Assembly (NCBI RefSeq): GCF_014773545.1
Contig: NZ_SDDV01000002.1
Location: 186,001-250,000, forward strand
DNA: 64,000 nucleotides
Source: Hydrogenophaga sp.
GTDB lineage: Bacteria; Pseudomonadota; Gammaproteobacteria; Burkholderiales; Burkholderiaceae_C
Reading direction: 5' to 3'
The stretch's first letter is position 1; each line of letters begins with the position of its first letter. Position numbers and translations under genes: made by a program. This document shows, in pieces, positions 1 to 64,000 of this stretch. The notes under the pieces were generated by a model. The model was not told where the DNA came from. It saw only the letters and a list, made by a program, of their open reading frames with translations, and did no database searches.

Positions 1-51
1 GGCGGCCAGCGTCGCGGCTCGTGCGTCGCCGTGGACGAACGAGGTCGATAA

Positions 52-852
52 ATGAAGCGCGGCATCGCGCCACCCGCCAGCAGTTCTGAGCCGACGCGGG
101 CGCGACCGACTTTCCCGGTGCGGCTGGCGCCCATGAGCAGTAACGCATCGGTCAAACAGCCCGCCAGCGCGCCCGCGCTGCGGTCAGCGCCGGTGGTGGC
201 CGTTGGCGCCGACGAAGGCCGCGCAGCGCGCATGGCGATGGTGGACAAACTCCAGGCCCAGGGCCTGAGCGACGCGGCGCTGATCGCGGCCTTGCAAAGC
301 GTGCCACGGCACCGCTTCGTCGATTCGGCGCTGGCCAACCAAGCCTACGAGGACACCAGTTTGCCGCTGGGTCTGGGGCAGACCATCTCCAAGCCGAATG
401 TGGTGGCGCGCATGCTGGCGCTGCTGTGCCAGGGCGGCAACCGACCGCTGGGTCGCGTGCTGGAGGTGGGCACCGGGTGCGGCTACCAGGCTGCGCTGTT
501 GAGTCATTTGGCGCAAGAGGTCTACAGCATCGAGCGGCTGCGCGCACTGCATGAGCGTGCGCGCCACAACCTGCGCGCATTGCGCCGGCCCAACTTGCAC
601 CTGCTGCTGGGCGACGGACTGCTGGGCTATGCGGCAGGTGCGCCTTACGCCGCCATCATCGTTGCCGCCGGCGGTCCTGAGCTGGCGCCGGCCTGGATCG
701 ACCAGTTGGCGCCGGGTGGTCGGCTGGTGGCGCCGCTGGAGGGTCAGGCGCAGCGCCAGCGGCTGGTGGTGATAGACAAAACCGCCAGCGGCGTGCGCCG
801 CACCGAACTCGAAGCGGTGCTGTTCGTTCCGATAAAATCGGGCGTCGAGTAA
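52..852 (+). CDS. pcm: Protein-L-isoaspartate O-methyltransferase
   Basis: ORF with SAM-binding motif VLEVGTGCGYQAALLS and SLPLGLGQTISKPNVVARML, typical of PCMT; followed by a NlpD-like gene. Exact start uncertain. Confidence 0.92.
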   Translation: MKRGIAPPASSSEPTRARPTFPVRLAPMSSNASVKQPASAPALRSAPVVAVGADEGRAARMAMVDKLQAQGLSDAALIAALQSVPRHRFVDSALANQAYEDTSLPLGLGQTISKPNVVARMLALLCQGGNRPLGRVLEVGTGCGYQAALLSHLAQEVYSIERLRALHERARHNLRALRRPNLHLLLGDGLLGYAAGAPYAAIIVAAGGPELAPAWIDQLAPGGRLVAPLEGQAQRQRLVVIDKTASGVRRTELEAVLFVPIKSGVE

Positions 853-930
853 GGCGCTGCGCGCTCCCTGCTGCTTCATAATCGGGGGCATATCGGCGCC
901 GTTCCTGGCCTTGAAACACACTGGGATTTT

Positions 931-1860
931 TTGATGCGTGTTGATTCGAACGTCTTGCCGCAACGCTTGAGCGCGGGTGTGCGCGTCGCCGCTGGACGCG
1001 GCCCCCTGGTCTTGCTGCTGCTCGGGGCTTTGCTGCTCACGGCGGGCTGCTCAACCCGGCGCGTGGCGGCGCCGGCTCCGGTGGAAGACCGATCGGCCCC
1101 GCGCCCGGCCGAGGCCCGGGCGCAGCCCGGGGCTGAGGCCAGAGCACTGCCTGGAGCGGAAAACGAGGGCCGACCCGGTTACTACACCGTGCGTCCAGGC
1201 GATACCCTGATTCGCATCGGGCTCGAGACCGGCCAGAGCTGGCGCGACCTGCAGGCCTGGAACAACCTGGGCAACCCGAATCTGATCGAAGTCGGCCAGG
1301 TGCTGCGCGTCGTGCCGCCGCTGGTGCCGGTGTTCGTGACCGCTGCTGCGCCACCTCCGGCTGGCGCTGCCAGCCCCAGCCCGGTGCTGCCGCCGGCTGC
1401 CACGCCGCGGCCCTTGGCCCAGACGGGCGCCCCGGCGCCGGCCACACCTGCCACACCCACAGCAGCCGCAGCAGCCACGCCTGCCGCGGCAGATGAAATC
1501 AACCTGATCTGGCCGGCGCAGGGCGAGGTGATCTCGGTTTTTGACGAGGTCAGGAACAAGGGCATTGCGATCGCCGGGCGCCTGGGTGAGCCGGTGTTGG
1601 CCGCCGCCGCCGGGCGGGTGGTGTACGCCGGGGCCGGACTGCGCGGCTACGGCAACCTGATCATCCTCAAGCACGACAACACCTTCTTGACCGCCTACGC
1701 GCACAACCAGGCGCTGCTGGTGCGCGAAGACCAGGTGGTGCGTCAGGGGCAGCGCATTGCTGAAATGGGCAGCAGCGACGCAGACCGGGTCAAGCTGCAT
1801 TTCGAGCTGCGCCGCCAGGGCCGACCGGTCGATCCGCTTGCTTTCCTGCCGCGGCGCTGA
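931..1860 (+). CDS. nlpD: NlpD-like lipoprotein, LysM + M23 peptidase domain
   Basis: Lipobox-like LLLTAGCS, LysM YYTVRPGDTLIRIGLETGQSWRDLQAWNNL, C-terminal M23 fold GRVVYAGAGLRGYGNLIILKH; adjacent to pcm. Confidence 0.9.
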   Translation: MMRVDSNVLPQRLSAGVRVAAGRGPLVLLLLGALLLTAGCSTRRVAAPAPVEDRSAPRPAEARAQPGAEARALPGAENEGRPGYYTVRPGDTLIRIGLETGQSWRDLQAWNNLGNPNLIEVGQVLRVVPPLVPVFVTAAAPPPAGAASPSPVLPPAATPRPLAQTGAPAPATPATPTAAAAATPAAADEINLIWPAQGEVISVFDEVRNKGIAIAGRLGEPVLAAAAGRVVYAGAGLRGYGNLIILKHDNTFLTAYAHNQALLVREDQVVRQGQRIAEMGSSDADRVKLHFELRRQGRPVDPLAFLPRR

Positions 1861-1922
1861 AGCCGCAGCACCCGCGAGCGAGCAGCGGCCCACGCGACAA
1901 GACTTGTCCAAGCACCGGCACC

Positions 1923-2705
1923 ATGGCTGCCGTCCTGGTTTTTGACCTCGAGTCGATCCCCGACATCGCCGGCCTGCGCGCCGTGCGCGGCGCGGCGCCC
2001 GAGTGTTCCGACGCCCAGGTCTATCAAGACTGGTTGAGCGAGCGCCAGGCCAAAGGCCAGAGTGACTTCATGCCGCTGCACCTGCAGCGCGTGCTGGTCA
2101 TCAGTTGCGCGTTTCGCAGCGCCGATGGCCTGCGCGTGCACTCCTTCGTCGACCGCGACGGCCGCAGTGAAGGCAAGGTGGTGCAGTCTTTCTTTCAGGC
2201 GGTGGAAAAACACACGCCGCAACTGGTGAGCTGGAACGGCAGCGGCTTTGACCTGCCGGTGCTGCACTACCGCGGCCTGCGCCACGGCGTGCAGGCCAGC
2301 ACCTACTGGGACATGGGCGAGGACAACCGCGACTTCAAGTGGAACAATTACATCGGCCGCTACCACACGCGCCATCTGGACTTGATGGACTTGCTGGCCT
2401 TGTACAGCCCGAAGAACAACGCCCCGCTCGACGCCCTGGCCAAGCTGTGCGGTTTTCCCGGCAAACTCGGCATGGACGGCGCGCAGGTCTTTGCCCAGTA
2501 TCAGGCCGGGCAGTTGGAGGACATTCGCCGCTACTGCGAGACCGACGTGATGAACACCTACTTGCTGTACTGCCGCTTTCAGCGCATGCGCGGCGGTTTG
2601 TCCGAGGCCGAGTACGCGCAGGAAATCGACCTGGTCAGATCCACCTTGGGTCAATGGGCAGCGGATGAAGCGCACTGGGATGAATACTTGCGCGCATGGG
2701 CCTGA
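1923..2705 (+). CDS. Predicted 3'-5' exonuclease, PolB-like family
   Basis: VLVFDLESIPD exonuclease motif and SWNGSGFDLPVLHYRG; YCETDVMNTYLLY third motif. Confidence 0.85.
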   Translation: MAAVLVFDLESIPDIAGLRAVRGAAPECSDAQVYQDWLSERQAKGQSDFMPLHLQRVLVISCAFRSADGLRVHSFVDRDGRSEGKVVQSFFQAVEKHTPQLVSWNGSGFDLPVLHYRGLRHGVQASTYWDMGEDNRDFKWNNYIGRYHTRHLDLMDLLALYSPKNNAPLDALAKLCGFPGKLGMDGAQVFAQYQAGQLEDIRRYCETDVMNTYLLYCRFQRMRGGLSEAEYAQEIDLVRSTLGQWAADEAHWDEYLRAWA

Positions 2706-2736
2706 ACCACGCGGGCCGGGCTGAGACAATCCGGAC

Positions 2737-4200
2737 ATGACCGCATCTTCATCGCACGAAAACAGCCTGCTCACCAGCGCTTGCGCCACGGCACCCGCCG
2801 ACAGCCTTTGCAGCCCTGTATCCAGTGACTGGCTGGTGGTGCAGTCGCTTGACATCGACGCCCAGGGCATTGCACGCCGACCCGACGGCAAGGTGGTGTT
2901 CATCGAAGGCGCGCTGCCGTCCGAGTGGGTCAGCGTGCAGGTGCAGCGCAAGAAGAACAACTGGGAAGCCGGCACCGTGAGCGCGATTCACCGCGCTTCG
3001 GCGCAGCGCGTACAGCCCGGCTGCGCGCACTTTGGCCTGCATGTCGGTGCCTGTGGCGGCTGCAAAATGCAGCACCTCGACGCCACTGCCCAGGTGGCGG
3101 TGAAACAGCGCGTGCTGGAAGACAATCTCTGGCACCTGGCCAAGGTCAAGGCCGAGACCGTGTTGCGACCGATCGAGGGGCCGGTCTGGGGCTACCGCTA
3201 CCGCGCACGCCTGTCGGTGCGTCACGTGCACAAGAAGGGCGAGGTGTTGATCGGTTTTCATGAGCGCAAGAGCCGCTACGTGGCCGATATACGGGCCTGC
3301 CCGGTACTGCCGCCGCAGGTCAGCGCGCTGTTGCTGCCCTTGCGCGCCCTCGTGCACAGCATGGACGCGCGCGCCACCTGTCCGCAGATCGAACTCGCTT
3401 GCGGTGACGCGCTCATTGCCTTGGTGCTGCGCCATCTCGAACCCTTGTCTGACGACGATCTGGCCCGTTTGCGCGCTTTCGCCGTTCAACACGAGGTGCA
3501 GTGGTGGTTGCAGGCGCAGGGGCCGCAGACGGTCAGACTGCTTGATCAGGGCGGCGCTTCATTGTCCTACACGCTGCCGGAGTTCGGCATCCAGATGCCG
3601 TTTCGACCGACCGACTTCACCCAGGTCAACCCCTACATCAACCGCGTGCTGGTCGCGCGTGCGCTGCGCCTGCTGGGCGCGCAAAAAACCGAGCGCGTGA
3701 TCGACTGGTTTTGCGGCTTGGGCAATTTCACCCTGCCGCTGGCCACCCAGGCCGGCGCGGTGCTGGGCATCGAGGGCAGCGAAGCGCTGGTGGCGCGTGC
3801 GCGCGAGAACTACAGCCTGAATCAGACCGTACGGCCTGATCCCTTGTGTGGCACGCAGTTCGCTGCGCGCAACCTGTTCGACATCACAGCGGCTCAGTTG
3901 CGCGCCGACGGTGTGGCGCACAAATGGTTGGTCGATCCGCCGCGCGAAGGCGCGTTTGCACTCGTCAAAGCGCTGGCCGAGTTGCACCAGCAGCCTGAAC
4001 TGCGCGGCGACTGGCAAGCGCCGCAGCGCATTGTTTACGTCAGTTGCAACCCGGCCACGCTGGCGCGCGACGCCGGCTTGCTGGTGCACCAGGCCGGCTA
4101 CAACTGCGTTGGCGCCGGGGTGGTGAACATGTTTGCCCACACCGCCCACGTCGAGAGCCTGGCGGTGTTCGAGCGCAGCGCCGCAACAGCACCAAGCTGA
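2737..4200 (+). CDS. rlmD: 23S rRNA (uracil(1939)-C(5))-methyltransferase
   Basis: TRAM-like N-terminus, Fe-S cysteines [43 protein letters not shown]. Confidence 0.93.
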
Positions 4201-4222
4201 ATCTGTTTGCGCAGGCGCCGAT

Positions 4223-4573
4223 TCAGGAGCGGCGACCCGCAGCGCCTTCGGGAGGCGTTTGGGTCTCATCGACCCCGTTTGGCACGCTCGCAGCCGGTGT
4301 GGGCTTGCCGGGCATGCCGACGACTTCGTTTTCGCGCATGTACTGATCCATTTCCCTCCAGCCGGCGAACACGGCTGCTCGGCTGGCCCTGGGGTTGCCA
4401 TTGAAGCAGTCTTCGATGCTGCGCACCGCGTGGCGGCAGGCACCACCAATGGCACGTGCTTCGGCTTCGCGCTGGGCCTTGATCTGGGTGGCGGTTTCAA
4501 TGCCCAGTGCGTCGCAGCCGACCAGCAGGCTGGTGGCGCCGAGCAGACAAAGGGTGAAAACGATGCGTCGCAT
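4223..4573 (-). CDS. Small hypothetical lipoprotein
   Basis: MRRIVFTLCLLGATSLLVGCDALG: clear signal peptide plus lipobox LVGC; start taken at the internal ATG of the longer ORF. Confidence 0.7.
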   Translation of the reverse strand: MRRIVFTLCLLGATSLLVGCDALGIETATQIKAQREAEARAIGGACRHAVRSIEDCFNGNPRASRAAVFAGWREMDQYMRENEVVGMPGKPTPAASVPNGVDETQTPPEGAAGRRS

Positions 4574-4670
4574 GGTGGTGGCCGGTGGCTTGCATCGTAC
4601 TTCGGCTATTTTGGCTGCGACTTGAAGCGACGGTCTACAGACCGTCTGTGCGGCCTGGTTTGAGCTGCAT

Positions 4671-4697
4671 AAAAAAAGGGTCCGAAGACCCTTTTTT
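4671..4697 (-). terminator. Rho-independent terminator downstream of the Bax inhibitor-1 family gene
   Basis: AAAAAAAGGGTCcgaaGACCCTTTTTT hairpin with A/T tracts on both sides (can work in both directions). Confidence 0.8.
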
Positions 4698-4716
4698 GAG
4701 CGGCCGTCAAGCGGCT

Positions 4717-5409
4717 TCAGTCGTCGCCGCTCATCAGGCCGAGCATGATCAGCAGGCCCTGGAAGATGTTGAACACGCTCAGGTACAAGCCCAGCGTGGC
4801 GCTGATGTAGTTGGTCTCGCCGCCGTCGACGATGCGCTTGAGGTCGTACAGCAGGTACAGGCTGAACACCAGAATGGCCAGGGTGGCAATGGCAGCCATG
4901 GCGGCCGTGCTGCCGACAAACACGTTGATGATGGCGCCAGCCATGATAGCCAGCGCACCGACGAACAGCCACTTGCCCAGGCCGGAGAGGTCGCGTTTGA
5001 TGACGGTCGACAGGTTGGCCATGATGAGGAAGACGCCCGCAGTGCCGCCAAAGGCCGTCATGACCAGGCTGGCGCCGTTGCTCAGGCCCAGCACGGCGCC
5101 CAGCAGGCGCGAGAGCATCAGCCCCATGAAGAAGGTAAAGGCCAGCAGCACCGGAACGCCCATGGCCGAATTCTTGGTGCGCTCGATGGCGTAAATGAAG
5201 GCAAAGGCGCCGCCGAGGAAAACCATCAGGCCCAGGCCGCCGCTCAGGCTGGCGGTGATGCCGGTCTGCACGCCGATCCAGGCGCCCAGCACGGTGGGCA
5301 GCATAGACAGCGCCAGCAGCCAGTAGGTGTTGCGCAGCACGGCGTTGCGCCGCGCACCGTAGGCAACGGCGTTGCCGAAGTGATTGCTCGATTGCAGGGG
5401 GTTGTTCAT
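4717..5409 (-). CDS. Bax inhibitor-1/YccA family membrane protein
   Basis: Multi-TM protein with LLYDLKRIVDGGETNYISATLGLYLSVFNIFQGLLIMLG, typical BI-1/YccA C-terminus; start at MNNPLQSSN. Confidence 0.92.
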   Translation of the reverse strand: MNNPLQSSNHFGNAVAYGARRNAVLRNTYWLLALSMLPTVLGAWIGVQTGITASLSGGLGLMVFLGGAFAFIYAIERTKNSAMGVPVLLAFTFFMGLMLSRLLGAVLGLSNGASLVMTAFGGTAGVFLIMANLSTVIKRDLSGLGKWLFVGALAIMAGAIINVFVGSTAAMAAIATLAILVFSLYLLYDLKRIVDGGETNYISATLGLYLSVFNIFQGLLIMLGLMSGDD

Positions 5410-5486
5410 GGCCAAGGCTTCCTTCAATGCGGTTACGGACGGACGAGCGAATGCCTGCTAGGATACCCCAATTCGGGGAAAAGTTC

Positions 5487-5894
5487 ATGAAAACCAAATC
5501 CGTTCTCGAACTCGCCGACGTCAAATTGATCGCTGCGGCGGCCGAAGCCGAGGCTTTGAAAAACCGTTGGGCAGTCACGGTGGCCATTGTCGACGACGGC
5601 GGCCACCTGTTGTTTTTACAACGGATCGACGGTGCGCCGCCGATCTCTGCGCACCTGGCGGGCGCCAAGGCGCAGACGGCGGCCCTGGGCCGGCGCGACA
5701 GCAAGATTTACGAAGACGTGATCAATCAGGGTCGCATCTCGTTTCTGAGTGCGCCCGTGCTGGCCGGTATGCTCGAAGGCGGTGTGCCCATTTTGAAAGA
5801 CGGGCAATGCCTGGGCGCCGTCGGCGTCAGCGGTGTCAAGTCGAACGAAGACGCGCAGGTCGCGCGCGCTGGCATTGCGGCACTCGGCACTTGA
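5487..5894 (+). CDS. GlcG/HbpS family heme-binding protein
   Basis: AIVDDGGHLLFLQRIDGAPPISAHLAGAKAQTAA and GGVPILKDGQCLGAVGVSG, characteristic of the family. Confidence 0.85.
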   Translation: MKTKSVLELADVKLIAAAAEAEALKNRWAVTVAIVDDGGHLLFLQRIDGAPPISAHLAGAKAQTAALGRRDSKIYEDVINQGRISFLSAPVLAGMLEGGVPILKDGQCLGAVGVSGVKSNEDAQVARAGIAALGT

Positions 5895-5995
5895 GAAAAA
5901 AAGCCTGGCTAATGAAAGCCGCGACGAGCGGACTGTCCTGGCTGGCCAAAAACGCTGCCTTGGCGGCAGCGCCCCACGAAGAATGCCGGGTGTAC

Positions 5996-6193
5996 TTACT
6001 TGGTCAGGATGAGCTTGCCTGCGCGTGTGCATTGCAGTAGGTAGACGCCGCCGTTGTGTTCGATGGCAAGCGTTTTCTGGCCGCACAACAAGACCTGACT
6101 CGACACCATGGGTACGGCGCTGTGCGGCTGCGGCTGGGCTTGAAACGGGTGGCGCTGCTCGTTCGGCAGCGGCAAGGGCGGGCTGGTCGTCAT
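5996..6193 (-). CDS. hemP: Hemin uptake protein HemP
   Basis: 65 aa; ...VSSQVLLCGQKTLAIEHNGGVYLLQCTRAGKLILTK matches the HemP signature; last gene of the tonB-exbBD cluster. Confidence 0.88.
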   Translation of the reverse strand: MTTSPPLPLPNEQRHPFQAQPQPHSAVPMVSSQVLLCGQKTLAIEHNGGVYLLQCTRAGKLILTK

Positions 6194-6202
6194 GCGGGGC
6201 TT

Positions 6203-6640
6203 TCAGTGTGCGGCTGCGCGCTCGGTCATGAGGGGGATGGGTTCGGTCACAAAGCCGATTTGGCGCAGCCCGGCGCGCTGGGCTGCGGCCAGCGCCTGCG
6301 CCACGCGCTCGTAGCGCACGGCGCGGTCGGCCCGAATCTGCAGCTCGGGCGGCGGCTGCTGCGCTGCCGCCGCACCCAGGCGGGTGGCAAAGTCGGCATC
6401 CGAGACCGACTCATCGTTCCAGAAGTACGCGCCGTTTTCGTCGATCGACAGACGGATGGCTGAGGGCTGCTGCTGCAGTGCCTGCACGCTGGCGCGCGGC
6501 AGCTCCAGGCTGACCGCATGGTTGAGCACCGGCACGGTGACGATGAAGACGATCAGCAGCACCAGCATCACGTCGATGAACGGGATCATGTTGATCTCGC
6601 TGAGCATGTGCTCGTTGTCGTCCTGGGTTTCGAGCGCCAT
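6203..6640 (-). CDS. exbD: Biopolymer transporter ExbD
   Basis: NMIPFIDVMLVLLIVFIVTVP TM segment with conserved Asp; follows exbB. Confidence 0.92.
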   Translation of the reverse strand: MALETQDDNEHMLSEINMIPFIDVMLVLLIVFIVTVPVLNHAVSLELPRASVQALQQQPSAIRLSIDENGAYFWNDESVSDADFATRLGAAAAQQPPPELQIRADRAVRYERVAQALAAAQRAGLRQIGFVTEPIPLMTERAAAH

Positions 6641-6643
6641 GTC

Positions 6644-7384
6644 TTAGCCCCGTTTCATGAGCCGGACCTTGCCGTTGCCAGCCGCCGAAACCCGCGCGCC
6701 GGTCACGAAGTAGGCGTGCAGGTCGTGCGCAAAGCGGTTGAGCTGATGGTGGATGGTCTTGTTGCCGCGCACCAGTGTGTTGTAGCCCAGCACGGCCGGT
6801 ATCGCCACCAGCAGGCCGAGCGCGGTCATGATCAGCGCTTCGCCGATCGGGCCGGCCACTTGGCCAATGCTGGCCTGACCCGCTGCGCCAATGCCGAGCA
6901 GCGCGTGATAAATGCCCCAGACGGTACCGAACAGGCCGACGAACGGCGCGGTCGATGCCACCGAGGCCAGCACCGGCAGGCCGCTTTGTGCGCGCACCAG
7001 AAAGTCATCGACGCTCTTGCGCAGACTGCGCTCGACCCAGTCGCTCAGGTCCAGGCTGTCGTGCAACTGACGCTCGAACGTTTGCTGGCTGGCGTGCGCA
7101 TCGGTTCGTTGCAGGTGGCTTGCCGCCTCCAGGCCTTGCAGCGCCAGGACGTGAAACGGGTTGCCGGCGGCGCTGCCCAGCCGATGCAGACCGGCGCTGA
7201 AGTCGGCGCTGTGCCAAAAGCCTTCCACGCGCCGCGCCTGCTGGCGCTGCGTGCGCTGATCGAGCGCCTTGATTGCGATGATGCACCACGTGGCCAGCGA
7301 CATCGCCAGCAGCACCAGTGCGGTGGATCGGATCACCCAGTCGCCGTAAATCCAGACCTGGGCCAAACCAAACGGGGATTCCAT
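6644..7384 (-). CDS. exbB: MotA/TolQ/ExbB proton channel family protein
   Basis: STAPFVGLFGTVWGIYHALLGIG...GEALIMTALGLLVAIPAVLGYN. Confidence 0.93.
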   Translation of the reverse strand: MESPFGLAQVWIYGDWVIRSTALVLLAMSLATWCIIAIKALDQRTQRQQARRVEGFWHSADFSAGLHRLGSAAGNPFHVLALQGLEAASHLQRTDAHASQQTFERQLHDSLDLSDWVERSLRKSVDDFLVRAQSGLPVLASVASTAPFVGLFGTVWGIYHALLGIGAAGQASIGQVAGPIGEALIMTALGLLVAIPAVLGYNTLVRGNKTIHHQLNRFAHDLHAYFVTGARVSAAGNGKVRLMKRG

Positions 7385-7411
7385 GTGTGCAGTCTTTCGC
7401 GGTGCGAGGGT

Positions 7412-8158
7412 TTATTCGAGAACAAAGCGGATCGGCACCACGACCCACATGGTTTCGGGAACGCCGGCGCGCTGACCTGGCCGAAAGCGCCAGGTCAGCA
7501 CGGTTTTCAGCGCGCTCTGGTCGAGCCGTGCATGGCCGCTGGAGCGGTAAATTTCGGCCCGTGCAGCCGTGCCATCAGTCTGCACCAGCGCGCGCACCAG
7601 CACCCGGCCTTGCTCGCCGAGTCGGCGCGACAGCGCCGGGTAGGGCGGAATGGGGTTGTCGAAATCGTCCGCGCTGCCCGACGGCAGTTCGATTGCTGCC
7701 GCTGCCGCAGCGGTTGCGCTGGCGATTGCGGCGCCCGCGCTGCTGCCCGCAAGCTCAACACGTGCAGGTTGCGCTGCGTCATTCGCTGCGCTGGCGGTTG
7801 CGGCGATGTGGGCGCTTGCCCCTGGCAGCGCCAGCGGGGGCGCCGCTGGATTCGGGTGCGGGACGGTGGCGGGCGTCGGCGCCATGGTCGGCGTCGGCAG
7901 CGTCGGCTGGGCAGAAGCGCGCGTTTGCGGCTGAGCCTGATTGGATGCCTGGGTTGTCGGGCTGGGCCGGGCTTGGGTCACGGGCACAGGCGGCGCGACC
8001 GGCGCCGCGGGTGGCGCCAGGGGCTCGGTCAGCAGACGCGCCGGCAGCACGACGACGGGCCCGGCCGTGCGCAGCAGGCCGCTGTCAAGCGCCCACAGGG
8101 CAAGCGCGTGCAAGCCGAGCACGGCAGTGACGACGGGCAGGTGGCGGTTCATGCGCAA
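7412..8158 (-). CDS. tonB: TonB energy transducer
   Basis: N-terminal TM, Pro/Ala-rich spacer, C-terminal YPALSRRLGEQGRVLVRALVQTDGTAARAEIYRSSGHARLDQSALKTVLTWRFRPG. Confidence 0.92.
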   Translation of the reverse strand: MRMNRHLPVVTAVLGLHALALWALDSGLLRTAGPVVVLPARLLTEPLAPPAAPVAPPVPVTQARPSPTTQASNQAQPQTRASAQPTLPTPTMAPTPATVPHPNPAAPPLALPGASAHIAATASAANDAAQPARVELAGSSAGAAIASATAAAAAAIELPSGSADDFDNPIPPYPALSRRLGEQGRVLVRALVQTDGTAARAEIYRSSGHARLDQSALKTVLTWRFRPGQRAGVPETMWVVVPIRFVLE

Positions 8159-8182
8159 AGGAGGTTCAAAGCCTGCATGCGA

Positions 8183-8386
8183 TCAGAAGCAGCAAGGGCG
8201 CAGTGGGCCGGGTTTGCATTGTGCAGGCGAAGATCGAGATGTCGCGTCTGGGCGCTTGAGTTGCTGGCGCCGTGCGGCTGCAGGGGTCGGCTGGCCGCTG
8301 CCTGGCCGCTGGAGCGCCCACCAGAGCGCTGCCAGCACCAGCCACAGGCTGCCGAACAAGATCAAGAGGCTGTAGAGCAAGCTCAT
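8183..8386 (-). CDS. Small hypothetical membrane protein upstream of tonB
   Basis: 67 aa, N-terminal TM helix MSLLYSLLILFGSLWLVLAALWWALQ; between the Fur-like site and tonB on the same strand. Confidence 0.5.
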   Translation of the reverse strand: MSLLYSLLILFGSLWLVLAALWWALQRPGSGQPTPAAARRQQLKRPDATSRSSPAQCKPGPLRPCCF

Positions 8387-8424
8387 GAGGTATCAGGATG
8401 CGGGGTGGAAGCCAGATTTTAAAT

Positions 8425-8443
8425 GATAATGAGTCCCATTTGC
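8425..8443. promoter_or_regulatory. Candidate Fur box
   Basis: GATAATGAGTCCCATTTGC, 13/19 to GATAATGATAATCATTATC by eye, about 40 nt upstream of the first gene of the tonB-exbB-exbD-hemP cluster. Confidence 0.6.
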
Positions 8444-8537
8444 AAAATTTTTCGTATCAAAAGTCTGCCGCGGGGCCGGCGTGCTGCATTGCGGCAAAAG
8501 CTATCTCAGCGATAGAGACTATCGTAAAAAAATTTAA

Positions 8538-8552
8538 ATAGTTCTCAGCTAT
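8538..8552. promoter_or_regulatory. Candidate OxyR half-site upstream of ahpC
   Basis: ATAGTTCTCAGCTAT fits ATAGnTnnnAnCTAT exactly, 70 nt before the ahpC start; other ATAG/CTAT half motifs at 8501-8522. Confidence 0.5.
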
Positions 8553-8621
8553 GATCGACGTCGTTGCAACACCTCTGTGCTGCAACGGCCACCGAAATCC
8601 ATTTCTTTGCAAGGCAACACC

Positions 8622-9197
8622 ATGTCTCTGATCAACACCCCGGTCCAGCCGTTCAAAACCACCGCCTTCGTCAATCGCAGCGGCAAAGGCGAGTTCATTC
8701 AGCTCAGCGAGCAGTCGCTCAAGGGCAAATGGTCGGTTCTGATCTTCATGCCGGCCGCTTTCACTTTCAACTGCCCCACCGAGATCGAAGACGCAGCCGA
8801 CTACTACACCGAGTTTCAGAAGGCCGGTACCGAGGTGTACATCGTCACCACCGACACCCATTTTTCACACAAAGTCTGGCATGAAACCAGCCCGGCCGTG
8901 GGCAAGGCCAAGTTCCCGCTGGTGGGCGACCCAACGCACCAACTGACCCGGGCGTTCGGTGTGCACATCGAAGAAGAAGGCCTGGCCCTGCGCGGTACTT
9001 TCGTGGTGAACCCGGACGGCATCATCAAAACCATGGAAGTGCACTCCAACGAGATTGCGCGTGACGTGCAGGAGACGCTGCGCAAGCTCAAGGCGGCCCA
9101 GTACACCGCCGCCCACCCGGGCCAAGTCTGTCCGGCCAAGTGGAACGAAGGCGACGCGACGCTGGTGCCCTCGCTGGACTTGGTGGGCAAGATCTAA
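8622..9197 (+). CDS. ahpC: Alkyl hydroperoxide reductase subunit C (peroxiredoxin)
   Basis: [19 protein letters not shown] peroxidatic Cys, [10 protein letters not shown] resolving Cys; start [11 protein letters not shown]. Confidence 0.97.
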
Positions 9198-9288
9198 GCC
9201 CGCCCGACGCACCAACGCCCGGCGCCGTGCGTTGGTGCGCCAGCAGCGGCATGGCCCGCACGTATCTTTTTCAAGGCAGGAGTTCAGC

Positions 9289-10881
9289 ATGCTCGACGAC
9301 ACCCTCAAATCCCAGTTGAAAACCTATTTGGCCCTGCTGCGTCAGCCGATCCGGCTGATTGCTTCGCTGGACGACAGCGCCAGCGCTGCCGAGATGCGCA
9401 GCCTACTGGAGACCATAGGCAGCTTGTCGGACAAGGTGTCGCTCGACACCAGCGGCACCGATGCCCGCAAGCCCTCTTTTGTGATCGCCCGTGCAGGCGA
9501 AAACACCGGGGTGCGCTTTGCCGGCCTGCCCCTGGGGCACGAATTTACCTCGCTGGTGTTGGCGCTGCTGTGGACCGGTGCGCACCCGCCCAAAGAGGCG
9601 CCAGAGGTGCTGGAGGCTATTCGGGCGCTGGACGGCGAATACGACTTCGAGGTCTACATGTCCTTGAGTTGCCACAATTGCCCCGACGTGGTGCAGGCGC
9701 TTGCGCTCATGGCGATCGTCAACCCGAAGATCAAAACGGTGGTGATCGAAGGCGGCGCTTTTCCGCACGAGATCAGCGCGCGCTCGATCATGGCCGTCCC
9801 GATGGTGTTTTTGAACGGGCAGGTGTTTGCCTCCGGTCGCATGACGTTGGAAGAAATCGTGGCCAGGCTCGACACCCGTTCGATCGCGCGCGAGGCGGCC
9901 CGTCTCGACGCCATGGAGCCGTTTGACGTGTTGGTGGTCGGTGCCGGGCCGGCCGGTGCCGCCGCCGCCGTGTACGCCGCACGCAAAGGCATTCGCGTGG
10001 GCGTGGCGGCCGAGCGCTTTGGCGGCCAAGTCAACGACACCTTGTCGATCGAGAACTACATTTCGGTGCTGAAGACCGACGGCCCGACATTCGCCGCCGC
10101 GCTGCAGGCGCAGGTGCGGCAGCTTGAGGTCGACATCATGCAACTGCAGCGCGCCGAGCGGCTCATTCCAGCGTCCGCGCCTGGCGGCCTGATCGGTGTG
10201 CAAATGGCCAACGGCGCCACCTTGCGAGCGCGCAGCGTGATTTTGTCCACTGGCGCGCGCTGGCGCAACGTCAACGTGCCGGGCGAGCAAGAATACAAAA
10301 ACCAAGGCGTGGCTTTTTGCCCGCACTGCGACGGCCCCTTGTTCAAAGGCAAGCGGGTGGCGGTGATCGGCGGCGGCAACTCAGGCGTGGAAGCGGCGAT
10401 CGATCTGGCCGGCATCGTGCAGCACGTGAGCTTGCTCGAATTCGCCGACCAACTCAAAGCCGACGCGGTGCTGGTGAGCAAGCTCAAGAGCCTGCGCAAC
10501 GTCAGCATTCACGTCAACGCGCAGACCCGCGAGATTTGCGGCGAGGACGGCAAGGTCAGCGGCCTGAAGTACCAAGACCGCGCCAGCGGTGCTGCGCATC
10601 TGCTGCCGCTGGAGGGCGTGTTCGTGCAGATTGGTCTGGTGCCCAATACCGAGTGGCTCCAGGGCGTGGTCGGGCTCAGCCGTTTTGGCGAGATCGAAAT
10701 CGACGCCAAGGGCCGCACCAACGTACCCGGCGTGTTTGCCGCCGGCGACTGCACCACGGTGCCGTACAAGCAGATCGTGATCGCCGCCGGCGAAGGGGCC
10801 AAGGCCGCGCTGAGCGCCTTTGACCACCTGATGCGACAGCCCGTGCCGACCACACAGCGGGTTGAGGAGGTCAGCGTCTGA
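9289..10881 (+). CDS. ahpF: Alkyl hydroperoxide reductase subunit F
   Basis: Thioredoxin-like [37 protein letters not shown] redox Cys, [21 protein letters not shown]; directly after ahpC. Confidence 0.97.
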
Positions 10882-11087
10882 TGTTCGATTCGGCGCGCTG
10901 GTCCCGGCAGGTATTGCAGGGCTCGCCAGCGGCTGCCGCTGGAGATGCTCAGGGTGCTCGCGTGCCAGACAGGCCGCCTGCTCTAAGGCCACAGAAGTGA
11001 GCGCCCCTGTGGCATTCCAAGCGGAAATGAGCGGTCAACTGCAGTTTTTGGGATCATCCCACATGAGGCCGCGTCGGCGCTTGCGGG

Positions 11088-12404
11088 TCAGCGCGCCACA
11101 GGCAGTTCATCCCATCGGGTCGTGTACCTCGGTGAGCGGTGCTGCGCGTGCATCTCTGAACGACTGGACATTCCGGCTGCGCCGGTGCGCAAGGTGCCGC
11201 GCCCCCACACGCGGTTGATCGCATCTACGGCGGTCATCAACTGGCTGGATGGGGCGCGGGCCACCGGTTCGTCAAACAGCGTTTCCTGGCGCTGTCGTTT
11301 GAGCGTCAATTCCAGCAGCATGACCCCGCATTTTTTGTACCAGCAGTCGCACCGGTGGATCTGCCGCAGACCGTGTAACGCCGTCTGGGTCAGCACGCGG
11401 GTGTCATCGGATGGATCGCTCAGCGGCACCAGCATGCCGGGGTTGTGTTGCGGGTCTGCGGGTCGAAAACGGTTGGTCTGGAGGAATACGTATACGGCAG
11501 CGGCAACCGAGCGCTGGGCCCTGAGTTTTTCAGCGGCACGGTCGATGTGCCATGCAACAGCCTCGCCCAGTTGCGCCACGTCTTGCACCATTGAGCCAAA
11601 GCTGCGCGAAACCATGATTTGTTGCTTCGGGTCAGCCAGGTCCTCCAGGTCGAGGCAGGGCGTGCATTGCAACTCAGCGACGGTGCGCTCCAGCAGCACG
11701 CCAAATGAGCGCCGGATCAGGGGGTGATGGGCGCTCGCCAGATCGAATACCGAGCGGATGCCGATGCTCTGCAGCCGTGCGGCCAGGCGGTGGCCCACAC
11801 CCCAGACTTCACTCACGGCGTATTTTTCCATCCAGTGCTGGCGTTCGGCCGCGCTCAAGGCTGCAAGGTCGCACACGCCATCGAACAGCGGGTTCTTCTT
11901 GGCCAAGTGGTTGGCAAACTTGGCCAGTGTCTTGGACCCTCCAAATCCCGCGCACACCGGCAGGCTGGTCCACTGCCGGATGCGCTGGCGCATGGCATGC
12001 CCCATTGCGCCAGCCCCTCCATGCAGGTGGGCTACCGTTTCTACCCGCAAAAAGCTTTCATCGATGCTGTAGACCTCGATGTCTGGCGAGAACCCGCGCA
12101 AAATCGACATCACCCGGTTGCTCATGTCGCCATACAGTGCGTAGTTGGATGACAAAGCCACGATGCCATGTTGGCGCGCCAGGGTTTTCATTTGGAACCA
12201 GGGTGCGCCCATCTTGATGCCCAGTGCTTTGACTTCGTTGCTGCGGGCCACCGCACACCCGTCGTTGTTGGACAGCACCACCACCGGGACATTCGCCAAC
12301 CGGGGATTGAAGGCGCGCTCGCAACTGACGTAGAAGTTGTTCACGTCCACCAGACCGAACAGCGGTCGGCGCGGCGGAGGGCTCAGGCTGATGTCGGTGC
12401 TCAT
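11088..12404 (-). CDS. umuC: DNA polymerase V subunit UmuC (Y-family)
   Basis: FGLVDVNNFYVSCERAFNPRL, VVLSNNDGCAVARSNEVKALGI, YSIDESFL; C-terminus SPRYTTRWDELP. Longer TTG start at 12440 possible. Confidence 0.96.
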   Translation of the reverse strand: MSTDISLSPPPRRPLFGLVDVNNFYVSCERAFNPRLANVPVVVLSNNDGCAVARSNEVKALGIKMGAPWFQMKTLARQHGIVALSSNYALYGDMSNRVMSILRGFSPDIEVYSIDESFLRVETVAHLHGGAGAMGHAMRQRIRQWTSLPVCAGFGGSKTLAKFANHLAKKNPLFDGVCDLAALSAAERQHWMEKYAVSEVWGVGHRLAARLQSIGIRSVFDLASAHHPLIRRSFGVLLERTVAELQCTPCLDLEDLADPKQQIMVSRSFGSMVQDVAQLGEAVAWHIDRAAEKLRAQRSVAAAVYVFLQTNRFRPADPQHNPGMLVPLSDPSDDTRVLTQTALHGLRQIHRCDCWYKKCGVMLLELTLKRQRQETLFDEPVARAPSSQLMTAVDAINRVWGRGTLRTGAAGMSSRSEMHAQHRSPRYTTRWDELPVAR

Positions 12405-12440
12405 GCGCACGGGCTCCAGCGGGCCAGTCTCATGGGGCAA

Positions 12441-12863
12441 TCAAGCCAGGCAGCGACGCACCACGCCGACCACAACGCCCCAAACTTCAAGCTGGCTGTC
12501 ATCGGCCAGCCGGATCGGCTCGAACGCCGGGTTCTCGGGGCGCAGCTCCACGCGGCCAGCGTGCCGGTACAAGCGCTTGATGGTGTATTCGCCGTCCAGC
12601 ACCGCAATCACGATGTGATTGTGCCGGGGCTCGATGGACCGATCCACGACCACTTTGTCGCCATCGACAATGGCCGCCCCTTGCATCGAATCGCCCTGCA
12701 CGGTGAACAGGAAACTGGCGGCACGGTGGCGCACCAGATAGTGGTTCAGATCGAGACCTTCTTCGATGTGGTCGGCCGCCGGCGACGGAAAACCAGCCTG
12801 CACGCGGTGCAAGATCAGCCGCAGCGGCGGCGCTGGCAGGGTGAGGTCGGATGAGGCGGGCAT
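12441..12863 (-). CDS. umuD: LexA-family peptidase UmuD
   Basis: FPSPAADHIEEGLDLNHYLVRH, FTVQGDSMQGAAIVDGDKVVVDRSI, AVLDGEYTIKRLYR; directly upstream of umuC. Confidence 0.95.
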   Translation of the reverse strand: MPASSDLTLPAPPLRLILHRVQAGFPSPAADHIEEGLDLNHYLVRHRAASFLFTVQGDSMQGAAIVDGDKVVVDRSIEPRHNHIVIAVLDGEYTIKRLYRHAGRVELRPENPAFEPIRLADDSQLEVWGVVVGVVRRCLA

Positions 12864-12882
12864 GGTGAGCGGTCCACGAATA

Positions 12883-12898
12883 CTGATTATGTGTACAG
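12883..12898. promoter_or_regulatory. LexA (SOS) box of umuDC
   Basis: CTGATTATGTGTACAG, one mismatch to CTGT-N8-ACAG, 20 nt upstream of the umuD start. Confidence 0.75.
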
Positions 12899-13307
12899 TA
12901 TTGTATGGAGTCAATCGCGCCGCTTGTCCGGTACCTGCCGGCGCCGTCCCCCTTCCCGTTTCGGCGTCTACGAGCAGCGCAAGGTGGCTGCGGCGCTGGA
13001 CTTGTTCGAGTTCATCTACCGCCGCTCGATTCAGAAGTACAGCGTACTGCGCGCCTCTCTGTCAGCGCCCGACCCGATTCGGACCAGGTACCGGCAGGCC
13101 TTGAACGAGCTGATGCAGTTCGTTGTCCTCCATGGTCGAACGTTGGATGCCGCATTCGCCGAGCTGCACGTCGATGCCGCTGACAGCGCGGCGCTGCGCC
13201 TTATCGCGAACTCCGAACTCGACCAACTGGAGCAGCACAACTGCGCCCGCTACAACCTTGCTCGAGGCATGACGCAGCGTTGGATAGATGCCGGGCGCCG
13301 CAGATGA
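12891..13307 (+). CDS. Hypothetical protein divergent from umuDC
   Basis: ORF with plausible globular body (YEQRKVAAALDLFEFIYRRSIQKYSVLRASLSAPDPIRTRYRQALNELMQF...); the true start is probably later than 12891. No family recognised. Confidence 0.35.
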   Translation: MYSIVWSQSRRLSGTCRRRPPSRFGVYEQRKVAAALDLFEFIYRRSIQKYSVLRASLSAPDPIRTRYRQALNELMQFVVLHGRTLDAAFAELHVDAADSAALRLIANSELDQLEQHNCARYNLARGMTQRWIDAGRRR

Positions 13308-13496
13308 GGGGTAAGGGAGTTTGGCCCGCTGCTTGAGTCCGATTGCCCTTGCGGCCGATTCGTCTGCGTCCTGGCGAGCGCACGAGGCCTTGGATGAGAA
13401 AACGCGAGTCGCTATCGCACTCGGACGAGCCTGGCTACCATGTGCAAATGGCCAGAACCGAAGTCCCTGACGACACGGTGAGAGCGCCAGAAAGCA

Positions 13497-13524
13497 AAAC
13501 AGCCGCGTCGCGGCGGCTGTTTTA
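13497..13524 (-). terminator. Hairpin terminator downstream of tRNA-Pro
   Basis: AAAACAGCCGCgtcgcGGCGGCTGTTTT. Confidence 0.65.
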
Positions 13525-13551
13525 AGTCTTTGATGCACAAGGAATTCCTGG

Positions 13552-13625
13552 TCGGGGTGAGAGGATTCGAACCTCCGGCCTCTACGTCCCGAACGTAGCG
13601 CTCTACCAGGCTAAGCTACACCCCG
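13552..13625 (-). tRNA. tRNA-Pro (anticodon CGG)
   Basis: Reverse complement CGGGGTGTAGCTTAGCCTGGTAGAGCGCTACGTTCGGGACGTAGAGGCCGGAGGTTCGAATCCTCTCACCCCGA: full cloverleaf, loop TTCGGGA; CCA not encoded. Confidence 0.96.
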
Positions 13626-13673
13626 ATGAACCGTCGTGCTCGGTGTATGTGGACGCAGGGCGTGCCGGTTGCT

Positions 13674-14624
13674 TCAGGAGCGGCGATTCACAAGCTCAAC
13701 CGCCAATTGTAGCAAAGCGGCGCTGTAGGGATTTTGCGGCAACTGGCGGGCGGCGTCGATGGCCCGCTGCGCTTCGACGCGGGCGCTCGCGCGGGCCACA
13801 TCCAGTGCACCGGTTTCTTGAATGATGGCCAAAATCTGATCCCAATGTGCCGCCTCGCCGTGTTCGATGGCGTGGCGAATCAGGGCCTGTTGCGCCGGGC
13901 TGGCGGTTTTGAGCGCGCAGATCACGGGCAGCGTGACTTTGCCTTCGCGCAGGTCGTCGCCCAGGTTTTTCCCCAACTCCTGCGCGCTTCCTTCGTAGTC
14001 CAGAATGTCGTCGATCACCTGAAACGCGGTCCCTAGCGCTTGGCCGTAGTCGGCGCACAAGGCCTCGACCTGCGGCGATGCCTGTGCCAGTATTGCCGCC
14101 AGCCGGGTGCTGGCCTCAAACAGCTTGGCGGTTTTGGAGCGGATCACGCGCAGGTAGGCGGCTTCGCTCAGCGACGCGTCGTGCGTGTTCATCAACTGCA
14201 GCACCTCGCCCTCGGCAATCACGTTGGTGGCGTCGGAGAGCACTTGCATGATGCGCATGTCGTTGATGTCAACCATCATTTGAAACGCGCGCGAGTGGAG
14301 AAAATCGCCCACCAGCACGCTGGTGGCGTTGCCGAAGCGCTGGTTGGCGGTGGTGCGGCCGCGCCGCAGTGTCGATTCGTCGACCACGTCGTCGTGCAAC
14401 AAGGTGGCGGTGTGAATGAATTCGATCACGGCGGCCAGCGTGTGGCGTTGCGGGTGCAGACTGCCCAGGGCGCCGCAGACCAGCAGCAACAAGCCCGGTC
14501 GCAGCCGTTTTCCGCCGGCGAAAATGATGTAGCGCGCGACTTCCGGCACCAGCGGGGCTTCGGAGTCCAGGCGCTCGCCAATGACCTGATCGACCCGTTG
14601 CATATCGGTCAAAATCAGGTCCAT
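13674..14624 (-). CDS. ispB: Polyprenyl synthetase (octaprenyl diphosphate synthase-like)
   Basis: FARM/SARM motifs HDDVVDESTLRRG and DDILDYEGSAQELGKNLGDDLREGKVTLPVI; divergent from rplU. Start uncertain. Confidence 0.93.
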   Translation of the reverse strand: MDLILTDMQRVDQVIGERLDSEAPLVPEVARYIIFAGGKRLRPGLLLLVCGALGSLHPQRHTLAAVIEFIHTATLLHDDVVDESTLRRGRTTANQRFGNATSVLVGDFLHSRAFQMMVDINDMRIMQVLSDATNVIAEGEVLQLMNTHDASLSEAAYLRVIRSKTAKLFEASTRLAAILAQASPQVEALCADYGQALGTAFQVIDDILDYEGSAQELGKNLGDDLREGKVTLPVICALKTASPAQQALIRHAIEHGEAAHWDQILAIIQETGALDVARASARVEAQRAIDAARQLPQNPYSAALLQLAVELVNRRS

Positions 14625-14835
14625 CGGGCTGGTGCAGGGGCTGGAGGTGGCAGTCAAGATGAGTTGCAGCAGGGTGGGGCGGTCGTGTGGGTCGGGAAAA
14701 CCGAGCCTGATTATAGAAACGATGCCGGCCCCGGCCAGGCACCCTTGAATGGGTGGACTTAGCATGCTAGAATGTTGGGCTTGGCGGAATTGCGTCTGCC
14801 GGGTATTCTTGCGTGGGTTTTTACAAGAGGTTCAT

Positions 14836-15147
14836 ATGTACGCGGTCATAAAAACCGGTGGCAAGCAATATCGCGTTGCTGCTGGCGAAAAAATTAAAGT
14901 AGAACAGATTGCTGCGGACGTGGGCCAAGAGATTGTGTTGGATCAGGTTCTGGCGGTCGGCAACGGCAGCGAGATCAAGGTCGGCACGCCCTTGGTTGAC
15001 GGCGCAACGGTCACGGTCACGGTGTTGGCTCATGGCAGGCACGACAAGGTTCGCATCTTCAAGATGCGCCGTCGCAAGCACTACCAAAAGCGCCAGGGTC
15101 ACCGGCAAAATTTCACCGAATTGCAAATTGCGTCGATCACAGTCTGA
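14836..15147 (+). CDS. rplU: 50S ribosomal protein L21
   Basis: [25 protein letters not shown]...[23 protein letters not shown]. Confidence 0.98.
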
Positions 15148-15161
15148 GGAGTTAGCTCAAC

Positions 15162-15419
15162 ATGGCACAGAAAAAAGGCGGCGGCTCAACGCGAAACGGG
15201 CGCGATTCCAAGCCGAAAATGCTCGGTGTGAAGGTGTTTGGCGGTGAGGTGGTCAACGCGGGCTCCATCATCGTGCGCCAGCGCGGCACCAAATTTCACC
15301 CCGGCTTGAATGTCGGATTGGGCAAAGACCACACCTTGTTTGCCACCGCCGATGGTCGGGTCGGTTTTGCCGTCAAGGGTGAATTCAACCGCCAGGTGGT
15401 GAGTATCACGCCGCTCTGA
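15162..15419 (+). CDS. rpmA: 50S ribosomal protein L27
   Basis: [29 protein letters not shown]...[12 protein letters not shown]. Confidence 0.98.
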
Positions 15420-15495
15420 GGCGGCTCGCCTGGGGTCTTGCGCTGGCTCGAGCGGGCCCGCGCATGGCCTGAGCGTCGATCTGGTCGAGCAGACA

Positions 15496-15523
15496 AAAAG
15501 CCCGCCTGCGCGGGCTTTTTGGT
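15496..15523 (+). terminator. Rho-independent terminator after rpmA
   Basis: AAAAAGCCCGCctgcGCGGGCTTTTTGG hairpin. Confidence 0.8.
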
Positions 15524-15571
15524 TTGCTGAGTTTTGTCTAACGTGAAAGTCGGGCCGCGACTCACTTCGCT

Positions 15572-15610
15572 CCCCTCTCCCGTGCGCGGGAGAGGGGTTG
15601 GGGGTGAGGG
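15572..15610. repeat. Palindromic intergenic element
   Basis: CCCCTCTCCCG-tgcg-CGGGAGAGGGG (perfect 11-bp stem, 4-nt loop) followed by TTGGGGGTGAGGG; a sequence type I recall as common in proteobacterial intergenic regions. Confidence 0.7.
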
Positions 15611-15678
15611 AGAACGGGCAGGACTTTCATTTTTTGGGGCGCCTTTCAAAGTCATGCCCGTTTGGTGCGAGAGAGTAG

Positions 15679-16755
<1,077 letters not shown>

Positions 16756-16805
16756 GTCCAGCGGCGCATAGCTGCGCCAACCGTTCAACCCAAGGTGTTT
16801 GAGCC

Positions 16806-17981
16806 ATGTCGTCTGATCCGATGCACGTTTCCATGAATGCTGCGGAAGTTGCCGCCGTCGCAGCCGTTCTCAAGCCGGCACGCCGCATCGTGGTCAAGGT
16901 CGGCTCCAGCCTGGTGACGAATGAAGGCCGTGGGCTTGACGAGGCGGCCATTGACCAGTGGAGCCAGCAACTGGCCGCGCTGGTGCAGCAGGGCCGCGAG
17001 CTCATCATGGTCAGCAGTGGTGCGGTGGCCGAAGGCATGAAGCGCCTGGGCTGGAGCGTGCGGCCGCACGAGATCAACGAGTTGCAAGCGGCAGCGGCCG
17101 TGGGCCAGATGGGGCTGGTGCAGGTCTACGAAACCCGACTGCGGCAGTACGGTGTAGGCAGCGCACAGGTGCTGCTGACGCACGCCGATCTGGCCGACCG
17201 CGAACGCTACCTCAACGCCCGCTCGACGCTGCTGACGCTGCTGCGCCTGGGCGTGGTGCCGGTCATCAACGAAAACGACACGGTGGTCAACGACGAAATC
17301 AAGTTCGGCGATAACGATACCCTCGGTGCGCTGGTGGCCAACCTGATCGAGGCCGACTTGCTGGTGATTCTGACCGATCAAAAAGGCCTCTACAGCGCCG
17401 ACCCCAGGCGTGAACCGACGGCGCGTTTCGTGCATTTGGCGCGTGCCGGCGATGCCGAGCTGGAGGCGATGGCCGGCGGTGCCGGCTCTGGCATTGGCAG
17501 GGGCGGCATGATCACCAAAATTCTGGCCGCCAAACGCGCCGCTGGTTCCGGTGCCTCCACCGTGATTGCCTGGGGGCGCGAGCCACAGGTGCTGTTGCGC
17601 CTGTGCGCGGGCGAGCCCATTGGCACGTGCCTGCTGGCCCAAACGCCCAAGAGCCAGGCGCGCAAGCGCTGGATTTCCGACCATTTGCAGTTGCGCGGCT
17701 CGGTGCGGGTGGACGACGGCGCGCTGGAGAAAATTGTCGGCCAGGGCAAAAGCCTGCTGCCGATTGGCATGACGGCGGTCGAGGGCGATTTCTCGCGCGG
17801 CGACGTGATCGCCGTGCGTGACCCGTGCGGGCTGGAGATTGCCCGCGGTCTGGCCAATTACGCCAGTTCCGAAGCGCGACTGATTTGCCGCAAGTCCTCG
17901 GGTGATTTTGAGCGCTTGCTGGGCTACGCCGGCGAGCCGGAAATGATCCACCGCGACAACCTGGTGCTGGCGCGTGGCTGA
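16806..17981 (+). CDS. proB: Glutamate 5-kinase
   Basis: [51 protein letters not shown]-terminal PUA domain. Confidence 0.97.
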
Positions 17982-18028
17982 GAGCTTGAGGGCAAGCAGC
18001 CCGTTCGCCGAGCCAGCGCCTGGGATGC

Positions 18029-18685
18029 TTAAGACGCGGGCTGGCGTGGGGCTGATGCGACGCGGCAGTCGGTATTCGGATCGGGGTCGAAGCTGCCGCC
18101 GGGAGGCAGTTCCAGCCCGTGCGGCGCGCTCACCGGGGCGTGCGATGGCTGGTCTGGTCGGTCTGCGTCGCAGCGCAGGTCGGTGCGCAAAAAGCGGTTG
18201 CGCTGCGGGGGTGGCCGCGGCAGGTGGCGCGCGAGTTCGGTCAGCGCCAATTCATAAACGCCGCGCTTGAATTCAACCACCACGTCCAGCGGCACCCAGT
18301 AGTCGTGCCAGCGCCAGGCGTCGAACTCGGGGTGGTCGGTGGCGCGCAGATTCAGGTTCCAGTCCTGCGCCAGCAGGCGCAGCAGGAACCAGATCTGTTT
18401 CTGACCTTTGTAGTGGCCGCGCGCATCGCGGCGGATGAAACGGTCTGGCACCTCGTAGCGCAACCAGTCCCGCGTGCGGGCCACAATACCCACGTGCTCG
18501 GGCATCAGGCCGACCTCTTCGTGCAGTTCGCGGTACATCGCTTGCTCGGGCGTCTCACCCCGGTCGATGCCACCTTGCGGAAACTGCCACGAATGCGAGC
18601 GCACCCGTTTGCCCCAGAACACTTGGTTTCTCTGGTTGAGCAGAATGATGCCGACATTGGGCCTGAAGCCTTCCCTGTCAAGCAT
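18029..18685 (-). CDS. rppH: RNA pyrophosphohydrolase (Nudix)
   Basis: [27 protein letters not shown], Nudix box [22 protein letters not shown]. Confidence 0.95.
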
Positions 18686-18836
18686 AATCGACCCCAAATT
18701 TTTAAACTGTCTCGATTATGCATCGTTCATGTCAGCTTGCGTGCGATCTGCTGCCAATCAGACGTCAAAGCTGCATTTTTTGCCTCGTTCCCCGCCCCCC
18801 GGCCTCTCCCCTATGCCCCAGCGGCACGCCTGCCCC

Positions 18837-20582
18837 ATGAAAGCTTCCCAGTTTTTTATTGTCACCCAAAAAGAAGCCCCGGCCGACGCAGAGGTGCTCA
18901 GCCATCGGCTCATGACGCGCGCGGGCATGATCAAAAAGCTCGGGGCCGGCATTTACAGCTACCTGCCCCTGGGGCTGCGCGTGATCCGCAAGGTCGAGGC
19001 CATCGTGCGCGAGGAAATGAACCGCGCTGGCGCGCTGGAGCTGAACATGCCGCTGATTCAACCGGCCGAACTCTGGCAAGAGAGCGGACGCTTTGCCAAA
19101 ATGGGCCCGGAGTTGCTGCGCATCAAAGACCGGCACGAGCGCGATTTCGTGCTGCAGCCCACCAGCGAAGAAGTGGTGACCGACATTGCGCGCCAGGAAC
19201 TGCGCAGCTACAAGCAGTTGCCAAAGAACTTCTACCAAATTCAGACCAAGTTTCGTGACGAGCGCCGGCCGCGCTTTGGCCTGATGCGCGGGCGCGAGTT
19301 CATCATGAAAGACGCCTACAGCTTCGATCGCGACGAAGTTGCTGCCAAAGCCAGCTACCAGCTCATGGCCGCAACCTACCGGCGCATTTTTGACCGCTTC
19401 GGTTTGCGCTACCGGGCGGTGGCGGCCGACAGCGGGGCGATTGGCGGTGAGCTGAGCGAGGAGTTTCAGGTGATTGCCGCCACCGGCGAAGACGCCATCG
19501 TCTACTGCCCGAGCAGCGACTACGCCGCCAACCTGGAAAAAGCGCAGGCGCTGGCCCCCGCTGCTGCCAGGCCCACGGCCGCCAGCGTCCTGACTGTGAC
19601 GCCAACGCCGGGCCAGAGCACCTGCGCCGACGTGGCCGCGCTGCTGGGCGTGCCACTGGCCCGCACGGTCAAGTCGCTGGTGCTGGCCAGCGATGAAATC
19701 AACGAGCGCGACGAAATCGTCAAAACCCGCATCTGGCTGCTGCTGCTGCGCGGCGACCACGACATGAACGAGGTCAAGGTCGGCAAGCTGACCGATCTGA
19801 ATCTGGGCTTTCGTTTTGCCACTGTGGCCGAAATTGAAACCCACTTCGGCTGCAAGCCGGGCTACCTGGGGCCGGTGGGCTTGAAAATGCCGGTCCACGT
19901 GATTGCCGACCGCGAGGTGGCGGCGATGGCCGACTGGATTTGTGGCGCCAACCAACCCGACTTTCACCTCACCGGGGTGAACTGGGGGCGTGACTTGCCC
20001 GAGCCCGATCTGGTGGCCGATTTGCGCAATGTGGTCGAGGGCGACGCCTCGCCCGACGGCCAGGGCGTGCTGGCGATAGAGCGCGGCATCGAGGTCGGCC
20101 ATGTGTTCTATCTGGGCCGCAAGTACAGCCGCGCCATGGGTGCTACTTTCTTGGCTGAAGACGGCAAACCGGCGCATTTCGAGATGGGTTGCTACGGCAT
20201 CGGCATCACACGGCTGCCGGCGGCCGCCATCGAGCAAAACCACGACGAACGCGGCATCATCTGGCCCGACGCGCTGGCGCCGTTCACGCTGGTGATTTGC
20301 CCGATCGGCAGCGAGCGCAGCGCGCTGGTGCGCGAGGCGGCCGAGCACTTGTACCAGCAACTGCTGGCAGCCGGCGTCGACGTCATTCTGGACGACCGGG
20401 GCGAACGCCCGGGCGCCATGTTTGCAGACTGGGAGCTGATTGGCGTACCACACCGCCTGACCCTAGGCGAACGCGGCCTCAAGACGGGCCAGATCGAATA
20501 CCAGCACCGGCGCGATGCGGCCGCGACCGCGCTGGCGGCGACTGATGTGCTCGAATTCCTGCGCGCCAGACGGGTGCTTTGA
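18837..20582 (+). CDS. proS: Prolyl-tRNA synthetase
   Basis: [52 protein letters not shown]-type insertion domain; [20 protein letters not shown]. Confidence 0.97.
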
Positions 20583-20584
20583 GG

Positions 20585-21256
20585 ATGACGCGGTCTTGCC
20601 TGGCGTCAGCACAGACGTCGCGCGCAAGCGATCCGACCCGCCGTGCCTGGCTGCTGGCTGCTGGCGCAGCCGGTCTGGGCCTTGGCTTTTGCGGCTGGCC
20701 GCTGGCCGCACGCGCCGGCCAGTTGGAAGAGCCACTGGCCGACCCGGTGCGGCTGGCGCTGCGGGCGGCGATTGCCAGCAGCGAGCCACCGCTGCCGGTC
20801 TTCAGCAGTACCGCAGCGCGCCTGGCCTATCTGCGCTGGCTGACTGACATGAGCGATCGTTTGCGCCGCCGCAAGCCCGACTTTCGCAGCCGGATCGAGT
20901 TTTTGCAAACCGTCTGGTATGAAACCCGTCGCGCCGGGCTCGACACCACCTTGGTGATGGGGCTGATACAGGTCGAGAGCGCGTTTCGCAAATTTGCCAT
21001 CTCGCGCGTGGGCGCGCGCGGCTATATGCAAATCATGCCGTTTTGGTCGCGGCTGATCGGCGACGGAGATGTGGGGGGATTGTTCAACACCCAGATCAAT
21101 TTGCGTTTTGGCTGCGTCATTCTGCGCCACTACCTAGACCGCGAGCGCGGCAACACCTTCATGGCGCTGGGCCGCTACAACGGCAGCCGCGGCCGCGATG
21201 TCTACCCCAACGCGGTTTACGCCGCCGCGCGCCACTGGGTCCACCCCGACGCCTGA
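20585..21256 (+). CDS. Lytic murein transglycosylase (SLT domain)
   Basis: Signal-peptide-like N-terminus; VMGLIQVESAFRKFAISRVGARGYMQIMPFW catalytic Glu motif; ALGRYNGSRG. Confidence 0.9.
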   Translation: MTRSCLASAQTSRASDPTRRAWLLAAGAAGLGLGFCGWPLAARAGQLEEPLADPVRLALRAAIASSEPPLPVFSSTAARLAYLRWLTDMSDRLRRRKPDFRSRIEFLQTVWYETRRAGLDTTLVMGLIQVESAFRKFAISRVGARGYMQIMPFWSRLIGDGDVGGLFNTQINLRFGCVILRHYLDRERGNTFMALGRYNGSRGRDVYPNAVYAAARHWVHPDA

Positions 21257-21281
21257 TGCGGCTGCCTGCTGGTGCGCCCGC

Positions 21282-21533
21282 AGGCTCCCTTCGACAGGCT
21301 CCCTTCGACAGGCTCCCTTCGACAGGCTCAGGACAGGCCCTTCGACAGGCTCAGGACAGGCCCTTCGACAAGCTCAGGGCGAGCGGTTGGTCAGAGCAAC
21401 TCTCGTTCCCGTTCGGACTGAGCCTGTCGAAGTCCAGATCGCACGCGCCTCCCTTCGACAAGCTCAGGGCGAACGGTTTGCTCAGGGCGAGCGGTTTGCT
21501 CAGGGCGAGCGGTTTGCTCAGGGCGAGCGGTTG
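21282..21533. repeat. Mosaic tandem/inverted repeat island (TTCGACAAGCTCAGGGCGAACGG family)
   Basis: 3x14 bp AGGCTCCCTTCGAC (21282-21323); 2x23 bp AGGCTCAGGACAGGCCCTTCGAC (21324-21369); inverted arms 21363-21386 and 21409-21432; 4x18 bp GCTCAGGGCGAGCGGTTT (21462-21533). Confidence 0.93.
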
Positions 21534-21597
21534 GGTTGAGGCGAGCCCGGATTGCTGGCGATAATGTGGCCACTCACAACCCAAGGACGCCGGCCCC

Positions 21598-23451
21598 ATG
21601 TTTCCCCAGCGACTCGACTCCAGCGTGGCCTACGACATTGCCAAGGCCATGATGGACGGATTCAACCGCCACTACCGCTTGTTTCGCAGCGAATCGGCGC
21701 GCGCCAAACACCGCTTCGAGACCTGCGACTGGCGCGGCCAGCAGCGCGCGCAGCGCGAGCGCATCGAGTTCTACGACCTGCGCGTCAACGAATGCGTGCT
21801 GCGGCTGATGAAAGAATTTCACGCCGAACGCCAGCCGATGGAGGTTTGGGAGCAGGTCAAGCTGCACTACATCGGCCTGCTGGTCAACCACCACCAGCCC
21901 GAGCTGGCCGAGACCTTCTTTAACTCGGTCAGTACCAAAATTCTGCAGCGCGCCTACTTCCAGAACGACTTCATTTTCGTGCGTCCGGCGGTCTCGACCG
22001 AGTACATCGAAAACGAGGAGCCCCAAGCCAGGCCGACCTACCGCTGTTATTACCCGACGGCGCAGAACATGCAGGCCGAGGTGCTGCGCATGATTGCCGA
22101 CTTTGACCTGCGCGTGCCGTTTGAAGACCAAGAGCGCGACGCCGCCTTGGTGCTGGCGGCCATGAAGCTGCACTTTGACCACGTCAAGCTGCGCGCCAAT
22201 TTTCAGTTTCAGGTGCTCTCCGGTTTGTTTTTACGCAACAAGGGCGCCTACGTGGTCGGCAAGATCATCAACGGATTCCAGGAGGTGCCGTTCGCGCTGC
22301 CGATTCTGCATCACGACAATGGCCGCCTGGTGGTCGACGCTGCGCTGTTCGGCGAAGACGATTTGCTGATTCTGTTCAGCTTTGCGCGCGCCTACTTCAT
22401 GGTCGACATGGAGATTCCGAGCGCCTACGTGCAGTTCTTGCGCAGCATGATGCCGAGAAAGCCGCGCGCCGAGTTTTACAACGCGCTCGGTCTGGCCAAA
22501 CAGGGCAAGACGCTGTTTTACCGCGACTTTCTGTTTCACCTGCGGCATTCAACCGACAAATTCCGCATCGCGCCCGGCATCAAGGGCATGGTCATGCTGG
22601 TGTTTGATCTGCCGAGCTTTCCGTTCGTCTTCAAGCTCATCAAGGACTACTACCCGCCGCAAAAAGACACCACGCGCGAGCAGATTCGCGGCAAATACCA
22701 GTTGGTCAAGCAGCACGACCGGGCTGGCCGCATGGCCGATACGCTGGAATTTTCCGACGTGGGTTTTCCGCGCGTGCGTTTCACCGACGAGCTGATCGCC
22801 GAAATTCAGAAGTTTGCCCCCAGCCTGCTGGAGATCAGCGACCGTGACGGCGATGGCAACACCGAAGTGATTTTGAAACACGTCTACATCGAGCGGCGCA
22901 TGATCCCGCTCAACATCTACCTGCAAGAAGCGTTCGACACGCTGTATGCCGCGCACAGCGTGTCCGATTTGGCGCTCAGCACCGCGCGCGCCCAACTCGC
23001 GCGCGCGGTGTTCGAATACGGCAACGCCATCAAGGACTTGGTGGCGGCCAATATCTTTCCCGGCGACATGCTGTGGAAGAACTTTGGCATCACGCGCCAC
23101 GGCAAGGTGGTGTTTTACGACTACGACGAAATCGAGTACATCACCGATTGCAACTTCCGCCGCGTGCCCGTGCCGCGCAACGAGGAAGACGAGATGTCGG
23201 GCGAGGTCTGGTACAGCGTCGGCAAGCACGACGTGTTTCCGCAAACCTTTGGCCCCTTCTTGCTGTCCAACCCGCTGGTGCGCGATGAATTCATGAAGCA
23301 CCATGCCGATTTGCTGGAGCCGGAGTTTTGGCAGTTGAACAAGGAACGCATTGCCGCGGGTCACGTGCACGACGTGTTTCCATATGAACGCGAGCGGCGT
23401 TTTGCGCACCGCATCGCGCAGAGCGCCGACGCACTCGGTGGCCATGCTTGA
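21598..23451 (+). CDS. aceK: Isocitrate dehydrogenase kinase/phosphatase
   Basis: Whole-length AceK features: [19 protein letters not shown]-like N-terminus, [69 protein letters not shown]. Confidence 0.97.
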
Positions 23452-23938
23452 ATTCTGGGCGCTGGCCAGCTACGTGGTGACCGCGCTCGGGCTGCCGGTG
23501 GCGATTGCCTTTTTCATCTGGGAGCAGCGCAAGCAGCGCGACAACGAGGAGGAAGAGGCGTACCAATTGCTGTCGGACGCTTACATCGATTTCCTGCGCC
23601 TGGTGCTCGACAACCCGGACCTGCGCCTGCGCAGCAACGAACCCCTGCACAGCCCCAGCAGCGAGCAGCGCGAACGCATGCTGGTGATTTTTGACTTGCT
23701 GATTTCACTGTTTGAGCGCGCCTATCTGGTGGCCTACAAGCCGCGCATGAGCGAAACCGAGGCGCGGCGCTGGAACAGTTGGGACGACTACATGCGCGAA
23801 TGGTGCCGCCGCGATGACTTCCACGCTGCGCTGCCCCAGTTGCTGCGCGGTGAAGACCCCGACTTTCAGGCCTATATTCGGCACATCGCACAGCACGAAC
23901 GCGCGACGGCCGCAGGCGGTGCCGATACGGCAAGATGA
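23444..23938 (+). CDS. Hypothetical membrane protein overlapping the aceK 3' end
   Basis: [62 protein letters not shown]; one TM plus cytoplasmic domain. Confidence 0.75.
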
Positions 23939-23984
23939 AGCTGGGGCCATCAATCAATATTCACTGACTCTCAGGAGACTCGCC

Positions 23985-25175
23985 ATGCTCAATCGGTCTG
24001 ATCCGGTCGTCGTCGTCGGCGCCGCCCGCACCCCCATGGGATCATTCCAGGGCGATTTCGCCGCCCTGTCCGCGCACGACCTCGGCGGCGTGGCGATCCG
24101 GGCCGCGGTCGAGCGCAGCGGCGTCGACGCCGCGCTGATCGACGAGGTGCTGCTGGGCAACTGCTTGCTGGCTGGCCAGGGCCAGGCGCCGGCTCGCCAG
24201 GCCGCGCTCAAAGCCGGGCTGCCCTTGTCGGCCGGCGCGGTCACGCTGTCCAAAATGTGCGGCTCGGGCATGAAGGCCGCCATGCTGGCGCACGACATGC
24301 TGCTGGCTGGCAGCGCCCGTGTGCTGGTGGCCGGCGGCATGGAGAGCATGAGCAACGCACCCTACCTGATGCTCAAGGGCCGCGGCGGCTATCGCATGGG
24401 ACACGACAAAATTTACGACCACATGATGCTTGATGGCCTGGAAGACGCTTACGAGCCGGGCCGCTCGATGGGTACTTTTGGCGAAGACTGCGCCGCCCAG
24501 TACGGCTTTACGCGCGAGCAGCAAGATGCGTTTGCCCTTGCATCGGTAACACGCGCCAGGGCAGCTATCGACAGCGGCGCGTTTTCCCAGGAGATCGCGC
24601 CGGTGGCGGTGCAAGAGCGCAGCGGCGAGCGCTTGATCGGCGTCGACGAAGGCCCGGGCAAGGCCAGACTCGACCAGATCGGTTTGCTCAAGCCGGCGTT
24701 CAAAAAGGACGGCACCATCACCGCGGCTTCGTCGTCGTCGATCAACGACGGCGCGGCCGCGCTGCTGCTGATGCGCCAGTCGAGCGCGCAGGCGCAGGGC
24801 CTGACAGCACTGGCGCGCATCGTCGCACATGCAACGCATGCCCAGCACCCCAGCCGCTTTACCACCGCGCCGGTGGGCGCGACGCAAAAGTTGCTGGAAA
24901 AAACCGGCTGGGCCACGGGTGATGTCGATCTGTGGGAGATCAACGAAGCCTTTGCCGTGGTGCCGATGGCGCTGATGACCGAGCTGTCGATCCCGCACGA
25001 GCGGGTCAACGTCAATGGGGGTGCCTGCGCGCTCGGGCATCCGATTGGCGCCAGCGGCGCGCGCATTCTGGTCACATTGCTGCACGCGCTGCGCGCGCGC
25101 GGCCTGGCGCGTGGCGTGGCCGCGCTGTGCATTGGCGGCGGCGAAGCCACCGCGCTGGCGCTGGAGCTGCTCTGA
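23985..25175 (+). CDS. Acetyl-CoA C-acyltransferase (thiolase family)
   Basis: VGAARTPMGSFQGDFA, LSKMCGSGMKAAMLAHD active Cys, NVNGGACALGHPIGASGARI, LCIGGGEA. Confidence 0.96.
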   Translation: MLNRSDPVVVVGAARTPMGSFQGDFAALSAHDLGGVAIRAAVERSGVDAALIDEVLLGNCLLAGQGQAPARQAALKAGLPLSAGAVTLSKMCGSGMKAAMLAHDMLLAGSARVLVAGGMESMSNAPYLMLKGRGGYRMGHDKIYDHMMLDGLEDAYEPGRSMGTFGEDCAAQYGFTREQQDAFALASVTRARAAIDSGAFSQEIAPVAVQERSGERLIGVDEGPGKARLDQIGLLKPAFKKDGTITAASSSSINDGAAALLLMRQSSAQAQGLTALARIVAHATHAQHPSRFTTAPVGATQKLLEKTGWATGDVDLWEINEAFAVVPMALMTELSIPHERVNVNGGACALGHPIGASGARILVTLLHALRARGLARGVAALCIGGGEATALALELL

Positions 25176-25320
25176 CCGTGTTGTTCAACCCAGATCGTGC
25201 GCGTCTGCCAGCTTTGCGAGGGCAGCTCCGAGGTGCAGAAAATCATCATCCGGCGCGCCCTGGCTTGAGCGCTGCGTGCGGCGGCGCCGGGCCGAGCGCG
25301 CAGGCGTAAGATCGCCGGTC

Positions 25321-26712
25321 ATGAAAATCATCATTCTGGGGGCTGGTCGCGTCGGCGAGAGCGTGGCCGAGAGTCTGCTGTCGGAGCAGAACGACATCAC
25401 CATCATCGACCAGGACCCGGAGCGTGTTCGCCTGCTGCAAGAGCGGCTCGATCTGCGCTGTGTGGTCGGCAACGGCATCCAGCCATCGGTGCTGCGCGAG
25501 GCCGGCGCCAAAGACGCCGACATGGTGATTGCCTGCGCCGCCAGCGACGAATCGAATCTGGTCATTTGCAAGGTGGCGCACGACATCTTCAACGTCCCCA
25601 GCACCATTGCGCGGCTGCGCTCGCCCGAGTTCAAAGAGGGCGACGAGTTGTTGGGCAAGAACGGCTTTGCGGTCGATCACGTGATCTGCCCGGAAGAATC
25701 GGTCACGCGCCACATTCACCAGCTCATCAGCTACCCGGAAGCGCTGCAGGTGCTGGAGTTTGCCGAAGGACGCGCCGCCCTGATCGCCATGCGTGCCGTC
25801 TACGGCGGGCCGCTGGTGGGTCACACCATTGGCGAATTCCGCGAGCGCTTTCCGCACGCCGAAATGCGGGTGGTGGCGCTGTACCGGCTCGACACCGAGA
25901 TGGAGGCCACCCGCCAGACCCGCATTCTGGCCGGCGACGAGGTGTTCGTGCTGGCCGATGTGCAAAAAATCCGCTACGTGCTGGGGGCGATCCACAACAT
26001 CGACAAACCGGTGCAGCGCCTGATGATTGCCGGCGGCGGCAAGGTCGGCCTGCGGCTGGCGCGCAGCCTGGTCGGGCAGTGCGCGGTCAAGATCATCGAG
26101 CAGGACAAAAAACGTTGCGAGTACCTGGCCAGTCAGTTGCCGTCGGACATGCTGGTGCTGCACGGCGACGGTGCCGACGAAGATTTGCTGCTGGAGGAAA
26201 ACGTCGGCCAGATGGACTTGTTTCTGGCGCTGACCAATGACGACGAGGACAACATCATGTCGTCCATGCTGGCCAAGCGCCTGGGCGCCGGGCGTGTGAT
26301 GGCGCTGATCAACCGCCGCGCCTACGCCGACATGATGCAGGGCAGCGCGATCGACATCGCCATTTCGCCGGCGCAAACCGTCATCGGCGAGTTGCTGACG
26401 CATTTGCGGCGCGGCGACGTGGTGGCGGTGCACAGCCTGCGCCGCGGCGCAGCCGAGGCGCTGGAAGGCATTGCACGCGGCGACGTCAAAACCAGCAAGC
26501 TGGTGGGGCGGCGGGTCGAGCAGATCAAGCTGCCGCAGGGCGCGCGCATTGGCGCCATCGTGCGCGGCGAGGGCCGCAGCGCCGAAGTCCTGATGCCGCA
26601 CCACGATACGCTGATCAAGGTCGATGATCGCGTCATCATCTTCATTCCCAACAAGCGCCTGGTGCGCGAGGTGGAAAAGCTGTTTCAGGTCGGTGCGACC
26701 TTTTTTGGTTGA
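25321..26712 (+). CDS. trkA: Trk system potassium transporter TrkA
   Basis: Two RCK/TrkA-N domains: KIIILGAGRVGESVAESL and RLMIAGGGKVGLRLARSL. Confidence 0.96.
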   Translation: MKIIILGAGRVGESVAESLLSEQNDITIIDQDPERVRLLQERLDLRCVVGNGIQPSVLREAGAKDADMVIACAASDESNLVICKVAHDIFNVPSTIARLRSPEFKEGDELLGKNGFAVDHVICPEESVTRHIHQLISYPEALQVLEFAEGRAALIAMRAVYGGPLVGHTIGEFRERFPHAEMRVVALYRLDTEMEATRQTRILAGDEVFVLADVQKIRYVLGAIHNIDKPVQRLMIAGGGKVGLRLARSLVGQCAVKIIEQDKKRCEYLASQLPSDMLVLHGDGADEDLLLEENVGQMDLFLALTNDDEDNIMSSMLAKRLGAGRVMALINRRAYADMMQGSAIDIAISPAQTVIGELLTHLRRGDVVAVHSLRRGAAEALEGIARGDVKTSKLVGRRVEQIKLPQGARIGAIVRGEGRSAEVLMPHHDTLIKVDDRVIIFIPNKRLVREVEKLFQVGATFFG

Positions 26713-26750
26713 TTGTCCGGTTGATCCATCGCCTTGGCGCTGAAATTTTC

Positions 26751-28211
26751 ATGCTGACCCTGTTGCCGGTTCTGAACGTTTTTTCGCGCATCCTGCTGGC
26801 CTTTGCCTTTGCCTTTTTGGTGCCGCTGGCCTGGGCCTGGGGCGCCGACCACGAGTATTTGCGTCTCATCTGGGGGGGCGCGTTCGTTTTGGCGGCCGTC
26901 AGCGGGCTGGTGCTGCTGGCCGCCACCCGCCGCTACCAGCGCGAGTTGCAGGCGCGCGACGGCTTCTTGCTGGTCAACCTGGTCTGGACCGTGCTGCCGG
27001 CCTACGCCGCCGTGCCCCTGATGTTCAGCGTGCCCGACATCAGTTGGACCGTGGCCTACTTCGAGTCCATGAGCGCGCTCACCGCCACCGGCGCCACCGC
27101 CTTGTCCGGTCTGGATTATTTGCCGCTGTCGGTCAACATCTGGCGCTGTTTTTTGCAACTGGTGGGCGGCCTGGGCATCATGCTGCTGGTGGTGGCGATA
27201 CTGCCCATGCTCGGTCTGGGCGGCGTGCAGCTTTATCGGGCCGAGACACCAGGCCCGATGAAAGATGCCAAGTTCACGCCGCGCATTGCCGAGACGGCGC
27301 GTGGTCTGTGGGTGGTTTACGCGGGCTTTTCGGTCGCTTGTCTGCTGGCTTACCGCTGGGCTGGCATGAGCTGGGCCGACGCCTTCATGCACATGTGCAC
27401 CACCATGGGTCTGGGCGGGTTTTCGCCTTACGACGCCAGCATTGGTCACTTCGAGTCGGCCCAGGTGGAACTGGTGGCGACCCTTTTCATGGTACTGGCG
27501 GGTGTCAGCTTCATGCGCTACTTCATCGTGCTGCGCAGCCGCTCGCTGGGCCCCCTGCTCAACGACCGCGAAATCCGCAGCTACGCGCTGGTGCTGCTGG
27601 TCGCCATTGTGCTGGTATCGGGCATGTTGGCCACACACGGCATTTACGACAGCTTTGCCGATGGTTTGCTCACCAGCGCCTTTCACGTCGTCTCCTTGGC
27701 CACCACCACCGGCTACTCGTCCACCGACTACGCCGCGTGGCCGGTATTTGCCCCGGTGCTGCTGATGTTTCTGGGCTGTTTCGTTTCCTGCGCCGGCTCC
27801 ACCGGCGGCGGCATCAAGATGGTGCGCATGGTGTTGTTGGTCAAGCAGGCGCGGCGCGAACTGGTGCGCATCGTCCATCCGCGCGTGGTCAATCCGGTCA
27901 CGCTGGGGGGCGGCGTGCTGCCGATGTCGGTCATGACCGCCACCTTTGGTTTCATGCTGATCTACGGTGCGGCCACCATGGGCCTGACCATGCTGCTGCT
28001 GTTCACCGGCTTGGACATCGTGACCGCTTTTTCGGCCGTGGTGGCCACGCTCAACAACATCGGCCCCGGCCTGGGTCTGGTGGGCCCGGCCAGTAACTAC
28101 GGCGTGCTGAGCCACTTTCAGCTCTGGGTGCTCAGCTTTGCCATGTTGCTCGGACGGCTGGAGCTGCTGGCGGTGCTGGTGCTGTTCACCACCCAGTTCT
28201 GGCGCCGCTGA
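26751..28211 (+). CDS. trkH: Trk potassium uptake protein TrkH family
   Basis: TATGATALSGLDYLPLSVNIWRCFLQLVGGLGIM and CAGSTGGGIKMVR filter regions; overlaps/abuts trkA. A TTG start at 26709 is possible. Confidence 0.95.
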   Translation: MLTLLPVLNVFSRILLAFAFAFLVPLAWAWGADHEYLRLIWGGAFVLAAVSGLVLLAATRRYQRELQARDGFLLVNLVWTVLPAYAAVPLMFSVPDISWTVAYFESMSALTATGATALSGLDYLPLSVNIWRCFLQLVGGLGIMLLVVAILPMLGLGGVQLYRAETPGPMKDAKFTPRIAETARGLWVVYAGFSVACLLAYRWAGMSWADAFMHMCTTMGLGGFSPYDASIGHFESAQVELVATLFMVLAGVSFMRYFIVLRSRSLGPLLNDREIRSYALVLLVAIVLVSGMLATHGIYDSFADGLLTSAFHVVSLATTTGYSSTDYAAWPVFAPVLLMFLGCFVSCAGSTGGGIKMVRMVLLVKQARRELVRIVHPRVVNPVTLGGGVLPMSVMTATFGFMLIYGAATMGLTMLLLFTGLDIVTAFSAVVATLNNIGPGLGLVGPASNYGVLSHFQLWVLSFAMLLGRLELLAVLVLFTTQFWRR

Positions 28212-28219
28212 TCCGGCGT

Positions 28220-28240
28220 AATTGGGGTCAGATTCCGATT
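28220..28240 (+). repeat. Dispersed GGGGTCAGATTCC-type repeat, copy A
   Basis: AATTGGGGTCAGATTCCGATT between convergent trkH and the Fe-S reductase gene; related copies at 44516-44534, 53122-53140 and 53166-53186. Confidence 0.75.
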
Positions 28241-29270
28241 ATTTCTGATCCGCCGCGCTGGTGAAGGCGTCGGCAAAGAAATCGTCTTTGGGCAGGCCGG
28301 CTTGGGCCACGAAGTCGGTGCGCGCCGAATCGACCACGATAGGCGCACCGCAGGCGTAGACCTGGTGGCCGCTGAGGTCGGGGAAGTCTTGCAGCACGGC
28401 GTGATGCACGAAGCCGCTGCGCCCGTCCCAGCCGTCCTCTGGCAGCGCGTCTGACACCACCGGTACGAATTTCAGGCTGGGCAGCAAGGCCTGCTGCTCG
28501 CGTACCCAGTCGCTCTGATACAGATCGGCCGGGCGGCGTGCGCCCCAGTACAGCGTCACCGGGCGGCGGCTGCCCAGGTGCAGCAGGTGCTGCACAATGG
28601 CCTTCATCGGTGCAAAACCGGTGCCAGAGGCGAGCAAAATCACTGGCTTGTCGCTGTCTTCGCGCAGAAAAAAACTGCCGTAAGGGCCTTCGATGCGAAG
28701 TATGTCTTTCTCTTTCAGCGCATTGAAGGCGTGCTCGGTAAACAGGCCGCCGGGCATGTGGCGCAGGTGCAGCTCGATGCTGGGTTGCAGCTCCTGGGTG
28801 TGCGGCGCGTTGGCGATCGAGTAGCTGCGACGCACACCGTCGCGCAGCAGAAAATCGACGTACTGGCCGGCCAGATACTGAAAGCGTTCGGCCGCCGGCA
28901 GTTGCAGGCGCAGCAGCAGCACGTCGCTGGCGGCGCGCTCGATCGCGCTCACGCGCACCGGCATTTTCTTGATCGGCAAGGCACCCGCCTGGCTGACCTG
29001 GCGTGCCTCGATCACCAGGTCGCTGTGCGCCAGCGCGCTGCAAGTCAGCACCCAGCCCTTGGCTTCTTCCTCGGCACTCAGCGCCTTGCTCTGGTGCGGG
29101 CCGTGCAGCACCCGGCCGCTGAGCAGCTTGCATTTGCATGAGCCACAGGCGCCGTCTTTGCAGCCGTAGGGCAGGCCGACGCCCTGGCGGATGCCGGCAG
29201 CGAGCAGGGTTTCTTCGGGCTCGGCGTTGAAGCTGCGCCCGCTGGGCAAGACGGTGATGGTGAATGTCAT
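28239..29270 (-). CDS. 2Fe-2S ferredoxin-NAD(P)H reductase (CDP-6-deoxy-delta-3,4-glucoseen reductase-like)
   Basis: PYGCKDGACGSCKCKLLSGRV Fe-S ligands; RSYSIANAPH FAD site; LLASGTGFAPMKAIVQHLL NAD site. Confidence 0.92.
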   Translation of the reverse strand: MTFTITVLPSGRSFNAEPEETLLAAGIRQGVGLPYGCKDGACGSCKCKLLSGRVLHGPHQSKALSAEEEAKGWVLTCSALAHSDLVIEARQVSQAGALPIKKMPVRVSAIERAASDVLLLRLQLPAAERFQYLAGQYVDFLLRDGVRRSYSIANAPHTQELQPSIELHLRHMPGGLFTEHAFNALKEKDILRIEGPYGSFFLREDSDKPVILLASGTGFAPMKAIVQHLLHLGSRRPVTLYWGARRPADLYQSDWVREQQALLPSLKFVPVVSDALPEDGWDGRSGFVHHAVLQDFPDLSGHQVYACGAPIVVDSARTDFVAQAGLPKDDFFADAFTSAADQK

Positions 29271-29320
29271 AATCAAAAAAACAGAAGCGCAGAAGTTGCA
29301 GGCTGTTAGGCTTGGTTGCA

Positions 29321-29380
29321 AGCGTTTGTCGAAGCGTTTGTCGAAGCGTTTGTCGAAGCGTTTGTCGAAGCGTTTGTCGA
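29321..29380. repeat. 5 x 12-bp perfect tandem repeat
   Basis: AGCGTTTGTCGA repeated five times exactly, between divergent genes (reductase start 29270, epimerase ATG 29403). Confidence 0.97.
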
Positions 29381-29402
29381 TTCTCTCAAATTAAAATTTC
29401 GC

Positions 29403-30338
29403 ATGAACCTGTTGGGTGCTTTGCCGGCCCGTTTCAGGCGTGAGCGGGTCTTGATCGTCGGTTGTGGTGACGTGGGTCTGCGTGCGGCGCGCTTGCTGGC
29501 GGGCGGGTCGCGCGTGCGCGTGCTGGCGCTTACATCGACCCCGCAGCGTGTGCCCGAGCTGCGTGCCCAGGGTGTGCTGCCGCTGCAGGGCAACCTGGAT
29601 CAGTCCCACAGCCTGCGTCGTCTGGCTGGTTTGGCCACGCGCGTGCTGCACCTGGCACCACCGCCGTCGTGCGGGGCGGCTGCTGCGCGAACCGATCCGC
29701 GCAGCCGCGCCCTGGTGCAGGCGCTGGTGCGGCGCACGCCAGCAGCCGCGCTGGTCTATGGATCGACCAGCGGGGTGTATGGCGACTGCCAAGGCCGCTG
29801 GGTAAGCGAAGTCACGGCGGCGCGGCCTGGCACGGCGCGCGCCTGGCGTCGGCTGGATGCGGAAATGGCGCTGCTGCGCCTGGGCCGGATCAGCGGCGTG
29901 CGCAGCACGGTGCTGCGCATTCCCGGCATTTACGCCCCCGACCGCGCAGGCGGCACGCCACGGCAGCGTCTGCTGCGCGGCACGCCGGTGCTGCGCGACG
30001 AAGACGACGTCTACACCAACCACATTCACGCTGATGACTTGGCGCGCGCCTGCGTGCTGGCGCTGTGGCGCGGCCGGGCCCAGCGCAAAATTAACGTGTG
30101 CGACGACACGCAACTCAAAATGGGCGACTATTTCGACTTCGCGGCCGATAGCTACGGCTTGGCGCGCGCGCCGCGCATCGAGCGCGCGGCGGCGGCGACG
30201 CAGTTGTCGGCGCTGCAACTGAGCTTCATGAGCGAGTCGCGCCGGCTGCACAACCGGCGCATGAAGCGCGAGCTGCGCCTGGTGTTGCGCTACCCCACCG
30301 TTGCCGATGGTTTATGTGCGGGTGCGTCGTCGGCCTGA
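29403..30338 (+). CDS. NAD-dependent epimerase/dehydratase family (SDR) protein
   Basis: RVLIVGCGDVGLRAARLLAGGSRVRVLALTS; VYGSTSGVYGDCQGRWVSE; YTNHIHADDLARAC. Confidence 0.88.
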   Translation: MNLLGALPARFRRERVLIVGCGDVGLRAARLLAGGSRVRVLALTSTPQRVPELRAQGVLPLQGNLDQSHSLRRLAGLATRVLHLAPPPSCGAAAARTDPRSRALVQALVRRTPAAALVYGSTSGVYGDCQGRWVSEVTAARPGTARAWRRLDAEMALLRLGRISGVRSTVLRIPGIYAPDRAGGTPRQRLLRGTPVLRDEDDVYTNHIHADDLARACVLALWRGRAQRKINVCDDTQLKMGDYFDFAADSYGLARAPRIERAAAATQLSALQLSFMSESRRLHNRRMKRELRLVLRYPTVADGLCAGASSA

Positions 30339-30359
30339 GGGGCTGAGCCGCCCGGCGTT

Positions 30360-31331
<972 letters not shown>

Positions 31332-31400
31332 GTCGGTCTTGAGCGGCAGGCTGGGTAGGCGGGGCTGGCATCGCGCGGCAGTTCGATCTGATGATCGGTC

Positions 31401-31487
31401 TGGTGCCCGGGGCCGGAATCGAACCGGCACGCCATCTCTGGCGGGGGATTTTGAGTCCCCTGCGTCTACCAATTTCACCACCCGGGC
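31401..31487 (-). tRNA. tRNA-Leu (anticodon CAA)
   Basis: Reverse complement GCCCGGGTGGTGAAATTGGTAGACGCAGGGGACTCAAAATCCCCCGCCAGAGATGGCGTGCCGGTTCGATTCCGGCCCCGGGCACCA; long variable arm, loop CTCAAAA, encoded CCA. Confidence 0.96.
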
Positions 31488-31525
31488 AGGGTCGGCAAGC
31501 GGCAAATTATGGCACAGTGTGGCCC

Positions 31526-32428
31526 ATGAACTATCCGACCATCGAAGACACGATTGGGCAGACGCCGCTGGTGGCGCTGCAGCGCATCGGTGCAGAGGAA
31601 TGCGCCGCGCGCGGCAATGTGATTCTGGGCAAGCTCGAAGGCAACAACCCGGCCGGATCGGTCAAGGACAGACCGGCGCTGTCCATGATTCGGCGCGCCG
31701 AAGAGCGCGGCGAGATCCGCCCCGGCGACACCTTGATCGAGGCCACTTCGGGCAATACCGGCATTGCGCTGGCGATGGCGGCGGCCATCAAGGGCTACCG
31801 GCTGCTGCTCATCATGCCGGAAGACCTGTCGATCGAGCGCGCCCAGACCATGAAGGCTTTTGGCGCTGAACTCATTCTCACGCCCAAGAGCGGCGGCATG
31901 GAGTCGGCGCGCGATCTGGCAGAAAAAATGCAGGCCGAGGGCAAGGGGCGCGTGCTGGATCAGTTTGCCAACGCCGACAACCCGCGCATTCACTTCGAGA
32001 CCACCGGCCCCGAGCTGTGGCAGCAGACCGGCGGACGCATCAGCCACTTTGTCAGCGCCATGGGAACCACCGGCACCATCACCGGCGTCTCGCGTTTTTT
32101 GAAGGAAAAAAACCCGGCGTTGCGCATCATCGGCGTCCAGCCCAGCGAAGGTTCGCGCATTGCGGGCATTCGCAAGTGGCCCGTCGAATACCTGCCGAAA
32201 ATCTACGATCCGGCGGCGGTTGATGAGCTGCGCTACGTCAGCCAGGCCGACGCCGAACACCTGTGCCGCCGGCTGGCGCGCGAAGAAGGCATTTTTGCTG
32301 GCATCTCGGCCGCAGGCGCTTGCTGGGTGGCGCTGCAGATTGCGCGCGAGGTGGAAAACGCCACCATCGTTTTTGTCGTTTGCGACCGCGGCGACCGCTA
32401 CCTTTCGACAGGCGTGTTCCCGGTCTGA
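31526..32428 (+). CDS. cysM: Cysteine synthase CysM
   Basis: TIGQTPLVALQRI, GNNPAGSVKDRPALSMI (PLP Lys), EATSGNTGIALAMAAA, VCDRGDRYLSTGVFP. Confidence 0.95.
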   Translation: MNYPTIEDTIGQTPLVALQRIGAEECAARGNVILGKLEGNNPAGSVKDRPALSMIRRAEERGEIRPGDTLIEATSGNTGIALAMAAAIKGYRLLLIMPEDLSIERAQTMKAFGAELILTPKSGGMESARDLAEKMQAEGKGRVLDQFANADNPRIHFETTGPELWQQTGGRISHFVSAMGTTGTITGVSRFLKEKNPALRIIGVQPSEGSRIAGIRKWPVEYLPKIYDPAAVDELRYVSQADAEHLCRRLAREEGIFAGISAAGACWVALQIAREVENATIVFVVCDRGDRYLSTGVFPV

Positions 32429-32518
32429 AGGCCAAGCGCCCATGGAGCGGTCATCGGTCGTGCGGCGCAGCGCGGCTTACAATCGGCGCCTGCCCAGGAT
32501 GTTCCACCCCTTCCCCTC

Positions 32519-32746
32519 ATGAATGCCGACAAAGAACTCGATGCCCGCGGTCTGAATTGTCCGCTGCCCATTTTGAAAGCCAAGAAAGCGCTGGCTGATA
32601 TGCACAGCGGCCAGACCCTGCGCGTGGTTTGCACCGACGCCGGGTCTATGCGCGACTTTCAGGCTTTTGCCAGGCAAACCGGCAACGAACTGATAGAGCA
32701 AAGCAGCGCCGCCGGCGAGCACATCAGCGTGCTCAAGCGGCGTTGA
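32519..32746 (+). CDS. TusA-family sulfurtransferase
   Basis: LDARGLNCPLPILKAKKALADMHSGQTLRV; 75 aa. Confidence 0.92.
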   Translation: MNADKELDARGLNCPLPILKAKKALADMHSGQTLRVVCTDAGSMRDFQAFARQTGNELIEQSSAAGEHISVLKRR

Positions 32747-32755
32747 GGAGGCCTC

Positions 32756-35662
32756 TCAGCCCAGCCGCGCCTGTTGTTCGTGCAGCTTGGCCAGCGTGGC
32801 GCTGAAGTCATTCAGACGCTTGTGCTCCTGCTCGAGCACGCTGGCCGGCGCCTTGGCCACAAAGGCCGGGTTGTCCAGCTTGGCGCGCGCCTTGCTGATT
32901 TCACCCGCCAGGCGCGCTGCCTCTTTGGACAGGCGTGCTTGCTCGGCCGCCAGGTCGATCTGCATGAACAAGCACAGCCGAATGGCTTGGGAACCGCTGC
33001 CAACCAGCGCCACCGGTGCCGCCTGCGCCGCGCTGGCCCAGATCGCTTCGTCGTCGAACAGCCTGACTTCGCTCAGTTTGGCCAGCGACTGCAACACCGG
33101 CGCGCTGGCTTGCAGGAAGGCGGCATCACCCAGCACATAGAGCGGCAGCCGGGTGGCCGGTGAGACGCCCATTTCGCCGCGCAGGTTGCGGCAGGCGTCT
33201 ACCACGGCCTTGAGCTGGGCCATGTACGTTTCAGCGCCAGGGTCCAGGCGTTCGGTCTGTGCCTGCGGGTAGGCGGCCACGCCAATCAGCGTGCCGCTGC
33301 GCCCGGCAACCGGGGCCACCTTCTGCCAAAGCTCTTCGGTGATGAACGGAATGAGGGGATGCGCCAGCCGCAGCAGCGTCTCCAGGGTGCGAATCAGGGT
33401 GCGGCGCGTGCCACGCTGCTGCGCTGCGTTGCCTTGGTTGATTTGCACCTTGGCGATTTCCAGGTACCAGTCGCAGAACTCGTTCCAGACCAAGTCGTAA
33501 ATGGCGTTGGCCACCAGGTCGAGCCGGTAGTCGGCAAAACCCTGCGCCACGGCGGTTTCGACGCGCTGCAGGCGCGAGACGATCCAGCGGTCGGGCTGGC
33601 TGAATTCCAGATAGCCGCCGGGCAGGCAGGACTCGCTGGCGTGCTCTTGCAAGCCGCAGTCCTGCCCTTCGCAATTCATCAGCGTGAAGCGGGTGGCGTT
33701 CCAGAGCTTGTTGCAGAAATTGCGGTAGCCCTCGCAGCGCTTGCTGTCGAAATTGATGCTGCGGCCGAGCGAAGCCAGCGCGGCAAAGGTCAGGCGCAGC
33801 GCGTCCGCGCCGTAAGCGGGTATGCCGTTCGGGAACTCTTTCTCGGTCTCGCGCCGCACCCGGGGCGCGGTCTCTGGTTTGCGCAGCCCGGCACTGCGCT
33901 TGTCCAGCAGAGCGGGCAGGGCGATGCCGTCGATCAGATCCACCGGGTCGAGCACATTGCCTTCGCTTTTGCTCATTTTCTTGCCCTGCGCGTCGAGCAC
34001 CAGGCCGTGGATGTAGACCTGCTTGAAAGGCACGCGACCGGTGAAGTGGGTCGTCATCATGATCATGCGCGCAACCCAGAAGAAGATGATGTCGTAGCCG
34101 GTCACCAGCACGCTCGATGGCAGGTAGAGATCGTAGTCGCTCAAGCCCGGCGCGCTGGTGGCGGCTTGCGCCGCTTCTGCAGCTTGCGGCCAGCCCATGG
34201 TGGAGAAGGGTACCAGCGCCGACGAGTACCAGGTGTCGAGCACGTCCGGGTCGCGCCGAAGCTCCCGCCCGGGGGCCTGTTCCTGCGCCTGCGCTTGGCT
34301 GCGCGCGACGTAAACGCGACCGTCTTCGTCGTACCAGGCCGGAATTTGATGACCCCACCAGAGCTGGCGGCTGATGCACCAGTCTTGCAGGTTGTTCATC
34401 CACTGGTTGTAGGTGTTGACCCAGTTTTCCGGCACGAACGTCACCGCGCCCGAGGCCACCGCCTGCACCGCTTTTTCCGCAATCGAGCTGCCGCTGTGGT
34501 TGTGGGAGTTGCCTACAGAGGTCAGGGCGACGAACCACTGATCGGTCAGCATCGGCTCGATGATCTGGCCGGTGCGTGCGCAGCGCGGCACCATCAGTCT
34601 GTGCGGCTTGGTATGCACCAGCAGGCCGGCTGCCCGCAAGTCGTCCAGCACCGCCTGCCGGGCGACGAAGCGGTCCAGGCCGCGGTATTTTTCTGGCGCG
34701 CAGTCGTTGATGCGGGCGTCCAGCCCCAACACGCCCATGACCGGCAGGCCGTGGCGTTGGCCAACAGCATGGTCGTTGGCGTCGTGCGCCGGCGTGACCT
34801 TGACCACACCGGTGCCGAAGTCACGCGCCACATAAGCGTCGGCAATCACGGGAATGCGGCGTTCACACAGGGGCAAGATGACGTGCTGGCCAACCAGGTG
34901 CAAGTAGCGCTCATCCTGCGGATGCACCATCAGCGCCACGTCGCCCAGCATGGTCTCAGGCCGGGTGGTGGCCACCGTCAGGCTGCCCGTACCGTCGGCC
35001 AGCGGGTAGGCAATGTGCCAGAGAAAACCGTCTTCTTCGACGCTCTCGACTTCCAGATCGGACACGGCGCTTTGCAGCACCGGGTCCCAGTTGACCAGCC
35101 GCTTGCCCCGGTAGATCAGGCCTTGCTCGTAGAGTCGCACAAAGGTTTCGGTCACCACCTCGGACAACTGGTCGTCCATGGTGAAGTATTCGCGGCTCCA
35201 GTCGACGCTGTCGCCCAGGCGGCGCATCTGCCGCGTAATGGTGTGACCGCTTTCTTCCTTCCATTGCCAGATTTTGGCGACGAAGTTCTTGCGGCCCAGT
35301 TCGTGGCGGCTGATGCCCTGTTCTTGTAACTGGCGCTCGACCACGATCTGGGTCGCAATGCCGGCGTGGTCGGTGCCGGGCACCCAGACCGTGTTGGCGC
35401 CCTGCATGCGCTGGTAGCGCGTGAGCGCATCCATGATGGTCTGGTTGAAGGCGTGCCCCATGTGCAGCGTGCCGGTGACATTGGGCGGCGGCAGTTGAAT
35501 CGCAAACGCCGGGGCGTCTGCCTGCGCCGCGCCCGTGCCCCGAAAACCGGCCGTCCCCAGGCCGCGCTGCTCCCATTGGCTGCTCCAGTGTGCTTCCAGC
35601 GCGGCCGGTTCGAACGATTTGGACAGGGACGACAGGCCGGGTTGGTGCAAAGCTTCGGTCAT
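32756..35662 (-). CDS. valS: Valyl-tRNA synthetase
   Basis: [25 protein letters not shown] region, [24 protein letters not shown]-terminal coiled coil. Confidence 0.98.
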
Positions 35663-35786
35663 GGGAGGGGGTAGGCTAGAATTCGATGCCCCGACGCGCC
35701 GCAAGCCGGTCGTCGGGGGAAAAAGCGTGAGTGCGGGTCGATTTTATTCGAGCGTCGCTGTTACTTTTTATCAACGAGGAGTGGTC

Positions 35787-36431
35787 ATGAATCGTGAAGC
35801 CGTCATGAAAAGCTACCGCCGCCATGCGGGTGGCTACGACTTGTATTTTGGCGCGGTGCTGCATCCCGGTCGCAAAGCGGTGCTCGCTCGCATGAATCTA
35901 CAACCCGGCGAGCACGTTTTGGAAGTGGGGGTGGGCACCGGCCTGTCGCTGCCCTTGTACCCGCGTGATGTGCGCGTCACGGGTATTGATCTCTCACAAG
36001 AAATGCTGGCGCGGGCCGAGGACAGCAAGCAGCGACTGGGGCTCGATCACGTCGCGCTGCATTGCATGGATGCCGAGCGCATGGACTTTCCAGACCACAG
36101 CTTTGACAAGGTGGTGGCGATGTACGTCGTCTCCGTGGCTCCCGATCCGGTTCGGCTGGTGAACGAAATGCGCCGCGTCTGCAAGCCGGGTGGCCAGCTC
36201 TACATCGTCAATCATTTCCAGCAAGCCGGCACCTTGACCGGATTTCTGAGTCGTGTGGCTGCGCCATTCACGGGTATGTTTGGCGTTCGTCCCAACTTCA
36301 TGCTGGATCGTTTTTTGCGCGACACCAGGCTGGTGGTGGCCGAGCAGACGCAGGTCAACCTGCTGGGCTATTCGACCTTGCTGCGTGCCGACCCGGGCGC
36401 CGTCGCGCCTGCGAGCAGTCGCCCCACCTGA
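35787..36431 (+). CDS. Class I SAM methyltransferase (phosphatidylethanolamine N-methyltransferase-like)
   Basis: MNREAVMKSYRRHAGGYDLYFGAVLHPGRKAV; VLEVGVGTGLSLPLYP. Confidence 0.85.
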   Translation: MNREAVMKSYRRHAGGYDLYFGAVLHPGRKAVLARMNLQPGEHVLEVGVGTGLSLPLYPRDVRVTGIDLSQEMLARAEDSKQRLGLDHVALHCMDAERMDFPDHSFDKVVAMYVVSVAPDPVRLVNEMRRVCKPGGQLYIVNHFQQAGTLTGFLSRVAAPFTGMFGVRPNFMLDRFLRDTRLVVAEQTQVNLLGYSTLLRADPGAVAPASSRPT

Positions 36432-36596
36432 ACATTCTGGCCGGGCTGTGGCTTGCACTTGAAGATGCGAGGCGTGTGAGGCCCTCGCAACGGAGCGGGC
36501 CACGCTGGGCCGGCTGGGCTGGCTGGCTGGCCGCATCCGCCGCTGCTCGCACGCACGCAGCCGCCCTTTTGCTCGTTCCAACTGCTTCGTTGTTGC

Positions 36597-37373
36597 ATGC
36601 TGTTTTTGCTCTCCCCCGCCAAAGCCCTGGATTTCGCCACGCCGGCGCACGTCAGCACGCGCAGCGAGCCCTTGTTCGTCGAACGGGCGGCCGAGTTGAT
36701 TGCCGTGCTGCGCGCGCAGTCGCCGCAGCAGATCGCGCACCTGATGGGCTTGTCAGACCCGCTCGCGGGCCGGAATGTGGCGCGTTATCAGGCCTGGCAG
36801 CCCCAGAGCAGCGCACAAAACGCCAAGCAGGCGGTGCTGGCCTTCAACGGTGACGTGTACGGCGGACTGGACGCCAAAACCCTGAACGCGGCCGATCTGG
36901 ACTGGTTGCAGCAGCATTTGTGCATTCTCAGCGGTCTGTACGGCGTGCTGCGTCCGCTCGACGCGATGCAGCCGTACCGGCTGGAGATGGGCACCCGGCT
37001 GGCCAGCGTCAAGGGGGAAAACCTGTACCAGTTCTGGGGGGCGCAGATCGCGAACTACCTAGATCAGCGCGCCGCTGCCGACATCAGCCCGGTGCTGATC
37101 AACCTCGCCAGTCAGGAATACTTCAAGGCGGTCGATCAAAAAGCCCTCAAGACCCGCGTCGTCCATTGCGTGTTCGAGGAGCGCAAGGCCAAGCGCTATC
37201 AAGTCATTGGCGTACACGCCAAGCGCGCACGCGGTCTGATGCTGCGCTATGCGGTGCAGCAACGCGCCCACACGCCCGAGCAACTCAAAGGCTTTGCCGC
37301 TGCGGGTTACAGCTTTGCCCCTGCAGCGTCCGAGCTCGGGCGACTGGTGTTTCGCCGCGAACACAGCGCATGA
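36597..37373 (+). CDS. yaaA: Peroxide stress protein YaaA
   Basis: MLFLLSPAKALDF, YQAWQPQSS, FNGDVYGGLDA, LCILSGLYGVLRPLDAMQPYRLEMGTRL. Confidence 0.96.
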   Translation: MLFLLSPAKALDFATPAHVSTRSEPLFVERAAELIAVLRAQSPQQIAHLMGLSDPLAGRNVARYQAWQPQSSAQNAKQAVLAFNGDVYGGLDAKTLNAADLDWLQQHLCILSGLYGVLRPLDAMQPYRLEMGTRLASVKGENLYQFWGAQIANYLDQRAAADISPVLINLASQEYFKAVDQKALKTRVVHCVFEERKAKRYQVIGVHAKRARGLMLRYAVQQRAHTPEQLKGFAAAGYSFAPAASELGRLVFRREHSA

Positions 37374-37434
37374 ACCCGAAGGCTTGTTTGCCCTGCCTGG
37401 GTCCGCGCACCGACTTCGGGCCGCAAAGCCAGTT

Positions 37435-38346
37435 ATGGTGACGACGACCGCTCAGGCTACAGAGTTTGTGCCCGGTCTGGACGCCCGTGCGCTGCTGCGC
37501 TGGCAGCGGTTGCCCCGGGCGCAAAGCCCTTGGCTGCACGAAGAGGTCGCTACCCGCATGTTGGAGCGTTTGCAGTGGTTTCGTGTGCAACCCGACAGTT
37601 GGTTGCACTGGGAGCCGCTGCTGGGTGGCTTGCAGGCGCACCAAGCCCTGTGCGCCCGGCTGCACGCCGCGCGCTGTCACGTGGCTGCGCAGCAGATGGC
37701 GTCCACGCTGGTGGCGCTGCGTGCAGCCACGCCGCGCTGGACGAACTCTTTGCAATGGCTGCGTGGCCGCCGCCCCGTGCCGGTGGCGGCCGACACCGGG
37801 GTTGACATGCTCTGGGCCAATATGGCGCTGCACCTGGAGCCGGCGCCGCAGGCCTTGCTGCGCCGCTGGCATGGGCAGATTGAGAACCAGGGTTTTTTGT
37901 TGTTTTCCTGTCTGGGGCCGGATACGCTGCGCGAGCTGCGCGATCTCTATCAAGCGCTGGGCTGGCCGGCGCCCACGCAGCCCTTTACTGACATGCACGA
38001 CTGGGGCGACATGCTGGTACACACCGGTTTTGCGCAGCCGGTAATGGACATGGAGCGCATCAGCCTGAGCTACAGCGCTGCTGCACCGCTGCTTGCAGAC
38101 CTGCGCTTGCTCGGGCGCAACTTCCACCCCGATCGCTTTCCTGCCTTGCGCGCGCGCGGCTGGCACGCGCGGCTGGCGCAGGCACTGGAATCTGAGTTGC
38201 CGCGCACGGCCGACGGACGCTTGCTGCTGAGTGTCGAGGTCATCTACGGCCACGCCTTCAAGCCTGCGCCATCGATGCCGCTGGCGGACCCGGCCCGCAT
38301 ATCGGTTGCCCATATGCGAGCCATGCTGCGCGCGGGCCGCGGCTGA
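37435..38346 (+). CDS. BioC-like methyltransferase domain protein
   Basis: MLWANMALHLEPAPQALLRRWHGQIENQGFLLFSCLGPDTLRELR resembles the BioC C-terminal half; N-terminal SAM motif not obvious. Confidence 0.7.
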   Translation: MVTTTAQATEFVPGLDARALLRWQRLPRAQSPWLHEEVATRMLERLQWFRVQPDSWLHWEPLLGGLQAHQALCARLHAARCHVAAQQMASTLVALRAATPRWTNSLQWLRGRRPVPVAADTGVDMLWANMALHLEPAPQALLRRWHGQIENQGFLLFSCLGPDTLRELRDLYQALGWPAPTQPFTDMHDWGDMLVHTGFAQPVMDMERISLSYSAAAPLLADLRLLGRNFHPDRFPALRARGWHARLAQALESELPRTADGRLLLSVEVIYGHAFKPAPSMPLADPARISVAHMRAMLRAGRG

Positions 38347-38477
38347 AGCAGGCCGGCTGGCCTCGTGGGGCTTGAAAGGGCAGAATTTCTGCGCCGAGTT
38401 TGGGTATTCCCTGAGTTGACTTGCTACAGGAGTTGGTTTTAATCGGTATTGATAAAAATCAAACTTCAGCCTGGGGG

Positions 38478-39416
38478 ATGGACGTGAGCTGCAAGACCCG
38501 TGACCGCATGCAAAGCCGACCGATCAGGCTGTTGGCCGCCGCCGGCACGCTGGCGCTGAGTGCTGGTGTCTGGAGCACGGTGGCGGCCCAGGGGGTGGTG
38601 GGCGACCTGCCGGGCGGTCCAGCGGTCAACCAGTGGAATTTTCATCCGCCGGTGACCCGCATCGCGCAGGATCAGCACTGGTTGCATGGCTTCATGCTGA
38701 TTGTCTGTGCCGTCATCTTCGTCGTCGTTTTCGGCGTGATGTTTTACTCCATCCTGAGGCACCGCAAGTCGGTTGGTCACCAGGCGCAGCCGCTGGCCGA
38801 GCCGCTGTGGGTCGAGCTGGGCTGGACCATCGTGCCGCTGCTAATCGTCATCGGCATGGCACTGCCCGCCACCTGGGTGCTGGTGGCGCAAAAAGACACC
38901 CGCCAGAGCGACATCACCATCAAGGCCACGGGCATGCAGTGGAAGTGGGGTTACGACTACATCAAGGGTGAAGGCGAGGGCATAGGCTTTGTCTCGACGC
39001 TGGACAACAGCCACCGCATCATGTCGAGCAGCGGCAACCCACCCCCTACCGACGACTACCTGCTCAAGGTCGACCATCCGCTGGTGGTGCCGGTGGACAA
39101 AAAAATTCGCATCATCACCACCGCCAATGACGTGATCCACGCCTGGATGGTGCCAGCCTTCGGCGTCAAGCAAGACGCGATACCCGGCTTCGTGCGCGAC
39201 ACCTGGTTTCGCGCCGAAAAAACCGGCGATTTCTACGGCCAGTGCGCCGAGCTGTGCGGCAAGGAGCACGCCTATATGCCGATTCACGTCAGGGTGGTAT
39301 CGGCGCAAGACTACAGCGCCTGGGTGCAAGAGCAGAAAAAAGCCAGGGCGCCACCAACTGCAGCGGCTGCCCCGGTCCAGGCGGCGGCGGCCGAGGTTTT
39401 GCCCGCGCGTCCCTGA
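38478..39416 (+). CDS. coxB: Cytochrome c oxidase subunit II
   Basis: CuA motif [18 protein letters not shown]...[18 protein letters not shown]; no CxxCH, so no fused cytochrome c domain. Confidence 0.97.
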
Positions 39417-39459
39417 GTGGCAGACAAAAGAAATCCCTGTGTTGCAGAGGACATCGAGC

Positions 39460-41073
39460 ATGAGCGCAGTTCTTCATCACCCCGTCACGCACGGCCACGA
39501 ACACCATGCGCCGAGCGGCTGGCGGCGCTGGGTCTACGCCACCAACCACAAAGACATTGGCACGCTTTATCTGCTGTTCGCCTTCACCATGCTGATGGTC
39601 GGCGGCGTGCTGGCTTTGCTGATCCGGGTCGAGCTGTTCCAGCCGGGCCTGCAACTGGTCAACCCCGGCCTGTTCAACCAGCTCACCACCATGCACGGCC
39701 TGATCATGGTGTTTGGCGCCATCATGCCGGCCTTTGTTGGCTTTGCGAACTGGATGATTCCGTTGCAGATCGGCGCCAGCGACATGGCGTTTGCGCGCAT
39801 GAACAACTTCAGCTTCTGGCTTTTGGTGCCGGCGGCTGTCATTATGGTCGCTTCGTTTTTTATGCCGGGTGGCGCGCCCGCTGCCGGCTGGACGCTGTAC
39901 GCGCCGCTGACGCTGCAAATGGGCCCCAGCATGGACGCGACCATTTTTGCCATGCACATCATGGGTGCGTCTTCCATCATGGGCGCGATCAACATCATCG
40001 TCACCATCCTCAACATGCGCGCGCCCGGCATGACGCTGATGAAGATGCCGATGTTTTGCTGGACCTGGCTGATCACGGCCTATTTGCTGATTGCCGTCAT
40101 GCCGGTGCTGGCTGGTGCCATCACCATGACGCTGACCGACCGCCACTTTGGCACCAGCTTCTTCAACCCGGCCGGTGGCGGCGACCCGGTGATGTACCAG
40201 CACATTTTCTGGTTCTTCGGTCACCCCGAGGTCTACATCATGATTTTGCCGGCCTTCGGCATCATCAGCCAGGTGGTGCCGGCCTTTGCCCGCAAAAAGT
40301 TGTTTGGCTATGCGTCGATGGTGTACGCCACCGGCTCCATTGCCATTCTGAGTTTTGTGGTCTGGGCGCACCACATGTTCACCACCGGCATGCCGCTGAC
40401 CGGACAATTGTTTTTCATGTACTCGACCATGCTGATCGCCGTTCCCACCGGGGTCAAAGTCTTCAACTGGATCGCCACCATGTGGAAGGGCTCGATGAGC
40501 TTTGAGACGCCGATGCTGTGGGCGGTCGGTTTCATCTTCGTTTTCACCATCGGCGGCTTCACCGGGCTGATTCTGTCGGTGGCACCGATCGATATTCAGA
40601 TGCACGACACCTATTACGTGGTGGCGCATTTTCACTACGTGCTGGTGGCGGGTTCTTTGTTTGCCATGTTTGCCGGCATTTACTACTGGCTGCCCAAGTG
40701 GACCGGCGTGATGGTCAGCGAAACCCGCGGCCAGATTCATTTTTGGTGGTCGATGATTGCCTTCAACATCACCTTCTTCCCCATGCATTTTCTGGGCTTG
40801 GCCGGCATGCCGCGCCGCTACGCTGACTATCCGATGCAGTTCGCCGATTTCAACGCCATTGCCTCGGTCGGCAGCTTTGCCTTTGGTTTGGCGCAGGTTT
40901 ATTTCTTTTTCGCCGTCATCCTGCCTGCCATGCGCGGCAAGGGCAAAAAGGCGGCGCAAAAACCCTGGGAAGGTGCCGAAGGGCTGGAATGGGAGGTGCC
41001 TTCGCCGGCGCCGTTTCACACCTTCGAGAACCCGCCCAAACTCGACGCCAGCGCCACCCGGGTGCTGGGTTGA
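39460..41073 (+). CDS. coxA: Cytochrome c oxidase subunit I
   Basis: [53 protein letters not shown]. Confidence 0.99.
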
Positions 41074-41096
41074 GGTTTGCGCCACGGGAGGCAAAC

Positions 41097-41207
41097 ATGC
41101 ACAGCGAACAAAGAAAAAACAATCTGCGGCTGGGTTTTATCCTGGCGTCGGTGGCGCTGGCATTTTTTCTCGGCTTTGTTGCCAAGCTGGCATTTCTGGG
41201 CGGCTGA
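41097..41207 (+). CDS. Cytochrome oxidase small assembly protein
   Basis: 36-aa single-TM ORF MHSEQRKNNLRLGFILASVALAFFLGFVAKLAFLGG between coxA and ctaG. Confidence 0.8.
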   Translation: MHSEQRKNNLRLGFILASVALAFFLGFVAKLAFLGG

Positions 41208-41242
41208 GCGCGCCGGCGTTCGGCACAGATCGGAGACAGGCG

Positions 41243-41842
41243 ATGGGACTGCGGCACGAAAACTTCAAGATGGTCGGCAAGCTTTGCATCATTGCACTGG
41301 GCATGTTTGCCTTTGGCTATGCGCTGGTGCCGATTTATCGCGCCATTTGCGAAGTGACCGGCATCAACATCTTGGCGCTGTCTGAGCTGAAGGTTCCGGG
41401 CCAGCGGGCCACTGTGCCCAGCAACAGCCAGGTCGATAGAACGCGCCTGATCACGGTCGAGTTTGACGTCAATGTGCGCGGCCCGTGGCACTTCAAGCCA
41501 GCGGTGCGTTCGATGCAGGTGCATCCGGGTGAACTCGCCACCGTGCTGTACCAGTTTCAGAACACCCAGAACCGCAGCATGGCGGCGCAGGCCATTCCGA
41601 GCTACGCGCCGCAACAAGCGGGCGCGCATTTCAACAAACTCGAATGTTTTTGTTTCACCCAATACACGCTGGCGCCGGGGGAGCAAAAGGAGTGGCCGGT
41701 GGCCTTCGTGATCGACCCGCGGCTGTCCAAAGACGTGCACACCATCACCTTGTCCTACACCTTCTTTGAAATCGGCGGCGCCGTGCCGGCGGCACCGCCA
41801 GGCCAGGTGCGAGCCAACGCGCCGCTGCCGGGCGCGGTCTGA
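41243..41842 (+). CDS. ctaG: Cytochrome c oxidase assembly protein CtaG/Cox11
   Basis: FGYALVPIYRAICEVTGIN, NKLECFCFTQYTLAPGEQKEWPVAFVIDP copper motif CFCF. Confidence 0.97.
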   Translation: MGLRHENFKMVGKLCIIALGMFAFGYALVPIYRAICEVTGINILALSELKVPGQRATVPSNSQVDRTRLITVEFDVNVRGPWHFKPAVRSMQVHPGELATVLYQFQNTQNRSMAAQAIPSYAPQQAGAHFNKLECFCFTQYTLAPGEQKEWPVAFVIDPRLSKDVHTITLSYTFFEIGGAVPAAPPGQVRANAPLPGAV

Positions 41843-41903
41843 GGCGGTCCAGCGCTGTTCAGATACAGAACCCGGTTTGCGGCAGCAGTCATCAGGAGCG
41901 ATC

Positions 41904-42785
41904 ATGTCAGCAGCATCAGACGGCGCCACCCCGTACTACTACGTCCCTGGGCCCTCGCGGCACCCGGTCTTTGCCGCCATGGGGCTGTTTTTTGTCATTC
42001 TGGGCGCCAGCCAGTGGATCAACGGCGTGCTCTGGGGTGCTTATGCGCTGGCCTTTGGCCTGTTGTTCTGGCTGAGCGTGCTGTATCAGTGGTTTCGCGA
42101 CGCCATCCGAGAAAATCAGGCCGGTCTGTACGGGCACAAGATCGACTTGTCGTACCGCTGGAGCATGAGTTGGTTCCTCTTTTCCGAAGTGATGTTTTTC
42201 GGCGCTTTTTTCACCGCCTTGTGGTGGGCGCGAGCGCATTCGGTGCCCACGCTGGGCGATATTGAGAATGCCTTGCTCTGGCCCGATTTCGTTGGCGTGT
42301 GGCCCAGCGCGTATCCGGGGATGACTGCCTCGCCGGCCGACATCGTCGAGCCGTTCCAGACCATGGGGCCGTTGTGGCTGCCGACCATCAACACCGCGCT
42401 GCTGCTGTGTTCCGGCGTCACGCTCACGATTGCCCATCACGCCCTGCTGGCCGGCCAGCGGGTCAAAACCATAGGCTTCATGTGGCTGACCGTCTTGCTG
42501 GGCAGCGTGTTTCTGGGGGTTCAGGGCTACGAATATTTCTACGCCTACACCGATCTCAACCTCAAGCTGACTTCAGGTATTTTCGGCTCCACCTTTTTCT
42601 TGCTCACCGGCTTTCACGGCTTCCACGTTTTTCTCGGCCTGCTGATACTGGTGGTCATCACGCTGCGCCTGCACCAGGGCCATTTCAGTGCCAGAAGTCA
42701 CTTTGGTTTTGAAGGCGCAGCCTGGTACTGGCACTTCGTCGACGTGGTTTGGCTCGGTTTGTATGTCTTGGTCTACTGGACCTGA
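41904..42785 (+). CDS. coxC: Cytochrome c oxidase subunit III
   Basis: WFLFSEVMFFGAFFTALWWARAH, FHGFHVFLGLLIL, WYWHFVDVVWLGLYVLVYW. Confidence 0.98.
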   Translation: MSAASDGATPYYYVPGPSRHPVFAAMGLFFVILGASQWINGVLWGAYALAFGLLFWLSVLYQWFRDAIRENQAGLYGHKIDLSYRWSMSWFLFSEVMFFGAFFTALWWARAHSVPTLGDIENALLWPDFVGVWPSAYPGMTASPADIVEPFQTMGPLWLPTINTALLLCSGVTLTIAHHALLAGQRVKTIGFMWLTVLLGSVFLGVQGYEYFYAYTDLNLKLTSGIFGSTFFLLTGFHGFHVFLGLLILVVITLRLHQGHFSARSHFGFEGAAWYWHFVDVVWLGLYVLVYWT

Positions 42786-42806
42786 TGCGTCGTGGCGCGC
42801 GCCGGA

Positions 42807-43004
42807 TTATCGGTTGGGTTCAATCCAGCCCAGTGAATAAGCCATGAACAGCAGCCCAAAGAGCAGGACCGACAAGCCGATGCGCCAGCTCAGCGCGCGC
42901 ACCAAGCGCTGCCGGTCGGGTGCGTGGCCGCGCAGCAAAAACAGCAGTGCAGCGCCCAAGCAAGCGGCAATGAGGACAAAGCCGGCGACGATTGCGTATC
43001 CCAT
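42807..43004 (-). CDS. Twin-transmembrane protein (DUF2909-like)
   Basis: 65 aa with two TM helices, MGYAIVAGFVLIAACLGAALLFLLRG...RIGLSVLLFGLLFMAYSLGWI; antisense to the cox operon between coxC and surf1. Confidence 0.8.
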   Translation of the reverse strand: MGYAIVAGFVLIAACLGAALLFLLRGHAPDRQRLVRALSWRIGLSVLLFGLLFMAYSLGWIEPNR

Positions 43005-43061
43005 CGGTCCGATTATCGGCCACCGTGCCGGGCGCGGCAGCAGCGCTTGGAGCGCCTGAAC

Positions 43062-43805
43062 ATGGCGGTCCGTCAATCTCTGCGTTTTTGGATCGTCAGC
43101 GCCGCCACCGTCCTGACCCTGGTGGTGACGGCGGCGCTGGGCGTCTGGCAACTGGATCGGGCAGCGCAGAAACTGGCCTTGCAGGAACAAATCGAGCAGC
43201 GCGCCGCGCTGCCGGCCTGGCACACGCCGGATTTGCTGCGGGCCGCCGACCCGACCCAGGGGCTGCACCGTCCGCTGCGGCTCAAAGGCCATTGGGTGCC
43301 GGCCAGCAGCGTGTTTCTGGACAACCGCCAGATGGAGGGTCGGGTCGGCTTCTTCCTCGTCACCGCCTTGCGGCTCGAAGGCAGCGAGCGTGCCGTGCTG
43401 GTGCAGCGCGGCTGGGTGCCGCGCGACTTCATGGACCGCAGCCGCCTGCCTGCCATAGACACCCCCGCCGGCTTGGTCGATATAGCGGGTCGGCTGGCCC
43501 CGGCGCCGGCCAAACTTTTTCAATTGGGTTCGGCAGACGCAGGGCCGATCCGGCAGAACCTCGACCCCGAGGCGTTTGCCCGCGAGACCGGGTTGAATGT
43601 GCTACACGTCTCGGTGTTGCAGACCGACGCCGCCGCCGACGGCCTGCGGCGCGACTGGCCGCGCGTGGCCAGCGACGTGCACAAGCACCACGGCTACGCC
43701 TTCCAGTGGTTCGGCCTGTGCGCCCTGACGGCTTTTTTGTACCTCTGGTTCCAAATCATCTCGCCTCGCCGCGAGCAGCTACGCCATGGCACAGCCCTCG
43801 GATGA
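43062..43805 (+). CDS. SURF1 family cytochrome oxidase biogenesis protein
   Basis: VTAALGVWQLDRAAQKLALQEQI; GHWVPASSVFLDNRQMEGRVGFFLVTALRL; HHGYAFQWFGLCAL. Confidence 0.93.
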   Translation: MAVRQSLRFWIVSAATVLTLVVTAALGVWQLDRAAQKLALQEQIEQRAALPAWHTPDLLRAADPTQGLHRPLRLKGHWVPASSVFLDNRQMEGRVGFFLVTALRLEGSERAVLVQRGWVPRDFMDRSRLPAIDTPAGLVDIAGRLAPAPAKLFQLGSADAGPIRQNLDPEAFARETGLNVLHVSVLQTDAAADGLRRDWPRVASDVHKHHGYAFQWFGLCALTAFLYLWFQIISPRREQLRHGTALG

Positions 43806-44466
43806 AGCACGCGTTCTGACTCTGCACAGTCTGCCCCAACCGGGTTCGTCCGGCCTGCCCGGTGCGGCCAGAACGCGCGCCGGGCGCTGGAAAATGCTGG
43901 CTTTGCTGCTGGTGTGTGCCGCGCCGGTGCTGGCCTCTTACTTCAGCTACCACGTGCTGCGGCCAGAAGGTCGGCGCAACTACGGCGAGCTGATCGTCCC
44001 GCTGCGGCCGCTGCCGGCCTTCAGTGGCAGCGCTGCGAATGGCCAGCAGGTGGCGCTGACGCAACTCAAAGACCAGTGGTTGCTCATCAGCGTGGCCGAC
44101 AGCGCTTGCGCTGCCGCCTGCCAACGCCATCTGCATCTGCAACGTCAATTGCGCGAAACCTTGGGCAAAGAGAAGGGGCGTCTGGACTGGGTCTGGCTGC
44201 GCACCGGCGCGGCCCCGCTGTCCGAGCCGCTGCAGCAAGCCACCGCCAGCGCCCAAGTGCTGCAGGTGGACGAGCAGGAGCTGGCCGGATGGTTGCAGCC
44301 AGCACCTGGCCAAGACTTGCCAGACCACCTCTACCTGGTCGATCCGCAGGGCAACTGGATGCTGCGCTTTCCGGCCCATCTCGATCCCCAGCGGGCCCGG
44401 CGCGACCTGCATCGGCTGTTGCGCGCCTCGTCGTTCTGGGATCAGCCTGGGCGACCACCCCCATGA
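43786..44466 (+). CDS. Membrane-anchored SCO-like thioredoxin-fold protein
   Basis: N-terminal TM, then ISVADSACAAACQRHLHLQRQLRETLG (CxxxC) and LPDHLYLVDPQGNWMLRF. Confidence 0.65.
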   Translation: MAQPSDEARVLTLHSLPQPGSSGLPGAARTRAGRWKMLALLLVCAAPVLASYFSYHVLRPEGRRNYGELIVPLRPLPAFSGSAANGQQVALTQLKDQWLLISVADSACAAACQRHLHLQRQLRETLGKEKGRLDWVWLRTGAAPLSEPLQQATASAQVLQVDEQELAGWLQPAPGQDLPDHLYLVDPQGNWMLRFPAHLDPQRARRDLHRLLRASSFWDQPGRPPP

Positions 44467-44515
44467 CCCAGACCAAGGCTTTGTTTTGCTGCCGCTCAAA
44501 CGATTTGTGAGGGAC

Positions 44516-44534
44516 GAAATTGGAATCTGACCCC
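44516..44534 (-). repeat. Dispersed GGGGTCAGATTCC-type repeat, copy B
   Basis: GAAATTGGAATCTGACCCC is the exact reverse complement of 53122-53140. Confidence 0.85.
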
Positions 44535-45734
44535 CATTACATTCAGCCGCTGCTTGACCTGGCGCCGCTCGCCCGCCTGATGCTGCTGGGTGTGCTGCTT
44601 GCGCTGCTGCCGCTGGTCTGGGTCTGGCTGCGCAGCCGCAGCGCCACACCCGCACATCGCCTGCGCGTGCTGACCCTGGTGACCTTGTTCCTCACTTTCG
44701 ATCTGGTGTTGTTCGGCGCTTTCACCCGCCTGAGCGATTCCGGTCTGGGTTGCCCGGATTGGCCAGGCTGCTATGGCAGCGTCAGCCCGTTGGGAGCGAG
44801 TGCCTCGATTGCCGCTGCGCAGGCGGCCCTGCCCAGCGGCCCGGTCACGTTCTCCAAGGCCTGGGTCGAGATGATTCACCGCTACTTTGCCACCACCGTG
44901 GGGGTGCTGATTCTGGTGCTGGCCAGTGTGAGCTGGCTTGAGCGGCGGCGGCTGGCGGTGTCGTTCTGGTGGCCGCTGCTGACCCTGGTCTGGGTTTGTG
45001 TGCAGGGCGCGTTTGGCGCCCTGACCGTAACCATGCAGTTGTTTCCCGCCATGGTTACGCTGCATCTGCTGGGCGGTCTGGCGCTGCTGGCCTTGCTGCG
45101 CGCGCAAGCGGTCGGTTACGCGCTGGCCGCGCCTGGGCGGCCGCAGTCGGCGCCGGTTGATCCGGGCACGCGTCGCGCCCTGTGGCTGGTATTTGCGCTG
45201 CTGTGGGTGCAGATTGCGCTGGGCGGCTGGGTCAGTACCAATAATGCAGTGCTGGTGTGCAGCGATTTCCCGACCTGCCAAGGCAGTTGGTGGCCGCCGA
45301 TGGACTTTCAGCACGGCTTTAGCCTGTGGCGAGAGCTCGGCATGACCGCCACGGGCGAGCTGTTGCCCTTTCCTGCGCTCACCGCCATTCATTACGTGCA
45401 CCGGCTGGCCGCTTATGTGCTGCTGGCGGCGCTGTTCTGGCTCGCTTGGCGCCTGTGGTTCGTGCCGGGCCTGCGCAACAGCGGGCGTGGCGTGCTGGCG
45501 CTGGCGCTGTGGCAGTTGTTCAGCGGTCTGAGCACCGTGGTGCTGGATTGGCCGCTGCTGGCGGCGCTGGCGCACACCGGTGGAGCGGCGGCACTCGTCA
45601 TTGTCCTGACCGGTGCCTTGTGCGTCAGCCAGCTGGCGCAGGCGCGCCAGCCGGACCGGCGCCTGCATTCTTTTGCCCCAACGGCCGTGCCGCCCGACGG
45701 CCCTGCCGCACAGCAGCCTACGCCTGTCTTATGA
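44520..45734 (+). CDS. ctaA: Heme A synthase (COX15/CtaA)
   Basis: [58 protein letters not shown]. Start is TTG 44520 or ATG 44580. Confidence 0.95.
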
Positions 45735-46639
45735 ATACCGCCACATCCACCCCTTGCGTCGTCGCGGCCCGGCCGTCCACCTGGCGTCAGTTCTACAGCC
45801 TGACCAAGCCGCGCGTGCTCCAGTTGATCGTTTTTTGTGCTGTGATCGGCATGGTGCTGGCGGTGCCGGGTGTGCCGAGTGGGGCGCAACTGCAACTGGC
45901 GCTCACGGCTGCGCTGGGTATCTGGCTGGTGGCGGCGGCCGCCGCCGCCTTCAATTGCGTGGTCGAGCAAAAAATAGACGCCCGCATGAGGCGCACCGCC
46001 TGGCGTCCCAGCGCCGCCGGAACGATCTCAAACGTCCGCACAATGGGTTTTTCAGCACTGCTGTGCGCCCTCGGATCGGCCATTCTGTACGTCTGGGTCA
46101 ATCCGCTGACCATGGTCTTGACTTTTGCCACCTTCGTCGGCTACGCGGTGGTCTACACCCTGATTCTCAAGCCGCTCACACCGCAGAACATCGTCATCGG
46201 CGGTGCCTCTGGAGCCATGCCGCCGCTGCTGGGCTGGACGGCCATGACTGGGGTGGTGGCGCCCGAGGCGCTGCTTCTGAGTCTGATCATTTTCCTCTGG
46301 ACACCACCGCATTTCTGGGCCTTGGCGCTGTACCGGGTGGAAGACTATCGCAAGGCCGGCCTGCCTATGCTGCCGGTCACGCACGGTTTGGCGTTCACAC
46401 GCTTGCAGATTTTTCTCTACACGCTGGTCTTGTTCGCGGCCTGCTTGCTGCCGTTCGTGCTGCGCATGAGCGGCTGGTTTTACCTGGCAGCGGCGTTGCT
46501 GCTGAGCGCAGGATTCAGCGCCCATGCCTTTGCCTTGTGGCGCCACGAATCGGACGCGTGGGCGCGCAAAACGTTTCGTTTTTCCCTGATTCACCTCTCG
46601 CTGTTGTTCGCCGCACTGCTGATTGATCATTACCTGTGA
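45731..46639 (+). CDS. ctaB: Heme O synthase / protoheme IX farnesyltransferase
   Basis: [67 protein letters not shown]. Confidence 0.97.
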
Positions 46640-46722
46640 GGCCGACGCCACAGGCGCTAAGATGAAGCGCGGCTTGTCTCATGGAGTTGCTTTCAAAAGT
46701 GGTATGCAGCAGGGGATCCGTC

Positions 46723-47160
46723 ATGTTCAAGAAAATTCTCGTTCCCACCGATGGCTCCGAACTGGCGGCCCGGGCCGCCGTCACCGCCGCTTGGCTGGCC
46801 AAAAACCAGCGTGCGCAGGTAGTTGGCCTGTACGTGATAGACCCGTTTCCCTACATAGGTATTGGCGACGCCTCATCGGTGGGTTTGCAGGCCTACCTGA
46901 GCGAGGCGCGCAGCCTGGCTGAGAAGGCGCTGGACGCGGTCGACCGGGTCTGCGCCGCCCAAGGGGTGGAATTTGCGGGCGACACCATCGAACGCAACGT
47001 GGTGCATGAGGGCATTCTGGAGACCACAGAAGCCGAAGGCTGCGACCTGATCGTGATGGGATCGCACGGCCGTCAAGGCTGGAAGGCCCTGGTGCTGGGC
47101 AGCGTGGCGCAAAACGTGCTGACGCACGCCAAAGTGCCGGTACTGATCGTCAAGTCCTGA
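46723..47160 (+). CDS. Universal stress protein UspA family
   Basis: MFKKILVPTDGSELAARA; DLIVMGSHGRQGWKALVLGSVAQNVLTHAKVPVLIV. Confidence 0.95.
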   Translation: MFKKILVPTDGSELAARAAVTAAWLAKNQRAQVVGLYVIDPFPYIGIGDASSVGLQAYLSEARSLAEKALDAVDRVCAAQGVEFAGDTIERNVVHEGILETTEAEGCDLIVMGSHGRQGWKALVLGSVAQNVLTHAKVPVLIVKS

Positions 47161-47277
47161 TGTGATCGACCGCTGATCGGTACCGACGCGCCGCTGATCG
47201 GCGCCTGAGGCAGCGTCTGAGCCGAATCAGCGTTCGGTCAAGATGCTTGACACCGGCGCTGGCTATAGTGCCTGCGC

Positions 47278-49029
47278 ATGAGAGAAAAAACAATAGGGCC
47301 AGCGCTTGTCGGCGCGTGGGCCGATCTGCGCTGTGGCCTGCGGGTGGTGGCTTGCTGTGCGGTTTTCACGCTGGCCGCCTGCGGTGGCGGTGGCGGCGCA
47401 GCGGCGCCGGGCGCGCCCACCGACTCCGGCACCGGCGGCAATTTGCCCGATGTGCCGACCAGCCAGCGTGATGCCGTTCGTCTGGCCGACCAGGCCAGCT
47501 TTGGGCCGACCGAGGAGCTGGTGGCAAGCATTCGCCGCCAGGGCGCGGCCAAGTGGATTTCGCAGCAAATGGCCGCTGCCCCGGTCTCGCGCTACAGCAG
47601 CGGTGGCAGCGCAGCGGTGCACCAGCACGGCAACGCAAACCCGGATTTCTGCGCCCATCAGGGCCCGACCTGCTGGCGCGATTACTACTCCAGCACGCCG
47701 CTGCTGTGGGACTTCTACCGCAACGCCGTGCAGAACCCGGACCAGTTGCGCCAGCGCGTGGCCTTTGCCTTGCAGCAAATCGTGGTGGTCTCCAATCTGG
47801 AGGTGACCGGCACCTATGGGCTGCGCAACTACCACAACATGCTGCTTGAGCAGTCGTTTGGCAACTACCGCGACTTGCTGCGCCAAGTGGCGCTGTCGCC
47901 GGTGATGGGCGAATATCTGAACAACGTCAACAACCACCGCAGCGCGCCGAATGAAAACTTCGTGCGCGAGTTGCTGCAATTGTTTGCCTTGGGCACCTGC
48001 GAGCTCAACCCCGATGGCACGCTCAGGGGCGGCGCTTGCCAGGCCACCTACAACAACGATGTCTTGCGCAACTACGTTTTTGCACTGACCGGCTGGACCT
48101 ACCCGCCAGGTGGCAACGCCGCTGGGGGCTGTTGGCCGCGTGGCAGCAACTGCCGTTTTTACCAGGGCGACATGGTGCCGCTGGCCGCTTTTCACGACAA
48201 CCAGCCGCGCACCCTGCTGTCCGGCGTGACGCTGCCGGCCAACCGCAGCGCGCCGCAGGCGCTGGAGGCGGTGCTCGATAGCCTGATGGCGCACCCCAAC
48301 ATAGGCCCCTTCGTCGGTCGGCAACTGATTCAGCACCTGGTCAGCAGCAACCCCAGCCCGGCCTATGTGCAGCGCGTGGCGCGGGCTTTCAATACCGGGC
48401 GCCATGAGGGCTTTGGCAGTGGCCGGCCAGGCGACATGAAGGCCACGGTGGCGGCGATTTTGCTCGACCCGCAGGCGCGCAACCCCGATCCGGATCGCAG
48501 CGCCGGGCGGCTGCGCGAGCCGGTGCAACTGTTTACCGGCGTGCTGCGCGCGCTGGGTGGCCGCACCGACGGCGACGCTCTGGGCTGGTGGTGGGGCCAA
48601 GAGCTGCGCCAGCACGTCTTCAGGCCGCCTTCGGTTTTCAATTTCTACCCGCCCGATTACCCCGTACCCGGCACCACCCTGCAGGGGCCGGCGTTTGGCA
48701 TCCACAACGCCAACACCGCCTTGCAGCGCATCAATTACCTGACTTATTTGCTGTTCTGGGGTGGCTCGAACCCGGATATTCGGGTGCCCAACGCGCTGGG
48801 CACACGGGTCGATTTGAGCGCGTTTTTGGCCGACGCCGCCGACCCGGCCCGGCTGGTCGACCGGCTCGCGCTGCTGGCGCTGGGCGAGCCGCTGCCTGCT
48901 GCTGCCCGCACGGCGGTGCTACAGGCCTTGGACGCCTTTCCGAGCGGCGACGCCGACTACCGCGCCAACCGGGTGCGCCAGGCCGCTTTTCTGGTCTTCG
49001 CGGCGCCGCAATACCATTTGATTCGTTGA
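47278..49029 (+). CDS. DUF1800 domain secreted protein
   Basis: Lipobox-like FTLAACGGG; RLADQASFGPTEELVASIRRQG; NENFVRELLQLFALGTCELNPDG; RPPSVFNFYPPDY. Confidence 0.92.
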   Translation: MREKTIGPALVGAWADLRCGLRVVACCAVFTLAACGGGGGAAAPGAPTDSGTGGNLPDVPTSQRDAVRLADQASFGPTEELVASIRRQGAAKWISQQMAAAPVSRYSSGGSAAVHQHGNANPDFCAHQGPTCWRDYYSSTPLLWDFYRNAVQNPDQLRQRVAFALQQIVVVSNLEVTGTYGLRNYHNMLLEQSFGNYRDLLRQVALSPVMGEYLNNVNNHRSAPNENFVRELLQLFALGTCELNPDGTLRGGACQATYNNDVLRNYVFALTGWTYPPGGNAAGGCWPRGSNCRFYQGDMVPLAAFHDNQPRTLLSGVTLPANRSAPQALEAVLDSLMAHPNIGPFVGRQLIQHLVSSNPSPAYVQRVARAFNTGRHEGFGSGRPGDMKATVAAILLDPQARNPDPDRSAGRLREPVQLFTGVLRALGGRTDGDALGWWWGQELRQHVFRPPSVFNFYPPDYPVPGTTLQGPAFGIHNANTALQRINYLTYLLFWGGSNPDIRVPNALGTRVDLSAFLADAADPARLVDRLALLALGEPLPAAARTAVLQALDAFPSGDADYRANRVRQAAFLVFAAPQYHLIR

Positions 49030-49038
49030 GGGGTCGCC

Positions 49039-50487
49039 ATGCAAAATATCCCTGACATGCAAGCGTGGCGGCTCAACCGCCGCCGCTGGTTGCAACTGAG
49101 CGGCGGCGGGCTGGCCAGCGCGGTTGGCGCCGTAGGGCTGTCGTCCCTGCTGCAAACCCCTGCGCAGGCGCAGGCGCAGCCCGGCTACAAGGCACTGGTG
49201 TGCGTGTTTTTGTACGGCGGCAACGACGGCATGAACACGGTGCTGCCGACCGACAACCTGCGCTACGCCGAGTACGCGCGGGTGCGTGCAGACCTGGCCT
49301 TGCCGCAGCACAGCCTGGTGCCCATCGACGGCACCGATCTGGGCTTGCACCCGGCGATGGCCGCGCTCGCCCCCATTTGTCAGGCGCGCAAACTGGCGCC
49401 AGTGCTCAACGTCGGCCCGCTGCATGAACCCCTGAGCAAGAGCGCGTACCGCAACGCCGCTGCAATGTCGCCGCTGATTCCCGACGGTTTGTTTTCGCAT
49501 TCCGACCAGCAGGTGCTGTGGGAGGCGGGCAGCGCGCGTGCGCATGCGCGCACCGGCTGGGGTGGTCGCGCCGCTCATGCCTTGGGTACTGCCAACCCGG
49601 TGATTGCGGTCGGCGGCAATGGCCGGCGCTTTGGTTTGTCCGAGACGCAAACGCCCTTGGTGCTGCCCGAGCCGGGCGGCATGTTTGGGCTGGAAGGGGT
49701 TGTCAATTCCACTTCGCTAGCGGCGCAGGCGCGCGCGACGGCCTTGACGGCCTTGTACGGGCAGCCGCACGACAACGTGTTGCTGCAAAGTTACGTTGCG
49801 CAGCAGAGCACGGCGCTCGAGGTGTCGGCCCGCCTGGGCGCGCTGGTGCGGCGGCGCCCGGGCGATCTGACAGGGGCGGCGATTGACCAGGCGTTTGCCC
49901 CCATCACCAGCGGCAACCAGATCAACACCGGCATTGGCCGTCAGCTCTATCAGGTGGCCAAGCTGGTCGAGGGGCGGCAGACGGTGCTGGGCGGGCAGCA
50001 GATATTTTTTGTCCAGCAAGGCGGCTACGACACGCACGCCAACCAGATCAGCGCCGCCAGCAGCACCGAAGGCACGCATGCCGATTTGCTCACGGCGCTG
50101 GCGCAAGCCATGGCCTGCTTTTACCAGGCCATGCAGGCCATAGGCATGGGCGAGAGCGTGACGCTGTTCACGCAAAGCGAGTTTGGCCGCACCTTTTTGC
50201 CCAACAGCAGCAAGGGCACCGACCACGGCTGGGGCAACCATCAGTTGGTGCTGGGCGCGGCGGTCCGGGGCGGCGTGGCGTATGGCAGCTATCCGCAACT
50301 GTCGCTGGGCGGCCCAGACGACGTCGGCGTCAACCACTGGGAGTTGCACGGGCGCTGGATACCGACCCTCAGCGTTGAGCAGTACGCCGCCACCTTGCTC
50401 GGCTGGCTGGGAGCCAGCAACACGCAGCTCGAAGCGGTCTTGCCCAGGCTGCGTTTTTTCACCCCACGCCAGATCGGCTTTGTTTGA
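49039..50487 (+). CDS. DUF1501 domain protein with Tat-like signal
   Basis: NRRRWLQLSGGGLASAVGAVGLSSL; CVFLYGGNDGMNTVLP; TQSEFGRTFLPNSSKGTDHGWGNHQLVLG. Confidence 0.93.
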   Translation: MQNIPDMQAWRLNRRRWLQLSGGGLASAVGAVGLSSLLQTPAQAQAQPGYKALVCVFLYGGNDGMNTVLPTDNLRYAEYARVRADLALPQHSLVPIDGTDLGLHPAMAALAPICQARKLAPVLNVGPLHEPLSKSAYRNAAAMSPLIPDGLFSHSDQQVLWEAGSARAHARTGWGGRAAHALGTANPVIAVGGNGRRFGLSETQTPLVLPEPGGMFGLEGVVNSTSLAAQARATALTALYGQPHDNVLLQSYVAQQSTALEVSARLGALVRRRPGDLTGAAIDQAFAPITSGNQINTGIGRQLYQVAKLVEGRQTVLGGQQIFFVQQGGYDTHANQISAASSTEGTHADLLTALAQAMACFYQAMQAIGMGESVTLFTQSEFGRTFLPNSSKGTDHGWGNHQLVLGAAVRGGVAYGSYPQLSLGGPDDVGVNHWELHGRWIPTLSVEQYAATLLGWLGASNTQLEAVLPRLRFFTPRQIGFV

Positions 50488-50548
50488 GTTTCTCCTGGGC
50501 CTGATGATCGCTCCGTAGAATGCGGGGCTGCCCCAGCGAAGCCCCTGC

Positions 50549-53500
50549 ATGTCCGACGCCGCCACCCCCGCCAATTCCAGCCCGGTCGCATCGACTGCCG
50601 CTGATCCGGGTCGGCAAAGCGCTGGCGGTGCGGGCCTGATCCGTATTCGGGGTGCGCGCCAGCACAACCTGAAAAACATCGACCTCGACATCCGCACCGG
50701 CGAGTTCACGGTCGTTACCGGCCCGAGCGGCTCGGGCAAATCGAGTCTGGTGTTTGACACCTTGTTCGCCGAAGGCCAGCGCCGCTACGTCGAAACCTTC
50801 AGCGCCTACGCGCGCCAGTTTCTCGACCGCATGGACAGGCCGGCAGTGGACCGGGTCGATTTCGTTCCGCCCGCGATTGCCATCGATCAGACCAACCCGG
50901 TGCGCAACTCGCGCTCGACGGTCGGCACCATGAGCGAGCTGAACGACCACCTCAAACTGCTGTTTGCGCGCGGCGCCGAGCTGTTCGACCGCGCCAGCGC
51001 GCTGCCGGTGCGGCACGACTCGCCGGCCTCGATTTACGCCGCATTGCAGCAGCGCAGCCAGGCCCAGGGCGACCCGCGCCTGGTGTTTACGTTTGCGGTG
51101 GAAGTGCCCGCTGGCAGCACGGCAGAAGAAATCGAGCAGTGGCTCTCGGCCAGCGGCTACACCCGGGTGCAGGCCAGGCGGCTGTTGCAGCGCGCGCCCT
51201 TGCCGTCGGACGCTGCGCCGTCTGGCAAGGCGGGCCGGGTCAAGCCCGGCACCGCAGCGCCGCCCACCATGACGGTGCACGTGCTAGACGTGGTGGCGGA
51301 CCGCTTGCGCCTGGGCAGTGCCGAGCCGGCGCGGGTGCTGGAAGCGATTGAAGTGGCGCTCAAGCGCGGCGCTGGCACGCTGCGGGTGGTTGCCGAGTCT
51401 GCTGCCAACGCCGAAGCACAGGTTTGGCTTTTTTCCACCGGCCTGCATTGTCCGCACAGCGACATTCGCTACGCCGAGCCGACGCCGTCGATGTTTTCCT
51501 TCAACTCGGCGCTGGGCGCGTGCGAAACCTGCCGCGGCTTTGGGCGCGTGATCGGGGTCGACTACGGGCTGGTGATCCCGAACGGCCACCTGAGCCTGCG
51601 CGCCGGCGCGGTCAAGGTGTTTCAGACCCCAGCCTGGCAGGAGTGTCAGGACGACTTGATGCGCCACGCCGAAGCGGCCGCCATCCCGCGCGACACGCCC
51701 TGGAACAAACTCACGCCCGAGCAGCAGCACTGGGTCAAGACCGGCGCGCCAGACTGGCGCGGCCAATGGAAGCAGCAGTGGTTTGGCATCGAGCGATTTT
51801 TCGAGTACCTGGAGAGCAAGGCCTACAAGATGCACATTCGTGTGCTCTTGTCCAAGTACCGCAGCTACACCGAATGCCCGAGCTGCGGCGGCGCGCGCTT
51901 GAAAACCGACAGCCTGCTCTGGCGTCTGGGCAATAAAGCGCAGGCCGACGCCGTGCTGGCGCCCGAGCAGCGATTCATGCCTGCGGGTGTGGCCTGGAGC
52001 CGGGCGCAACTGCAAGCCTTGCCCGGCTTGTGCCTGCACGACTTGATGCGTCTGCCGCTGGAGCGCTTGCGCCGTTTCTTTTCCAGCCTGGCCCCGCTGC
52101 CCCACAGCGCCGCTGCGGGGCAGCAGCAAGCGCTCAAGCTGCTGTTTGACGAAATCAACACCCGCATCCGCTACCTGTGCGAGGTCGGCATTGGCTACCT
52201 CACGCTGGATCGGCAAAGCCGAACCCTCTCGGGCGGCGAGGTGCAGCGCATCAACCTGACCACCGCCTTGGGCACGTCGCTGGTCAACACCTTGTTCGTG
52301 CTCGACGAGCCCAGCATCGGGCTGCATCCGCGCGACATGGCGCGCATCACCGCCGCCATGCTGCGGCTGCGCGACGCCGGCAACACCCTGGTGGTGGTGG
52401 AGCACGACCCGGCTGTGATGCTGGCCGCCGATCGGCTGATCGACATGGGGCCCGGGCCGGGCGAGCGCGGCGGCCAGATCGTTTTCGATGGCCCCCCCGA
52501 GGCGGTGCGCCACGCCGACACCCTGACCGGCGCCTACCTGGGCGCGCGCAAGCACGTCGGCATGGGCGTCAAGCGCCACGTCGGCCCGAACACACCGCGC
52601 CTGATTTTGCACGGCGTGCGCGCGCACAACCTGAAAAATCTGACGGTCGAATTTCCGTTGCAGCGCTTGGTTGTGCTGACCGGCGTATCGGGCTCGGGCA
52701 AGTCCAGCCTGCTGCAAGACGTGCTGGCACCGGCCCTGTGGCGCCACTTTGGCCAGCCGACCGACAGCCCGGGTGCTTTTGACCACCTGCTGGGTGCCGA
52801 GCAGTTGAGCGCGCTGGTGTTCGTCGACCAGTCACCGATCGGCAAAACCGCACGCTCAAGTCCGGTCAGTTACGTGGGCGCCTGGGACGCCATTCGCGCC
52901 TTGTTCGCTGGCACGCCGCTGGCGCGCCAGCGCGGCTACACGGCGACCAAGTTCAGCTTCAACAGCGGCGACGGCCGCTGCCCGAGCTGCAGCGGCAGCG
53001 GCTTCGAACACGTGGAAATGCAGTTCCTGAGCGACGTCTACCTGCGCTGCCCAGATTGCGACGGCAAACGCTACCGGCCCGAGATTCTGGAAGTGAAGAT
53101 CGAGAAAGCGGAGGAGAAATCGGGGTCAGATTCCAATTTCAAAGCCCACGCAGCCTTGTCGTCTGAATCGGGGTCTGACCCCGATTTTTTGGACCCCGAT
53201 TTTTTGGCGCTGCGGCCGTTGAATGTGGCCGACGTGCTCGACCTCACCGTGAGCGAGGCCGTGCGCTGGTTTGCCCATGAACGCGAGGTCGTTCGAGCGC
53301 TGCAGCCCATCGTCGACGTCGGGCTGGAGTACCTCAAGCTCGGCCAGCCTGTTCCCACCTTGTCAGGGGGCGAGGCGCAGCGCTTGAAGTTGGCTGGTTT
53401 TCTGGCCGAGGCGGCGCGCAAGGCCAGCGCCAGCCGGCAGCCGCTGGCGCGCAAAGGCACGCTGTTTTTGTTCGACGAACCGACCACCGGCCTGCACTTC

Positions 53501-56500
53501 GACGATATCGCCAAGCTGATGCGTTCGCTGCGCAAACTGCTGGACGCCGGACATTCGCTGGTGCTGATCGAGCACAACCTGGACGTGATCCGCGCCGCCG
53601 ACTGGCTGATCGACCTTGGCCCCGAGGGCGGCGACGCCGGCGGCCAGATCGTCACCGAAGGGCCGCCCGAAGATGTGCGCCAGCACCCCAGCAGCCACAC
53701 CGCCTTGGCGCTGCGCGAGTATGCGCTGTCGGTCGGTGCGCAGCAGCCGGTCCGGGAGCCGCAAGCCGGCACGGACGCCGGGGGTCAAAAACCAGGCGCG
53801 GACGCGCTTGCCCAGACCTGCATTCGCATCGTCAACGCCAAAGAACACAACCTGAAAAACCTCAGCGTGGACATTCCGCGCGGCAAGTTCAACGTCATCT
53901 CCGGCGTCAGCGGCTCGGGCAAGTCGACGCTGGCGTTCGATATTTTGTTCAACGAAGGCCAGCGCCGCTATCTGGAGAGCCTCAACGCCTACGCGCGCAG
54001 CATCGTGCAGCCGGCTGGGCGGCCCGAGGTGGACGCGATCTATGGCCTGGCGCCCACAGTGGCGATCGAGCAGCGTCTGTCGCGCGGGGGCAGCAAAAGC
54101 ACCGTTGGCACCGCCACCGAGGTCTGGCACTTTCTGCGCCTGCTGTTTGTCAAGCTCGGCACCCAGCACTGCGTGCACGACGGTGCGGCGGTGTTGCCGC
54201 AAAGCCAGGACAGCATCGCGGCCGCGATTCTCAGGCGCTACGCTGGCCAGCATATCGGCTTGCTGGCGCCGCTGGTGGTCCACCGCAAGGGCGTCTACAC
54301 CGAGTTGGCCGACTGGGCGCGCCTGCGCGGCCATACGCATGTGCGCGTCGATGGTGAATTTGTGCCCACCAGCGGTTTTGCGCGCCTGGACCGCTTCAAG
54401 GAGCACAGCATCGAGCTGCCGCTGGCCGACTGGGTGGTCAACCCGGCTGACGAGTCCTGGCTGCGCGCACAACTCGCGCAGGCGCTGGAAATCGGCAAAG
54501 GTCAGTTGCAGGTGCTGCACCCGCTCGACGGCTTGGGCCAGGCGCTGGCGCAGGGTTTGCCGACTTGCGGCATCGGGACGGTGGAGGTGTTTTCCAGCAT
54601 CCGCGCCTGTCCGGTCTGCGCCACCAGCTACCCCGAGCTCGACCCGCGTCTGTTTTCCTACAACAGCAAGCACGGCTGGTGCCCGGACTGCGTCGGCACC
54701 GGCATGTTGCTCAGCAGCGAGCAGCGCAAACAACTCGACGATTCGCAGCGCGACGAACAGCAGCGCGGGCGCGAGCAGAGCTTTGCCGAACCCGAGCTGG
54801 CAGAAGAGCTGCAAAAACAGATCTGCCCAAGCTGTGCCGGCACCCGGCTCAAGCCCCAGGCGCGCGCGGTGCGCTTGGCTGGCAGCGCCATTACAGAGTT
54901 GGCGCGCCTGCCGGTGCGTGCGCTGCGGCAGTGGGTGCGCGACCTGATGAACCTGCCCGCGCTGGCCGATCCCGTCCCCGGGCAGGCAGTGGCCCAACCT
55001 GAGTCTGACCCCGCGCCGGCGCAGCAGCGCCAGCCGCTGTCGCTGTCGCCACGCGAGGCCGAGATCGCGCGCGATCTGCTGCCCGAGATCGAGAGCCGGC
55101 TGGCGTTTCTGGACGAAGTGGGCTTGAACTACCTGAGCCTGGATCGCGGTGCACCCACGCTCAGCGGTGGCGAGGCGCAGCGCATCCGGCTGGCGGCGCA
55201 ACTCGGCAGCAAGCTGCAAGGCGTGTGCTACGTGCTCGACGAGCCCACCATCGGCTTGCACGCGCGCGACAACGCGGTTTTACTCGACGCGCTGCAAAAG
55301 CTCGGCGCTGCGGGCAATACGCTGGTGGTGGTCGAGCACGACGAAGACACCATTCGGCGCGCCGATCACATCATCGACATAGGCCCCGGCGCCGGTCGGC
55401 GCGGCGGCCGCGTGGTGGCGCAGGGGTCGGTGGCCGACTTGTGCGCCAGCGCCGAATCGCTCACCGGACGCTACTTGCTGCACGCCATGCGGCATCCTTT
55501 GCAGGCCAGACGAGCGGTGTTGCCAGTTGCCGGCGCAGCGGCGCAGGCCAGGGCGCCGGGCCTGTGCTGGATCGACGTGTGCGCAGCCAACCTGCACAAC
55601 CTGCAGCAGATCGACGTCAGCCTTCCCTTGCAACGCCTGGTGGTTCTCACCGGTGTTTCCGGTTCGGGCAAATCGACGCTGGCGCGCGAGGTGCTGCACG
55701 TCAACCTGGCCGCGGCGGTGGCGCTGCGCAGCCGCGTGGCCGGCCGTGCCGCCTGGGACGCTGGCGAGCGGCCAGCCTGGGTCGGTTGCAGCAAGCTGCT
55801 GGGTGCCGAGGCGGTGCAGCGCGTGCTGGAAGTCGATCAAACCCCGATCGGCAAAACCCCGCGCAGTTGCCCGGCCACCTACATTGGCTTTTGGGATACG
55901 GTGCGCCAACTGTTTGCCGACACGCTGGAGGCGAAGGCGCGCGGCTACGGGCCGGGCCGTTTTTCGTTCAACACCGGCGCCGGCCGCTGTCCAGCCTGCG
56001 AAGGGCAGGGCCTGCGCACCATAGAAATGAGTTTTTTGCCCGACGTCAAGGTGCCGTGCGAGGTCTGCCACGGCGCACGCTTCAACCCCGAGACGCTGGC
56101 CGTGACCTGGAAGGGAAAGCACATCGGCGAGGTGCTGCAGATGGAGGTCGATCAGGCGCTCGACTTCTTTGCCGCCCTCTCCAGCATCCGTCACCCGCTG
56201 CAACTGCTGCAAGACGTCGGACTGGGCTACCTTACGCTGGGCCAGTCCAGCCCCACGCTGTCTGGCGGCGAGGCGCAGCGCATCAAACTGGTGGCCGAGC
56301 TGTCCAAGGTGCAGGGCGATGGCACGTCGCTGCGGCGCGGCCAGCGGCCGCCGCACACGCTTTACCTGCTCGATGAGCCCACGGTCGGCCTGCACATGGC
56401 CGACGTGGAAAAACTCATTCGCGTGCTGCACCGGCTGGTCGACGCGGGCCACAGCCTGGTGGTGATCGAACACGACCTGGACCTGATGGCCGAGGCCGAC

Positions 56501-56647
56501 TGGATCATTGACCTGGGGCCCGAGGGCGGCGACGCCGGCGGACGCGTCGTTGCCGCCGGGCCGCCCGAAGCGGTGGTGCAACAAGGCACGCACACGGGTC
56601 GCGTGCTGGCGGCGCTGCTGGCGCGGGCGCGAGCAGGCCACGGCTGA
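50549..56647 (+). CDS. uvrA: Double-length UvrA-type excinuclease ABC subunit A (2032 aa, two tandem UvrA units)
   Basis: Four Walker A motifs (GPSGSGKSSL, GVSGSGKSSL, GVSGSGKSTL x2) and four LSGGE signatures (LSGGEVQRI, LSGGEAQRL, LSGGEAQRI x2) in one uninterrupted ORF; second unit begins near nt 53816. Confidence 0.96.
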   Translation: MSDAATPANSSPVASTAADPGRQSAGGAGLIRIRGARQHNLKNIDLDIRTGEFTVVTGPSGSGKSSLVFDTLFAEGQRRYVETFSAYARQFLDRMDRPAVDRVDFVPPAIAIDQTNPVRNSRSTVGTMSELNDHLKLLFARGAELFDRASALPVRHDSPASIYAALQQRSQAQGDPRLVFTFAVEVPAGSTAEEIEQWLSASGYTRVQARRLLQRAPLPSDAAPSGKAGRVKPGTAAPPTMTVHVLDVVADRLRLGSAEPARVLEAIEVALKRGAGTLRVVAESAANAEAQVWLFSTGLHCPHSDIRYAEPTPSMFSFNSALGACETCRGFGRVIGVDYGLVIPNGHLSLRAGAVKVFQTPAWQECQDDLMRHAEAAAIPRDTPWNKLTPEQQHWVKTGAPDWRGQWKQQWFGIERFFEYLESKAYKMHIRVLLSKYRSYTECPSCGGARLKTDSLLWRLGNKAQADAVLAPEQRFMPAGVAWSRAQLQALPGLCLHDLMRLPLERLRRFFSSLAPLPHSAAAGQQQALKLLFDEINTRIRYLCEVGIGYLTLDRQSRTLSGGEVQRINLTTALGTSLVNTLFVLDEPSIGLHPRDMARITAAMLRLRDAGNTLVVVEHDPAVMLAADRLIDMGPGPGERGGQIVFDGPPEAVRHADTLTGAYLGARKHVGMGVKRHVGPNTPRLILHGVRAHNLKNLTVEFPLQRLVVLTGVSGSGKSSLLQDVLAPALWRHFGQPTDSPGAFDHLLGAEQLSALVFVDQSPIGKTARSSPVSYVGAWDAIRALFAGTPLARQRGYTATKFSFNSGDGRCPSCSGSGFEHVEMQFLSDVYLRCPDCDGKRYRPEILEVKIEKAEEKSGSDSNFKAHAALSSESGSDPDFLDPDFLALRPLNVADVLDLTVSEAVRWFAHEREVVRALQPIVDVGLEYLKLGQPVPTLSGGEAQRLKLAGFLAEAARKASASRQPLARKGTLFLFDEPTTGLHFDDIAKLMRSLRKLLDAGHSLVLIEHNLDVIRAADWLIDLGPEGGDAGGQIVTEGPPEDVRQHPSSHTALALREYALSVGAQQPVREPQAGTDAGGQKPGADALAQTCIRIVNAKEHNLKNLSVDIPRGKFNVISGVSGSGKSTLAFDILFNEGQRRYLESLNAYARSIVQPAGRPEVDAIYGLAPTVAIEQRLSRGGSKSTVGTATEVWHFLRLLFVKLGTQHCVHDGAAVLPQSQDSIAAAILRRYAGQHIGLLAPLVVHRKGVYTELADWARLRGHTHVRVDGEFVPTSGFARLDRFKEHSIELPLADWVVNPADESWLRAQLAQALEIGKGQLQVLHPLDGLGQALAQGLPTCGIGTVEVFSSIRACPVCATSYPELDPRLFSYNSKHGWCPDCVGTGMLLSSEQRKQLDDSQRDEQQRGREQSFAEPELAEELQKQICPSCAGTRLKPQARAVRLAGSAITELARLPVRALRQWVRDLMNLPALADPVPGQAVAQPESDPAPAQQRQPLSLSPREAEIARDLLPEIESRLAFLDEVGLNYLSLDRGAPTLSGGEAQRIRLAAQLGSKLQGVCYVLDEPTIGLHARDNAVLLDALQKLGAAGNTLVVVEHDEDTIRRADHIIDIGPGAGRRGGRVVAQGSVADLCASAESLTGRYLLHAMRHPLQARRAVLPVAGAAAQARAPGLCWIDVCAANLHNLQQIDVSLPLQRLVVLTGVSGSGKSTLAREVLHVNLAAAVALRSRVAGRAAWDAGERPAWVGCSKLLGAEAVQRVLEVDQTPIGKTPRSCPATYIGFWDTVRQLFADTLEAKARGYGPGRFSFNTGAGRCPACEGQGLRTIEMSFLPDVKVPCEVCHGARFNPETLAVTWKGKHIGEVLQMEVDQALDFFAALSSIRHPLQLLQDVGLGYLTLGQSSPTLSGGEAQRIKLVAELSKVQGDGTSLRRGQRPPHTLYLLDEPTVGLHMADVEKLIRVLHRLVDAGHSLVVIEHDLDLMAEADWIIDLGPEGGDAGGRVVAAGPPEAVVQQGTHTGRVLAALLARARAGHG
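53122..53140 (+). repeat. Dispersed GGGGTCAGATTCC-type repeat, copy C (inside uvrA-like CDS)
   Basis: GGGGTCAGATTCCAATTTC, exact inverted match to 44516-44534. Confidence 0.85.
53166..53207. repeat. Palindromic repeat copy D plus 2x15-bp tandem duplication (inside uvrA-like CDS)
   Basis: AATCGGGGTCtGACCCCGATT palindrome (53166-53186) and ACCCCGATTTTTTGG twice (53178-53192, 53193-53207), encoding DPDFLDPDFL. Confidence 0.9.
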
Positions 56648-56702
56648 ACGGCAGCGGGAGTGAAAGCCCGCCGCGCCCGCCACCCATCTGGTGCGAGCGA
56701 TC

Positions 56703-57086
56703 TCAGTTCCAGGCCACCCAGGCCAGGCCCAGCGCCAGCGCCACCAGCGCGGCGATCAGCCAGCGCGAGCGCACGCGCAGCAGTTCAACCGTGCTGACCA
56801 GGCGTGCGTTTTGTTCGGCCAGTTCATTCAAGGTTTGCGACGTTTGCTCTTGCAGCAGCGTCTGCCGATTGAGCTGCACCTGAGCGGCGACCAGGCGGTT
56901 TTTCAGCTCACCCAGACTGGGCAGTTCATCGCCCGGCAGGTCAAGCACATCGACCGGTACCGGTGCGCTGGCCGGATCTTGTTGTCTGGCGAGCAGCTTG
57001 CGCGCCGCACTTAAAACTTTGGGCGCGTGTTCGATCACATCACCCCAGGGGATGACTTTGAGGGCAAGCAACCAGGGTAGCGACAT
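56703..57086 (-). CDS. Hypothetical protein with C-terminal TM anchor
   Basis: Coiled-coil-like LKNRLVAAQVQLNRQTLLQEQTSQTLNELAEQNARLVSTVELLRVRSRW + LIAALVALALGLAWVAW TM. Confidence 0.7.
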   Translation of the reverse strand: MSLPWLLALKVIPWGDVIEHAPKVLSAARKLLARQQDPASAPVPVDVLDLPGDELPSLGELKNRLVAAQVQLNRQTLLQEQTSQTLNELAEQNARLVSTVELLRVRSRWLIAALVALALGLAWVAWN

Positions 57087-57282
57087 CGGGATATTTCCTA
57101 TTCAATGCTGGCGTAGAGTGCGGCGCTGCAACAAGGTTCAGTTTTGCCGCGCCGGCAGCACGGCAGCACGGCAGCACCGGCTGGCTGGGTGGATGGCGGC
57201 GAGGCAGGCAGTTGCGCACACCTCTTTCGACCCGCTGCCGACGCGCTGGCGCACCCAGGGGCGCTGCTAGAATGCAGCCCAT

Positions 57283-57364
57283 CCGAGGAGCGTTGCAGCG
57301 CACCCCCTGACGGCTCGTCAGCGCGGGGCGTGAGGCTCGGACCATTTTTGCAACGACGCTCATC
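57283..57364 (+). promoter_or_regulatory. S-adenosyl-L-homocysteine (SAH) riboswitch
   Basis: CCGAGGAGCGTTGCAGCGCACCCC...GGGGCGTGAGGCTCGGA...TGCAACGACGCTCATCC: CCGAG/CTCGG closing helix and GAGCGTTGCA/TGCAACGACGCTC pseudoknot-type pairing, 70 nt before ahcY. Confidence 0.92.
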
Positions 57365-57434
57365 CACCTGGCGTGCGATGGGCTTTCCTGTTGCACGCGT
57401 CGGTGGTTTTGTCCAACCCGAACCGGATTGAACC

Positions 57435-58868
<1,434 letters not shown>

Positions 58869-58884
58869 TTCGGTCGGCCAGCGT

Positions 58885-59652
58885 ATGCGAGCCGACCAGT
58901 TGCTCGTCGAACGCGGGCTGGCGCTCTCGCGCTCACAGGCGCAGCGGCTGATTGCCGCCGGTGTGCGCTGGCGCTGGCCGGGCGCCGACTGGCAGCGCGT
59001 GAGCAAAAATGGCGAGGAATTGCAGGCCAGCGTCGAGCTCGATGTGCTCGACGCGGCCGAGTCGCGTTTTGTTTCGCGCGGCGGGCTCAAGCTTGACGCC
59101 GCGCTGACGCATACCGGCCTGGTGGTGGCGGGCCTGTGCTGCCTGGACCTGGGCCAGAGCAGCGGCGGCTTTACCGACTGCTTGCTGCGCCGAGGAGCCG
59201 CCCTGGTGCTGGGCGTTGACGTCGGGCAGGGCCAACTGCACCCGAGCTTGCGCGCCGACGCGCGCGTGCGTTGTCTGGAAAAATGCAACGCGCGCGAACT
59301 CAGCGCCGCCACGCTGGCGCCGCTGCTGGGGCCGCAGGAGACGGCGGCGTTTGATGTGATCGTCGGCGACCTCTCTTTCATCTCGCAAACCCTGGTCTGG
59401 CCGGCCGTCGTGCCGCTGCTGCGCCCGGGTGCAAGCCTGCTGATGTTGGTCAAGCCGCAGTTCGAGTTGCAGCCCGAGCACATAGGCAAGGGCGGCCTGG
59501 TGCGTCAGATGGCCAGCTACGATCGGGTGCGCCAGCGCATCGAGCAGGCCTGCGTCGTGCACGGCTTGCGCCAACAAGCCTATTTTGAGAGCGCGGTCAC
59601 CGGCGCCGACGGCAACCGCGAATTTTTCGTCTGGGCGAAGCGGCCGGCCTGA
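58885..59652 (+). CDS. tlyA: TlyA family rRNA (cytidine-2'-O)-methyltransferase
   Basis: S4 domain MRADQLLVERGLALSRSQAQRLIAAG; SRGGLKLDAAL; CLDLGQSSGGFTDCLL. Confidence 0.93.
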   Translation: MRADQLLVERGLALSRSQAQRLIAAGVRWRWPGADWQRVSKNGEELQASVELDVLDAAESRFVSRGGLKLDAALTHTGLVVAGLCCLDLGQSSGGFTDCLLRRGAALVLGVDVGQGQLHPSLRADARVRCLEKCNARELSAATLAPLLGPQETAAFDVIVGDLSFISQTLVWPAVVPLLRPGASLLMLVKPQFELQPEHIGKGGLVRQMASYDRVRQRIEQACVVHGLRQQAYFESAVTGADGNREFFVWAKRPA

Positions 59653-59682
59653 GCCGCTGTTCAGGCACGACAAGGAGCCCGC

Positions 59683-60504
59683 ATGGCACTGCCCCTGAGT
59701 TTTGAATTTTTTCCGCCCAAGACGCCCGAAGGCGCGCTCAAATTGCGCGCCGTGCGCCAGCAGCTCTATACGCTGCAGCCCGAATTTTGCTCCGTCACCT
59801 ACGGCGCCGGTGGCTCGACCCAGCAGGGCACCTTCGACACCGTGGCTGAAATCCTGGCTGAAGGCGTTCCCGCTGCGTCGCATTTTTCCTGCATTGGCGC
59901 GACCAAGCACAGTGTGCGCGCCCAGCTTGCCACGCTCAAGGCCATGGGCGTGCAGCGTCTGGTGGCGCTGCGCGGCGACCTGCCCAGCGGCTACGGCGCG
60001 GGCGGCGAGTTTCAGTACGCCAGCGATCTGGTGACCTTCATCCGCGCCGAAACCGGACACGACTTTGTTATCGAAGTGGCGGCCTACCCGGAGACGCACC
60101 CGCAGGCCAAGTCACCCGAGGCCGACCTGCAAGCCTTTGTCGCCAAGGCGCGCGCCGGTGCGGATTCGGCCATCACCCAGTACTTTTACAACGCCGACGC
60201 TTACTTGCGCTTCGTCGACGAGCTGCGCCGCCGGGGTGTTGAACTGCCGGTGGTGCCCGGCATCATGCCCATTACCAGTTCGGCGCAGTTGCTGCGCTTC
60301 TCGGACGCCTGCGGCACTGAAATTCCGCGCTGGATTCGTTTGCGCTTGCTCGCGTACGGCGACGACAGCGCTTGCATCAAAGCCTTTGGGGTCGATGTGG
60401 TGAGCGCGCTGTGCGCCCGGTTGCGCGCGGCCGGGGTGCCCGGCTTGCACTTTTACACCATGAACCAGAGTGCGGCCACGCTGGAGATTATCAACCGGCT
60501 GTGA
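59683..60504 (+). CDS. metF: Methylenetetrahydrofolate reductase [NAD(P)H]
   Basis: LSFEFFPPKTPEGALKL, SVTYGAGGSTQQGTFDTV, RGDLPSGYG, GLHFYTMNQ. Confidence 0.97.
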   Translation: MALPLSFEFFPPKTPEGALKLRAVRQQLYTLQPEFCSVTYGAGGSTQQGTFDTVAEILAEGVPAASHFSCIGATKHSVRAQLATLKAMGVQRLVALRGDLPSGYGAGGEFQYASDLVTFIRAETGHDFVIEVAAYPETHPQAKSPEADLQAFVAKARAGADSAITQYFYNADAYLRFVDELRRRGVELPVVPGIMPITSSAQLLRFSDACGTEIPRWIRLRLLAYGDDSACIKAFGVDVVSALCARLRAAGVPGLHFYTMNQSAATLEIINRL

Positions 60505-60520
60505 GGGCAGGCGGTGCGGG

Positions 60521-61435
60521 TCAGCCGCCGGTTTCCAGTGCTTGCGCCTGGCCGCGGCCGCGCCCGAGCAGCGAGAGCAACTGTGGCAGCGCGGCGTGCA
60601 GCGCGGCGTGCAACGTGTGCGGCGGGTTGATGATGAACATGCCGCTGGCGGTCAGGCCCGGGCGGTCGTCGGGGCCGTGTGTCGGGTCTTGGCCGATCGC
60701 CAGCGTGGCCTTGAGCCAGGGCCGCTTGGCCTGGGTGGCGAGCGTTTTCAGCCGGCGCGGCAGATCGTGCGCTTCTGGACGCGGAATCACCGGGTACCAG
60801 ACCAGGTAGGTGCCGGTGGGAAAGCGCCCGAGTTGTTCTTGCAGGCAGGCGCTGACGCGACCGTAATCGGTCTTGACTTCATAACTCGGGTCGATCAAGA
60901 CCGCCGCCCGCCGCGAACTGCCGGCTGTGGGCGGTGGTGGCAAAAAGGCCTTCATGCCCTCAAAGCCGTCCTGCAGGGCAACGGCGATTTGTCGCCCGGC
61001 TTCGATCTGGCCGACGTGGGCCGTCAGCGTTCGGCTGTCGGTCGGGTGCAGCTCGAACAGCTTGAGCTTGTCGCGCGACTCGGCGCGCATCAAACGCTGC
61101 ATGACGAAGGGCGAACCTGGGTAAACCCGCAGGGCGCCCGAGGGGTTGAAGCTGGCCACCAGATCCATGTAGTCTTCAATCGCCGCGGCGGCCGCCGTCG
61201 GTTCCCGCTCGGCCGGGCGCAAGGCGGCAAACAGTTTCAGCACGCCGTCTTTGGCCTCGCCGCCGGTCTCGGTGTAGTCGCCATCGAGCCGGTACAGGCC
61301 GGCGCCGGCGTGGCTGTCGATCAGCGTCAGACTGGCCTCTTTCTGCATCAAATGGCGCAGCGTGGCGATCAGGGTGATGTGTTTGAGCACGTCGGCGTGG
61401 TTGCCGGCATGAAAGGCGTGGCGATAACTGAACAT
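60521..61435 (-). CDS. rlmJ: 23S rRNA (adenine(2030)-N(6))-methyltransferase
   Basis: MFSYRHAFHAGNHADVLKHITLIATLRHLMQKEASLTLIDSHAGAGLY; DPSYEVKTDY; GMFIINPPHTL. Confidence 0.96.
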   Translation of the reverse strand: MFSYRHAFHAGNHADVLKHITLIATLRHLMQKEASLTLIDSHAGAGLYRLDGDYTETGGEAKDGVLKLFAALRPAEREPTAAAAAIEDYMDLVASFNPSGALRVYPGSPFVMQRLMRAESRDKLKLFELHPTDSRTLTAHVGQIEAGRQIAVALQDGFEGMKAFLPPPPTAGSSRRAAVLIDPSYEVKTDYGRVSACLQEQLGRFPTGTYLVWYPVIPRPEAHDLPRRLKTLATQAKRPWLKATLAIGQDPTHGPDDRPGLTASGMFIINPPHTLHAALHAALPQLLSLLGRGRGQAQALETGG

Positions 61436-61597
61436 GCAGCGATGGTAGCGTGTCGGCCGCCGGTGCTGCGCCAAGCCGCTGGCATGACATCGCGGTCGGG
61501 TTCCGTGCGATTATGTACCCCGTCGCAGCTGGCCGTTGTTTCGGGCGCGTGCTGTCTTAGTGGGCCTTCTGGCCTCTGACACTGTGGAGAACCAATC

Positions 61598-62057
61598 ATG
61601 AGCATGGTCCATCCGATGGCACGCGCTGGCGCAGCGCGCCGAGCTCGCCCTGTTAGAGCTGGTTCGCAAGGACGTGCCCGCGCAGCGTTTTGAGCAGTTG
61701 GCTGCCGAGTTGTCCAACTGCCCATCGAGCGCCCAGGGCGGCGACCTGGGTTGGCTCAGCCCCGAAGACTGCGCGCCCGAGCTGGCCAACGAGTTGTTTT
61801 TTCAGACCGATTCGCGCTGGGGCATGGGCGTGCACCCGCGCCTGGTGCATACCCGCTTCGGTTTGCACATCATCGAGGTGCTCGGTCGGCGCAAGGGCCG
61901 CTTGTCCGAGTTCGAGCATGTGCAGGAATCGATCGCCACCCAACTGGCGCTGCATTCGCAGGCCACTGCGCTGCACCAGTACCTGCAGCGGCTTGCCGCA
62001 CAGGCGCAGATCGAGGGCGTTGATCTGGCAGCCAGCAGTTCGCCACGGGTGCGCTGA
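61598..62057 (+). pseudogene. Remnant of a parvulin-type peptidylprolyl isomerase
   Basis: Frame from 61602 reads ALAQRAELALLELVRKDVPAQRFEQLAAELSNCPSSAQGGDLGWLSPEDCAPELANELF...VHTRFGLHIIEVLGRRKG (PpiC-like C-terminus), but an in-frame TGA lies at 61599-61601 and the RBS-preceded ATG at 61598 is in another frame. Confidence 0.6.
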
Positions 62058-62218
62058 GTGCAAGAGCCGTTCGGCAGCGGTCCAAGCTGGCGGCGCCGCA
62101 CCGGTGCCGGCAGAACGGGAAAAGTACCGCTGATTTGACGCACGGCAAGACGGATTCTGACCTATCCCCTTAGCCTCTCGCTGCGGCGCGCGGCCGCGGC
62201 AAATCGATTTACGGCAAC

Positions 62219-63481
62219 ATGAAAAAATTCACCGTCCCCGAGCGTCCCAGCCCTGTTTGCAGCTCGACCCCGGCGCAGGCCGACGATTTGCTTGCCCAGG
62301 CGCGCAGCGCCGGCCTGCGCACGTGGCGGCTGGCCGGACGTGAGCTGCTTGCAGTCGTGCAAGGCGGCATGGGTGTCGGCGTCTCGGCCGGCGGCCTGGC
62401 TGGTGCGGTCGCTGGTTTGGGAGCTGTGGGCACGCTGTCGTCGGTCGATCTGCGCCGCCTGCACCCGGACCTGATGGAGCAGACCGCGCAGCTTGACAAA
62501 GAGCCCGACGCGGGCGCGCGCATCGACGCCGCCAACCTGCAAGCGCTGGCACGCGAGATCGAGCGCGCGCGCGCCGTCTCGCAGGGGCGCGGCCTGATTG
62601 CGGTCAACATCATGAAAGCGCTCAGCGCCTACGAGGCTTACGTGCGCCAGGCGCTGCACAGCGGCGCCGACGCGGTGGTGGTGGGTGCGGGTCTGCCGCT
62701 GGACTTGCCCGAGATCGCCAAAGACCACCCCAAGACCGCGCTGATTCCGATTCTGTCGGACGCGCGCGGCGTGCAGTTGCTGGTGCGCAAGTGGGAGAAA
62801 AAGGGTCGTTTGCCCGACGCCATCGTGATCGAACATCCGCGCCTGGCCGGCGGCCACCTCGGCGCGGCCAAGGTGGCCGATTTGCAAGACCCGCGCTTCG
62901 ACTTTGAGCGCGTGCTGCCGGCGGTGCTTGAATTTTTCAAGACCGCTGGCATCGAGCGCGAAATTCCGCTCATCGCCGCCGGCGGCGTCAGCAGCCGGGA
63001 CGACATTCTGCGCTTGCAGGCTCTCGGCGCCAGCGCGGTGCAACTGGGGACGGCTTTTGCCGTCACCACCGAATGCGACGCCGCCCTGGCCTTCAAGCAG
63101 GTGCTGGCGCAGGCGCGGCCGCAAGACATCGTCGAGTTCGTCAGCGTCGCCGGTCTGCCCGCGCGCGCGGTGCGCACGCCTTGGCTGGACAAATACCTGC
63201 GCATCGAACCCAAGCTGCAGGCGGTCGCGCATGTGAAAAAAAAGTGCAATATGTCCTTTGACTGTCTGGCCCACTGCGGGCTGCGCGACGGCATCGTCGG
63301 CATCGGACAGTTCTGCATCGACCAGCAGCTTGGCCACGCCCTTGAAGGCGACACCCGCCAAGGCCTGTTTTTCCGTGGCGCCGGTGTGCTGCCGTTTGGC
63401 AGCGAAATCCGTTCGGTTCATGATCTGATGCAATGGCTGCTGGCCGGCATTCGCCCGGCCGCCATGAAAGAGAGCAACTGA
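62219..63481 (+). CDS. Nitronate monooxygenase / 2-nitropropane dioxygenase family
   Basis: VVQGGMGVGVSAGGLAGAVAGLGAVGTLSS; IAAGGVSSRDDILRLQALGASAVQLGTAFAVTTEC. Confidence 0.93.
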   Translation: MKKFTVPERPSPVCSSTPAQADDLLAQARSAGLRTWRLAGRELLAVVQGGMGVGVSAGGLAGAVAGLGAVGTLSSVDLRRLHPDLMEQTAQLDKEPDAGARIDAANLQALAREIERARAVSQGRGLIAVNIMKALSAYEAYVRQALHSGADAVVVGAGLPLDLPEIAKDHPKTALIPILSDARGVQLLVRKWEKKGRLPDAIVIEHPRLAGGHLGAAKVADLQDPRFDFERVLPAVLEFFKTAGIEREIPLIAAGGVSSRDDILRLQALGASAVQLGTAFAVTTECDAALAFKQVLAQARPQDIVEFVSVAGLPARAVRTPWLDKYLRIEPKLQAVAHVKKKCNMSFDCLAHCGLRDGIVGIGQFCIDQQLGHALEGDTRQGLFFRGAGVLPFGSEIRSVHDLMQWLLAGIRPAAMKESN

Positions 63482-64000
63482 TGAAACGCGAGCCGAATCT
63501 GCGCGCGCAGGACTTGACCCAGACCCAGCCGATCAGCCTGGACGTGCTGCGCGAGAAATACCTCAAGGCCGGCGAAGACGGGGTCGAAGATTTGTACCGG
63601 CGCGTGGCGCGCGCGCTGGCGGCGGCCGAAAAAGAAGACGCGCGCGCGCTGTGGGAGCAGCGCTTCCTGGCCAATCTGCGCGCCGGCGCGATTGGTGCCG
63701 GTCGCATCATGAGCGCGGCCGGGACCGAGATCCAGGCCACGCTGATCAATTGTTTCGTGCAGCCGGTGGGTGACTGTATTCAGGGTATGGACGAAGGCGG
63801 CTACCCTGGCATTTACGAGGCGCTGCGCGAAGCGGCCGAGACCATGCGCCGCGGCGGCGGCGTCGGCTACGATTTTTCGCGCATCCGGCCCAAGGGCGCC
63901 GAGGTCAAGGGCACCGCATCGATGGCTTCCGGGCCGTGCAGCTACATCAACGTGTTCGATCAGTCCTGCGCCACCGTCGAGAGCGCAGGCGCGCGGCGCG
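63481..64000 (+). CDS. nrdJ: Adenosylcobalamin-dependent ribonucleoside-diphosphate reductase, N-terminal part (runs off window)
   Basis: Open frame from ATG 63481 to the window end: MKREPNLRAQDLTQTQPISLDVLREKY...LINCFVQPVGDCIQG...AAETMRRGGGVGYDFSRIRPKGA; overlaps the previous stop by one base. Confidence 0.88.
   Translation, partial: MKREPNLRAQDLTQTQPISLDVLREKYLKAGEDGVEDLYRRVARALAAAEKEDARALWEQRFLANLRAGAIGAGRIMSAAGTEIQATLINCFVQPVGDCIQGMDEGGYPGIYEALREAAETMRRGGGVGYDFSRIRPKGAEVKGTASMASGPCSYINVFDQSCATVESAGARR

Follow-up and report, generated by a model that had tools for sequence, protein, structure and literature searches.

A pair of inverted 21-bp repeats lies in frame within a long uvrA gene of a Hydrogenophaga genome, and it is probable that this pair was spread by a transposase and was kept in frame at a linker of UvrA that tolerates it. 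The gene is located in the window, by which we mean the whole stretch of 64,000 nucleotides that was analysed. The genome is a draft of 19 contigs; the repeat copies in it were tallied from search hits and inspected in the retrieved loci.

The insert in the first UvrA unit

The ORF at positions 50549–56647 (+) encodes a double-length UvrA-type ATPase of 2032 aa that consists of two UvrA units. It scored far above the cut-offs of two family models, with 1848.7 bits against NF001503 (cut-off 1147) and 1833.8 bits against TIGR00630 (cut-off 729.8). The protein is similar to the PRK00635-like dimeric UvrA in having two UvrA units per chain, but it is not an equivalog under NF001885, the model of the PRK00635-like double-length UvrA, where its score of 1039 was below the cut-off of 3054.

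Comparison with orthologs placed an inserted segment at 53102–53218 (+), in the turn between LEVKI and LNVADVLDL of the first unit. The reading frame is open throughout the insert, and its translation is EKAEEKSGSDSNFKAHAALSSESGSDPDFLDPDFLALRP. The spacing from LEV to VADV is 43 residues in the window protein, as compared with 10 residues in 59 of 110 orthologs (drawn from this genus and others) and in 27 of the 29 same-genus orthologs recovered, which corresponds to a net gain of approximately 33 residues. An initial annotation of this DNA had described an in-frame insert that orthologs might lack, and the alignment agrees with it on both points. A segment conserved among orthologs is ruled out, as the insert is missing from most of them. 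By alignment, the insertion point, referred to below as site A, corresponds to a short turn of T. maritima UvrA (PDB 3PIH), between its residues 755 and 758.

The insert holds two repeat units in inverted order, 48 bp from start to start. Unit 1 (53118–53138, +) is the exact consensus AATCGGGGTCAGATTCCAATT and is read as (K)SGSDSN, while its inverted partner, unit 2 (53166–53186, −), is the perfect palindrome AATCGGGGTCTGACCCCGATT and is read as ESGSDPD. A 15-bp tandem duplication, GACCCCGATTTTTTG twice at 53177–53206 (+), copies part of the end of unit 2 and is read as DPDFLDPDFL. The 21-nt palindrome and the duplication had been reported in the initial annotation and were both recovered, together with a 19-mer, GGGGTCAGATTCCAATTTC (53122–53140), that is the exact reverse complement of 44516–44534. 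Folded together, the two units give an 18-bp hairpin (z −4.2). In the protein, the segment would be translated and read as a polar linker. The earlier description of a flexible acidic linker is consistent with its composition and its position in a turn, as judged from the sequence. Structure prediction of a 362-aa UvrA fragment with 28 relatives reached a pLDDT of 40.6, too low for a structural claim.

Other copies of the repeat are present in the window. The intergenic copy seen in the initial annotation lies at 44518–44538 (−) and has one mismatch. A third locus, AATTGGGGTCAGATTCCGATT at 28220–28240 (+), provides on the minus strand the TGA stop (EIIGI*) of the ORF at 28228–29139. A degenerate repeat that had been overlooked is found in the same uvrA at 55000–55012 (−), with one mismatch to the core, where it is read as PESDPAP in an extra linker of the second UvrA unit; some relatives have other repeat-coded inserts at this site. 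When two mismatches were allowed, the window count was 19 against a mean of 14.6 for shuffles, which is no excess, and only the exact core is therefore informative.

The repeat family and its transposase

The core GGGGTCWGANYCC was found at 27 places (30 strand hits) in the 2.21-Mb genome and once in the reversed control, which is the genome-wide enrichment of the motif that the initial annotation had anticipated. The consensus of the 27 aligned copies is the 21-bp sequence of unit 1. GTAG was absent from the base counts of these copies, and the fold of a single consensus unit was no better than that of shuffles (z 0.17). The palindromic variant is the one single unit that does fold (z −4.5), and a repeat pair in cca folds as a hairpin (z −6.2). 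A classical GTAG REP is ruled out because GTAG is lacking and the single consensus unit is not a stable stem-loop. The GGGGTCAG of the collected copies fits the motif GGGGWSAS. The mobile or REP-like element first proposed is supported by the dispersal of the repeat and its link to a transposase gene, with the refinement that it is no classical GTAG REP and matches the TIRYT motif. A literature search on the motif string returned only unrelated papers.

One Y1 transposase gene was found in the whole genome, with 45.8 bits against PF01797 and 83.3 bits against NF047646 REP_Tyr_transpos (cut-off 80). The repeat is located on both sides of this gene in inverted orientation, at 1421 (+) and about 2981 (−) of its locus (L028). 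A 215-aa ORF without a Pfam match (L028 2238–2885) lies between the transposase gene and the downstream repeat. The transposase-flanking repeats of relatives are only about 815–840 bp apart, so that this ORF seems to have arrived later or through a rearrangement. The transposase locus is directly upstream of a gltB-like gene (start MTTAAEQQ) both here and in another genome (G010, L074), and this shared neighbour suggests that the transposase is a vertically inherited, domesticated single-copy gene.

Nearly all same-genus genomes contain one such transposase gene. Of these, 17 also have the repeat (at most two mismatches), and by a hand tally over two tables 15 of the 17 have a copy no more than about 150 bp away from the gene. 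In the taxonomic family as sampled, an exact 17-mer of the repeat was present in 45 of 201 genomes and 36 of 141 genera (control 0). The genome studied here is, at 2.2 Mb, among the smallest sampled of the genus, yet it has the most repeat copies. A high number of repeats may accompany genome reduction, as in Rickettsia.

Recurrent inserts in long UvrA proteins and in other genes

Inserts at site A were also found in other Comamonadaceae. The window's repeat family (GGGGTCAGA) occupies the site in L091, L092, L093, L126, L143, L153, L168 and L332, the last of which has an array of four repeats. The same site holds a TTCGACAGGCTCAG family in L030, L031, L090, L142, L156 and L167, a GAGCGAAGCGAAG family in L119 and L128, and a GCGAGCGTAGCG family in L089. 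On a tree built on the UvrA core, with the insert columns left out, the insert states of site A need 15 changes, where a change may be a gain or a loss. The GGGGTCAGA family has 7 such changes, and well-supported branches force at least 5 of them; for the TTCGACAGGCTCAG family at least 3 of its 4 changes are so forced. In the same tree, the UvrA fragment of one same-genus genome is identical to that of Hydrogenophaga sp. IBVHS1, which makes Hydrogenophaga the probable genus. The inserts are scattered and have differing junctions, which speaks for repeated gain; despite these junctions, SGSD is the starting frame of every GGGGTCAGA insert at the site. The initial annotation had pictured a single entry into a repair gene. 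The absence of the segment from most orthologs agrees with this, and the repeated filling of the same turn by several repeat families refines it, as the event was not an isolated one.

Site A is not the only site in use. At a second UvrA site (about residue 284), six same-genus genomes carry the repeat in nearly identical DNA, and additional insert sites are located near residues 1069, 1480 and 1660. Variable linkers of the UvrA orthologs, at about residues 174, 287, 473, 517, 1071, 1444 and 1658, contain peptides typical of other repeats, namely SGGSEPREAGSVG, GDDLGLPYEEPG and LPLAGEGRGEG. In 25 other genomes of the taxonomic family, 12 of 128 fetched repeat copies were inside the long uvrA, in 5 genomes, as compared with an expectation of about 0.2 from gene length under uniform placement, with the copies of one genome not being independent.

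The recurrence and the strong copy excess in one gene could be the result of a target hotspot, if some DNA feature of these UvrA positions is favoured by the transposase and insertion bias contributes more than survival. This is unlikely in view of the different families that fill the one turn, some of which have no visible link to the transposase, and because junctions and orientation vary between lineages and several sites along uvrA are in use.

The genome studied here has further in-frame repeats in a priA linker, in cca and in a gene for a thiO-like FAD oxidoreductase. In cca, a repeat pair has taken the place of part of the HD region (L019/L199, G000:C13:20449-20517), and the CHDLGKG of relatives has become CHGLARG, so that the HD domain is probably inactive in this genome, as far as the motif indicates. 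A pure insertion is ruled out for cca, where the HD segment was replaced and the motif lost, and also for priA, where a single copy sits in a variable linker and the net length is unchanged. The C-terminus of glyS is extended by a repeat copy, as seen by reading. An integron-integrase-like gene has a repeat pair in its C-terminal part (L018, G000:C12:254004), with homology ending after the pair; this insertion, which lies close to the end of a contig, is a disrupting one. Other copies are intergenic or lie at the ends of genes, where the repeat is able to provide the stop codon.

Unrelated genes also carry repeats (purL-, hslO-, plsC-like and thiO-like). A purL-like ORF (L344 of G232, about 161–3280) contains several in-frame repeat-coded segments, some from the window's repeat family and some with the IARSAATRQS/GLPRFARNDE peptides of another family. 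In L286 of G121, the ORF of a DnaE2-like error-prone polymerase includes a repeat pair in frame (LGSDSN...LESDP). The scan of ORFs for more intragenic copies was filtered by base composition, so its counts are lower bounds. The intragenic copies are mostly in the SGSDSN or ESDPD frame, and some are in the GQIPI or NLTPI frame, which rules out the use of only the SGSD and ESDP frames; the GVRFQ frame was not seen among the intragenic cases read.

The loss of the cca HD segment beside a repeat pair, together with the small genome, would also fit decay, in which the long uvrA is no longer selected against insertions and a single-length uvrA does the work. The genome does have a second, single-length uvrA as a separate gene without a repeat insert (C18:98642-101563). 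The branch of the window protein is the longest in its tree neighbourhood (0.22), and given this branch relaxed constraint on the gene is possible. Nevertheless, decay is about as doubtful as a target hotspot: the 2032-aa ORF is open, the Walker A, signature and zinc-cysteine motifs are all present by reading, identity to same-genus orthologs is 82–86% across the region, and the inserts are in frame in many other species as well.

Origin of the insert and comparison with known systems

For the favoured origin, namely a transposase-spread pair kept at a tolerant linker, the following course is proposed. The 21-bp repeat would belong to the single-copy Y1/HUH-type tyrosine transposase gene as a TIRYT/RAYT-type system, in which the transposase would act on the single-stranded hairpin of inverted pairs and would have spread units through the genome by copying or moving them. 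Both the mobility of the repeat and this mechanism of transposition we infer from sequence features. One pair would have come to lie in the first UvrA unit, in the turn that joins the LEVKI strand to the LNVADVL helix. The insertion would have preserved the frame, as its net length is divisible by three and the repeat unit is free of stops in five of its six frames, and the pair would now be translated. If selection removes out-of-frame or disruptive copies, the intragenic survivors would be in frame and at linkers, and the double-length UvrA, with several permissive linkers, would accumulate copies repeatedly. We infer that the inserts in UvrA are tolerated rather than beneficial.

Di Nocera and colleagues have proposed an adaptive view for REPs in repair genes (PMC3733652). 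If it applied here, the repeat-coded peptides would tune UvrA, for example in mutator states, and would be kept for that. The number of copies in the double-length UvrA far exceeds the length-based expectation, repair and replication genes recur (uvrA and priA here, the DnaE2-like polymerase in L286), and six same-genus genomes keep near-identical repeat DNA at the second UvrA site. However, the inserts at one site vary in sequence, length and repeat family, most relatives are without inserts, and the unrelated genes listed above carry repeats too, all of which fits tolerance. An adaptive role is unproven, and we regard it as slightly less probable than either the hotspot or decay. The same low probability is given to a broader proposal, in which repeat families of several unrelated kinds would enter the same loops of the double-length UvrA of Comamonadaceae. 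This protein would be a favoured site for transposase-linked repeats that is put to functional use, and the resulting disordered peptides would change its activity or its interactions. An assembly or contamination artefact, which a draft of this kind could suggest, is highly improbable because the repeats are flanked by unique UvrA sequence within one long contig and similar inserts are found in independent assemblies, including isolates.

For the question of how mobile repeats turn into protein, site A is an experiment that nature has replicated, with about 15 state changes at one mapped turn, several repeat families involved, and relatives that have the site empty. Insertion preference, tolerance and benefit as causes of the published REP excess in repair genes become testable. 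Coding repeats are also extended from GTAG/CGTC REPs and Rickettsia palindromic elements (RPE) to a TIRYT-type family.

Among the closest known systems are the TIRYT/TIRtron repeats of Di Nocera et al. (2013; PMC3733652). As there, a tyrosine transposase gene of the IS200/Y1 type has flanking inverted repeats, the family is genome-wide with singles and dimers, and, by motif and gene layout, GGGGTCAG fits the TIRYT GGGGWSAS. In contrast, the window family codes inside proteins, and the intragenic copies in the passages compared are GTAG/CGTC repeats. Those REPs form in-frame dimers in uvrA (O. terrae, Thioalkalivibrio) and in other replication and repair genes, with whose published list the DnaE2-like case agrees, and they also provide stop codons, as the repeat does here. 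They differ from it in their GTAG tag. Insertion of REPs at the same site is given in that paper for recB of two Xanthomonas species only, with different sites otherwise, whereas one UvrA turn is filled here by at least four repeat families.

The transposase match to NF047646 REP_Tyr_transpos, the inverted pairs, the folding of two units into one hairpin (in uvrA and cca) and the single-copy transposase with flanking copies are all similar to the REPIN/RAYT system (PMC3116915, PMC8266576). The window repeat differs from it in having no GTAG motif, a unit that is a poor hairpin alone, and fewer copies. The RPE are palindromic repeats in frame inside many genes (PMC10969869, PMC3733652), and the likeness is one of behaviour, that is, in-frame coding; they are about 150 bp, while the window repeat has a unit of 21 bp and is associated with a transposase gene. 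Coding RPEs have already been published, as have REPs inside genes, among them dimers in uvrA. What is apparently new, in the literature searched, is that a TIRYT-type family occurs in frame inside genes and that, in Comamonadaceae, one UvrA turn has been filled repeatedly by four or more families of repeats.
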